Assembly (NCBI GenBank): GCA_016234115.1
Contig: JACRHD010000030.1
Coordinates: 1 to 42,673, forward strand
Direction: 5' to 3'
Length of the DNA stretch: 42,673 bases
Source: Nitrospirota bacterium
GTDB taxonomy: Bacteria > Nitrospirota > Thermodesulfovibrionia > UBA6902
Part shown: positions 1 through 42,673 of the stretch, one piece after another
Numbering within the stretch: position 1 is the stretch's first letter
Layout: the number at the start of each line of letters is the position of its first letter
Translations under genes and position numbers: made by a program
Notes under the pieces: model-generated
What the model saw: the letters and a program-made list of their open reading frames with translations, nothing else
What the model was told of the DNA's origin: nothing
Database searches by the model: none

Positions 1-719
1 GCCGGCAACACCGCCACATTGTAATGCTCCGCCATGTCCGCAAAGGTCCTGTTTATCTCAGGGTCATAATAACAGGCACTCGTTACCCCGCTCTTGAGAT
101 TGTCCGGCACCAGACATTCAGGACACCCTCCATAGTATTCAAAAGCCTTTATATTACTCTTTATAAAGTTCTCTACCTTTTGATCATCCACCGCACAGGC
201 AAATATGTATGAGGACGCCCCAAGCGCTGAGACAAACAACTCCACATCCACTCTTTCCCCTGTCTTAGGATTGGTATAGTGAGGCCTGTCCCCTGAGAAA
301 TCCTCAAACATCTTCTGACCCGCCTTGTGATTGAACCGCATCACCGGATCCAGCTTCTTTGCATAATTATGGTACTTCTCATAGAACTGGCTCCGGCTGT
401 AACCGTCAGGGTAGTCCCTTCTATATTCTTCATACAAAAGCTGAAGAGTCACTCCCTTCTTTTTCAACTCCTTTGTCAGATACTCAAAGTCCGGCATCGC
501 TTTGTCCGACACCGGCATCTCATCCGCCGCCGGAAATAACAGTCTGTACACCGCATCTTCATCCAACGCAGACAGCTCTTCGTAACTGAGTTTTGACTCC
601 TCTACTTTGTTTACGTATGCGCTTGCCGTGGATGTGGATATATTGCAGGCCCCGGCTATCTGGTTAATCCCTAACCCCATCTTTAGCCGCAGCCTGCACA
701 CTTCGTGGATCTTTCTCAT
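1..719 (-). CDS. istA: IS21-family transposase IstA, partial at window edge
   Basis: About 239 codons read leftwards and run off the window, so the C-terminus is missing. The start is an ATG at 719 preceded by GGGAGG with about 6 nt spacing. The N-terminus has a helix-turn-helix of the IstA kind (residues about 1-38, with GLGINQIAGACNIS). The middle carries RNase-H-like DDE motifs: an FEDFSGDR segment, a strand with SALGASSYIFA, and a PDNLKSGV segment, which matches the spacing of the first two catalytic aspartates of IS21 transposases. IstA cuts and joins the element ends; the helper ATPase IstB would lie further left, outside the window. The upstream DNA holds the tandem terminal repeats expected of this family, so this end of the element looks intact. 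Confidence 0.9.
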   Translation of the reverse strand, partial: MRKIHEVCRLRLKMGLGINQIAGACNISTSTASAYVNKVEESKLSYEELSALDEDAVYRLLFPAADEMPVSDKAMPDFEYLTKELKKKGVTLQLLYEEYRRDYPDGYSRSQFYEKYHNYAKKLDPVMRFNHKAGQKMFEDFSGDRPHYTNPKTGERVDVELFVSALGASSYIFACAVDDQKVENFIKSNIKAFEYYGGCPECLVPDNLKSGVTSACYYDPEINRTFADMAEHYNVAVLP

Positions 720-814
720 GCATATCCTCCCGCTTTTTTTCTTCATTTACCCTCCAGGTAATTTTTGGAGGGCATTTTAGTACAAACTGCAGGAGTTTAT
801 TAAAAAAAGGCCGG

Positions 815-951
815 AATCCGGTCTACCCGAACACTGAATCCGGTCTGCCTTCAAAAGTGTTCGAGCATTCCCGGATTTGCTGTTCGGGCTACATCGGATT
901 AGGTGTTCGGCTTACGCCGGATTTAGTGTTCGAGAGGGGGCGGATTTTGCA
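815..951. mobile_element. IS21-type terminal repeats and element end
   Basis: Four copies of TGTTCG-N8/9-CGGATT start at 858, 881, 904 and 927, an exact 23-bp period. One clear inverted copy lies at 815-833 and a degraded one near 837. Multiple terminal repeats of about 20 bp, bound by the transposase, are typical of IS21 elements. Read from the outside, the end begins TGCAAAATCCG, so the boundary is placed at 951, consistent with TG...CA termini. The sequence outside it returns directly to an SNF2 helicase reading frame. Confidence 0.75.
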
Positions 952-1303
952 ATCTTTTCTTCTATGGTATGGCGCATGAGGATTCTCGTAATCGCTACCG
1001 TTTTCTTCTGTCCTATCCTGTGTGCCCTGTCGGAGGCCTGATTCTCAACGGCGGGGTTCCACCAGGGATCCAGGTGAAATACATATGACGCCCTTGTAAG
1101 ATGAGTCCCTGTCCTCCGGCCTTGAGACTGAGAAGGAATACGGAAGGTCCTTCACTGCTCTGAAACTGTTCAATCAGTTTTTTCCTCTTTCCAACCTGGG
1201 TTGAGCCGTCAAGACGCAAATATCCGATGTTATGCTTTTGCAGGTCCTTCTCAAGCAGGTCCAGAAAAGAGGGCGATTTGGGCCACAAATACACCTTGCT
1301 TTC
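952..1303 (-). pseudogene. SNF2-family helicase C-terminal remnant
   Basis: Reading leftwards, one frame gives SFLDLLEKDLQKHNIGYLRL and then [14 protein letters not shown], which are helicase C-terminal motifs of SNF2/Rad54-type ATPases. After about residue 70 the homology continues in another frame: [15 protein letters not shown], then [10 protein letters not shown], then HTIEEKIAK. One base appears lost near 1095-1105, where CTCATCTTACAAGG would be restored by one extra C. The left end is cut by the IS21 terminus at 951 and the right end stops about 60 bp before the ATPase gene. The helicase domain I and N-terminus are absent. This is a dead fragment, broken by both a frameshift and an insertion. 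Confidence 0.85.
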
Positions 1304-1322
1304 AATAAATTATTATAGTATA

Positions 1323-1350
1323 CTCGAAATTATCTTAATAATATTTCGAG
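1323..1350. promoter_or_regulatory. 8-bp inverted repeat before ATPase gene
   Basis: CTCGAAAT (1323-1330) and ATTTCGAG (1343-1350) form a perfect inverted repeat with a 12-nt AT-rich spacer, 12 nt upstream of the TTG start at 1363. It could be an operator for a small dimeric regulator or part of an insertion boundary. No regulator gene is adjacent. Confidence 0.35.
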
Positions 1351-1362
1351 AGGTATAGCATT

Positions 1363-2766
1363 TTGGATGAAAGGCTTTTCTATAGTTATAATGCATGGAG
1401 AGGCGGGGCTTTTGCTCTGCCCGGCGACACCGTAGATCGTGACATCCATGATAAGGCCCTAAGTTTCGTCAGAGAAAAAGAGATACTTTCACTCCTTGGC
1501 TTGAGACAGACCGGCAAAAGCACCCTTTCATTCCAGCTCATTCACGACCTGCTTGAAGAAGGTGTCAGGCCGGAGAGGATATTCTATTTTACCTTCGATG
1601 ACCTTTCTCTCAGGCAGGAGCTTTCCGCGTCTTTCGGCAGTTTTCTGAAGATAGTGGAAAGATTCTTAGGTGAAGAGATTCAACAGCGGAAGACAATTAT
1701 ATATATCTTCATCGATGAGGTTCAGAAGCTTTCCGGTTTTATCGAATATATAAAGTCTCTGTATGATTTAAGGCTTCCGGTCAAGTGGATACTTACCGGA
1801 TCGTCTTCACTTGAATTAAAGGCCCAGATAAAAGAGAGCCTTGCAGGCAGGGTATTGTCCCTGTCAGTTTTGCCATTTTCTGAGGCTGAGATATTCAAAG
1901 GCCATGGACTTACCCCTCCGGACAAGAAAAATATATGGCGCTTTATTTTCGGAGAAACAACTCCTGATAATAAAGCGTTAAAAAAATATCAGGCCGGAAT
2001 GATGTCCTTCAAACAAAGAATACAGAAACTCTTTGAGGAGTACATGGTCTCCGGAGGATTGCCGGCAGTAGCCCTCAGCAAAGATGCGGACAAGAAACAG
2101 TTGCTCCTTAAAAGCTACAGGGAAACATATCTTGATCAGGACATCAGAAATCTGGTAAGGGAGGACAAGCTCTGGGTCTATCAAAAGGTTATGGAGCTGC
2201 TGGCCTCAAGGACAGGAGACCTTCTCAACTATTCAAATATCGCATCTCATCTTGAAGTAACCGTAGATACCATAAAGAGATATTCCATGCTGCTTGAGAA
2301 GACATTTATTATAAAAAATCTGACGACATATTCAAATAATATAAGGAGCGAGATACTCAAGACTCCGAAGGTGTATTTTACAGATCTCGGCATCAGAAAC
2401 AGCCTGCTTGGTTTAAACAGTGTTTCCCAGATAGAAAAACTTGGGCAATACGGCATCATTTTTGAAAACGCAATTGTAGAGAAACTGAATACGATTGCGC
2501 CCTTCATGGGACATGAGGCAAGACTGCACTATTGGAGGACGAAGACAAAAGAAGAAGTCGATATCATTGTATATACGCCGGAGAGGCTCCTGCCGATAGA
2601 AATAAAAAGTGATAAAAAGATACAGACAAAGCATTTAAAAGGGATCAGGAGTTTTCTTGCAAAGGAGAAAGAAAAGACCGGAGTGCTTGTCGGGCGGTTC
2701 GAGGATGCAGATATAATTGAAGAAGATAATATCCGGATTTATATGTTGCCTTACTGGATGATTTGA
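1363..2766 (+). CDS. AAA_14/DUF4143 family ATPase
   Basis: A 467-aa P-loop ATPase of the AAA_14 plus DUF4143 architecture, common in bacteria and archaea, often on mobile or horizontally moved DNA; its biochemical role is not established. Visible motifs are Walker A LGLRQTGKST (residues about 45-54), Walker B IIYIFIDEVQKL (about 106-118), a sensor strand WILTGSSS (about 142-149), and a C-terminal DUF4143 region ending in EVDIIVYTP...LPIEIKS, which resembles a PD-(D/E)xK nuclease-like core. The start is TTG at 1363, with GAGAGG upstream and no earlier in-frame start. It stands alone, next to an IS-interrupted helicase remnant, which suggests an acquired region. No partner gene is visible. Confidence 0.85.
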   Translation: MDERLFYSYNAWRGGAFALPGDTVDRDIHDKALSFVREKEILSLLGLRQTGKSTLSFQLIHDLLEEGVRPERIFYFTFDDLSLRQELSASFGSFLKIVERFLGEEIQQRKTIIYIFIDEVQKLSGFIEYIKSLYDLRLPVKWILTGSSSLELKAQIKESLAGRVLSLSVLPFSEAEIFKGHGLTPPDKKNIWRFIFGETTPDNKALKKYQAGMMSFKQRIQKLFEEYMVSGGLPAVALSKDADKKQLLLKSYRETYLDQDIRNLVREDKLWVYQKVMELLASRTGDLLNYSNIASHLEVTVDTIKRYSMLLEKTFIIKNLTTYSNNIRSEILKTPKVYFTDLGIRNSLLGLNSVSQIEKLGQYGIIFENAIVEKLNTIAPFMGHEARLHYWRTKTKEEVDIIVYTPERLLPIEIKSDKKIQTKHLKGIRSFLAKEKEKTGVLVGRFEDADIIEEDNIRIYMLPYWMI

Positions 2767-3301
2767 ACTGAAAATAATGAGGTTGTGGCTTGTTTTGGTC
2801 AAATGCTATTGACATGCTCGAAGACTATCGCCTGATATAATTCATGACATCAGATTTAAATTGATTCTATTGAACTCATAGTGCAGATTGGGCTTTTCCG
2901 CCATCCCCCGGGGAAAATGCTATAATGTAAGAGCAAACTTTAATACAAAGAAGAACTGACATGGTAAATACTCTCCCCCAGTATTCAAAAAAGTTCGGGA
3001 AGGTTACATGGGATTTGTCGGGGAATTGCCGGGGGCCGGCCCTCAGGGCGAAACATTGGAAGAAATTCCTCAGAGAAGGGGAAAGCATACGGTTTACGTA
3101 ACTCGAAAAGAAAATAAAGGTGTCCACAATCCCCCGCCGCAAGGAAATTAACGATCATCTTTGCCGAAAGATTTGCAAAGACCTTATGTCCCTGTTCCCC
3201 TGATTGAATGTTGTGAATGTCATTTCCGTAAAAACAGGAATTTTGAGGCAAGCCCCTACGATGGGCGAACGCAGAGGTCCGCCCCTGCAAGTTTGAAATT
3301 C
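2767..3301. other. Intergenic stretch before rodA
   Basis: No convincing full gene. It holds a TATAAT at 2921-2926 without a good -35, a possible 46-codon ORF (2961-3101), and a GC-rich repeat fragment at about 3249-3290 (GCCCCTACG...GTCCGCCCCTGC) of the same kind as intergenic hairpins elsewhere in the window. The usual rodA neighbours (mreBCD, mrdA) are not present here. Confidence 0.5.
2961..3101 (+). CDS. Possible 46-aa small protein
   Basis: An ATG 35 nt after a TATAAT element opens a 46-aa ORF beginning MVNTLPQYSKKFGKVTWDL and rich in Lys, Arg and Trp. The ribosome binding site is weak (AAGAAG). I do not recognise it. The order of a -10-like box, a short leader and an ORF is suggestive, but the region also contains repeat debris, so it may be noncoding or a remnant. 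Confidence 0.2.
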   Translation: MVNTLPQYSKKFGKVTWDLSGNCRGPALRAKHWKKFLREGESIRFT

Positions 3302-4423
3302 ATGATTGACCGAAGGCTGATAAAGGATTTCGACTGGACATTTCTTACTGTGTCGGTTGTCATAGCCATGATCGGGGTAATGACCATCTACAGCTCCACA
3401 AGACCGCTGTTTGATTCGGCGCAGGAGTCTTTTTATTTGAAACAGTTGAACTGGATCGTCCTGAGCCTCGTATGCTTCTTTCTCATGCTGGTAATCGATT
3501 ACCGGTGGTACGTCAGGTTTTCTTATGTATTTTATGTCCTCGGCATTGTCCTGCTGGCGCTGGTCCTGGTCGTGGGACGCACAGGCATGGGGGCGCAGAG
3601 ATGGATTAATCTGGGGTTCCTGTCGTTTCAGCCTTCGGAATTTTTCAAGCTCTTTTTTGTGGCGGCGCTGTCGCGGTATCTCTCCGGCCTCGATCCGGAG
3701 GAGGAGCTCGATTTCCGCCGGATGATGAAGCTGGTTGCGGGGATATTTATCATTCCGGCGGTCCTTATAATCAAACAGCCCGACCTGGGGACTATGCTGT
3801 TATTGCTCTTCGTATTCTCCGCGATGGTCCTGACGGCGGGACTGAAAAGGAAGATAATCATCATGACGGTCATATTCGGACTGATAGCTGTGCCGGTCGG
3901 CGGCAAGTTTGCCTGGGACAAGCTGAAGGGCTATCAGAAGAACAGGATCATAGCATTTATGGACCCCCAGGCCGATCCCAAGGGCATCGGCTATCACATA
4001 AAGCAGTCAAAGGTTTCCGTGGGCGCTGGAGGCCTTGTCGGCAAGGGATATCTCAAGGGGACCCAGGGGCCTTACCGGTTTTTACCGGAGAACCATACGG
4101 ATTTTATCTTTTCGATCTTTGCGGAGGAATGGGGATTTCTCGGCAGCCTCTCTTTATTTTCACTCTACCTGTTCATCATATGGAGGGGCTTTGACACGGC
4201 CAGGAGCTCGCGGGACAGCGACGGCCGTTTTCTGGCCCTCGGCGTTACGTATATGTTTTCTTTCTATTTCATCATCAACGTCGGGATGACTCTCGGCCTG
4301 ATGCCTGTGGTCGGTATACCCCTGCCGCTCATGAGCTACGGCGGCACGGCCCTGCTCTCCAATTTCCTCGCCCTCAGTATGATAGAGAACGTCAGGATGC
4401 GAAGGTATGCGTCTTATTACTGA
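3302..4423 (+). CDS. rodA: Rod-shape peptidoglycan glycosyltransferase RodA
   Basis: A SEDS-family polytopic membrane protein of 373 aa from the ATG at 3302. It polymerises lipid II glycan strands during cell elongation, together with a class B PBP. Family signatures are GRTGMGAQRWINLG with FQPSEFFKL, the periplasmic FLPENHTDFIFSIFAEEWG segment, and a C-terminal GIPLPLMSYGGTALL, which is nearer RodA than FtsW. About ten hydrophobic helices are evident. The frame is open upstream to 3161, but those residues are not hydrophobic and overlap repeat DNA, so 3302 (MIDRRLIKDFDWT) is the better start; its ribosome binding site is weak. It is not next to mreBCD or mrdA. Its 3' end overlaps convergent malQ by 7 bp. 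Confidence 0.92.
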   Translation: MIDRRLIKDFDWTFLTVSVVIAMIGVMTIYSSTRPLFDSAQESFYLKQLNWIVLSLVCFFLMLVIDYRWYVRFSYVFYVLGIVLLALVLVVGRTGMGAQRWINLGFLSFQPSEFFKLFFVAALSRYLSGLDPEEELDFRRMMKLVAGIFIIPAVLIIKQPDLGTMLLLLFVFSAMVLTAGLKRKIIIMTVIFGLIAVPVGGKFAWDKLKGYQKNRIIAFMDPQADPKGIGYHIKQSKVSVGAGGLVGKGYLKGTQGPYRFLPENHTDFIFSIFAEEWGFLGSLSLFSLYLFIIWRGFDTARSSRDSDGRFLALGVTYMFSFYFIINVGMTLGLMPVVGIPLPLMSYGGTALLSNFLALSMIENVRMRRYASYY

Positions 4424-5919
4424 CCCCTGCCGTAAATCTTCGTCATTTCCGAAAGCTTTTTCGAGAGGGATGGGGTAAGCTGCTCGGGGAGCATTCTCCA
4501 CTCCCAGTTGTCGCTCGGACTTGCGGGCAGGTTCATCCTGTCTTTTTCCCCGAGACCGAGGATATCCTGCATGGGGATTATTGCTATATCAGCGACGGAC
4601 ATCATGGCAAGGCGTATGATTTCCCAGTGTACTGTCTTTTCGGTGACCTCGCGCCCCAGGTAATCGAATAGTCTTTTTTTGCCCTCATGGTCGAGCTCTT
4701 TCCTGAACCATCCTCTGATGGTATTGTTGTCATGGGTGCCTGTATATACCACGCAGTTCTTTACGTGATTATGGGGCGCGTATGGGTTTGTCGGGAGGTC
4801 TTCCGTAAAAGCGAACAGCAGCACCTTCATGCCGGGGAACCCGAACTTCTTCATGACTTCCCTGACGTCGTCCGTAATGATGCCGAGGTCCTCGGCAACG
4901 ATGGATATATGGGGGAAATGCTTCATGGTTGTTTTGAAAAAGTCTTCCGCCGGGGCCTTTACCCATTTGCCGTTAATGGCGGTCTTCTCCGCCGCAGGGA
5001 CTTCCCAGTAGCCGGCAAATCCGCGAAAGTGGTCTATCCTGAAAAAGTGAAAAAGTCTCAGGTTGTGCTCAATGCGTTTCATCCACCAGGCATAGCCGGT
5101 CTTTTTCAGCACGTCCCAGTGATAAACCGGATGGCCCCACAATTGGCCCGTCGCGCTGAAATAATCGGGCGGGACCCCGGAGACAAAGGCCGGTTTTTTT
5201 TCGTCGTCAAGACTGAATATCTCGGGATTGGACCATACATCGGAGCCGTCGTGATTTACATAGATGGGGATGTCGCCTAAGATCTTTATGTTTACGCTGT
5301 CGCAGTAATTCCTGAGGGATGTCCACTGTGTAAAAAAGAGGTACTGCAGAAACTTTTCCCGCAGGATCTCCTCCTGCAGTTTTTCACACCATTCCTCAAG
5401 GGCATTTTCTTTCCGGTCTCTTATCTCCACGGGCCAGTTCCCCCATTCAATTCCCCCCAGGCGTGTCTTGATAGAGATGAAAAGACTGTAGTTGTCGAGC
5501 CAGTGCGCGTGCTCCCTGCAGAATTCCAGGAAGTCATTATGATCAGGCAGATGTTCCCTGTTTCTCCTGAAGGCCAGGGTCAGGACATCTTCCTTGTATT
5601 TTTCAACCGCTGTATAATCTACTCTATCCACCGGGAATTCAGGAGCGCCGTGTATGTCCGACTCGGAAAGAAAACCGTCCCTGACCATCCGCTCGGGGCT
5701 TATGAGGAGGTGGTTGCCCGCAAAAGCGGAAAAACTGCTGTAAGGGGAACTGCCGTACGCGGTACAGGTGACATTGAGCGGCAATATCTGCCAGAACCTC
5801 TGTTGAGACGCGGCAAGAAAGTCGGCGAACCTGTAGGCCTCCGGCCCGAGGTCCCCGATCCCGTACCGCGACGGTAGCGACGTTATGTGAAGAAGGATTC
5901 CGCTGCTTCGTTTGTCCAT
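4417..5919 (-). CDS. malQ: 4-alpha-glucanotransferase (amylomaltase, GH77)
   Basis: A 500-aa cytoplasmic GH77 enzyme that moves alpha-1,4-glucan segments between chains. Seen motifs are the N-terminal ILHITSLPSRYGIGDLG, GDIPIYVNHDGSDVW, the FRIDHFRGF segment with the nucleophile Asp, VAEDLGIIT with the acid/base Glu, and YTGTHDNNT with the transition-state Asp. The start ATG at 5919 follows GGAGG. The length is normal for the family. It leads the minus-strand side of a glucan block with a GH57 enzyme and glgB, which suggests a joint role in glycogen or maltodextrin metabolism. Each gene is separated by 150-200 bp, so they may have separate promoters. Confidence 0.95.
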   Translation of the reverse strand: MDKRSSGILLHITSLPSRYGIGDLGPEAYRFADFLAASQQRFWQILPLNVTCTAYGSSPYSSFSAFAGNHLLISPERMVRDGFLSESDIHGAPEFPVDRVDYTAVEKYKEDVLTLAFRRNREHLPDHNDFLEFCREHAHWLDNYSLFISIKTRLGGIEWGNWPVEIRDRKENALEEWCEKLQEEILREKFLQYLFFTQWTSLRNYCDSVNIKILGDIPIYVNHDGSDVWSNPEIFSLDDEKKPAFVSGVPPDYFSATGQLWGHPVYHWDVLKKTGYAWWMKRIEHNLRLFHFFRIDHFRGFAGYWEVPAAEKTAINGKWVKAPAEDFFKTTMKHFPHISIVAEDLGIITDDVREVMKKFGFPGMKVLLFAFTEDLPTNPYAPHNHVKNCVVYTGTHDNNTIRGWFRKELDHEGKKRLFDYLGREVTEKTVHWEIIRLAMMSVADIAIIPMQDILGLGEKDRMNLPASPSDNWEWRMLPEQLTPSLSKKLSEMTKIYGRGQ

Positions 5920-5936
5920 AATTCCCTCCGGGAATT

Positions 5937-6110
5937 GATTACACAGATAAGAGACCGATTACACAGATTCTAATTATAATGATAACGACATATTAATGCA
6001 TGTCATCCCGCTCAAAGCGTATCCCTATGCCTGTCGGGAGTGACAACGTAATCCAGACGACTTGAAAGTAGTTTTATCTGCGTAATCGTCTGTTAAGAAT
6101 CTGTGTAATC
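5937..6110. repeat. Nested inverted repeat element between malQ and GH57
   Basis: GATTACACAGAT occurs at 5937-5948 and 5957-5968, and its reverse complement with flanks (AGAATCTGTGTAATC) at 6096-6110. Inside lies TGTCATCCCG...CGGGAGTGACA (6001-6045), a short member of the dispersed CGTCATnCCCG family seen four more times in this window. The nested structure looks like a small non-autonomous element that fills the whole intergenic gap. No coding sequence is evident. Confidence 0.6.
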
Positions 6111-6112
6111 AT

Positions 6113-8533
6113 CTACACTTTTACATGTAGATAATAGCCGAGCTTGGTAAAACCTTCAACCCATTTCCTGGCTGCGGGATCGCCGCCCTCCGCCCGGACT
6201 TTCATGCCGGACAGAATATTCTTCCCGATCGAGAAATAAATATTCTGCGCGTTCCAGAGGTTCAGCGACAGGGAGAGCGGTTTTATAAGCTCAAAGGTCT
6301 CATCTATCGTGTCAAAAAGTCCCACGTCTTCAGGCCGCTCGCTCAGTCTCTCCATCACCGAATTTACCCATGTGCTCGCTATATACCCGATAGTGGTCGT
6401 ATCGATTTTAACATACCATCTTCTGGTTTCGTCCATGATCTTTTTCAGCCTTTCGGTGTCCAGGTCTTCTTCTTCAAAGAGTCTCTTCAGGTCCGTATTG
6501 ATGATGTATTCAGCCGCCGAGAGGAAAGGCCTGGGTATCCGGTGCAGCAGGTTCTGGTAGAAATTCATGATCGAGGAGTTGTTTTCGTATATCTGACGGT
6601 ACGAGGCCTCGACGTTTTCATAGGTATATTTCAGCACCAGGTCGAGCACCTTTCTCTGCTCGTCTTTAAAGAGGTGCCACAGGGAGAATATATTGCCGTT
6701 AAAATGCTTGTCCATAGAACGGATGACCTCGGGCAGGTCGCCCCTTTCAAAGGCCTCGGTGATCTCCGTCTGGATCAGGGAGAAGTCTCCGTTGTCATGA
6801 AGGTCTTTGACCCCGGCGTTTATATTGTGGTCTCCAAGGTGAAGCACCGCGAAGATGATGGCCTTCTCGTCCCACGTTACATCGGAACTGATGACGGCCT
6901 TCCCCGTGGCAAGCTTCAGCTTGCCCGCCTCTCTCCTGTCATAGATTTCATTCTTCGCGGTATAACAGTATATTTTCGTGTTTTCCGGGTATTCTTCAAA
7001 TACCGATGAAATGCAGTAGTGGGCGCCCACGCGCAGGAGATCGCTTTTCGCGTTTCTTACGAACATTTCATAAGGCTGCGCTGCGTTCTTATATACATTG
7101 CTCGGAGCTTTACGGAGAAGCCCCAGAAATTCCTCCTCAAGAGACAATCCCTTTATCTCCTCCATGTACTGTATCGCCTTTGACGCATACTGCATGATCT
7201 GGACGTTTTCAATCCCCGAGACTTCGTCGAAGAACCAGCCGCAGCTTGTGTACATCAGCATGGCGTTTCTCTGCGCCTCCAGGAGTTTCAGCGCGCTCAT
7301 CTTTTCAGCCTTCGTGAGTTCCCTAACGGCGTGTTTTGCAAAGAATGCCTCGATGTTCTCCCGCGACCTGTCAAGTACGATTTCGATATAATCATTTCTC
7401 GTGTCCCACGGGTTCTGGAAGTATTTGGCGGCCTCGGACCCGTAAACAGGAATGAGCCGGTCTCTCAGCCAGTCCATCGCGTCTCTGAGGGGTCTTCTCC
7501 ATTCCTGGTGCCACCCGGGATGGGTGCCGGAATTGCATCCGCAATTGCCCCGCCAGCGCTCTATGCCGTGTACGCAGCTCCATGAAGAGTTCTCGAAAAT
7601 GTCGGCGACATGTGTCGGCTCGTGTTTTTCAAGGTACTCGCCGTAATTGGTAATGCCGGCAAGGCTGTTGGCCTCGATGTGGTGGAGGGCATAGGCCAGG
7701 GCCATGTCGCCGAAGCGATGGTGATGGCCGAAGGTCTCCCCGTCGGTAGATATATGCACTAATTGCGCCCACTTTCTATGATCATTGAAAGCGGAAAGCA
7801 GCTTGCCGGCAAAGGTTTCTCCGTTGTTCAGCAGCCCCCCGAAGGACACCTCCCGGGAGATCGGACCGTCGTAGAAGAACAGGTTTATGGGCCTGCCGGA
7901 AGGGAGTTCGCATATGTAGGGCCTTGTCGGGTCGATCCTCTCGCCTCTGACGTCGTGCCAGACGCCCGGCTCCTCCTTCTTCCTCACCCTTTGCGCCTGT
8001 CTCGGAGCGAGTATGGTGTACTTTATCCCGAGACTCACAAGCACTTCGAGGGTCTCCTTATCGACGGCCGCTTCAGGCAGCCATATCCCTTCAGGGAAGC
8101 GTTTGAACCTCTTTTCAAAGTCTTTCACGCCCCATATTATCTGGGTATATTTGTCCTTCCTGTTTGCCAGAGGCAATATCATGTGATTATAACCCTGCGC
8201 AATGGCCGAGCCGTGACCTGAAAACCTTTGCATGCTGAGACGGTCCGCCTGCAGTATCGAGTCATATACGGCCGGTTTGTGTCGCTCAAGCCAGGACAGG
8301 AGGGTCGGTCCGAAGTCAAAACTGATCTTGGAGTAAATATTTACAATATCTATGATCTTCCCTTCCGTATTGAGAATGCGGGAGGACGCGTTGGGCGCGT
8401 AGCATTCAGCGGTTATCCTTTCATTCCAGTCATGATATGGATAGGCGCTGTCCTGGAACTCTATCTCTTCAAGCCAGGGGTTCTCCCTCGGGGGCTGGTA
8501 GAAGTGCCCATGTATACATATATATTTGTTCAT
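6113..8533 (-). CDS. GH57 family glycoside hydrolase with DUF3536
   Basis: An 806-aa cytoplasmic protein with a GH57 domain (residues about 1-330) and a long C-terminal DUF3536-type region. GH57 conserved regions are visible: HGHFYQPPRENP near the N-terminus, GIWLPEAAVD (the Glu is the likely nucleophile), and STDGETFGHHHR (the Asp is the likely acid/base). GH57 enzymes act on alpha-glucans as amylases, pullulanases, branching enzymes or glucanotransferases; this subgroup's exact reaction cannot be read from sequence. Its position between malQ and glgB, all minus strand, supports alpha-glucan processing. The ATG at 8533 was chosen because HGHFYQPP lies right after it; the ribosome binding site is weak. 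Confidence 0.88.
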   Translation of the reverse strand: MNKYICIHGHFYQPPRENPWLEEIEFQDSAYPYHDWNERITAECYAPNASSRILNTEGKIIDIVNIYSKISFDFGPTLLSWLERHKPAVYDSILQADRLSMQRFSGHGSAIAQGYNHMILPLANRKDKYTQIIWGVKDFEKRFKRFPEGIWLPEAAVDKETLEVLVSLGIKYTILAPRQAQRVRKKEEPGVWHDVRGERIDPTRPYICELPSGRPINLFFYDGPISREVSFGGLLNNGETFAGKLLSAFNDHRKWAQLVHISTDGETFGHHHRFGDMALAYALHHIEANSLAGITNYGEYLEKHEPTHVADIFENSSWSCVHGIERWRGNCGCNSGTHPGWHQEWRRPLRDAMDWLRDRLIPVYGSEAAKYFQNPWDTRNDYIEIVLDRSRENIEAFFAKHAVRELTKAEKMSALKLLEAQRNAMLMYTSCGWFFDEVSGIENVQIMQYASKAIQYMEEIKGLSLEEEFLGLLRKAPSNVYKNAAQPYEMFVRNAKSDLLRVGAHYCISSVFEEYPENTKIYCYTAKNEIYDRREAGKLKLATGKAVISSDVTWDEKAIIFAVLHLGDHNINAGVKDLHDNGDFSLIQTEITEAFERGDLPEVIRSMDKHFNGNIFSLWHLFKDEQRKVLDLVLKYTYENVEASYRQIYENNSSIMNFYQNLLHRIPRPFLSAAEYIINTDLKRLFEEEDLDTERLKKIMDETRRWYVKIDTTTIGYIASTWVNSVMERLSERPEDVGLFDTIDETFELIKPLSLSLNLWNAQNIYFSIGKNILSGMKVRAEGGDPAARKWVEGFTKLGYYLHVKV

Positions 8534-8665
8534 CTAATAACTTACCGACATAAGCGAAGAAATCTTGAACGGCAAGACATAATTATATAAAATCGACCGG
8601 TTAACTGCAAAGGACGCGGTGAGATTGGAAACGTCGTAGGGGAAGACCTGTGTGTTTGCCGATTG

Positions 8666-8686
8666 CAGGGGCGGTCCGGCGGACCG
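8666..8686. repeat. GC hairpin just after glgB
   Basis: GGGCGGTCC-GGC-GGACCGCCC is a perfect 9-bp inverted repeat, 3 bp past the glgB stop. It has no T-run on either side, so it is more likely one of the GGGGC-type dispersed palindromes than an intrinsic terminator, though it may block 3' degradation of the glgB transcript. Confidence 0.45.
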
Positions 8687-8689
8687 CCC

Positions 8690-10594
8690 TCAGCTCTTGA
8701 AAAACAACACCCCTAACGGGGGCAACTTCAGCGAGAGCGAAAAGTCCCGGCCCTGCGACTGGACCGCTTCAGCCATAACGCCGCCTGCGTTTCCGCAGCC
8801 GCTTCCGGCGTAGATCCCGGCGTCGCTGTTGAGGACTTCACGCCAGTAGCCGCCTCTGGGCACGCCGAGCCTGTAATTCTCCCTGACGACCGGCGTGAAA
8901 TTGCAGACGACGAGGATGAGCTCATTCGTGCTGCGGCCTTTTCTGATAAAACTTATGGTGCTCTCTTCCCAGTCATGACAGTCTATCCATTCAAACCCCT
9001 CTTTGGAAAAATCCAGCTCGTGCAATGCCGGCTCATTCCTGTATAGGTAGTTCAGATCGGTCACCCATTTCTGTACGCCCCGCTGAAAAGGGTAATTCAG
9101 GGCGTGCCATTCAAGACTCTCCTCATGGTCCCATTCCTTCCACTGGCTGAATTCGCCGCCCATGAAGAGCAGCTTCTTGCCGGGGTGGCCGTACATGTAT
9201 CCGAAAAGCATCCTCAGGTTTGCCGATCTCTGCCACTCGTCTCCCGGCATTTTACCGATCAGCGCCCCCTTGCCGTGGACGACTTCATCGTGTGAAAGGG
9301 GGAGCATGAAATTCTCCGAAAAGGAATACCATATGCTGAAAGTAAGCTGGTCGTGATGGTATTTTCTGAAGAGCGGGTCTTTAGAGATGTACTTCAGGGT
9401 GTCGTGCATCCAGCCCATGTTCCATTTCATCCCGAACCCTAATCCGCCGACGTGCGTGGGTCTGGAGACCATGGCCCACGCGGTGGATTCCTCCGCAAAG
9501 GTCTGCACATCCGGGTGTTCGGTGTAGACGGCTTCGTTAAGCCTCTTTATAAAACTTATCGCGTCGAGGTCCTCATTGCCGCCGTATTTATTGGGTATCC
9601 ATTCGCCTTCTTTTCTCGCGTAATCGAGATAAAGCATGGAAGCCACGGCGTCCACCCGTATGCCGTCGATATGATATTTTTCCAGCCAGAACAGGGCGCT
9701 GCTGATAAGAAAATTCCTCACCTCGTTCCTGCCGTAGTTGTAGATGTAGCTGTTCCATTCAGGATGGTACCCTCTCTTGGGGTCCTGGTGTTCATAGAGG
9801 TTCGTGCCGTCAAAATATGAGAGCCCGTGGGCGTCGGATGGAAAGTGTGAAGGCACCCAGTCGAGGATGACGCCGATGCCGTTTTGATGGAGGTGGTCGA
9901 TCATATACATGAAATCTTCGGGGGGCCCGTATCTGCCTGTCGGCGCAAAGTGTCCCACGGTCTGATATCCCCAGGAGCCGTAGAAGGGGTGTTCCATTAT
10001 CGGCAGCAGCTCTACATGGGTAAAGCCGGTCTGCTTGACATAATCCGCCAATTGATGGGCCAGTTCTCTGTAATTGAGGTACCTGTTGCCCTCCTCCGGG
10101 ACCCGCCTCCATGAACCGATATGGACTTCATATATGGCAAACGGGGCGCTCAGGGAATTGACTTTATGCCTGTCATTCATCCATTCCCTATCGTTCCATT
10201 CATAATTCAGCTCCCACACAAGAGACGCCGTCCTGGGCGGCCGCTCCCAGCGGAGCGCGTAAGGGTCGCCTTTTTCCGCAGAGTAATCGTTGAAATTGGA
10301 TTCGATATGATATTTATAAACAAATCCCTTTTTGATTCCGGCAATAAAACCCTCCCATATGCCGGAACCGTCCCATCTCGCCGCCAGCGGGTGAGACTGC
10401 TTGTCCCATCCGTTGAAGTCGCCCATAACGGCGGTCCTTTTTGCGTTAGGCGCCCATAGCGCAAAATAAGTCCCTTCCTGTCCATCGACAGTCATGGGAT
10501 GAGAGCCTAATTTCTGATACAGCCTGAAATGGTTCCCTTCTTTGAAAAGGTATATATCGTGATCGGTAAACAGAGTAATATCGTGCCGTACCAT
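8690..10594 (-). CDS. glgB: 1,4-alpha-glucan branching enzyme GlgB (GH13)
   Basis: A 634-aa GH13 enzyme that makes alpha-1,6 branches in glycogen. An N-terminal CBM48 region carries [20 protein letters not shown]. Catalytic motifs are [12 protein letters not shown] (nucleophile Asp), TFAEESTAW (acid/base Glu) and [13 protein letters not shown] (third Asp). The start at 10594 has AAGGAG 6 nt upstream and gives the family-typical opening [13 protein letters not shown]. The frame stays open to ATGs at 10636 and 10669 with poorer sites. It is divergent from the HDOD-GGDEF gene. Together with malQ and the GH57 gene it makes a compact glycogen block; no glgA or glgC is in the window. Confidence 0.93.
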
Positions 10595-10782
10595 CTGTTC
10601 TCCTTCCGTTAAGCCCTGCGTCTTATATGGCGTCATGGGTATTTGTCCTTTCCTGCGGTCATGCCGCAACTGCCGCCCATCCGGTAATCCGACGTAACAA
10701 TAGATTATACATAAAAAGCCGGATAAATATGGAAATTCAAGTTTTTATCTTTCAAAACCGATCAAGTTGTTGTAAGAGCAGG

Positions 10783-10836
10783 GGCAACCCCCCCTGTGGT
10801 TGCCCTTTAGGAGGGCAGCCGCAGGTGCCCCTATAT
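10783..10836. repeat. GGGGC-type hairpin in divergent intergenic region
   Basis: GGGCAACC...GGTTGCCC (10783-10808) is followed by GGCA...TGCC. It is similar in character to other GGGGC/GCCCC palindromes in the window and lies directly before the HDOD-GGDEF start. It may be a repeat or an mRNA leader hairpin. Confidence 0.4.
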
Positions 10837-10847
10837 ACTGAATAAAC

Positions 10848-12362
10848 ATGAACGCTGAATCCATTCTTAAAGACATAGAGGCGCTGCCGTCGCCGCCGGC
10901 CGTCGCCGCAAAAATAATTCAGGAAATAAGGAAAGACAAGGCGTCCATCGGCAAGTTGGCCGATATTATTTCCGTCGATCCCGCCCTCACCGCCAACCTG
11001 CTGAAAATGGCCAATTCGTCCTTCTACGGATTGCCTTATAAGATAGACTCGGTGGAGAGGGCCGTGAATGTCCTGGGACTGGAAGCCGTTAAAAACATAG
11101 CCCTCTCCTTTGTAATCGTCAAGGGCTTCAGGAGGGAGTCTGTCGACGGGTTCAACCAGGACCTTTTCTGGAGAAGATCCATTACCTCGGCTGTATGCGC
11201 GGACCTGATCGCCTCGAAGCTGAAGACCGATCGCGACGATACATTTGTCACGGCGCTGCTTATGGATATAGGCGTTTTGATTATGTACCTTGTCAGGCCC
11301 GACGGCTATTTGAAGGTCATTGATGAAAAAATAATTTCAGAGACGACTGCCGTCGAAGCGGAAAAAACCGTCTTCGGATACGATCATCAGGATGCGGGGG
11401 GCGAGGTATTAAAGGCATGGGGGATACCGGAGAGCATCTATATTGCCGTGGCCTGCCACCACAAAGTACAGGACGCCCCTGACGGGCCACAGAACAAAGC
11501 TGAGATACTCATGCTGGCCGACATGACGTCATCGGTTTATTATGGGGACAATAGCGCGGAAAAGCTGAGAACGCTGAACATGTTGTTGCATGACAAGCTG
11601 GGCATGACCGAATCAGCAGTCGGCGCCTTCATCGATTCAATAGCCGAAAAGACCGTCGATATACTTTCAAGTTTCGATATCGACGCAGGCGATTTGAAAC
11701 CATATTCGGAAATGCTGTGCGAGGCAGGCGAAGAGGCAGGAAAACTCAGTCTGACATATGAGCAGCTCGTAATGGAGCTGAGACAGGAACAAAGAAAGAC
11801 CGCCCGTCTTGCAGCCGAGCTGAAAGACACGAATGAAAAGCTCAGGCGGTATGCCAATGTAGACGGCCTCACAGGCATGTACAACCACAGGTATTTTCAG
11901 GAACTCCTTGATAAAGAGCTGGAAAGGGCGGAGAGGTATTCGCGAAACCTGTCTATCATCATGATGGATATAGATCATTTCAGGCGGATAAATGATTCAT
12001 ACGGGTATCCGCAGGGGGACACCGTGCTCCGCGCGGTCGCCGAGCTCTTTCAGCAGGTCATCAGGAAACCTGATACGGCAGTCAGGTACGGCGGGGAGGA
12101 GTTTGCCGTGCTTGTCCCGGAGACCGATATAAGGGGGGCCGTTGTGCTGGCAGACCGGCTGCGGCAGATAGTCGAGAGGCTGGAAATAAAAATTGACGGA
12201 CATGCCCTGAAGGTCACAATCAGCGCGGGAATCACCGTGTATGAGCCTAAAAGGAATTTAAAGGACAGGGTAAAAATGATCGAGGCGGCAAACAAGGCAC
12301 TGCATTATTCAAAGTTGACCGGCAGGAATAAACTCAGCGTAGTGCCGCTTGCGACGAATTAA
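10848..12362 (+). CDS. HDOD-GGDEF signalling protein
   Basis: A 504-aa soluble protein. Residues about 10-210 form an HDOD domain (LPSPPAVAAKIIQEI, then NSSFYGLPYKIDSVERAVNV and a CHHKV region). Residues about 300-335 look like a coiled-coil linker, and 335-500 form a GGDEF domain with GGEEF at 415-419. The I-site RxxD (RKPD, 406-409) lies five residues before it, so an active diguanylate cyclase with product inhibition is likely. HDOD domains act in signalling scaffolds and have degraded catalytic sites. The cell would use it to raise c-di-GMP in response to an unknown input. The start ATG at 10848 has a weak ribosome binding site. Nothing in the sequence ties it to the neighbouring glycogen genes. 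Confidence 0.9.
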   Translation: MNAESILKDIEALPSPPAVAAKIIQEIRKDKASIGKLADIISVDPALTANLLKMANSSFYGLPYKIDSVERAVNVLGLEAVKNIALSFVIVKGFRRESVDGFNQDLFWRRSITSAVCADLIASKLKTDRDDTFVTALLMDIGVLIMYLVRPDGYLKVIDEKIISETTAVEAEKTVFGYDHQDAGGEVLKAWGIPESIYIAVACHHKVQDAPDGPQNKAEILMLADMTSSVYYGDNSAEKLRTLNMLLHDKLGMTESAVGAFIDSIAEKTVDILSSFDIDAGDLKPYSEMLCEAGEEAGKLSLTYEQLVMELRQEQRKTARLAAELKDTNEKLRRYANVDGLTGMYNHRYFQELLDKELERAERYSRNLSIIMMDIDHFRRINDSYGYPQGDTVLRAVAELFQQVIRKPDTAVRYGGEEFAVLVPETDIRGAVVLADRLRQIVERLEIKIDGHALKVTISAGITVYEPKRNLKDRVKMIEAANKALHYSKLTGRNKLSVVPLATN

Positions 12363-12370
12363 ACTAAGGA

Positions 12371-12438
12371 CGAGTGACGAGTGACAAGTGACAGATAACT
12401 TAAAAAATTACCTGTCACTTGTTACTTGTTACCCGTTA
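12371..12438. repeat. GTGACAAGTGACAG inverted repeat
   Basis: A left arm with tandem GAGTGAC/AAGTGAC units (12371-12394) and a right arm CCTGTCACTTGTTAC (12411-12425) continuing as TTGTTACCCGTTAC form a long imperfect hairpin. It is a dispersed-repeat type element between the HDOD-GGDEF gene and the PilZ-like fragment and could also act as a transcript end. Confidence 0.5.
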
Positions 12439-12452
12439 CTTTTCTTAAAAAA

Positions 12453-12632
12453 ATGGACATCAGAAGAAAAAAGAGATACAGCCATATCTATATAGGATTG
12501 AAGGTCCGGGTCAACGGAACATTGGAGCCGATCAAGGCGCTCGACTGGAATGAGGACGGCTTTAATTTCTATATTGACCGGGGCATAGATGAAGCCGGTC
12601 TCATGTTCAAAAAGGGGATTGCGCATTTGTAG
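12453..12632 (+). pseudogene. PilZ-like protein fragment truncated by a repeat
   Basis: A 59-aa ORF from the ATG at 12453 that begins MDIRRKKRYSHIYIGLKVRV and continues with a WNEDGFNFYID segment. The basic RRKKRY start and the following strand pattern resemble the opening of PilZ-type c-di-GMP binding domains. The rest of the domain is missing, because the TAG stop lies inside the dispersed element that starts at 12628. The remaining PilZ strands do not reappear beyond the repeat. Its place right after a diguanylate cyclase gene fits a c-di-GMP role, but identification from such a short piece is tentative. Confidence 0.45.
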
Positions 12633-12720
12633 GGGCGACCCGGCGGGTCGCCCCTACGCTATCTCGCGGCTCCTTTTTAATGGTGTCGTATAGAAATCCT
12701 CCGCCAGGCTTCCCCTTGGG
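12628..12720. repeat. Dispersed element, copy C1
   Basis: TGTAGGGGCGACCCGGC... forms a GC-rich palindrome and continues into a non-palindromic part with GCTATCTCGCGGCTC, TTTTTAATGGTGTCG and TATAGAAATCCT. A second copy is at 26257-26358 with a different loop but the same downstream body. C1 provides the stop codon of the PilZ-like fragment. Confidence 0.75.
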
Positions 12721-12775
12721 CTCCCCCTTGGCCGTAATCTCCGGTTGTTACTTGAAACAATAAAGTAGTAGAATA

Positions 12776-12852
12776 ATTCAAAATTCAATATTCAAAAGTC
12801 AAAAAACTGTTATCAGGCTATTTTGAATATTGAATTTTGAATATTGAATTTT
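12776..12852. repeat. ATTCAAAATTCAATATTC inverted repeat before gatA
   Basis: Left arm ATTCAAAATTCAATATTCAA (12776-12795) and right arm TTTTGAATATTGAATTTT (from 12821, repeated to 12852) enclose about 25 nt. It abuts the gatA ribosome binding site and supplies an in-frame TTG at 12844 that should not be taken as the gatA start. Confidence 0.65.
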
Positions 12853-12867
12853 TATGCCGGAGGACAT

Positions 12868-14322
12868 GTGGAGCTTCATCAATTTACTATCGAAGACGCG
12901 CGGACGGCCATTGGTAAGGGCGAAATCAGTCCGGTTGAGCTGACGGAAGCCGCGTTCAGGAGGATAGAGGCTGTCGAAGATAAGGTGCATTCCTTTGTGA
13001 CCCTCAGCAGGGAAGACGCCGTGCTTCAGGCAAGGCAGGCGGATGAAAGTGTCAAAAGGAATGCCGGGCGTCTTCTTTCCGGGATACCTCTGGCGATAAA
13101 GGACAATATTTGCACGAAAGACGTGAGGACTACCTGTTCGTCGAAGATCCTTGAAAAATTTGTCCCGCCGTACGAAAGCACTGTAACAGGGAAGCTGATG
13201 GAGCAGGAATATGTATTGATCGGCAAGGCCAACCTCGACGAATTCGCAATGGGCTCCTCCACTGAAAACTCGGCATTCGGCCCCACAAAAAACCCGTGGG
13301 ACGTCACAAGGGTCCCCGGAGGCTCAAGCGGCGGTTCCGCGGCTGCGGTTGCGGCGGACATGTGCATTGCGGCGTTAGGCTCCGATACCGGCGGTTCTAT
13401 CCGGCAGCCTGCCGCGTTTTGCGGCGTTGTGGGATTGAAACCTACCTACGGAAGGGTCTCGCGATACGGCCTCGTCGCCTTTGCCTCATCGCTTGATCAG
13501 ATCGGTCCGATAACAAAAAATGTGAAGGACTCGGCGCTCCTTCTGAACATCATAAGCGGTCACGACCGCCGCGATTCGACCTCGGCAAATATGCCCGTGC
13601 CGGATTTCGCGGCCGTGTGCGGAAAAGATATAAAGGGGATGAGAATCGGAATACCCAGGGAATATTTTATAGAAGGCATGGACGGTGAAGTGGAGGCTTC
13701 CGTAAGGCAGGCGATAAAGAAGATTGAAGCCCTCGGCGCCGTGCCTGTGGAAATTTCTCTTCCTCATACCGGTTACGCCATAGCGGCATATTACATCCTT
13801 GCGACGTCCGAGGCTTCTTCAAACCTCGCCCGGTACGACGGCGTGAAATACGGGCTGCGGGTCGAAGGGAAAGACCTTATCGACATGTACATGAATACAA
13901 GGAAGGAAGGCTTCGGGGCTGAAGTGAAGAGGAGGATAATCCTCGGCACGTACGCGCTCTCATCAGGATATTACGACGCCTACTACCTAAAGGCGCAGCA
14001 GGTGAGGACCCTGATAAAGCAGGACTTCGAGAAGGCGTTTGAAGCGGTCGATGTAATCGTTACCCCCACGACGCCGACGCCTGCGTTTAAAATCGGTGAA
14101 AAGTCGGACGACCCGCTTCAGATGTACTTAGCCGATATCTTTACCATCTCCGTAAACCTCGCGGGCGTGCCCGGTATTTCAGTCCCCTGCGGTTTTACTT
14201 CTCGGAATTTGCCGGTCGGTTTGCAGATCATCGGCAAGCACTTTGACGAAGAGGCGATCCTGAAAGTCGCCTATGCTTATGAACAGTCGTCGGATTGGCA
14301 TAAAAGGAAGCCCATTTTGTAA
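12868..14322 (+). CDS. gatA: Asp/Glu-tRNA amidotransferase subunit A
   Basis: A 484-aa amidase-signature glutaminase of the GatCAB complex, which amidates mischarged Glu-tRNA(Gln) and Asp-tRNA(Asn). Visible features are the catalytic Lys in [24 protein letters not shown] with the cis-Ser, and [15 protein letters not shown] with the nucleophile Ser, followed by [14 protein letters not shown]. The start is GTG at 12868 with GGAGG 4 nt upstream, giving the typical MELHQ opening; the in-frame TTG at 12844 lies in a repeat. gatC is not adjacent. gatB follows, but a toxin-antitoxin pair sits between them. All four genes are co-directional with gaps of about 30 bp, so they are probably cotranscribed. 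Confidence 0.96.
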
Positions 14323-14352
14323 AATAAAATTCGCAGAAAGGGGGAAAAGTAA

Positions 14353-14553
14353 ATGGAAATCCAATATATTACTGATACAAAAGGACACAGGAAAAATGTG
14401 GTTGTTCCGTACAAGGAATGGGAAAGACTCATGAAGGAAATGAAGAAGCAACGCGTGCTGCTTGGATTGAAAGAGGCTGTTTCCGAAGCAAAAGCCGTCC
14501 TGGCAGGGAAAAAGAAAATGAAAACGCTTGATGAGTTACTGAATGAGCTTTAG
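14353..14553 (+). CDS. RelB/Phd-type antitoxin inside gatA-gatB
   Basis: A 66-aa small protein starting at ATG 14353 after AAAGGGGG. The N-terminus (TDTKGHRKNVVVPYKEWERL) resembles the prevent-host-death/RelB-type DNA-binding start, and the C-terminus is basic and helical. It overlaps the downstream RelE-like toxin gene by 11 bp, the usual arrangement for translational coupling of antitoxin and toxin. It probably neutralises the toxin and represses the pair. It lies 30 bp after gatA, so it may also be read from the gatA promoter. Confidence 0.75.
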   Translation: MEIQYITDTKGHRKNVVVPYKEWERLMKEMKKQRVLLGLKEAVSEAKAVLAGKKKMKTLDELLNEL

Positions 14554-14875
14554 GATTGTTCCATCCGATAATTTCTCAAGAGACCTGAAAAGGCTGAGTA
14601 AAAAATACCCTTCGCTTAAGCACAGGATAAGAGACCTTTCAAACGAACTTTTGAAGAATCCCCGTACAGGAACCCCGTTAGGACATAACTGTTATAAAAT
14701 CAGGATCTCGTCTCCTGATAAACCGGGAGGAAAGAGAGGGGGCTTCCGTATAATTACATACGCAGCTATTCTGAAAGAGACTATCTTCCTTCTGTCTGTT
14801 TACGATAAGTCAGAAGTCCCGACCCTGAAGGACCGGGAGATAAAGAGAATAATCAAGGAGCTCAGGCTGTTATAA
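14543..14875 (+). CDS. RelE/ParE superfamily toxin inside gatA-gatB
   Basis: A 110-aa protein with a RelE fold pattern: [20 protein letters not shown], a helical pair, then [28 protein letters not shown] and a C-terminal [16 protein letters not shown]. RelE toxins cut mRNA in the ribosome A site, while ParE toxins hit gyrase; the sequence does not settle which. The basic residues in the GGKRGGFRI region agree with an RNase-type RelE. It starts in the 3' end of the antitoxin gene and ends 26 bp before gatB. A toxin cotranscribed with translation genes is unusual. Confidence 0.8.
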
Positions 14876-14901
14876 ATGAAGGGACTACTGGAAGGAGCAG
14901 A

Positions 14902-16332
14902 ATGAACTACGAAGCGGTCATAGGGCTTGAGATACACGCGCAGCTCCTGACGGAGTCGAAGATGTTCTGCGGCTGTTCGACCAAATTCGGCTCGGAGCCG
15001 AATTCCCAGACGTGTCCGGTATGCATCGGGATGCCTGGGGTGCTGCCGGTAACAAACAAAAAGGCGATTGAGTATGTGATAAAAACAGGCCTGGCGGTCA
15101 ACTGCGACATCGCGCCTTACAGCAGGTTTGCAAGAAAGAACTATTTTTACCCCGACCTTCCCAAGGGCTATCAGGTCAGCCAGTACGAACTCCCCCTGTG
15201 CGGGCGCGGCTTTGTGGAGATTACCGTAAATGGTGAAACCAGGAGGATCGGCCTCACGAGGATACATCTTGAAGAGGACGCGGGGAAAAACATTCATGAG
15301 GGCGCGGGCAATCACAGTTTCGTCGATTTAAACAGGGCAGGCACCCCCCTGATGGAGATCGTCTCCGAACCCGACATCAGGACCCCGCAGGAGGCCGCGG
15401 AATTCGTGAAGAAGCTGAGGGCGATTGTCCGTTATTTAGGCGTATGTGACGGCAACATGGAACAGGGGTCTCTGCGGTGCGATGCAAATGTGTCTGTCCG
15501 GCCCGTGGGGCAGAAAGAGTTCGGCACAAAGACGGAAATCAAGAACATGAATTCCTTCAGGTATGTCGAGAAGGCGCTCGATTATGAGATCAGGCGGCAG
15601 ATAAAAGTCCTTAAAGAAGGCGGAAGGATAATCCAGGAGACGAGGCTCTGGGACTCAAACAGGGGGACCACGGAATCCATGCGCTCAAAAGAGGAAGCGC
15701 ATGATTACCGGTATTTCCCCGAGCCCGACCTTGTGCCCGTGGAAACGGACGACAAATGGATTGAACAGATACGGTCGCAAATCGTCGAGCTGCCTGACGC
15801 GAGACAGCGGAGATTCATCAGCCAATACGGTCTCCCCGTACAGGATGCGGATCTGCTTACATCCGAAAGGTCCATTGCGGAATGGTTTGAGGAAGCGGTG
15901 AAAGCAGGTGGCGAGCCCAAGACCGTCGGCAACTGGATGATGGGCGAGCTCATGAGGCTCTTGAATGAAGAGAAACGGCAGATCGAGGAGTCCGCTCTGA
16001 AGCCGGCGCAGCTTGCAGGCCTGCTGAAGCTGATTGAGAAAAATGTGATCAGCGGAAAGATCGCAAAGACCGTCTTTGAAGAAATGTATAAGACAGGCGG
16101 GGACGCCGAAACGATAGTGAAGGAAAAGGGCCTTGTCCAGGTCAGCGACGAATCCGAGATTGAAAAGGCTGTGGACGAAGTCCTCGCGAAAAGTCCGGGA
16201 GAAATTGAACGGTTCAGGGCAGGTGACGAGAAGCTGCTCGGTTTCTTTGTCGGGCAGGTGATGAAGTCAACGAAGGGCAAGGCGAACCCAAAGGTGCTGA
16301 ACGAGCTGTTGAAAAAGAAATTGAGTATTTAG
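14902..16332 (+). CDS. gatB: Asp/Glu-tRNA amidotransferase subunit B
   Basis: The 476-aa kinase-like subunit of GatCAB that activates the tRNA-bound Glu or Asp with ATP and accepts ammonia from GatA. The N-terminus has the family signature [13 protein letters not shown], with a Cys set ([20 protein letters not shown]) that binds zinc in this family. LEEDAGKN and [17 protein letters not shown] follow; the YqeY-like tail domain ends near residue 476. The start ATG at 14902 is preceded by GGAAGGAG. The length is normal. It is separated from gatA by the toxin-antitoxin pair. Confidence 0.96.
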
Positions 16333-16359
16333 CCACGAATGAACACGAACTTGTACAAA

Positions 16360-16433
16360 CGTCATGCCCGCAGTCATTAAGCGGGCATCCAGTGCCTTTC
16401 TGGATTCCCGCTCAACAGACTGCGGGAATGACG
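16360..16433. repeat. CGTCATnCCCG dispersed palindrome, copy 1
   Basis: CGTCATGCCCGCAG... opens and ...CTGCGGGAATGACG closes, with an internal GCGGGCATCCAG and TGGATTCCCGC forming a second arm pair. Similar copies are at 21757-21837, 22986-23103, 25164-25239 and, shorter, 6001-6045. All are intergenic and have the size and form of REP/BIME elements. Confidence 0.8.
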
Positions 16434-16466
16434 CCTAGTATTCTTACTTATGTGCACCTTTATATT

Positions 16467-17837
16467 ATGGAAACCATCCTCATCGTAGAAGACAAAGAAT
16501 CCATGGCCCAGATGCTGAAGGAGACCCTTGAGCTGGATGGATATGAAGTCGTCATTGCGCACGATGGCGCGGAGGGGACAAGGATTATCAGGGAGAACAA
16601 GGCCGCTCTTGTTCTTACCGACCTGAAACTGCCGAAGAAAGACGGGCTTGAGGTCCTGAGGGCGTCGAAAGAGGAGAACCCTCTCGTCCCTGTAATTGTC
16701 ATGACCGCATTCGGCTCAGTTGAGACCGCGGTCAATGCCATGAAGCTCGGGGCTTACGATTTCATCACAAAACCCCTTGATACGGATTACCTTCGATTGC
16801 TGATTGAGAGGGCCCTGAAAAACCGGAGGCTCGTCACCGAAAACCTCCTGTTGAAGGACGCCCTGTCTCAACACGTCGGCATGTCTGATATTGTCGGCAA
16901 GAGCCCTGCAATGGTGAAGGTCGCCGAGCATATTCAGAAGGTGTCGCAGGCAAAGACGACCGTTCTTCTCCTTGGTGAATCGGGCACGGGAAAAGAGCTT
17001 TTTGCGCGGGCGATCCATGATCTGAGTCCGAGAAAAGAGTTGCCGTTTGTCGCCATAAACTGCGCCGCTATACCGGAGGAGCTCCTTGAATCAGAATTTT
17101 TCGGTTATGAAAAGGGCGCGTTTACCGGCGCAGCGGAAAAGAAAATAGGCAAGTTCGAGCTCGCGGACAAAGGAACAGTGTTCCTTGACGAGATCGGCGA
17201 AATGGACCTGTCTTTGCAGTCCAAGGTGTTGAGGGCCCTTCAGGAAGGTGAAATAGACAGGGTAGGGGGGGCTAATCCGGTGAAGGTCGATATCAGGATC
17301 ATAGCCGCGAGCAACAAAGACCTTGAAGCCGCTGTAGAGAAGAATAAATTCCGGCAGGACCTCTTTTATCGCCTGAGCGTTTTCCCCGTCATCATCCCTC
17401 CGCTGAGAGAACGACGTGAAGATATACCGCTGCTGGCCGGCCATTTCCTGTCGAAGCTTTCGGCTGAAATGAATGTCCCGCGCAAAAATATAAGCCCGGA
17501 AGCAATAGAGGTCCTTAAGGGTTATTCATGGAAAGGCAACGTCAGGGAGCTTGAAAATGTGATAGAGAGGGCGATGATCCTCTGTGAGGGCGATGTCGTC
17601 ACACCGGAACATCTGAGATTGAGTCCGCCTGTCTCCGCTGAGTCGATGCTTATGAATATCCCTTTGGACGGGACTCTTGAGGAAGCCGCAAGCGCCGCCC
17701 TGAGGACCGCGGAATCCATGAGGATCAAAAAGGCGCTCGACGCCGTGCACTGGAACAGGAGCAGGGCAGCGGAGATACTCAAGGTCAGCTATAAGACATT
17801 GTTGACGAAGATCAAGGAATACCGTTTAGAACGTTAG
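16467..17837 (+). CDS. NtrC-family sigma-54 response regulator (orphan)
   Basis: A 456-aa three-domain regulator. The receiver domain has phospho-acceptor D52 ([12 protein letters not shown]) and K100 (FITKPLD). The AAA+ domain has Walker A GESGTGKE at 168-175, the sigma-54 contact loop GAFTGA at 215-220 and Walker [13 protein letters not shown] Fis-type helix-turn-helix forms the C-terminus ([20 protein letters not shown]). It would activate sigma-54 promoters when phosphorylated. The start at 16467 ([11 protein letters not shown]) is preferred; the frame is open to 16392 only because the dispersed repeat reads through. No histidine kinase is adjacent and its targets are unknown. Confidence 0.93.
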
Positions 17838-17842
17838 ATGTC

Positions 17843-17921
17843 AAAAAATCCCCCTTAGTCCCCCTTTTACAAAGGGGGATTTTTCCCCCTCTTTGGAAAA
17901 GAGGGGTTAGGGGAGATTTTA
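17843..17921. repeat. CCCCCTT / AGGGGG dispersed element, copy B1
   Basis: AATCCCCCTTAGTCCCCCTT-TTACA-AAGGGGGATTTTT is followed by CCCCTCTTT-GGAA-AAGAGGGG and TTAGGGGAGATTTT. The first hairpin followed by T5 probably terminates transcription of the regulator gene. A related element with the two halves in reverse order is at 32931-33014, and a partial one at about 18815-18872. Confidence 0.7.
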
Positions 17922-17940
17922 TAATTTTCCGGGGTTAACA

Positions 17941-18807
17941 TTGTGGATTTTATTCGCCCTTCTGACTGCATTCTTTCTCGCCACGAGTGACGCTCTTACG
18001 AAGAGAATACTCGCCGTGAGGGACGAGTATTTCGTGGCATGGGCGAGGATGTTCTTCTCCATGCCCGTTCTTCTGTTGAGCCTGATGTTTATCGACATTC
18101 CAAAGCTAAACCCGGCCTTCTGGAAAGCTACTTTAATCGCTATACCGCTGGAAATAACCTCGCTGGTCCTGTACACAAAGGCGTTGAAGGCCTCGCCGAT
18201 CAGCCTGACGACGCCGTTTTTAGCGCTTACTCCTCTTTTCCTTATTGTAATTTCATACGTAATCGCCGGGGAAAAGATATCGGTCTCCGGCGCCGCCGGG
18301 ATTGTGCTCATGGCCGTCGGCAGCTACATGCTGAACCTCCACAAGATAAGACAGTCGTTTGTCGAGCCGATAAAGGCGGTCCTCAGGGAAAGGGGCTGCG
18401 TGCTGATGATCGTTGTGGCCTTTATTTACAGCATGACGTCTTCACTGGGCAAGGTAGCGATAACCAATTCGTCTCCCGTCTTTTTCGGAAGCTTCTACTT
18501 TTTACTGATAACAGTGATCTTTACACCCATCTCCATGTTCATGAATAAGGGAAAGATCATTATTACAAAGAAAGAAATAGTCCCGCTCCTTGCCGTGGGC
18601 GTTACCCAGTCCCTGATGATCCTCCTGCACATGACCGCTATCAGCATGACGAAAGTAGCGTACATGATCTCGGTCAAAAGGACGAGTCTGCTGTTCAGTA
18701 TCATGTACGGGTACTTTGTTTTCAGGGAAGAGAAGATCGCGGAGAAGACAGTAGGCGCGCTGATCATGTTTGCAGGCTTCCTGATGATAGTGTTAGGAGG
18801 GAAGTAG
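17941..18807 (+). CDS. EamA/DMT-family transporter
   Basis: A 288-aa integral membrane protein with about ten hydrophobic helices in two repeated halves, as in the EamA drug/metabolite transporter superfamily. The first half has ATSDALTKRIL and an ASPISLTTPFLALTPLF stretch; the second has YSMTSSLGKVAI and AYMISVKRTSLLFSIMYG. The end of each half (GEKISVSGAAGIVLMAVGSY and REEKIAEKTVGALIMFAGF) shows the internal repeat. The start is TTG at 17941, with GGGG just upstream and an in-frame stop at 17908, so no earlier start is possible. The substrate is unknown. It lies upstream of the sphingolipid-like genes, but a link is unproven. Confidence 0.85.
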   Translation: MWILFALLTAFFLATSDALTKRILAVRDEYFVAWARMFFSMPVLLLSLMFIDIPKLNPAFWKATLIAIPLEITSLVLYTKALKASPISLTTPFLALTPLFLIVISYVIAGEKISVSGAAGIVLMAVGSYMLNLHKIRQSFVEPIKAVLRERGCVLMIVVAFIYSMTSSLGKVAITNSSPVFFGSFYFLLITVIFTPISMFMNKGKIIITKKEIVPLLAVGVTQSLMILLHMTAISMTKVAYMISVKRTSLLFSIMYGYFVFREEKIAEKTVGALIMFAGFLMIVLGGK

Positions 18808-18814
18808 GGTTCAG

Positions 18815-18872
18815 TTGTCCCCCTCTTTGGAAAAGACCAACAGTAGGCGCCTTAAGCAGGGGCGAGGGGAGT
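18815..18872. repeat. CCCCTCTTT element, partial copy B2
   Basis: TCCCCCTCTTTGGAAAAGA matches the half-element at 17885-17905, but the match is then interrupted by about 25 nt (CCAACAGTAGGCG...) before GGGGCGAGGGGAG. It is a degraded or rearranged copy. Confidence 0.5.
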
Positions 18873-18922
18873 TATTTGATAAATGTCTTATTCCAAATAT
18901 TCTTTAATTGATTTTGATCTGT

Positions 18923-18928
18923 TATAAT
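18923..18928 (+). promoter_or_regulatory. Possible -10 box (TATAAT)
   Basis: A perfect TATAAT lies 17 nt before the ATG at 18946, with only a weak -35 (TTCTTT) 17 nt upstream of it. If used, the mRNA leader would be about 10 nt, close to leaderless, which fits the lack of a Shine-Dalgarno site for the next gene. Confidence 0.35.
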
Positions 18929-18945
18929 TTGACATCCTAATTCCC

Positions 18946-19431
18946 ATGACCACAAAACACTCATACGAATACATAAACGACTTCCTGTATTTCGTCTTCA
19001 GGCCCGATGAAAGCAGAGGGCAGGGGGCGTTTATTTACTGCTCGGGCGTGGAGCTGTTCCGTTTTCTTCCTGTTACAAAGGGGAGGCACCGCCCGATGTG
19101 TAATCCTGTACTGAGGGGGCTGCAATTGGTCAATGTGGAGGCCCGCGCGCTGGCGCTGGCAAGGGGCGCGACCCCTGTAGCCGTCAAAGGGGAATACTGC
19201 AACGGGATAGTCCCGGCGAGCAACGGCTGGTACAAGGAGATGCTGCTTATAGAACATGCGCCGGATTCACTGCCTGATGAGATAATCAGCCACTGCGTCG
19301 TGAACCTCCTGAAGAAGACTTTCAGGGCCATGGGGATGATGGAGATAGAACTGCCTGATACACTTCTAAGGCCTGATGAGCTTCAGACGCTTATTGAGAA
19401 GCTGTGCAGGGAATTAGAAAAGAAGGGATGA
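18946..19431 (+). CDS. Unknown 161-aa protein
   Basis: I do not recognise this family. The protein is soluble, without signal peptide or membrane segment. It has five cysteines spread along the chain (in YCSG, MCNP, YCNG, HCVV and LCRE contexts), a Gly/Arg-rich centre (KGRHRPMCNPVLRG) and a helical, acidic C-terminus. The start ATG at 18946 has no clear ribosome binding site but lies just after a TATAAT. It stands between the DMT transporter and the epimerase/SPT/acyltransferase set, all on the plus strand. Confidence 0.6.
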   Translation: MTTKHSYEYINDFLYFVFRPDESRGQGAFIYCSGVELFRFLPVTKGRHRPMCNPVLRGLQLVNVEARALALARGATPVAVKGEYCNGIVPASNGWYKEMLLIEHAPDSLPDEIISHCVVNLLKKTFRAMGMMEIELPDTLLRPDELQTLIEKLCRELEKKG

Positions 19432-19543
19432 AGGCATGAAGTGAGGAAGTGAAAAGATGGCAAAAGCCCTTACCATCCCTCCCTTCATCCCTGAATTTAA
19501 GCTTGACTCTACCCTAATCGTTTGTGGTACATTCTGATACCAC

Positions 19544-20515
19544 ATGAAAGCACTTGTCACAGGGGCCACCGGTTTTATAGGGAGCCATCTTGCAGAGGCG
19601 CTCTTGAGGAAGGGTCATGAAGTCTCCTGTCTTGTGAGGAAGACTTCAAAGCTTGCATGGTTGGACAGTCTCGATGTCAGACTTTTCGAGGGCGATTGTT
19701 CCGATATTAATTCCCTTCAAAAGTGCGTTCAGGGACAGGATTATGTCTTTCATCTGGCGGGGGTGACCAAGGCTTACGCGGCAGGGCTTTACTATTCTGT
19801 AAACGCCAAAGGCACGGAGAACCTCATTGCGTCGGTTGCGGAGAACAATTCCGGAATAAGAAAGTTCGTATATCTGAGCAGCCTGTCGGCCTTCGGTCCC
19901 GGGGTGAAGGACCGTCCGCCCCGGGAAGATGAGAAACCCCATCCGGTGTCCGATTACGGGAAGAGTAAGCTTCAGGGAGAGCATGCCGTGCTCAGATACG
20001 CCGACAGGCTCCCGGTGACTATTTTAAGACCCTCTATTGTTTATGGGCCGAGGGACAGGGAATTTTTCTGGTTTTTCAAGACGATCAGCAGGGGGATTAT
20101 GCCGTACTGGGGCGAAGGTCATACGTCGCTGATATATGTGGATGACCTGATAAGGGCCGTCATCCTTGCCGCCGGTGAAGACGCCTCCGGACGGACATAT
20201 TTTGTATCCGACGGGGAGATGTATTCGAATAATGAGATAATCAATGAGATAGCGGCTGCGCTCGAAGTCAGGGTCCGGAGGGTAAGGACGCCCAGGTTTA
20301 TTTTGCCCGCAATTGGCTTTTTGGGCGGCAGAATTAGTAAAATGTTCGGGAAAAATTCTATGATCAACGCCGACAAAATAAAGGAAATTATGCACCCGGA
20401 TTGGGTCTGTGATATTGAAAAGGCAAAGGGCGATCTTTGTTTCCAGCCCAGGGTCGATGTGAAAAAAGGGATAAAATGGACGGCGGACTGGTACAGGATC
20501 CACAGATGGCTGTAA
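19544..20515 (+). CDS. Extended SDR, candidate ceramide-pathway reductase
   Basis: A 323-aa NAD(P)-dependent epimerase/dehydratase-family protein. The Rossmann motif GATGFIG spans residues 7-13; the catalytic set is SSLSAFG (about 112-118) with Y138 and K142 in YGKSK. Sequence alone would only say sugar epimerase or reductase. The next gene starts inside its last codons and encodes a serine-palmitoyltransferase-like enzyme, and a GNAT-like acyltransferase follows. In Caulobacter, an SDR of this type (CerR) works with Spt and bCerS to make ceramide, so reduction of a 3-oxo-sphingoid intermediate is the inferred job. The start ATG at 19544 gives a canonical N-terminal beta strand. Confidence 0.8.
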   Translation: MKALVTGATGFIGSHLAEALLRKGHEVSCLVRKTSKLAWLDSLDVRLFEGDCSDINSLQKCVQGQDYVFHLAGVTKAYAAGLYYSVNAKGTENLIASVAENNSGIRKFVYLSSLSAFGPGVKDRPPREDEKPHPVSDYGKSKLQGEHAVLRYADRLPVTILRPSIVYGPRDREFFWFFKTISRGIMPYWGEGHTSLIYVDDLIRAVILAAGEDASGRTYFVSDGEMYSNNEIINEIAAALEVRVRRVRTPRFILPAIGFLGGRISKMFGKNSMINADKIKEIMHPDWVCDIEKAKGDLCFQPRVDVKKGIKWTADWYRIHRWL

Positions 20516-21702
20516 ACAGGGTCTCCGATATTTTTGAAAAGTGCTCCAGGTTCACCGCCGCCCAGGAGGCGATTGAAGCCGGGATTTACCCGTATTTTCG
20601 CATAATAGAAAGCGCCCAGGACCCGGAGGTAATTGTCGGGGGGAAAAAGGTAATCATGATCGGCTCCAACAATTACCTCGGGCTTACGAACCATCCTCGG
20701 GTGAAAGAGGCCGCGATCGAAGCGGTCCGCAAATACGGGAGCGGCTGCGCGGGCTCGCGGCTATTAAACGGCACGCTTGACATCCATGTCGGGCTCGAAG
20801 AGAAGCTGGCCCGTTTCATGAGGAAGGAAGCGGCGCTTGTCTTTTCCACGGGTTTCCAGACCAACCTCGGCGTGATATCGGCGCTTGTGTGCAAGGATGA
20901 CATAGTGTTGATCGACAAGATGGACCACGCGAGCATCATCGACGGCTGCCGGCTCTCTTTCGGGGAGATCAGGAAATTCAGGCATAATGACATGGAAGAC
21001 CTCGAAAGGCTCCTTCAGCAGAACGACGGCAGGGGAAAACTTATAGTCGTGGACGGCGTCTTCAGTATGGAAGGAGATATCGCAGACCTCCCGAATATTG
21101 TAAGGCTCGCCAAAAAGTACGGCGCGCGGCTCATGGTTGATGATGCGCACGGCATCGGCGTGTTAGGCGGGACCGGGCGCGGCACGGCCGAGCATTTCGG
21201 ATTAGAGGAAGAGGTGGACCTGATCATGGGCACCTATTCAAAATCCCTCGCGTCAATCGGAGGGTTTATAGCCGCTTCCGAAGACGTTGTTCATTATATA
21301 AAACATTTTGCAAGGTCGCTGATATTCAGCGCGAGCCCTCCCCCGGCGTCTGTGTCCTCAGTGCGCGCGGCCATCGATATTATAGAGGAGGAACCCCTGA
21401 GGAGGGAGCGGTTGTGGCAAATCACCCGTAAAATGCTGAACGGATTCAAAACGCTCGGCTTCAACACCGGCAAGAGCGAGACACCTATAATTCCCGTCAT
21501 TGTAGGAGAGGACAGGAAGGCATTTACCATGGCCCGGATGCTCCTGGACAGAGGAATTTTTACGAATGTGGCGGTAAGCCCCGCGGTGCCCGACGGCATG
21601 GCGCTGATGCGCACAAGTTATATGGCTACCCACACGGACGAACAGCTCGACAGGGTGCTGAAGGTGTTTGAGGAAGTGGGCAAGGCGTTAAAAATAATTT
21701 AA
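20476..21702 (+). CDS. Serine-palmitoyltransferase-like alpha-oxoamine synthase
   Basis: A 408-aa PLP enzyme of the family of Spt, Kbl, BioF and HemA, which condense an amino acid with an acyl thioester. PLP-site residues are seen: H151 (DKMDHASI), DDAHG (222-226) and lysine K256 in GTYSKSLASIGGF. That motif is nearer bacterial serine palmitoyltransferases than Kbl (which has a GKALGG type) or BioF. It overlaps the SDR gene by 40 bp from the ATG at 20476 (AAGGG upstream); an ATG at 20506 (AGGA upstream) is an equally possible start. Neighbours point to sphingoid base synthesis from serine and an acyl thioester. BioF or Kbl function cannot be fully excluded. Confidence 0.82.
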   Translation: MDGGLVQDPQMAVNRVSDIFEKCSRFTAAQEAIEAGIYPYFRIIESAQDPEVIVGGKKVIMIGSNNYLGLTNHPRVKEAAIEAVRKYGSGCAGSRLLNGTLDIHVGLEEKLARFMRKEAALVFSTGFQTNLGVISALVCKDDIVLIDKMDHASIIDGCRLSFGEIRKFRHNDMEDLERLLQQNDGRGKLIVVDGVFSMEGDIADLPNIVRLAKKYGARLMVDDAHGIGVLGGTGRGTAEHFGLEEEVDLIMGTYSKSLASIGGFIAASEDVVHYIKHFARSLIFSASPPPASVSSVRAAIDIIEEEPLRRERLWQITRKMLNGFKTLGFNTGKSETPIIPVIVGEDRKAFTMARMLLDRGIFTNVAVSPAVPDGMALMRTSYMATHTDEQLDRVLKVFEEVGKALKII

Positions 21703-21756
21703 GATTCAAAATTCAAGATTCAAGATTAAGAAATAATCCAATAATACTTTCAAACT

Positions 21757-21837
21757 TGTCATTCCGGCAGTTCTTAAGCCGGAATCCAGTTCCTCTGAAA
21801 GACTCTGGATTCCCGCTAAAAGATTGCGGGAGTGACG
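21757..21837. repeat. CGTCATnCCCG dispersed palindrome, copy 2
   Basis: TGTCATTCCGGCAG...GCCGGAATCCAG and CTGGATTCCCGC...GCGGGAGTGACG. It begins about 55 bp after the SPT-like gene and ends 11 bp before the GTG start of the acyltransferase. A short ATTCAAGATTCAAGATT run (21705-21728) precedes it. Confidence 0.8.
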
Positions 21838-21848
21838 GATAGGCGCCA

Positions 21849-22955
21849 GTGCTTGAAGTCCTGCCCGCAAATGATAAAAGAAGTTTCAGGGAATTTATAA
21901 AGTTCCCCTTCAGACTGTATTCCGCCGACCCCCTATGGGTCCCGCCTCTCATCAGTGACGTAAAAAAACAGTTTTCGCCGGAAAACCCTTTTTTCAGACA
22001 CGCGGAGGTGATGCCTTTCATAGCCAGGAACAATAATGAGACCGTGGGCAGAATTACGGCAATATACAACCGGCGGCACGTTGAATATCATGATGAGACG
22101 GCCGGTTTTTTCGGATATTTTGAATGTGTTGACGATAACGCTGTTGCCGCCGGGCTGCTGAAAAAGGCCGGACAATGGCTCGGCGAAAGAGGCATGACGG
22201 TGATGAGGGGGCCCATGAATTTCTCTATCAATGAGGAGTGCGGTCTGCTGATAGAAGGTTTCGATGAACCGCCGATGATCATGATGCCGTACAATTTCTC
22301 TTATTATCAAAGGCTCTTTGAGGGGTGCGGCCTGGCAAAGGCAAAAGACCTGTACGCGTATGTTGCCGATGTGATGAAGACGTTTCATGAAAAGGTCTAC
22401 AGGGTCGCGCAAGTCGCAGCAAGGCAGGGGATAAAAGCGAGACCCCTCAACATGAAACATTTTGACGAGGAGATGAAGGTATTCAAAGACATTTATGAAT
22501 CGGCATGGGAGAAAAACTGGGGACACATCCCCATGACGGATGAAGAGATCGGGCATATGGCTGAAAAGCTGAGGCCCGTAATAGTCCCGGATCTTGCGCT
22601 GATAGCCGAGTGCAACGGCGAGCCCGTGGGTTTCATGATGTTCCTGCCTGATTTTAATTATGTGTTGAAGAAGCTCAACGGCCGCCTCTTCCCATTCGGG
22701 ATATTCAAGGCCCTCCGGCATTCGGGAAAGATAAAGGATGCGAGATTATTGCTTTTGGGCATAAAAGAAGGATACCGAAGGCGTGGGGTCGATTCACTGT
22801 TGTTCATCGAAGGCCTTAAGGCCCTTCATAAGAAGGGCTACAGGAGGATGGAATATTCATGGGTGCTGGAAGACAATTATGCCGTGCAGAGGATCATTGA
22901 GACAATGAACGGGCGGTTGTATAAGAAGTACAGGATATATGAGAGAGGGATTTGA
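21849..22955 (+). CDS. GNAT-like N-acyltransferase, candidate ceramide synthase
   Basis: A 368-aa soluble protein of a family usually annotated as GNAT or hypothetical. It has FPFRLYSADPLWVPPL near the N-terminus, HAEVMPFIARNN followed by GRITAIYNRRH, GFFGYFECVDD, and RGPMNFSINEECGLLIEGFD with MMPYNFSYYQ; the C-terminal half has a GNAT-like GIKEGYRRRGVDSLL acyl-CoA loop. The bacterial ceramide synthase bCerS of Caulobacter is a GNAT-superfamily protein, and the adjacent SPT-like and SDR genes make the same role plausible here: N-acylation of a sphingoid base. The start is GTG at 21849, right after a dispersed palindrome; the ribosome binding site is weak. Confidence 0.75.
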   Translation: MLEVLPANDKRSFREFIKFPFRLYSADPLWVPPLISDVKKQFSPENPFFRHAEVMPFIARNNNETVGRITAIYNRRHVEYHDETAGFFGYFECVDDNAVAAGLLKKAGQWLGERGMTVMRGPMNFSINEECGLLIEGFDEPPMIMMPYNFSYYQRLFEGCGLAKAKDLYAYVADVMKTFHEKVYRVAQVAARQGIKARPLNMKHFDEEMKVFKDIYESAWEKNWGHIPMTDEEIGHMAEKLRPVIVPDLALIAECNGEPVGFMMFLPDFNYVLKKLNGRLFPFGIFKALRHSGKIKDARLLLLGIKEGYRRRGVDSLLFIEGLKALHKKGYRRMEYSWVLEDNYAVQRIIETMNGRLYKKYRIYERGI

Positions 22956-22985
22956 AATTATATATCAAATTGGGGACCCTCAGTT

Positions 22986-23103
22986 CGTCATTCCCGATGT
23001 TTTTATCGGGAATCCATTCTGACCATGCAACTTCTAATGATTAGCCGGTCGACCCATGAGTTTAACGAACGTGGATTCCCGCTTACAGACTGCGGGAATG
23101 ACG
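22986..23103. repeat. CGTCATnCCCG dispersed palindrome, copy 3
   Basis: The outer arms match the other copies (CGTCATTCCCG...CGGGAATGACG), but this copy carries about 45 extra nt in the centre (around GACCATGCAACTTC and GGTCGACCCATGAG), making it 118 bp. It fills most of the 316-bp gap before ftsH. The remainder (23104-23271) shows an isolated TATAAT at 23150 without a good -35 and no gene. Confidence 0.75.
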
Positions 23104-23271
23104 GTGCTTAATATGCTTATTCGAGTTTTAGAAAATGGAAACAAAAACCGTATAATTACAGTACCGGACATCTGCAAGTAACTAATAACTTACAACGAAT
23201 TACGAAGCCCTGATTATTGGCATTACAAAATGAAATATGTTAATCTTAGGTGAGGATAGGAGGGACACGAT

Positions 23272-25122
23272 TTGTATAAGAGTATAGTAATATGGGTTTT
23301 ATTCGGTCTGATGATGATTCTTGCCTTCAACTTGCTTGAGACATCAAAGCCCGATGATGAGATGGTATTTTCCGATTTTATCGAAAAACTGCAACAGGGC
23401 GAGATCGCAGACGTATTAATTAAGAAGCCCGAGAATTCCATATCCGGGACCTTGAAAAACGGGACGAAATTCAAGACCTTTTCGCCGGATTATCCCGAGC
23501 TAATCAAGGAGCTGAGAGAAAAGGGAGTCAGGATTTCCGCCAAACCGGACCATACCCCGTGGTATATGAGTATCCTCTTCAATTTCGGGCCGGTCATTCT
23601 TCTTGTTTTCCTCTGGGTCTTTTTCATGCGGCAGATGCAGACAGGCGGCAATAAGGCCCTTTCTTTCGGCAGGAGCAGGGCGAAACTCGTGTCGGAAAAG
23701 GGTATTAAAGTCACATTTGCCGACGTGGCGGGCATCGAAGAGGCAAAGGAAGAAGTACAGGAGATAATACAATTTCTGAAGGACCCGCAGAGGTTTCAGC
23801 GGCTCGGCGGAAAGATTCCTAAAGGAGTCATGCTGGTCGGTCCTCCGGGTTCCGGAAAGACGCTGCTTGCAAGGGCGATTGCCGGTGAGGCGGGTGTCCC
23901 GTTTTTCTCTATCAGCGGCTCTGATTTTGTAGAGATGTTTGTGGGAGTGGGTGCCTCAAGGGTGCGTGACCTCTTTGAACAGGCGAAAAAGAATTCTCCC
24001 TGTATCATATTTATTGATGAAATAGACGCCGTAGGCCGCCACAGGGGGGCCGGATTAGGAGGCGGGCATGACGAGCGCGAGCAGACGCTGAACCAGCTCC
24101 TGGTCGAGCTCGACGGCTTTGATCCTAATGAGGGTATTATTGTGCTCGCCTCGACAAACAGGCCTGACGTTCTCGACCCCGCCCTGCTCAGGCCGGGGAG
24201 GTTTGACAGACAGGTGGTCGTCCCTCATCCGGACGTGAAGGGAAGGCTTGAGATAATAAAGGTCCATATCAAGAAGATCCCCCTTGATGAAAATGTTAAA
24301 CTCGAAGTCCTCGCTCGCGGTACGCCCGGTTTTTCAGGCGCGGACCTGGCCAACCTCATCAATGAAGCGGCCCTGAACGCGGCCAGGCAGTCCAAGACAA
24401 AAGTCGAAATGTCGGATTTTGAAGACGCTAAAGACAAAGTAATGATGGGCAAGGAGAGGAAGAGCATGATCCTGTCCGAGGATGAAAAGAACAACACCGC
24501 TCACCATGAGGCCGGCCACGCCCTTGTCGCCAAACTGACCCCCGGGACCGACCCCCTTCACAAGGTCAGCATCATACCGCGCGGGATGGCGTTAGGCATT
24601 ACGCAGCAGCTCCCGATCGATGATAAATATACGTACTCCAGGGAATATATCCTCAATATGCTGGCAGTGCTGATGGGCGGAAGGGCGGCTGAGGAAATAG
24701 CCCTCGGTCACTTGACCACCGGCGCCGGCAACGATCTTCAGAGGGCCACCGATCTCGCAAGAAAGATGGTTTGCGAATGGGGGATGAGCGACAAACTGGG
24801 TCCCCTTACATTTGGTAAACGGGAGGAGCAGATCTTTTTGGGCAAGGAAATCACCCGGCATAAAGACTATTCCGAAAAGACCGCTGAGGAGATCGACGAA
24901 GAGGTCAAGTCCATTATTTCCGAAAGATACGACTATGCAAAACGTCTCCTCATCGATAATAAACCGACCCTCCTGAAGCTTGCCCAGAGGCTGCGTGACA
25001 AGGAAACGCTCGATGCCGCGGAGATAGAAGCCCTGATCCAGGGGACGGACGGCGATATGCCGGAGACGGCAGGCGCTGAGGTGACTGATGAAACGAAAGT
25101 CGTCTCGGAGACATCGACATAG
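23272..25122 (+). CDS. ftsH: ATP-dependent zinc metalloprotease FtsH
   Basis: A 616-aa inner-membrane AAA+ protease that degrades misfolded and regulatory proteins. There are two membrane segments (residues about 4-21 and 101-119) with a small periplasmic domain between them. The AAA domain has Walker A GPPGSGKT (190-197), Walker B IIFIDEID (245-252) and the SRH with RPGRFDR (307-313). The zinc site is HEAGH at 412-416, with a downstream Asp in the [12 protein letters not shown] segment. The start is TTG at 23272 with AGGAGGG 7 nt upstream. The length is typical. folP follows, as in many genomes; tilS, often upstream, is not here. Confidence 0.97.
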
Positions 25123-25163
25123 ATTTTAATTCATAACTCATTTTTTAAATTGTCTCTTAGTTA

Positions 25164-25239
25164 CGTCATGCCCGAAGTCGTAGTCGGGCATCCAGTGTTT
25201 TGAAGCCCTGGATTCCCGATTACTACCTCGGGAATGACG
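25164..25239. repeat. CGTCATnCCCG dispersed palindrome, copy 4
   Basis: CGTCATGCCCGAAG...TCGGGCATCCAG and CTGGATTCCCGA...TCGGGAATGACG. It lies between ftsH and folP; its last bases contain an ATG (25234) that extends the folP frame. Confidence 0.8.
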
Positions 25240-25275
25240 AACAAAGCCTGTCTCCCTCTTTTTGACACCTTTGAA

Positions 25276-26124
25276 ATGATGAAGCTCGTCTGTAAAAACT
25301 GCAAGTTCGATTTCTCGAAACGCGCTTACGTTATGGGAATACTCAACATAACGCCTGATTCTTTTTCAGACGGAGGTCTTTTTTTCAACAAGAACGCAGC
25401 CGTTGCTCACGCGTTGAGGATGCAGGATGAGGGCGCTGATATTATTGATATCGGGGGAGAGTCTACGAGGCCGGGGGCCGGAAAGATAATGGCGAGGGAA
25501 GAAATAAGACGCGTTGTCCCGGTTATCGAGGCCATTGCACACAGGATCAAAATCCCGGTATCCGTTGATACGTATAAATCAGAAGTCGCAAATGCGGCGC
25601 TCTCGGCAGGGGCCTCTATTGTCAACGACATCAGCGGTCTCAGGTTCGACAAGAAAATGGCGGAGACAGCGGCCCGGCATAAAGCGCCTGTAATAATAAT
25701 GCATATCAAGGGGACCCCGGAAAATATGCAGAAGGCCCCTGTCTACGGAGCGCTCATTCCCGAGATAGCGGATTACCTGCGGGGGGGGATCGAGATCGCC
25801 CGGGACGCGGGTATAGACGACGACATGATCATAATCGATCCGGGGATCGGTTTTGGAAAAACGGTCGAGCATAATCTTGAGATCATAAGAAGACTGAACG
25901 AGTTTACCGGCCTTGAGAAACCGATACTGTTAGGCCCTTCCAGGAAGGCGTTTATCGGCAAAATATCGGGCGGCCTTCCTGCAACAGAGAGGCTTGAAGG
26001 GACTGCCGCAGCGGTGGCCGTCGGGATATTCAACGGGGCGAATATTGTGAGAGTGCACGATGTTAAGGAGATGGTGAGAGTGGTGAAGGTCGCCGACTCG
26101 ATAAGGCGCGGGATCGGGATTTGA
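25276..26124 (+). CDS. folP: Dihydropteroate synthase
   Basis: A 282-aa TIM-barrel enzyme of folate synthesis that joins p-aminobenzoate to the pterin pyrophosphate. Motifs in order: MGILNITPDSFSDGG, DIGGESTRPGA, SVDTYK, NDISG, DPGIGFGKT, GPSRKAFIG and a C-terminal RVHDVKEM. The start is uncertain: the frame opens at 25234 inside a dispersed repeat, while ATGs at 25276 and 25279 (MMKLVCKNC) give a normal length but lack a strong ribosome binding site. The gap to ftsH is about 150 bp and is filled by the repeat. Confidence 0.93.
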   Translation: MMKLVCKNCKFDFSKRAYVMGILNITPDSFSDGGLFFNKNAAVAHALRMQDEGADIIDIGGESTRPGAGKIMAREEIRRVVPVIEAIAHRIKIPVSVDTYKSEVANAALSAGASIVNDISGLRFDKKMAETAARHKAPVIIMHIKGTPENMQKAPVYGALIPEIADYLRGGIEIARDAGIDDDMIIIDPGIGFGKTVEHNLEIIRRLNEFTGLEKPILLGPSRKAFIGKISGGLPATERLEGTAAAVAVGIFNGANIVRVHDVKEMVRVVKVADSIRRGIGI

Positions 26125-26197
26125 TTTGCATACGTCTTTAATTTCAGTCAACATCTTTTCACGGGAGAGGGGAGCCTGTTACAAAATTACTATAATC

Positions 26198-26240
26198 GAC
26201 AAACACCATTTTACATTTTTGCTTCTGCGCAATTCACATC
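26198..26240. repeat. Left inverted repeat of the pilin cassette
   Basis: GACAAACACCATTTTACATT... up to GCGCAATTCACATC is the reverse complement, with a small indel and one mismatch, of 29122-29165. The pair encloses about 2.9 kb containing the three pilin-like genes. No target duplication or transposase was found. Confidence 0.7.
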
Positions 26241-26256
26241 ATATTTTTGTCCTGTC

Positions 26257-26358
26257 TGTAGGGGCGGGTTTAAAACCCGCCCCTACTGCTATCTCGCGAC
26301 TCTTTTTTAATAGGTGTCGTATAGAAATCCTGAGCCAGCCTTCCCTTTGTGCTTCCCG
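26257..26358. repeat. Dispersed element, copy C2
   Basis: TGTAGGGGCGGGTTTAAAACCCGCCCCTAC is followed by GCTATCTCGCGACTC, TTTTTTAATAGGTGTCG, TATAGAAATCCTGAGCC. It is the same element as 12628-12720 with a different palindrome loop. It occupies much of the 359-bp gene-free stretch between folP and the pilin gene. Confidence 0.75.
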
Positions 26359-26483
26359 AATCTGTGACCCTTGAACCCTAAACCCTTGGACCCTGAACCC
26401 TGATTAAAGTATTTTTGCTCCAATGCCGATAATTTGATTACAAGTTGCAATAAACGCATAAAAAAGATAAGAAGGAGGACGTA

Positions 26484-27059
26484 ATGAGGAGCGAGATGAA
26501 AGAGAAAGGGTTCACGCTTGTCGAGCTGGCGATCGTGATGGTGATTATAGGTCTTCTGATCGGGGCGGTCTTAAAGGGACAGGCGATGATCGAAAGCGCA
26601 AAGATCAAAAATCTTGCCGATCAGTATAACAGTCTTGTGGCGGCCGTATACAGTTATCAGGACAAGTATGGGGTCTTCCCCGGAGACGACAGCTCGGCGA
26701 CTGCCCGGTCATGGGCAACGGGCAGTTGCGCCACTACCGCCGGCGATGGGAGTGGAGTAATTTCCGTTGCTGAAGGTTTAGCCGCTAATGAACACTTAGC
26801 CTGCTCCGGTCTTATCAAAGGGAGCTACAACGGCACAACTACTGCTATGACACACACATATGGTGGTACTGTTGCTATTAACTCTGCGACCCTTCAGGGA
26901 CGGACCGGGAATTCGGTACAATTTGTCAACCTGCTTGCTGAGAATGCAGAGTCTTTAGACAGGATTTTAGATGACGGCGTTTATACTACAGGTTCCTGCA
27001 GGGCCAACGCCGCATATACGGCTGGAACTACCATAGCAAACTTTAGATGTTTCTTATGA
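26484..27059 (+). CDS. Type IV pilin-like protein
   Basis: A 191-aa class III prepilin. A short basic leader (MRSEMKEKG) is cut before F10, then comes the hydrophobic helix FTLVELAIVMVIIGLLIGAV with the conserved Glu at mature position 5. A surface domain follows, with YPGDD-like YGVFPGDDSS (residues about 63-72), Gly/Thr-rich loops and four Cys (GSCATT, LACSG, GSCRA, FRCFL) that may form two disulfides. The start ATG at 26484 has AAGGAGG 6 nt upstream. It may build a pilus or pseudopilus, but no assembly ATPase, platform protein or prepilin peptidase gene is in the window. Confidence 0.85.
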   Translation: MRSEMKEKGFTLVELAIVMVIIGLLIGAVLKGQAMIESAKIKNLADQYNSLVAAVYSYQDKYGVFPGDDSSATARSWATGSCATTAGDGSGVISVAEGLAANEHLACSGLIKGSYNGTTTAMTHTYGGTVAINSATLQGRTGNSVQFVNLLAENAESLDRILDDGVYTTGSCRANAAYTAGTTIANFRCFL

Positions 27060-27102
27060 TAATCCTGTGATATCAGAAAACGAGTAATTTTGAAAAACGT
27101 AT

Positions 27103-27133
27103 GTAAGGGAGGCGTCAGCCTCCCTTACTTGTT
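27103..27133 (+). terminator. Intrinsic terminator-like hairpin after pilin gene
   Basis: GTAAGGGAGGC-GTCA-GCCTCCCTTAC is a perfect 11-bp stem (27103-27128) followed by TTGTTTC. It ends 8 bp before the next ATG (27137), so it could also control access to that gene. Confidence 0.6.
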
Positions 27134-27136
27134 TCA

Positions 27137-27328
27137 ATGAAAAAGTATTTTTTGCTCAGGTTTGCCGGTTTTCTTGGGATGCTCCTTGTCCTGTGCGCCT
27201 ATTATCTGTTCTGGATATCACCCGACGCGCAGATAGATGAAGCAATAGGAAGAACGAGGATTGCCGTTTTCCTTAACCTGATGGGGAATGTAATGATTAT
27301 CTTCTACTTTTATAAGAGGCAGTCTTGA
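27137..27328 (+). CDS. Small two-helix membrane protein
   Basis: A 63-aa protein with two predicted membrane helices (residues about 5-27 and 42-59) and a short loop with acidic and basic residues between. I do not recognise a family. It starts right after a strong hairpin with no clear ribosome binding site, and its TGA stop overlaps the TTG start of the next gene (TTGA), so the two are probably translationally coupled. Its position between two prepilin-like genes suggests a role in their assembly or export, which is only a guess. Confidence 0.55.
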   Translation: MKKYFLLRFAGFLGMLLVLCAYYLFWISPDAQIDEAIGRTRIAVFLNLMGNVMIIFYFYKRQS

Positions 27329-29097
27329 ACAATAATTCAAGATTCAAGATTCAAGATTCAGGATTCAGGAATTCATTAGTTTTGAATTTTGAATCTTCAA
27401 TCTTGAATTCCCGCAAAGCGGGGCAGGGATTTACCCTCGTAGAGATCGCTATCGTGCTTGTAATCGTAGGGCTGCTGATCGGGATGGGGGCCTCGCTGAT
27501 AGGTCCTTTGACAAAAAGGGCCAAGCTGCACCAGTCAAGGGAGATCGTCAAGACCGCATATGAATCAATCCAGGGCTTTGCGGCAAAGAACAAAAGTCTT
27601 CCCGCAGACCTGGCATCATTGGGCGTCAAGACATCTGACGCCTACAACCGTCCGCTGTTTTATGATAAAATCGCCTTTGCCAACCTCTGCACAAGCGCCG
27701 GAACATATATAACCGTCAACGACAGCAGCACCGGGACGCTCTCGGCGAAAACCAGTGTCGCATTCATAATACTCAGCCAGGGAGAAAACCTGTGTACCCA
27801 GACAGGCGCGGCTTCTCCTTTTGCCATTGCCTTGGCTGACGCGACTGCCGCGTGCGACGACGGATCGAACGACGCCGCCTCCTATGACGACATTGTGATG
27901 TACCAGGACATCAACGCGCTCAGGGACAATATCTGCAATATCTTCAGTATCGTAACGGACAGTCTGCCTACTGCTACCGAAGAAACCGCTTATTCATCAA
28001 CGACCCTGGAGGCAACGGATGGGACGACCCCGTACACATGGGCCGTGTCGTCGGGTTCATTGCCCCCCGGCTTAACATTATCAAGCGCGGGTTCCGTTAC
28101 GGGAACGCCGACAACGGACGGAAGCTATAATTTTACTCTTCAGGTTACGGACAGCGACAGTCCGCAGAGGTCCGCGACAAAGAGTCTTGCGATAACGGTA
28201 AATCCCAACAAACCGAGGATCACATCGGAGTTCCTGACATACGGCACTGTCAACCAGGCATATCCGGGCGCGACCCTGAGCGCGACAGGCGGGAAGGCCT
28301 CATACACATGGGCGCTGCAATCCGGCGGCTTGCCGGCAGGCCTGACCCTGAGCTCCGGCGGAGTAATCTCGGGCACACCGACGACCGCGGGCACTTATTC
28401 CTTTACTGTGCGGGTCACCGACAGCGGTTCGCCTCAGAGGACGGCCGATAAAACGCTTTCTATCGCGATCAATCCGGAAAGCAGCAGCTCAAGCTCCTCA
28501 AGCAGCAGTTCAAGCTCTTCGAGCTCTTCAAGTTCAGGCTCATCATCCGGCTCAAGCGGCGGCGGCAGCGCCCCGACATGCAGTCTGGCCGCGAGCCCCG
28601 GCAATGTGCCGTATAATACTACCGCTGCGCTTACCTGGTCCGTGACGAACGGTCCGGCGCTTGTGTCTTTTTCTCCCACAAGCGGCACGTGTACGAACTT
28701 TTCAGACTCCACGGGCGGCTCCTGCGCTACTGCGGCAATCACTAATGAGGGTTCGACAACATTTACCGTTACGGTAACTAATGGAGCCGGCAGCAATACG
28801 TGCAATACCACTATCTACGGCGGATGTGAGGACTACCGGGTATGGAATAATTTAAATGATGAGTATGATTTTCGTATGGATGGATCATACTGTCAGGACG
28901 AAGTCGACGAGGACAATGAGATTACCGGCAGCAGTAAACGGCTCAATGCCGGCGAGACCATAGACAGGCTGTCGAATGCGAGCTCCGATTGCGGCGGAAG
29001 CGTAATAGATCAGCTCACATATAATCAGGCCATGAACGCGGACGTCTCCCCTGGTGATTACGACTGCCGGGTCAATTTTACCGGGACAGACAGGTAA
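27325..29097 (+). CDS. Large prepilin-like adhesin with He_PIG domains
   Basis: A 590-aa protein. Residues 1-35 form an unusual leader, followed by the prepilin motif GQG-FTLVEIAIVLVIVGLLIG. A pilin-like domain (about 37-210) is followed by two Ig-like He_PIG repeats (LPPGLTLSS...GTPTT...VTDSDSPQR and LPAGLTLSS...GTPTT...VTDSGSPQR, about 212-384), a Ser/Gly-rich linker (about 386-416) and a Cys-containing C-terminal domain with another Ig-like part and an acidic YDFRMDGSYCQDEVDEDNE segment. The start is TTG at 27325, coupled to the preceding stop. It is probably a minor pilin or pseudopilin carrying an adhesive or binding tip. The leader is encoded by a short intergenic-type repeat. Confidence 0.8.
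   Translation: MNNNSRFKIQDSGFRNSLVLNFESSILNSRKAGQGFTLVEIAIVLVIVGLLIGMGASLIGPLTKRAKLHQSREIVKTAYESIQGFAAKNKSLPADLASLGVKTSDAYNRPLFYDKIAFANLCTSAGTYITVNDSSTGTLSAKTSVAFIILSQGENLCTQTGAASPFAIALADATAACDDGSNDAASYDDIVMYQDINALRDNICNIFSIVTDSLPTATEETAYSSTTLEATDGTTPYTWAVSSGSLPPGLTLSSAGSVTGTPTTDGSYNFTLQVTDSDSPQRSATKSLAITVNPNKPRITSEFLTYGTVNQAYPGATLSATGGKASYTWALQSGGLPAGLTLSSGGVISGTPTTAGTYSFTVRVTDSGSPQRTADKTLSIAINPESSSSSSSSSSSSSSSSSSSGSSSGSSGGGSAPTCSLAASPGNVPYNTTAALTWSVTNGPALVSFSPTSGTCTNFSDSTGGSCATAAITNEGSTTFTVTVTNGAGSNTCNTTIYGGCEDYRVWNNLNDEYDFRMDGSYCQDEVDEDNEITGSSKRLNAGETIDRLSNASSDCGGSVIDQLTYNQAMNADVSPGDYDCRVNFTGTDR
27334..27410. repeat. ATTCAAGATTCAAG inverted repeat coding for a leader
   Basis: Tandem ATTCAAG units (27334-27360) and a right arm GAATTTTGAATCTTCAATCTTGAATTC (ending at 27410) form an inverted repeat of the same style as 12776-12852. 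Here it is in frame and encodes most of the prepilin leader. Confidence 0.7.
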
Positions 29098-29121
29098 GAT
29101 GGAGGGGTTAGAACAATAAGA

Positions 29122-29165
29122 GATATGAATTGCGCAGAAGCAAAAATGAAAATATGGTGTTTGTC
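29122..29165. repeat. Right inverted repeat of the pilin cassette
   Basis: GATATGAATTGCGCAGAAGC...TGGTGTTTGTC pairs with 26198-26240 in inverse orientation. The palindrome CCCGATGCATCGGG (29167-29180) follows immediately. Confidence 0.7.
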
Positions 29166-29205
29166 TCCCGATGCATCGGGACGGAGCCGTGTCTGACGGC
29201 TAAAG

Positions 29206-31305
29206 CTAAACCAGGCCCAGCACAATCTCCCTCGTCTCTATATCGACACGCTCCACCCTGACTTTCACTTCTTTACCGACGGCAAAGCTCTTCTTCCTGC
29301 GCCTGCCGGTGAGGCGGTAGCTTTTTTCGTCGAACCTGTAATAATCATCAGGCATTGAAGAGACGTGCAGGAAGCCTTCGACGAAAAAGTCCTTCAACTG
29401 TATTCTCATGCCGGATGAAGAAATGTTCGACACGATGCCGGGATATTCTTCCCCGACCTTGTCTTTCATGAACCATACCCTCATGGCATTTACTATTTCC
29501 CTTTCAGCTTCGTCGGCGGTCCGCTCCGTCTTTGAAGAGCTTGCCGCTATTTCCGGCAGGAGCTTTTCAAGGTAACCGAGCCTTTCTTTTGATAGGTTGC
29601 CTTTAAGCAGAGAGTCCCTGAGTATCCGGTGGACCACGAGGTCGGGATACCGCCTTATCGGCGACGTAAAATGGGTGTAGCTTTCAGACGCGAGACCGAA
29701 GTGGCCTGTGTTGTCGGTGGAATATTTTGCCTGTTTCAGCGAACGCAGGAGGAGGACATTGAGAAGGGCCTCTTCGACCTTTCCCCTGATCTTTTTCAGG
29801 ACCGTCTGGAAAGTGTTCGCATCCACTCTTTTAATCTGGAGGCCGAAGGAATTGAAAATGGGTTTAAGCTCCTCGAGCTTGTGCGGATCGGGCTTCTCAT
29901 GGACCCGGTATATCGACGGCAGTTCCAGCTTCTCAAGGTGAGAGGCCACGGCCTCGTTGGCGGCAATCATAAATTCCTCTATCATCATGTGCGCGAGGTT
30001 TCGCTCGGCCCTGACAATCGCCTCGGGCCTGCCCTGTATATCGAGAAGCACCTCAGGCTCCGGCAGGTCGAAATCGAGACTGCCGCGCTTTATCCGTTTG
30101 TCCCTGAGGATGTAACACAGCGCCTCCATCAGCTCAAAGCTTGCAAGCAGGTATCCGTATCTTGCCCTTTCCTCACGGTCCTTATCGACGAGGATTTTTT
30201 TCACGGAGGTATAGGTCATTCTCTCATTGCTGTTGATGACGCTCGGATAGAAGTCTTTTCTGATTATTTCCCCGCCCTTGTCGAAATGCAATTCAACGGT
30301 AAATGTCGGCCTGTCCTGTTTCGGCACGAGACTGCACAGGTCATTGGAGAGTTTTTCAGGGAGCATGGGGATGACGCTTCCGGGGAAATAAACGCTGGTG
30401 CCCCTTCGTCTGGCCTCAAGATCGACGGCAGAATCCCACGGCACGTAATGGCCGACGTCGGCGATATGGACAAGGAGCGCATAGCCGTCGTCCGTTTTGC
30501 TGATCGACACCGCGTCGTCAAAATCCTTCGCCGTCTCACCGTCAATCGTTACTGTCAATATGTCACGGCAGTCCGTCCTTTTGCGGAGGGTCAACTCTCC
30601 TGAAAGCTCCCTGACTTCAGCAAGCACGGCGGAAGGGAATTTGCGGGAGAGGGAATGTTCTTCGATGATCATGTCTATTTCATGGACCGGTTCGGAGACG
30701 TCGGATAAAATCTTCAGGACCTTGCCCTCCGGCGGCTTGATCGCGGTCGGATAGGAAGTAAGCTCGACAACCACGTTATTGCCGTCCTTCGCGCCGGCCC
30801 TGTTGCCGGGGCTGATCAGGATGCCGAAAGGTATTTTCCTGTTCTTTGGTTTTACAAAAAAGATGTCACCTTCGCGGTAAAAGGTCCCGATGACCTTCTT
30901 TTGGGCGCGCTCAAGGATCTTGATGATGCTCCCCTCCCTCTTTGCGGCGCTTTCCACCCTGACGATGACCCTGTCTCCGGACATCGCGGCAGAGGTCTTG
31001 CGCGGCGGGACAAAGAGGTCGCGCTCGCCCGGCTTGTCGGGGATGACAAAGCCGTATCCGTCCCTGTGTGCCTCGAAGTAGCCGGTAACGAGGTTCATCT
31101 TCTCAACGGGGCCATAGAGCCCATAGCGGGTCTTGAAGATGTCGCCGGATTGGACCAGTGATTGCAGTATCCTTTTTAAGGTCCTGTTCTCCCGCTTAAG
31201 GAACCCCGTTGCTTCGGAAATTTCCTTGAGGCTTACCGGCCGCTCGGTTTTTGTTTTGAGGAAGTTGAGGACTGCTTCTTTATTTTCAATGTCTCTTGGG
31301 ATCAT
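29206..31305 (-). CDS. rnr: Ribonuclease R
   Basis: A 699-aa 3'-5' exoribonuclease of the RNB family acting on structured RNA. It has an N-terminal winged-helix/OB region (LKEISEATGFLKRENRTLKR), cold-shock domains with GYGFVIPDKPGERDLFVPP, an RNB core with TIDGETAKDFDDAVSI (metal-binding Asp residues), and a C-terminal S1 domain (GIVSNISSSGMRIQL...VEGFLHVSSM) with a basic tail. The start at 31305 is an ATG with a weak ribosome binding site. It lies 34 bp after the cobA-hemD stop on the same strand, so the two may be cotranscribed. It converges with the pilin cassette. Confidence 0.95.
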   Translation of the reverse strand: MIPRDIENKEAVLNFLKTKTERPVSLKEISEATGFLKRENRTLKRILQSLVQSGDIFKTRYGLYGPVEKMNLVTGYFEAHRDGYGFVIPDKPGERDLFVPPRKTSAAMSGDRVIVRVESAAKREGSIIKILERAQKKVIGTFYREGDIFFVKPKNRKIPFGILISPGNRAGAKDGNNVVVELTSYPTAIKPPEGKVLKILSDVSEPVHEIDMIIEEHSLSRKFPSAVLAEVRELSGELTLRKRTDCRDILTVTIDGETAKDFDDAVSISKTDDGYALLVHIADVGHYVPWDSAVDLEARRRGTSVYFPGSVIPMLPEKLSNDLCSLVPKQDRPTFTVELHFDKGGEIIRKDFYPSVINSNERMTYTSVKKILVDKDREERARYGYLLASFELMEALCYILRDKRIKRGSLDFDLPEPEVLLDIQGRPEAIVRAERNLAHMMIEEFMIAANEAVASHLEKLELPSIYRVHEKPDPHKLEELKPIFNSFGLQIKRVDANTFQTVLKKIRGKVEEALLNVLLLRSLKQAKYSTDNTGHFGLASESYTHFTSPIRRYPDLVVHRILRDSLLKGNLSKERLGYLEKLLPEIAASSSKTERTADEAEREIVNAMRVWFMKDKVGEEYPGIVSNISSSGMRIQLKDFFVEGFLHVSSMPDDYYRFDEKSYRLTGRRRKKSFAVGKEVKVRVERVDIETREIVLGLV

Positions 31306-31339
31306 GAGAAGATTATAGGTCCTATAAGGCGTATAAGAC

Positions 31340-32911
31340 TTATTTTCCGGTGGCCCACTGAATTATCTCATTCACCATCGCCTCGATGGTCGCTTCTCTG
31401 GGCATGATGCCGACTTTCAGGCCCGCCTTTTCAACAGCCCTGGCGGTAACAGGTCCTATTACGGCTATCGCGACGTCCTTCAGCAGGCCGTCCGCGTCCT
31501 CTCCCGCTATGTCCATGAAGTTGTTGAACGTTGCCGCGCTTGTAAATGTGGCTATGGTGATTTTTCCTTCTTTTAAAAACCGCTTGATCCGCTTGCCGTG
31601 CAGGTCGGGCTTCACGGCCCTGTACGCGGTCACGACATCGATCTCCCCGCCGAGCTCCCTTATCTTCTCCGGCAGTATCTCTCGTCCGACTTCAGCCCTT
31701 GCAAGGAGAAATTTTACGCCCTTTAGCGCAGAAGCGCAGCAGTTCAGCAGTTCAGAAGTCTTTTCATTCCGCTCCTCTGCTCTTCTGCTCTTCTGCTCTA
31801 TTGCTCTAATGAGTCCTTCCGCATTAAACTCCTCCGGCACCAGATCGACCTTTATCCCGTAATTGCTAATCGCCGCTGCGGTCTTTGAACCGACGGCGCA
31901 AATCTTTACTCCCTTCAGGTCCCTGATATCAGTCCCTCTTTCAAACAATCTCCGGAAGAAGAATTTTACCCCGTTCGCGCTGGTCAGTATAAGCCAGTTG
32001 TATGAGGCGATCTTATCAATGGCTTTGTCCATTTCGGTCCAGTCTTCGGGAGGGACTATTTTGAGTGTGTGAAATTCAATTATCTCCGCTCCCATTTCTT
32101 CTAATTGTTCAAAACCCGACGAGTGTTCCCTTGTAATAAGAATGCGCTGACCGAAGAGGGGTTTATTCTCAAACCATTTCAGTTTGTCTCTGAGCTTTAC
32201 CACATCGCCGACCACCATTACGGCAGGCGGTTTGATATGGTTCTCTTGTACCAGGGAAGGGATGTTGTCCAGATTGCCGACAATCGTCGTTTGGTCGGCC
32301 CTCGTCCCCCAGCGGATAACCGCCACAGGTGTTTCAGGACTCCTGCCGTTTTCAATAAGTTTCTGACGAACGACCGAGATGTTCTTCACCGTCATGAGAA
32401 ATACGATGGTCCCGACGCCTGTAGCAAGTTTCGCCCAGTCAATCGAGCTCTCTTTCTTGTCCGCGTCTTCATATCCGGGGACAATCGCAAGCGAGGAGGA
32501 ATACAGCCTGTGCGTAAGCGGTATCCCCGCGTATGCCGGAGCGGCAATCGCGGAACTTACGCCGGGGACGATCTCGAACTCTATGCCTTCGCCCGCCAGG
32601 GTCTCCGCCTCTTCCCCGCCCCTGCCGAATACAAACGGGTCGCCCCCTTTCAGGCGGCAAATCATCTTGCCTTCCTTTGCCTTTTCGACAAGGGTCCTGT
32701 TTATCTCGTCCTGCGTCATCGTGTGCTGCCCGCCGCGCTTGCCCGCGTAAATAAATTCAGCGTCGCCGCTTATGTAGTTCAGCACCTGGGCGTTGAGATG
32801 AAAGTCATAAACCACCACCTCCGCCTTCTGAAGACACTTCAGTCCCTTTACTGTAAGGAGACTGATGTCCCCCGGCCCCGCGCCGACTATGTAGACTTTG
32901 CCTGGTTTCAT
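31340..32911 (-). CDS. cobA-hemD: Uroporphyrinogen-III methyltransferase/synthase fusion
   Basis: A 523-aa fusion. Residues 1-240 are the SAM-dependent uroporphyrinogen-III C-methyltransferase (VYIVGAGPGDISLLTVKGL, CRLKGGDPFVFGRGGEE); residues about 250-523 are uroporphyrinogen-III synthase (HemD fold, with TSANGVKFFF, CAVGSKTAAAI and FTSAATFNNF). It makes and then methylates the macrocycle, the branch point to siroheme, cobalamin or heme d1. Residues about 367-395 (EQKSRRAEERNEKTSELLNC and following) are extra compared with usual HemD and are encoded by a repeat. No other hem genes are adjacent. Confidence 0.93.
   Translation of the reverse strand: MKPGKVYIVGAGPGDISLLTVKGLKCLQKAEVVVYDFHLNAQVLNYISGDAEFIYAGKRGGQHTMTQDEINRTLVEKAKEGKMICRLKGGDPFVFGRGGEEAETLAGEGIEFEIVPGVSSAIAAPAYAGIPLTHRLYSSSLAIVPGYEDADKKESSIDWAKLATGVGTIVFLMTVKNISVVRQKLIENGRSPETPVAVIRWGTRADQTTIVGNLDNIPSLVQENHIKPPAVMVVGDVVKLRDKLKWFENKPLFGQRILITREHSSGFEQLEEMGAEIIEFHTLKIVPPEDWTEMDKAIDKIASYNWLILTSANGVKFFFRRLFERGTDIRDLKGVKICAVGSKTAAAISNYGIKVDLVPEEFNAEGLIRAIEQKSRRAEERNEKTSELLNCCASALKGVKFLLARAEVGREILPEKIRELGGEIDVVTAYRAVKPDLHGKRIKRFLKEGKITIATFTSAATFNNFMDIAGEDADGLLKDVAIAVIGPVTARAVEKAGLKVGIMPREATIEAMVNEIIQWATGK
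31725..31809. repeat. Intergenic-type repeat inside hemD coding sequence
   Basis: On the minus strand: tandem AGAGCAGAAGAGCAGAAG units, a centre GAATGAAAAGACTTC, then TGAACTGCTGAACTGCTGCG. This low-complexity near-palindromic pattern is characteristic of noncoding dispersed repeats. A short relative occurs at about 34088-34118 (AAAGAGCGGAAGCGCAGCAG). It keeps the frame open and adds about 28 residues to a loop. Confidence 0.7.
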
Positions 32912-32930
32912 TTTGGGTTTTTGGTTCCCC

Positions 32931-33014
32931 TCTTTGGTAAAGAGGGGTTAGGGGAGATTTTTTGAATAATTAATTTTCAAAATCCCCCTTCATCCCCCTT
33001 TTACAAAGGGGGAG
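32931..33014. repeat. CCCCCTT / AGGGGG dispersed element, copy B3
   Basis: CCCCTCTTT-GGTA-AAGAGGGG and TTAGGGGAGATTTT come first, then AAAATCCCCCTTCATCCCCCTTTTACAAAGGGGGA. The halves are swapped relative to 17843-17921 and separated by a 25-nt AT-rich spacer. It lies in the 478-bp gap upstream of cobA-hemD and the PEP-CTERM gene. Confidence 0.7.
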
Positions 33015-33106
33015 TAATGTATTCATGCTCAATGAAGCGCATGGATAATATTCCTTAGCTATTCATGATAACATAATCGCCGTACGTTCGGCTCTAACTC
33101 CTTCTC

Positions 33107-33389
33107 CACTGTGACACGGCACAATTCTGTTACATCGAAATATGTGACAGGCACACATCAAAGCTCATTAATCCCGCCCCCTGACTTAAGCCCGCAGCCT
33201 TGTAACCACCTGATTTTCAAAAAAAAAAAAAAAAATGAAAAAGGCTCTTTAATGGTAAGAATGTTTCCTTTGGGGCTTATCATAAAGGGCGCTTAGTTAT
33301 TATCCATTGAGTAAAGTTGGATTGGATTAAATTCAAAGCCGCTTTGCGGTGATATTTTAAATTTTTATTCAGGAAGGAGATGAAGAATA
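33107..33389 (+). promoter_or_regulatory. Duplicated leader of PEP-CTERM gene 1 (copy A)
   Basis: It contains GTGACACGGCAC, the inverted repeat CTGTTACAT-CGAAAT-ATGTGACAG (33127-33150), a variable spacer, TAACCACCTGATTTTC, an A17 tract (33219-33235), ATGAAAAAGGCTCTTTA, and about 110 nt from ATGGTAAGAATG to GCGGTGATAT that are almost identical to 34870-34972. The hairpin CCGC-TTT-GCGG lies near 33339-33349. A TTGAGT and TAAATT pair with a 15-nt spacer (33308-33334) could be a promoter. GGAAGGAG precedes the ATG at 33390. Compared with copy B, 17 nt are missing after CTCTTTA. Confidence 0.65.
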
Positions 33390-33938
33390 ATGAAGAGATT
33401 AGTTATGTTTCTATTTATAACAGTAATGGTTCTGGGAGTCTCAATGGGAGGGTTTCCCTCGTCAGCTTCCGCTCAAATTACGTGGTCTAACGAGACTTAT
33501 ACGGCGCTGGCCGGAGCATCCAAAAGCTACCCGTATTATCAAAGCAATCAAACGACGTACGCTTATTCTGTATCAGAACTACCTATATCAGCACATAAGT
33601 CAGTGCCTCGAGATGGTACGGGTATATGCGCAAAAGGAATGAGCGAAATAACGTCTTCGACGATGTACGTTTGGGGCTATGCATGCGTTCCAAATGACTA
33701 TGATGGTGAATATGCTGGAGGAGGCGGGATGGCCTCATTCTCAGGAGATTATAGTGCATCCTTGCCGATGTTTCAGTTTACGTATTCATTTTTGAATAAT
33801 TATGGTGAAACCAACTTGTCTATTACGGATCTGATAAGTGGAAAAATCAACAATATACTTCTGTCAGGCAACGGGATTTCGTATATTCCAACTACTATCG
33901 GGCACGACGTAAGAGTGGAATTTAGTAATATTTGCTGA
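33390..33938 (+). CDS. Exported PEP-CTERM-type protein, frameshifted
   Basis: A 182-aa product with a signal peptide ([20 protein letters not shown], likely cut after ASA at about residue 28) and a Ser/Tyr/Gly-rich, beta-type exported domain. The frame stops at 33938, but the next frame continues without a stop to 34122 and encodes a PEP-CTERM sorting tail. One surplus base (or a 2-base loss) near AATATTTGC separates the two. As written, the protein would be exported but not sorted by an exosortase. The signal peptide region is similar to that of the gene at 35004, so the two genes share an ancestor or a duplicated 5' part. Confidence 0.7.
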
Positions 33939-34122
33939 TGCTTGGGATAATACTGCAGATGACATACCTATGTCCGATGATAAAACCCTAACCTACAGTA
34001 TGACTGCTGTAGCTCCCGAACCCATAAGCTACATCCTTTTTGTCACCGGCGGGACGCTGTTAGCGGGGAGAAGATTTCTGAAATGCGCAAAAGAGCGGAA
34101 GCGCAGCAGAGCAGAAGTATAA
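33931..34122 (+). pseudogene. Out-of-frame PEP-CTERM tail of gene 1
   Basis: Read one base out of the upstream frame, this gives [16 protein letters not shown], then [20 protein letters not shown] and RRFLK. That is a full PEP-CTERM signal: a PEP motif, a hydrophobic helix and an Arg-rich end. The stop is at 34120-34122. The extra C-terminal residues ([10 protein letters not shown]) come from a GAGCGGAAGCGCAGC repeat. Confidence 0.8.
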
Positions 34123-34131
34123 AATGAAGAG

Positions 34132-34177
34132 GGGCACGTTCTTAATCTCCAGCATAAGGGAGATTAAGTGCGTGCCC
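34132..34177. terminator. Bidirectional terminator-like hairpin
   Basis: GGGCACG-TT-CTTAATCTCC and GGAGATTAAG-TG-CGTGCCC form a long stem with a 7-9 nt loop, between the end of PEP-CTERM gene 1 (plus) and the DUF2442 gene (minus). T-rich sequence (TATTAGTTTATTT) follows on the plus side. It would stop transcripts from both directions. Confidence 0.7.
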
Positions 34178-34184
34178 TATTAGT

Positions 34185-34445
34185 TTATTTCATCTTCAAC
34201 GGGAACCTCTCAGGATGTTCTATTATCTCAACGGTCAGGTCTATGTCTAAATCTGGCCAGTAAAAGTGGCCGGGATGAGGCTCCTCAACATTTAGAATCT
34301 TTCCGACCGGAACATCTTTGAACCACGGAAAATCTTCATAGGACATAAACAACTCTTTATCCCCGGCCAAAAGCCACACCCCGTTGCTGGAAATATGAGT
34401 TATCTCAACCGTTGCGATGTTTTTTCCAGGCGTTTTTGAACTCAT
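34185..34445 (-). CDS. DUF2442-family protein
   Basis: An 86-aa protein with the DUF2442 pattern: WLLAGDKELFMSYEDFPWFK, then VEEPHPGHFYWPDLDIDLTVE. The family is small, DNA-binding in character, and very often paired with DUF4160 proteins, as here; such pairs are suspected toxin-antitoxin-like modules, but function is not shown. It overlaps the upstream DUF4160 gene by 41 bp, using the first ATG in frame. The pair lies opposite in direction to, and between, the two PEP-CTERM genes. Confidence 0.75.
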   Translation of the reverse strand: MSSKTPGKNIATVEITHISSNGVWLLAGDKELFMSYEDFPWFKDVPVGKILNVEEPHPGHFYWPDLDIDLTVEIIEHPERFPLKMK

Positions 34446-34644
34446 TAAAATGCTCCTCTATGATATTTTCGATTTCCTTCAAATGAACTCTGGACAGGTT
34501 ATGGTTTTTTGCCAGTTCGATTTCCGGATCAAGCCAGAACTTTGCTTCGCCGTCAGAACATACAACGTGAACATGTATCCGTGCTTCTTCACGTGAAAAG
34601 AAAAAGAAGCGATAGCCTTTTTCTCTTAAGATTGTTGGGCTCAT
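34405..34644 (-). CDS. DUF4160-family protein
   Basis: A 79-aa protein of the DUF4160 family: MSPTILREKGYRFFFFSREE, then RIHVHVVCSDGEAKFWLDP and a C-terminal helix with the EHFNEFKNAW pattern. The HVHV and FWLDP motifs are typical. Partnered with DUF2442 at 34185. The start at 34644 has no strong ribosome binding site. Not a known enzyme; the stable pairing suggests a two-component small module. Confidence 0.8.
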   Translation of the reverse strand: MSPTILREKGYRFFFFSREEARIHVHVVCSDGEAKFWLDPEIELAKNHNLSRVHLKEIENIIEEHFNEFKNAWKKHRNG

Positions 34645-34702
34645 CTGTTATTTAAATCTTAACATATGAGAAATCCCTTGCACAAAAAAATACTTTTTCT
34701 AT

Positions 34703-35003
34703 GTGCCACGGCACAAGTCTGTTACATCAAAACATGTGACAGACACACCTTGCAGATACATAAGCGCATCCCCTCATCCGATACTGCAGTTCTATAACCA
34801 CCTGATTTTCAAAAAAATAAAAAAAAAAAAAAAAATGAAAAAGGCTCTTTACTGGTACTGATATTGCGATGGTAAGAATGTTTCCTTTGGGGCTTATCAT
34901 AAAGGGCGCTTAGTTATTATCCATTGAGTAAAGTTGGATTGGATTAAATTCAAAACCGCTTTGCGGTGATATCTTAAAATATTATTCGAGAAGGAGAAGA
35001 ATT
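34703..35003 (+). promoter_or_regulatory. Duplicated leader of PEP-CTERM gene 2 (copy B)
   Basis: The same elements as copy A: GTGCCACGGCAC, CTGTTACAT-CAAAAC-ATGTGACAG, TAACCACCTGATTTTC, A7-T-A17 (A17 at 34819-34835), ATGAAAAAGGCTCTTTAC, and the near-identical block ending GCGGTGATAT, then GAGAAGGAG and the ATG at 35004. The central spacer (about 34748-34793) differs from copy A, so selection or recent duplication has kept the flanks. The insert absent from A encodes part of a short ORF (34835-34861). Confidence 0.65.
34835..34861 (+). CDS. Possible leader peptide MKKALYWY
   Basis: ATG directly after the A17 tract, 8 codons ending Tyr-Trp-Tyr, then TGA. Reading past the TGA gives a further open stretch (YCDGKNVSFGAYHKGRLVII, then His) to 34927. 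In copy A a 17-nt deletion reduces it to MKKAL and stop. It may be an attenuator-type leader peptide or the relic of a small gene. There is no separate ribosome binding site other than A-rich sequence. Confidence 0.25.
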   Translation: MKKALYWY

Positions 35004-35693
35004 ATGAAGAGGGTATTTACGTTTCTATTCGTCTTGGCAATGGTTTTGGGATTTTCCATACAGGCTCATGCTGATACCCCTGTAACTTTTACGTTTGAAA
35101 CTGCCGGTACAGGTCCAGACCTTATTTGGGGTTCACAGGAAACGGAGCCACTAAAACAAAATGGTTTTATAATTGACGTTATAGACTCGGATGATGATGA
35201 CCATTATGGTGCTCATTTCCACGAGACTAATAGTATTAGCAATCCGAAAGTCCCTGATCGCCCGTCTGAGCAGAGAGGTGTTCTTTGGCATGACGCACCC
35301 ACTCAAAATAACCCGCTTTTTTTCATTCCAGAAGACCAGGATACCATATTCTCGCTGCAAAGTCTTGTCGTAGGAGCATCGACTGCTGATGGTTCGCAAA
35401 CTACAGGTGTTCAGTTTACAGCATTTCGTGACGGGAATCTTCTCGCGACCTCGATTTTACCTACCGTGACTAACGGATATATTAGTTATTCAGGGAGTAC
35501 TCTCGGTTTACTTGATGGTTTATATATGGATAGACTTGAGGTTATCGGGCTTAGTAATAGCTCAGTATCATACTATATGTTGGATGATGTTGCCATTAAT
35601 ACCGCTGTCGCCCCGGAACCTGTATCGATGGTGTTGTTCGGAGTCGGCGGGGTGGTACTGGCGGCCCGCAGGATGGTATCCAAAAGGCGATAG
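35004..35693 (+). CDS. PEP-CTERM sorting domain protein
   Basis: A 229-aa exported protein. The signal peptide MKRVFTFLFVLAMVLGFSIQ ends at AHA (about residue 23). The body is beta-rich, acidic and Asp/Ser-rich, with HYGAHFHETNS near residue 70. The C-terminus is a full PEP-CTERM tail: VAPEPVSMVLFGVGGVVLAA and RRMVSKRR (about 202-229), which an exosortase (EpsH type) would cut. No exosortase or polysaccharide genes are in the window, so its sorting machinery lies elsewhere. The start ATG at 35004 follows GAGAAGGAG. Confidence 0.88.
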   Translation: MKRVFTFLFVLAMVLGFSIQAHADTPVTFTFETAGTGPDLIWGSQETEPLKQNGFIIDVIDSDDDDHYGAHFHETNSISNPKVPDRPSEQRGVLWHDAPTQNNPLFFIPEDQDTIFSLQSLVVGASTADGSQTTGVQFTAFRDGNLLATSILPTVTNGYISYSGSTLGLLDGLYMDRLEVIGLSNSSVSYYMLDDVAINTAVAPEPVSMVLFGVGGVVLAARRMVSKRR

Positions 35694-35734
35694 GTATAAT
35701 TAACGATCAAGGAATAGTAAATTGTCGATGAAGA

Positions 35735-35766
35735 CGCTCACCGGTCGAAAGCCGGTGAGCGTTTTG
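35735..35766 (+). terminator. Intrinsic terminator after PEP-CTERM gene 2
   Basis: CGCTCACCGG-TCGAAAG-CCGGTGAGCG, a perfect 10-bp stem followed by TTTT. It lies 42 bp after the stop codon. Confidence 0.8.
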
Positions 35767-35876
35767 CATTAAATTTCGATTATAATTACGTCCAGCCGAT
35801 TTTTTCTCTTTATATCCATCCCGTACATTGTCTATAATTAAAACTGTAAATTCAGCATTAAAAGGAGGTTGGAGAA

Positions 35877-36146
35877 ATGATAGCTGAAAAGGACAAGAAT
35901 ATAATTTTGCAATTTGCTGAAAAGTACAATGTCGCCGCTGTTTTCCTTTTTGGCTCTTCGCTTGAAAAGGACAGGGAGTCAAACGATATAGATATCGCCG
36001 TAAAAGGGATTGAGCCTCGCTTATTTTTTAAATTCTACGCGGAGTTATTTAAACATTTGTCAAAGCCAGTTGATCTGATAGACCTTTCCAAAAAGACTTT
36101 GTTCAACAGCCTTGTGGAAGAGACCGGGGAAAAGATCTATGGATAA
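35877..36146 (+). CDS. mntA: MNT-type nucleotidyltransferase antitoxin
   Basis: An 89-aa minimal nucleotidyltransferase. The signature is GSS at 26-28 and DID at 37-39 (GS-x9-D-x-D), the metal and NTP site of the MNT fold. MNT proteins pair with HEPN RNases; in studied HepT/MntA pairs the MntA AMPylates a Tyr near the HEPN active site and inactivates the toxin. It starts at ATG 35877 with AAGGAGG upstream. Its stop overlaps the start of the HEPN gene by 8 bp, so the two are coupled. Confidence 0.88.
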   Translation: MIAEKDKNIILQFAEKYNVAAVFLFGSSLEKDRESNDIDIAVKGIEPRLFFKFYAELFKHLSKPVDLIDLSKKTLFNSLVEETGEKIYG

Positions 36147-36591
36147 TTTATCGAGACAGCTTATTGCAGAAAAAGAAAATGTGGAAAAGGCAATAAGTAA
36201 TCTTGAAACTGCGTTGTCCAGAGATGAGAAAACCGTTATCGAATTGGCGGCTACAGGCACATTTCTGCACAATATTTACAGCGGGATAGAGAATATCCTG
36301 AAACAAATTCTGAAGTATAAAGGCGTCACTGTCCCGAAATCCGATACGTGGCACAAAGAGTTGTTGAATTTTTCGGTTTCTCAGGGAATATTATCTGAGC
36401 CGCTCGCCGATTCTCTTTACGAATATTTGACGTTCAGACATTTCTTCGTTCATGCATATGGGTTCATGCTTGAAGAAGACCAATTAAAGGATCTGGCAAA
36501 TAATATTTCAGACATTTGGTCCCGGTTTTTGACTGAAACAGAAAGTTTTTTTAACCGCATGAGCCGCAATCCTGAAGACCCGCTACCATAA
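36139..36591 (+). CDS. hepT: HEPN-domain RNase toxin (HepT-like)
   Basis: A 150-aa all-helical HEPN protein. The active-site motif R-x4-H-x-Y is R100-H105-Y107 (RHFFVHAY); the Tyr is the AMPylation target in known HepT/MntA systems. The start was set at the ATG at 36139 (MDNLSRQLIAEKE), which overlaps the MNT stop as ATGGATAA; the frame is open to 36112 inside the MNT gene. It probably cleaves RNA, with tRNA as the target in studied systems. The pair is inserted between PEP-CTERM gene 2 and a decayed third PEP-CTERM tail. Confidence 0.85.
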   Translation: MDNLSRQLIAEKENVEKAISNLETALSRDEKTVIELAATGTFLHNIYSGIENILKQILKYKGVTVPKSDTWHKELLNFSVSQGILSEPLADSLYEYLTFRHFFVHAYGFMLEEDQLKDLANNISDIWSRFLTETESFFNRMSRNPEDPLP

Positions 36592-36605
36592 AACATTTAA
36601 GAATC

Positions 36606-36691
36606 GCGCCTGAATATGTCAGCTCCATCCTCTTTGTAACCGGCGGGCGCTGCTGGCGGGGAGAAGGTTTTTGAGAAAGAAGAGAGCATAA
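36606..36691 (+). pseudogene. Decayed tail of a third PEP-CTERM gene
   Basis: APEYVSSILFVTGG in one frame and [14 protein letters not shown] followed by a stop in another together give a PEP-CTERM end, broken by a small deletion near GGCGGGCGCTG. The sequence is close to the tail of gene 1 ([12 protein letters not shown]...LLAGRRFLK). The 5' part of this gene is gone; the HEPN/MNT pair lies where it would have been. Confidence 0.75.
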
Positions 36692-36716
36692 CATCCGCCT
36701 CAACAAATTAACGTAA

Positions 36717-36745
36717 AAAGGGCTGGTCATCCAGCCCTTTGTTAG
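36717..36745 (+). terminator. Intrinsic terminator after PEP-CTERM remnant
   Basis: AAAGGGCTGG-TCAT-CCAGCCCTTT, a perfect 10-bp stem, followed by GTTAG. The A/T ends of the stem make it active in both directions in principle. It would end the HEPN/MNT transcript. Confidence 0.7.
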
Positions 36746-36848
36746 CGCTGTGGCTGCTCTATGGTGATTTAGCCCAGGAAACAATCCCGTTTATGATAAA
36801 ATAGCTTATAAAATTTCGGGAGGGCATTTTGCAGCGGCAAAAGACATA

Positions 36849-37013
36849 ATGATCAAAGTCATTCAGGAACAGCCTGATGACAGCAGCTTCGATGAAATCC
36901 TGAGAGAGCTTGCTTTTCTGAAGATGATCGACAGAGGGTTGTCAGACTCGGATAGAGGGAACGTTGTTTCTCATGAAGAAATGGGGAAGCGTATTGCCTC
37001 GTGGCAAAAATAA
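36849..37013 (+). CDS. Small antitoxin of a ParE-type module
   Basis: A 54-aa acidic protein beginning MIKVIQEQPDDSSFDEILRE and with a C-terminal GNVVSHEEMGKRIASWQK, the end typical of antitoxins paired with RelE/ParE toxins. The start ATG at 36849 has no close ribosome binding site. The following toxin frame begins with GTG at 37001 inside its last codons. The toxin is truncated, so this antitoxin is probably a survivor without its partner. Confidence 0.7.
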   Translation: MIKVIQEQPDDSSFDEILRELAFLKMIDRGLSDSDRGNVVSHEEMGKRIASWQK

Positions 37014-37111
37014 ACTGGACGAAAGAAGCTGAAGACCGGCTAAAGATAGTTTTCGATTATATTGCTGAAGATAATAAAGATGCTGCAATAAGACTTGTCG
37101 ACGCAATATAA
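37001..37111 (+). pseudogene. Truncated ParE-type toxin
   Basis: A GTG start gives AKINWTKEAEDRLKIVFDYI and AEDNKDAAIRLVDAI, the first two helices of a ParE/RelE toxin, then a stop after 36 codons. A full ParE has about 95 residues. The remaining strands with the toxin active face are absent before the HU-type gene end at 37132. It is very probably inactive. Confidence 0.8.
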
Positions 37112-37131
37112 AGGATAGAAAGCAGACGCGC

Positions 37132-37413
37132 CTAAACCTTGTTCACCATCTCCCTGAGCTCTTTGCCGACTTTAAAGAAAGGCACCTTCTTCGGCGGGAC
37201 GCTGACGGCCTCTCCGGTCTTCGGGTTTCTTGCCTTCCTGGCGTTTCTGGCGCGAAGCCTGAAATTGCCGAAGCCCCTTATCTCGACCTTGTCTCCCTTT
37301 GAAAGGGCCTCCTTGATGCTGTCGAACATGGTCTCTATGATGACTTCAACCTGTTTCTTTGAGAGTCCTTCAACCTTTTCAGATATTTTTTCAATGAGAA
37401 CCGATTTTGTCAT
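37132..37413 (-). CDS. HU/IHF-family DNA-binding protein
   Basis: A 93-aa DNA-bending protein: an N-terminal helical part (MTKSVLIEKISEKVEGLSKK), then IRGFGNFRLRARNARKARNP with the beta-arm proline region (NPKTGEAVSVPPKKVPFF) and the C-terminal FKVGKELREMV. It is slightly longer than HU and closest to IHF subunit types. It is the last gene in the order rpsA-sppA-hup; in enterics ihfB also follows rpsA, which favours an IHF-beta-like role. The start is ATG 37413 with GGAGG upstream. Confidence 0.92.
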   Translation of the reverse strand: MTKSVLIEKISEKVEGLSKKQVEVIIETMFDSIKEALSKGDKVEIRGFGNFRLRARNARKARNPKTGEAVSVPPKKVPFFKVGKELREMVNKV

Positions 37414-37467
37414 GATATCCTCCGAATAAAAAATATGAAATATGAAATATGAAATATGAAATTCTCA

Positions 37468-38316
37468 TTACGGCGTCATCAGGTATTTCAGGCTGATGCC
37501 GTGAAATACATTGTTTAATATTTTCCCTGCAAATTCCCCCTTTAACAAATCCAGGACGCCGAACTCTTCTTTTTTCTCGACCACCTCAGGGTCGCCTTTG
37601 ATGCCTGTCAGCTTTCCTGCCAGCAGGATCGCGTCCTGAAGGTTGCCGAGCTCGTCTACAAGCCCCGCCTGCTTCGCCATCCTGCCGGTAAAAATGCGCC
37701 CGTCGGCGAGTTTTTTAATCTCTTCAAACTTCATTCCCCTGCCGTCGGAGACAGCCTGGATGAACTGGCTGTGCACATCGTCCAGGACATCCTGGAGGAT
37801 CTGTTTTTCCTCGGGTTTCAGGGACTTGAAAATCGAGGCAAGGTCTTTATGCTCGCCGCTCTTTATTACCTGGGCCTCAACGCCAATCTTCTGCATCAGA
37901 CCCGAGATGTTCGGGATTTCCATTATTACGCCTATCGACCCTGTCAGGGTCCCGGCATTTGCCACTATTTTGTCTGCCGGGGCCGATATGTAATAGCCCC
38001 CTGAAGCCGCCACTGTTCCCATGGAAACTATGACCTTTTTCTTTTCTTTCAGCTTCAGGACTTCTTCGTATATCTCCTGTGAAGGCGCCACGGCCCCGCC
38101 GGGGCTGTCGACCCTCAGGATAACGGCCTTTATGGAATTGTCTTTAGCATATTCTTTAAGCTCTTCAATGACATCGGTCGAGTCGACTATGACGCCGGTA
38201 ACGCGCACAAGGGCGACTTTTTCGCCTAACGGCACTTTACGGCTGAATGTCAACATAAGACTAAGGATTGCAATGACTGCAAATATTGCAACGAAAAAGA
38301 TCAGGACTTTCTTCAA
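37468..38316 (-). CDS. sppA: Signal peptide peptidase SppA
   Basis: A 282-aa membrane-bound serine protease of the short (36 kDa) SppA type, which degrades cleaved signal peptides. There is an N-terminal anchor (residues about 3-23). The catalytic Ser is in GTLTGSIGVI, the Lys in the following segment (QVIKSGEHKDLASIF), and the VDSPGGAV and VAASGGYYIS strands are typical. It lies 20 bp after rpsA and 54 bp before the HU-type gene, probably in the same operon. Confidence 0.92.
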   Translation of the reverse strand: MKKVLIFFVAIFAVIAILSLMLTFSRKVPLGEKVALVRVTGVIVDSTDVIEELKEYAKDNSIKAVILRVDSPGGAVAPSQEIYEEVLKLKEKKKVIVSMGTVAASGGYYISAPADKIVANAGTLTGSIGVIMEIPNISGLMQKIGVEAQVIKSGEHKDLASIFKSLKPEEKQILQDVLDDVHSQFIQAVSDGRGMKFEEIKKLADGRIFTGRMAKQAGLVDELGNLQDAILLAGKLTGIKGDPEVVEKKEEFGVLDLLKGEFAGKILNNVFHGISLKYLMTP

Positions 38317-38336
38317 CTATAATCCCCCGGTATATC

Positions 38337-39914
38337 TTAGCCGATTACTGTTTTCATGCTGAGATCTATCTTTCTCTCGGCGGTGTTGACATTTATAATC
38401 CGGGCAGTCACTTCATCTCCCGTTTTGAAGAGGTCTTCCATTTTTTCATCGGGTCTCTTTTCAATTTCCGACCTGTGGACCAATCCCTCGACCCCGTCTT
38501 CAAGCTCTACAAAGATGCCGAACTCGACTACGGTCGATACCTTCCCGCTAACTGTGTCTCCGAGCTTGTATTTGTCCGGGATCGCCTGAAGCCAGGGATC
38601 GGGAGTGAGCTCCTTGAGACCTACGGAGATCCGCTCCTTCTCCGGCTCGACGGTAAGGACGGCCACCTCAATCTGCTGGCCTTTTTTCAGGACGTCCGAC
38701 GGGTGCTTGACGCGTTTGACCCAGGAGATGTCCGATATGTGGAGCAGGGCGTCTATCCCCTCTTCAAGCGCGATGAAGGCCCCGAAATCGGCAAAGCTCT
38801 TCACCTTGCCGGTTATCCGCTGTCCGACTGTGTATTTATTTTTCGCAAGCTCCCAGGGGTTGGGTTTGAGCTGTTTGATGCTCAGTGATATCTTCTTGTC
38901 TTCCCTGTTCACTTTCAAGATTACGGCCTCTACCTTGTCTCCGACTGAAAAATATTTTGAAGGCTTAAGGGATTTCTCTACCCAGTCGATTTCGCTTACA
39001 TGTATCAGCCCTTCCACGCCTTCTTCAAGTTCGATAAATATGCCGTAATCGGTGGTTGTAATGACTTTTCCCATGACCTTTGTCCCCGCGGGATATCTTT
39101 CTTCAACGGAAATCCAGGGATCGGGTCTTTTCTGCTTGTAACCGAGCGTCACCTTCCCGGCTTCGGGATTAAATGACAATATGACGACCTCTATTGAATC
39201 GCCGATGCTGAATAATTCACCGGGATGACTGATCCTCCCCCATGACATGTCGGATATGTGCAGCAGTCCGTCTATCCCGCCGAGATCGATGAAGGCCCCG
39301 TAGTCGGTGAGGTTCTTGACCGTGCCGGTCACAATGGCCCCTTCCTGCAGTGTGCCGAGGGTCTGTTCCCTCAGTTTGCTCCGTTCTTCTTCCATAAGGG
39401 CGCGTCTTGAGACGATCACATTGGAGCCTTTGTGGTTGATGTTGATCACCTTGAAGGCACAACTCTTACCAAGCAGATGGTCCGTGTTTTTTGTGGCCTT
39501 GATGTCGATATGGGAGCCCGGAAGGAATGCGCTTATCCCTCCGATGGTCACCGTCATCCCGCCTTTTACCTTCCCGGTAATCTTCCCTTTGACAGGCAGG
39601 CCCTTGTTAAAGGCGTCTTCGAGCATGTCCCAGGTCTTTATCCCTTCAGCTTTCTGCCTCGAAAGCTTCACAAAGCCGTTGACGTCATGGAGGTTCTCGA
39701 CAAACACCTCGATGTCGTCTCCGGGCTTCAGGTGGTCGTGTTCATTCTCCAGGAGTTCTCCCAGCGGGATGAACCCCTCGCATTTCGTCCCGACGTCGAC
39801 TATGATCCCATCCGGCTTTATCTGAAGAACGTTGCCCCTGATAATGGCCCTTTCTTTCAACCTCCTGAAAGTGTCGGCGTAAAGTTTTTCCAATTCATTC
39901 ACTTGTTGTTCCAT
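38337..39914 (-). CDS. rpsA: 30S ribosomal protein S1
   Basis: A 525-aa mRNA-binding protein with six S1 domains. Clear repeats end in GFIPLGEL, GLLHISDMSWGRISHP, GLIHVSEIDW, ALLHISDISWVKRVKHP and GLVHRSEI, each preceded by a DYGIFIELE- or DFGAFIALE-type strand. Domains 1-2 bind the ribosome and 3-6 bind mRNA. It lies 14 bp after ispH; the ATG at 39914 is followed by EQQVNELEKLY, a normal opening. Part of cmk-plsC-ispH-rpsA-sppA-hup. Confidence 0.95.
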   Translation of the reverse strand: MEQQVNELEKLYADTFRRLKERAIIRGNVLQIKPDGIIVDVGTKCEGFIPLGELLENEHDHLKPGDDIEVFVENLHDVNGFVKLSRQKAEGIKTWDMLEDAFNKGLPVKGKITGKVKGGMTVTIGGISAFLPGSHIDIKATKNTDHLLGKSCAFKVININHKGSNVIVSRRALMEEERSKLREQTLGTLQEGAIVTGTVKNLTDYGAFIDLGGIDGLLHISDMSWGRISHPGELFSIGDSIEVVILSFNPEAGKVTLGYKQKRPDPWISVEERYPAGTKVMGKVITTTDYGIFIELEEGVEGLIHVSEIDWVEKSLKPSKYFSVGDKVEAVILKVNREDKKISLSIKQLKPNPWELAKNKYTVGQRITGKVKSFADFGAFIALEEGIDALLHISDISWVKRVKHPSDVLKKGQQIEVAVLTVEPEKERISVGLKELTPDPWLQAIPDKYKLGDTVSGKVSTVVEFGIFVELEDGVEGLVHRSEIEKRPDEKMEDLFKTGDEVTARIINVNTAERKIDLSMKTVIG

Positions 39915-39928
39915 GGTTGTTTATTATA

Positions 39929-40768
39929 TTACCTCCTGGCTGAAATTTCTCTTATTCTATTCACAGCGTCATCTATAATCCACTGGGGGGTCGAAGCGCC
40001 ACCCGAGATTCCGACCTTGCTGACTTCCTTAAACCACGCGCCGTCTATCTCCCCGGCCGTTTCAATATGATATACTTTATCACAAACCTCAGCGGAAAGT
40101 TTAACAAGCTGGTTTGTGTTCGCGCTGTTCTTGCCCCCGACAATGATCATGAGGGCCACTTTTCTGGCGAGTTCCCTGGTCTCTTTCACTCTCTGAACGG
40201 TTGAATCGCATATGGTATTGTATATTTTAACTTCTCTCGCCTTCCCGATCACGTGCAATACGACCTTTCTGAATGTTTCAAAAGACTGCGTCGTCTGGAC
40301 GATTATTCCGACCTTTTTCTGAACATTGGGCATATCATCCGCATCGTTGGCTATGATTACATTCTCTCCTGCAAAACCTATCAGCCCCTGTACCTCGGGA
40401 TGGCGCTCATCCCCGATGATGAGGACCTGATATCCCTCGTCTCTCAGTATCTTCGTAAAGTTCTGAGCTTTTTTGACAAAGGGGCATGTGGCGTCAATAA
40501 CATTATACCCCATTTTTTTTGTATCGGAATAAACTTCCGGCGCCACGCCGTGGGTCCTGATAATAAGGGTCTTGATATCGGCGGAGGAAAGGTCATTGAC
40601 GGTATCTATGCCTTTACTCCGGAGCTCCGCTACGACCTGCGGGTTGTGTATGAGGGGGCCGTATGTAAATACGCCTTCTTTGGCCTCCTTGGCAAGGTTG
40701 AAGGTTATATCGATAGCGCGTTTGACCCCGAAGCAGAACCCCGCTTTTTTAGCGACCATTATCCGCAT
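39929..40768 (-). CDS. ispH: 4-hydroxy-3-methylbut-2-enyl diphosphate reductase
   Basis: A 279-aa iron-sulfur enzyme, the last step of the MEP isoprenoid pathway. The three cluster cysteines are C12 (GFCFGVKRA), C95 (DATCPFVKK) and C187 (NTICDSTVQ). The ERHPEV segment (121-126) carries the catalytic His and Glu. It overlaps the end of plsC by 20 bp. The fusion of ispH to rpsA seen in some bacteria is absent here; the two are separate but adjacent. Confidence 0.96.
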   Translation of the reverse strand: MRIMVAKKAGFCFGVKRAIDITFNLAKEAKEGVFTYGPLIHNPQVVAELRSKGIDTVNDLSSADIKTLIIRTHGVAPEVYSDTKKMGYNVIDATCPFVKKAQNFTKILRDEGYQVLIIGDERHPEVQGLIGFAGENVIIANDADDMPNVQKKVGIIVQTTQSFETFRKVVLHVIGKAREVKIYNTICDSTVQRVKETRELARKVALMIIVGGKNSANTNQLVKLSAEVCDKVYHIETAGEIDGAWFKEVSKVGISGGASTPQWIIDDAVNRIREISARR

Positions 40769-41387
40769 AACACCTCTTTAATTCCCCGATCGCGGCCATA
40801 ATCCGCCTGCTGATATCTTCGTAATCAGGCTGGACCGGGTAATTTTCTTCATGACTAAGAGTATAATATATCGGTTTATCAAATACTACTGTAATCCTTG
40901 CCCTTCTCAGCCACCTTGCGTCTACAGGCAGCGCCCTGTCGGTCCCCTTGATAAAAACGGGAACGATGGGGGCATTGCTCAGGCGTGCAACCATGCCTAT
41001 CCCCCGCTTGCCTTCAAGCAACTCGCCGGTTTCGCTCCTCTTCCCTTCGGGGAACAGGACGACAGCTTCTCCTGATTTCAGCCTCCGGACGGCTTTTTTA
41101 ATGGTCGAAGGACTCGTTCTTTGCCTGTCAACAGGGATTGCGGTCTGCTTTATTGCCCACCTTAATACGGGTATTGCGAACAGCCCCTTCCTCGCCATAA
41201 AGGTGGCCCTTCTCGGGAGTACGGCCCCTATCAGAGGAGGGTCTAAATAGCTTATATGATTTGCGGCTATGATTACCCCTCCTTTCAGAGGGACATTCTC
41301 CTTCCCCTTAACGACGATTCCTCCGTTTATGCCGAGAATGAACCGTATAATAATCTGGGTAAGCCTGTATATGAAATTTAATAACAC
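40749..41387 (-). CDS. plsC: 1-acyl-sn-glycerol-3-phosphate acyltransferase
   Basis: A 212-aa membrane-associated acyltransferase making phosphatidic acid. Motif I is NHISYLD (H-x4-D), then RRATFMARKGLF, motif III FPEGKRSETGEL and the APIVPVFIKGTD end. The hydrophobic N-terminus (FIYRLTQIIIRFILG) anchors it. It lies 8 bp after cmk and overlaps ispH, as in the common cmk-plsC-ispH-rpsA order. Confidence 0.94.
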   Translation of the reverse strand: MLLNFIYRLTQIIIRFILGINGGIVVKGKENVPLKGGVIIAANHISYLDPPLIGAVLPRRATFMARKGLFAIPVLRWAIKQTAIPVDRQRTSPSTIKKAVRRLKSGEAVVLFPEGKRSETGELLEGKRGIGMVARLSNAPIVPVFIKGTDRALPVDARWLRRARITVVFDKPIYYTLSHEENYPVQPDYEDISRRIMAAIGELKRCYADNGR

Positions 41388-41395
41388 ACGTATCC

Positions 41396-42043
41396 TTATT
41401 TCTTAAGGTGATCCATCACCTTTTCAACAACCTCCTCTATGCTCAGCCCGGTTGAATCTATATATATCATATCGCCGGTCCTTGTGAGGGGAGATGTCTT
41501 CCGGGTCGAATCCCTTGTGTCTCTCTTCTTTATGTCTTCAACAGTCGCCTCAAGCGTGATGCAGAGGTCTTTTAATTTCAGCTCCTCGTATCTCCTCCCG
41601 GCCCTCTCTTCAACTCCGGCGTCGAGATAGAATTTGTTTTCCGACTCCGGGAATATGACGGTCCCCGTGTCCCTTCCTTCGATCACGACCTTCCCCTTAA
41701 GGCACATGTCCCTCTGTATCTCGAACAGCCCCTGCCTTACAACAGGAATAGCGGATATCCGTGAGCTTAATTCCCCGATTTCGGCGGTCCTGATCTCTGA
41801 AGAAACATCCATACCATCAACGGAAATCCTTTCACCGATGAAGGAGATGGATACGTCTTTGAGCAGCTTCGCCAGCGAGCTCTCATCTTCAGGATCAATT
41901 TTCATTTCCCGGGCCTTCCACGCAACGGCCCTGTACAGGGCGCCGGTATCAAGATACCCGTACCCGAGTCTTTTCGCAAGGAGCCTTGCTATAGTGCCCT
42001 TGCCCGCGCCGGAAGGCCCGTCTATGGTGATTACTGATTTCAT
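41396..42043 (-). CDS. cmk: Cytidylate kinase
   Basis: A 215-aa P-loop kinase that phosphorylates CMP and dCMP. Walker A is GPSGAGKGT near residue 9; substrate-binding motifs are YLDTGALYRAVAW and IEGRDTGTVIFPE, with a LID-like DTRDSTRKTSPL segment. It is the first gene of the minus-strand operon. The ATG at 42043 gives the canonical MKSVITIDGPSG start. Upstream, 42044-42164 shows no clear promoter. Confidence 0.95.
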   Translation of the reverse strand: MKSVITIDGPSGAGKGTIARLLAKRLGYGYLDTGALYRAVAWKAREMKIDPEDESSLAKLLKDVSISFIGERISVDGMDVSSEIRTAEIGELSSRISAIPVVRQGLFEIQRDMCLKGKVVIEGRDTGTVIFPESENKFYLDAGVEERAGRRYEELKLKDLCITLEATVEDIKKRDTRDSTRKTSPLTRTGDMIYIDSTGLSIEEVVEKVMDHLKK

Positions 42044-42164
42044 GATGTGCTGTTAACGCTGCTACAGAATATATAGCTTCAAGATGCTGGTTATAATAAC
42101 AAAAATGGAAATCCTTAATCTATGCTGGGGATAAAAGCGGCTGGGGGGATGATATTTAAGATAT

Positions 42165-42445
42165 CTAAACTGCCGGCCATTTACGAGAATGATAAAGTAC
42201 TCTCAAAATCTGAATGCTGACTTCATGAGTGCGATAAACCACTATAAAAGGGGTGCCGGAGACGATAAGTTCTCTTGTTCCCAATACTCGCCTTGTCTGC
42301 CTATATTGGGATATTCAGCCACGTTCTCAACAGCCTCCCTGACTCTTTCAGCCATCCGCTGCGCTGCTTTTGGACTGTCTTGCGATATAAAATCACCGGC
42401 ATCTTTGAGATCATTAAGAGATGGAATCGTCCACTCAAGATGCAC
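42165..42445 (-). pseudogene. Frameshifted ParE-type toxin
   Basis: It starts at GTG 42445, with LEWTIPSLNDLKDAGDFISQ and ERVREAVENVAEYPNIGRQG, a ParE core. After that, the expected GTRELIVSGTPFIVVYR strand is found one base out of frame, ending LRVLYHSRKWPAV and a stop at 42165. One lost base near 42287-42291 (GGC-GAG where GGC-CGA is expected) explains it. In the zero frame it stops at 42242. The toxin is probably inactive. Confidence 0.85.
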
Positions 42446-42554
42446 GCCTGCCCCACTTCTTTAATTCAGCAACAGCATCTTTATGGCTTACAACCCTTCC
42501 CGCGTCCGCAGCTTTTATTCCCTCTTTAACTGCTATGCCGGCCATCCGTGTCAT
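42435..42554 (-). CDS. Antitoxin partner of the broken ParE
   Basis: A 39-aa product, M-TRMAGIAVKEGIKAADAG then RVVSHKDAVAELKKWGRRAS. The VVSHxxAVAELKKW ending is typical of antitoxins of ParE/RelE modules. It is short compared with the usual 70-90 residues, so the N-terminal DNA-binding part may be lost. It overlaps the toxin start by 11 bp. Confidence 0.65.
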   Translation of the reverse strand: MTRMAGIAVKEGIKAADAGRVVSHKDAVAELKKWGRRAS

Positions 42555-42587
42555 TCTATTTTGAAATAATCGAAAGGAGGCACGGCG

Positions 42588-42673
42588 ATGGAAAGAGTTA
42601 TGGAGCAAACGAAGAGCAAGAGGGAAGGAGCCCTCAGGGCGTGTCGTCAGTACTGGAGGGGTCAGGTACAGCA
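42588..42673 (+). CDS. Partial ORF, possible IS66 accessory protein
   Basis: ATG at 42588 with GGAGG 8 nt upstream; 28 codons before the window ends (MERVMEQTKSKREGALRACR, then QYWRGQVQ). The YWRxQV pattern resembles the start of IS66-family TnpA (W-R-x-x-V-E-A-W), suggesting an insertion sequence at the right edge. The evidence is short; the sequence beyond the window would decide. Confidence 0.4.
   Translation, partial: MERVMEQTKSKREGALRACRQYWRGQVQ

Follow-up and report, generated by a model that had tools for sequence, protein, structure and literature searches.

Here, we describe two related stretches of DNA that precede PEP-CTERM genes in a Nitrospirota bacterium (lineage Thermodesulfovibrionia; assembly GCA_016234115.1, contig JACRHD010000030.1, positions 1 to 42,673, hereafter the window), and read them, with a probability of roughly 0.8, as a sigma-54 enhancer-promoter region that serves genes for exported PEP-CTERM proteins and has been duplicated, with copy 1 in decay. 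By alignment, positions 33110-33389 and 34702-35003 share the same elements in the same order, a match that is far beyond chance. The features of both copies and of the genes behind them, all on the forward strand, are as follows.

33110-33123 (+): copy 1, main activator box (putative), TGTGACACGGCACA, an exact match to TGTGNCRYGNCACA
33127-33150 (+): copy 1, inverted repeat CTGTTACAT-CGAAAT-ATGTGACAG
33143-33155 (+): copy 1, degenerate second box, TGTGACAGGCACA, at a distance of 33 nt from the main box; shares bases with the repeat's right arm
33219-33235 (+): copy 1, A17 tract
33251/33252 (+): copy 1, junction at which the 17-nt sigma-54 promoter core is absent, placed by alignment (best sigma-54 score 3.6 bits)
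33390-34119 (+): gene 1, a broken PEP-CTERM gene (frame A 33390-33938, frame B 33913-34119)
34702-34715 (+): copy 2, main activator box (putative), TGTGCCACGGCACA
34719-34742 (+): copy 2, inverted repeat CTGTTACAT-CAAAAC-ATGTGACAG
34735-34747 (+): copy 2, degenerate second box, TGTGACAGACACA, at a distance of 33 nt from the main box
34811-34835 (+): copy 2, A-tract of the form A7-T-A17 (A17 part 34819-34835)
34852-34868 (+): copy 2, predicted sigma-54 -24/-12 promoter core, CTGGTACTGATATTGCG (11.2 bits; predicted start near 34879)
34869-35003 (+): copy 2, shared post-promoter block, mostly 5' UTR, its last 58 nt also present in the related genome G009
34955-34967 (+): mini-hairpin CCGCTTTGCGG within that block
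34990-34996 (+): Shine-Dalgarno sequence within that block
35004-35693 (+): gene 2, an intact gene for an exported PEP-CTERM protein of 229 aa with the signal VAPEPVSMVLFGVGG

Identity between the copies is patchy, at 44/53 bases in the segment with the box and inverted repeat, 19/38 in the spacer, 26/27 at the start of the A-tract, 24/24 across its end and ATGAAAAAGGCTCTTTA, and 86/86 in the block directly after; it then falls to 43/50 over the hairpin, ribosome-binding site and ATG and to 39/54 over the signal-peptide codons, beyond which there is no convincing similarity. The earlier note had described two stretches with a shared order of elements, a differing middle spacer and a likeness that continues into the signal peptide, and all of this is borne out. 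Such uneven identity is not what one uniform duplication would leave, so gene conversion of the middle block after the duplication is likely. The search of the whole genome and of relatives that the note had proposed found only two full copies in the organism's own genome (G000; 3.5 Mb, 69 contigs; E = 1e-166 and 1e-79, next match 0.04), and a partial repeat that was convincing in only one of 60 relatives, G009, where the last 58 nt and the signal-peptide codons stand before a PEP-CTERM gene whose middle differs. Gene 2 and this G009 gene (L041 811-1500) share the leader end and have signal peptides 83% and sorting signals 75% identical around middles that are unrelated, a pattern resembling a swap of cassettes between constant ends.

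Copy 1 lacks 17 nt that are present in copy 2, and these 17 nt, CTGGTACTGATATTGCG, form a near-consensus -24/-12 element (GG and GC with a 10-nt gap), agreeing with the sigma-54 promoter consensus YTGGCACGRNNNTTGCW at 11 of 14 specified positions and deviating at three. Scored with a matrix approximated from that consensus, the core of copy 2 is equalled or exceeded at 4 of 85,316 window positions on either strand, and no -24/-12 element was found in copy 1. Upstream of start codons picked by a heuristic, 33 of 42 PEP-CTERM genes of the genus have a site that scores 9 bits or more (antisense, reversed and complemented controls: 2, 2 and 1), most of them with a stronger promoter than copy 2, and the genome encodes RpoN (G000:C21:80680-82083; 439.9 bits, cut-off 277.35). 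Together these sites and RpoN point to PEP-CTERM genes of the lineage lying generally behind predicted sigma-54 promoters. The genes were divided by sorting signal into class 1, with the usual PEP[G/S]T..LLL..G signal (comparison set, n=26), and class 2, with PEP[V/I]S..LF..GG, which includes the duplicated pair and of which about 90 genes were collected from the family. A sigma-54 site precedes 46/90 class-2 genes (controls 5, 1 and 1), and about half are without a recognizable one. A sigma-70 promoter was also considered and set aside: a scan of the region gave 15 sites against 7.5 in shuffled sequence, none of them on the forward strand within the shared leader.

Both stretches lead into a PEP-CTERM gene, as the earlier note had it, and only gene 2 is intact. 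It has a signal peptide, a C-terminal PEP motif, a membrane segment and a basic tail; it exceeds the Pfam cut-off in the genome search together with its in-frame neighbors (20.9 bits), and alone it scores 14.9 bits (hmmscan), 13.5 with NCBIfam (cut-off 16) and E = 5e-17 with a subclass model. Gene 1 carries a frameshift between about 33921 and 33938 that puts its PEP-CTERM signal (34012-34074) out of frame with its signal peptide, and a homologue in G030 and a paralogue on G000:C50 run through the same point in a single frame. The frameshift could be an assembly error, as MAG assemblies can be wrong. Loss of the promoter core and the frameshift are two independent lesions, which argues that copy 1 is a decaying duplicate, probably silent. 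That copy 1 lost the 17 nt, rather than copy 2 gaining them, is suggested by their being one whole functional element; copy 1 set beside copy 2 would then be a natural promoter deletion.

An unguided motif search upstream of class-2 sigma-54 sites returned the palindrome TGTG.CATG.CACA, of which the full form is TGTGnC(A/G)(C/T)GnCACA and of which GTGnCACGGCAC, singled out in the earlier note, is the core. At 14 bits or more the palindrome is found in 18/45 class-2 regions, against 0.05 in dinucleotide shuffles, and in 0/26 class-1 regions. Exact matches to TGTGNCRYGNCACA number six in the organism's own genome (reversed control 0), at copy 1, copy 2, C5:71106, C42:17388, C60:8080 and C68:169705, and all six lie upstream of class-2 genes, a tally that is not independent, several of the sites having helped to suggest the pattern; the other genomes are independent. 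Across 37 genomes of the family, this one included, there are 60 box sites against 14 in the control, and across 24 genomes outside the family 4 against 7. Among 30 box sites that were fetched, 14 have a class-2 PEP-CTERM gene within 560 nt downstream, and about six more precede a signal-peptide gene with its end cut, masked or unmatched. Most class-2 genes are without a strong box in the region read. In both copies the second, weaker box, TGTGACAGrCACA, overlaps the inverted repeat at its right arm, and such second boxes are enriched at 31-35 nt from the first (11/245 vs 24/2555, p = 1e-4; 26 class-2 regions, copy 1 removed). The tandem boxes are most likely helically phased candidate activator sites, statistically tied to this gene class. 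The full inverted repeat was rejected as a regulon motif: most genomes have scattered matches at up to two mismatches (6 in the organism's own genome, 2 in the control), and among the matches listed it is exact in the two known copies only.

A second motif, TGTCGGaAta.tTTACA, was found upstream of sigma-54 promoters of the genus, mostly 50-180 nt from the -24 element, and belongs to class-1 genes (TGTCGG..TTAC precedes 15/26 class-1 vs 1/90 class-2 genes). It agrees with motif 1 of the PEP-CTERM cis-regulatory site, a PrsR box with a sigma-54 promoter, which is 17 nt long, ends in TTTACA and was seen in Proteobacteria only (Haft et al., 2006; PMC1569441). Copy 2 has no such PrsR box, its best score being -4.4 bits where typical class-1 genes reach 17-25. 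A true PrsR (TIGR02915) is encoded in the organism's own genome (640 bits, cut-off 502.6). PrsR is nonetheless unlikely to be the reader of the palindrome box, since genomes G001 and G008 carry both the box and class-2 genes with no PrsR above the cut-off. A sigma-54 activator gene within the window (16392-17837, AtoC/NtrC-like) was considered as well; it scores below every curated cut-off shown, and no evidence links it to the box.

Tandem NtrC-type enhancer sites, as at glnA, are palindromes about 32-33 bp apart, usually spaced by three helical turns, upstream of a -24/-12 promoter. The class-2 boxes have the same paired spacing and promoter type; the palindrome sequence and the regulated genes differ. 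On this model, we infer that a putative dimeric activator of the NtrC type (a sigma-54 enhancer-binding protein) would bind the tandem TGTGnC(A/G)(C/T)GnCACA boxes, whose separation of 33 nt would place its dimers on the same helix face. The bound activator would loop over the intervening DNA, including the A-tract, which may help to bend it, and would switch on sigma-54 RNA polymerase at CTGGTACTGATATTGCG of copy 2, giving a transcript with a 5' UTR of ~125 nt ahead of the exported PEP[V/I]S..LF..GG protein. Copy 2 would be the complete version, with copy 1 keeping the boxes without exactly the 17-nt promoter core.

The palindrome could instead be the site of a repressor or one-component regulator (e.g. 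CRP/FNR-like or TetR-like), as TGTG-N6-CACA resembles generic dimeric HTH sites; we consider this unlikely, because an enhancer fits both the helical phasing of the tandem boxes and the distance of 70-180 nt by which the palindrome precedes -24/-12 promoters, and sigma-54 promoters require an activator in any case. It is improbable, too, that the shared elements are functionless and alike by ancestry alone, a gene start having recently undergone tandem duplication or gene conversion. Recent copying would fit the 86/86 block, the partial match in G009, the restriction of full copies to two and the position of the pair within a lineage-specific insertion, but in many genomes unrelated class-2 genes are preceded by the boxes and the -24/-12 site with no other part of the leader, and the box surroundings are better kept than the adjoining spacer (44/53 vs 19/38).

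The earlier note had proposed a conserved regulatory leader of surface-protein genes acting as a structured 5' region or as a slippage-prone A17 switch, and what stands of this is a duplicated regulatory region of PEP-CTERM genes. Phase variation through an A17 tract upstream of the promoter is very improbable: the tract stands 17 nt ahead of the predicted core of the promoter, a position in which its length could alter spacing or bending, and that length differs between the copies, but copy 1 has no recognizable promoter beside its A17, and runs of A9 or longer occur in only 1/90 class-2 upstream regions (that of the duplicated pair) and 0/26 class-1 regions, so that the A-tract is local to the pair and no switch common to such genes. 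A structured RNA leader (riboswitch-like or a thermosensor) controlling PEP-CTERM genes is scarcely credible. Both copies and G009 do have a small hairpin, CCGC-TTT-GCGG, immediately before the ribosome site, but the 211-nt leader folds no better than shuffled sequence (z = 0.00; 96/200 shuffles fold as well), has no Rfam match and did not turn up in front of other genes in the class. The inverted repeat has the changed loop that the note described, and its arms pair at 8/9 positions as DNA; they are identical in both copies, leaving no compensatory changes, and the repeat, being upstream of the predicted start, would fall outside the transcript. As a family leader element the hairpin CCGCTTTGCGG was rejected, its only exact occurrence besides the pair being in G009, and a likeness of the TAACCACCTGATTTTC block to upstream regions in G003 and G006, A-rich and on the strand opposite to the gene, was treated as chance.

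The S1 protein encoded next door is 80-86% identical to those of Nitrospiraceae/Thermodesulfovibrionia MAGs, and the gene order rpsA-sppA-HU-cobA/hemD-rnr is conserved. The distance from HU to cobA-hemD is about 0.1-0.6 kb in four relatives (L159, L160, L162, L167) and about 4.2 kb here (32912-37131). Judged by this gene order, the 4.2-kb stretch is a lineage-specific insertion; it holds the two PEP-CTERM genes, DUF2442/DUF4160 genes and a nucleotidyltransferase/HepT pair. Directly following the HepT gene, positions 36610-36690 encode a remnant of a PEP-CTERM C-terminus (like PEYVSSILFVTGG, then frame-broken) with no gene body, which the C-terminus of gene 1 matches by tblastn (L030 2494-2562) and which is possibly a third, decayed PEP-CTERM gene. 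The genome has two exosortases, at G000:C53:47286-48035 and G000:C66:28689-29456; one passes the XrtA cut-off, and the other is closest to XrtB/XrtV but falls short of their cut-offs. Genomes G001, G007, G008 (99% complete) and G016 encode 7-15 class-2 proteins each and gave no match to exosortase PF09721 at E <= 1e-5, so that either their exosortase is very divergent or class-2 proteins are processed otherwise.

Sigma-54 control of PEP-CTERM genes is known from the work of Haft et al. (2006), whose survey recorded a single activator box, and the DVUA0057 regulon of Desulfovibrio vulgaris is a related system (PMC3333781; PMC4641369). As in both, a long intergenic region before single PEP-CTERM genes here holds a putative activator motif followed by a 17-nt -24/-12 motif, and as in the system of Haft et al. 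the genome encodes a true PrsR and its class-1 genes carry a motif-1-like box. Unlike in that system, the box TGTGnC(A/G)(C/T)GnCACA is often tandem at 32-34 nt, marks a subclass without the PrsR box and also occurs in genomes without a PrsR over the cut-off, and the host belongs to the Nitrospirota. In Aquincola tertiaricarbonis, pepA likewise lies behind a -24/-12 promoter, RpoN-dependent and mapped experimentally (TGGCAC, CTGCTT) (PMC9850573); the protein and the phylum are others, and the start site here is predicted from sequence. Among the open-licence papers searched, none was found to describe the palindrome box, or to place PEP-CTERM genes of Nitrospirota under sigma-54 control. What is new is a second box, in Nitrospirota, that appears to be independent of PrsR.

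The PEP-CTERM proteins form a large class of exported proteins that is linked to biofilms and flocs and is still poorly understood. The sigma-54/PEP-CTERM arrangement appears to reach into the Nitrospirota, where one subclass carries the classic box and the other a distinct palindrome. On balance we favor the view that one family of Thermodesulfovibrionia runs a second, PrsR-independent sigma-54 regulon for class-2 genes, with a putative activator acting on TGTGnCAYGnCACA boxes in tandem; the subclass of sorting signal would then be coupled to the regulatory code. Such a code, linking the type of sorting signal to a regulator, would be testable, and the six genes behind an exact box in the organism's own genome provide a candidate list.
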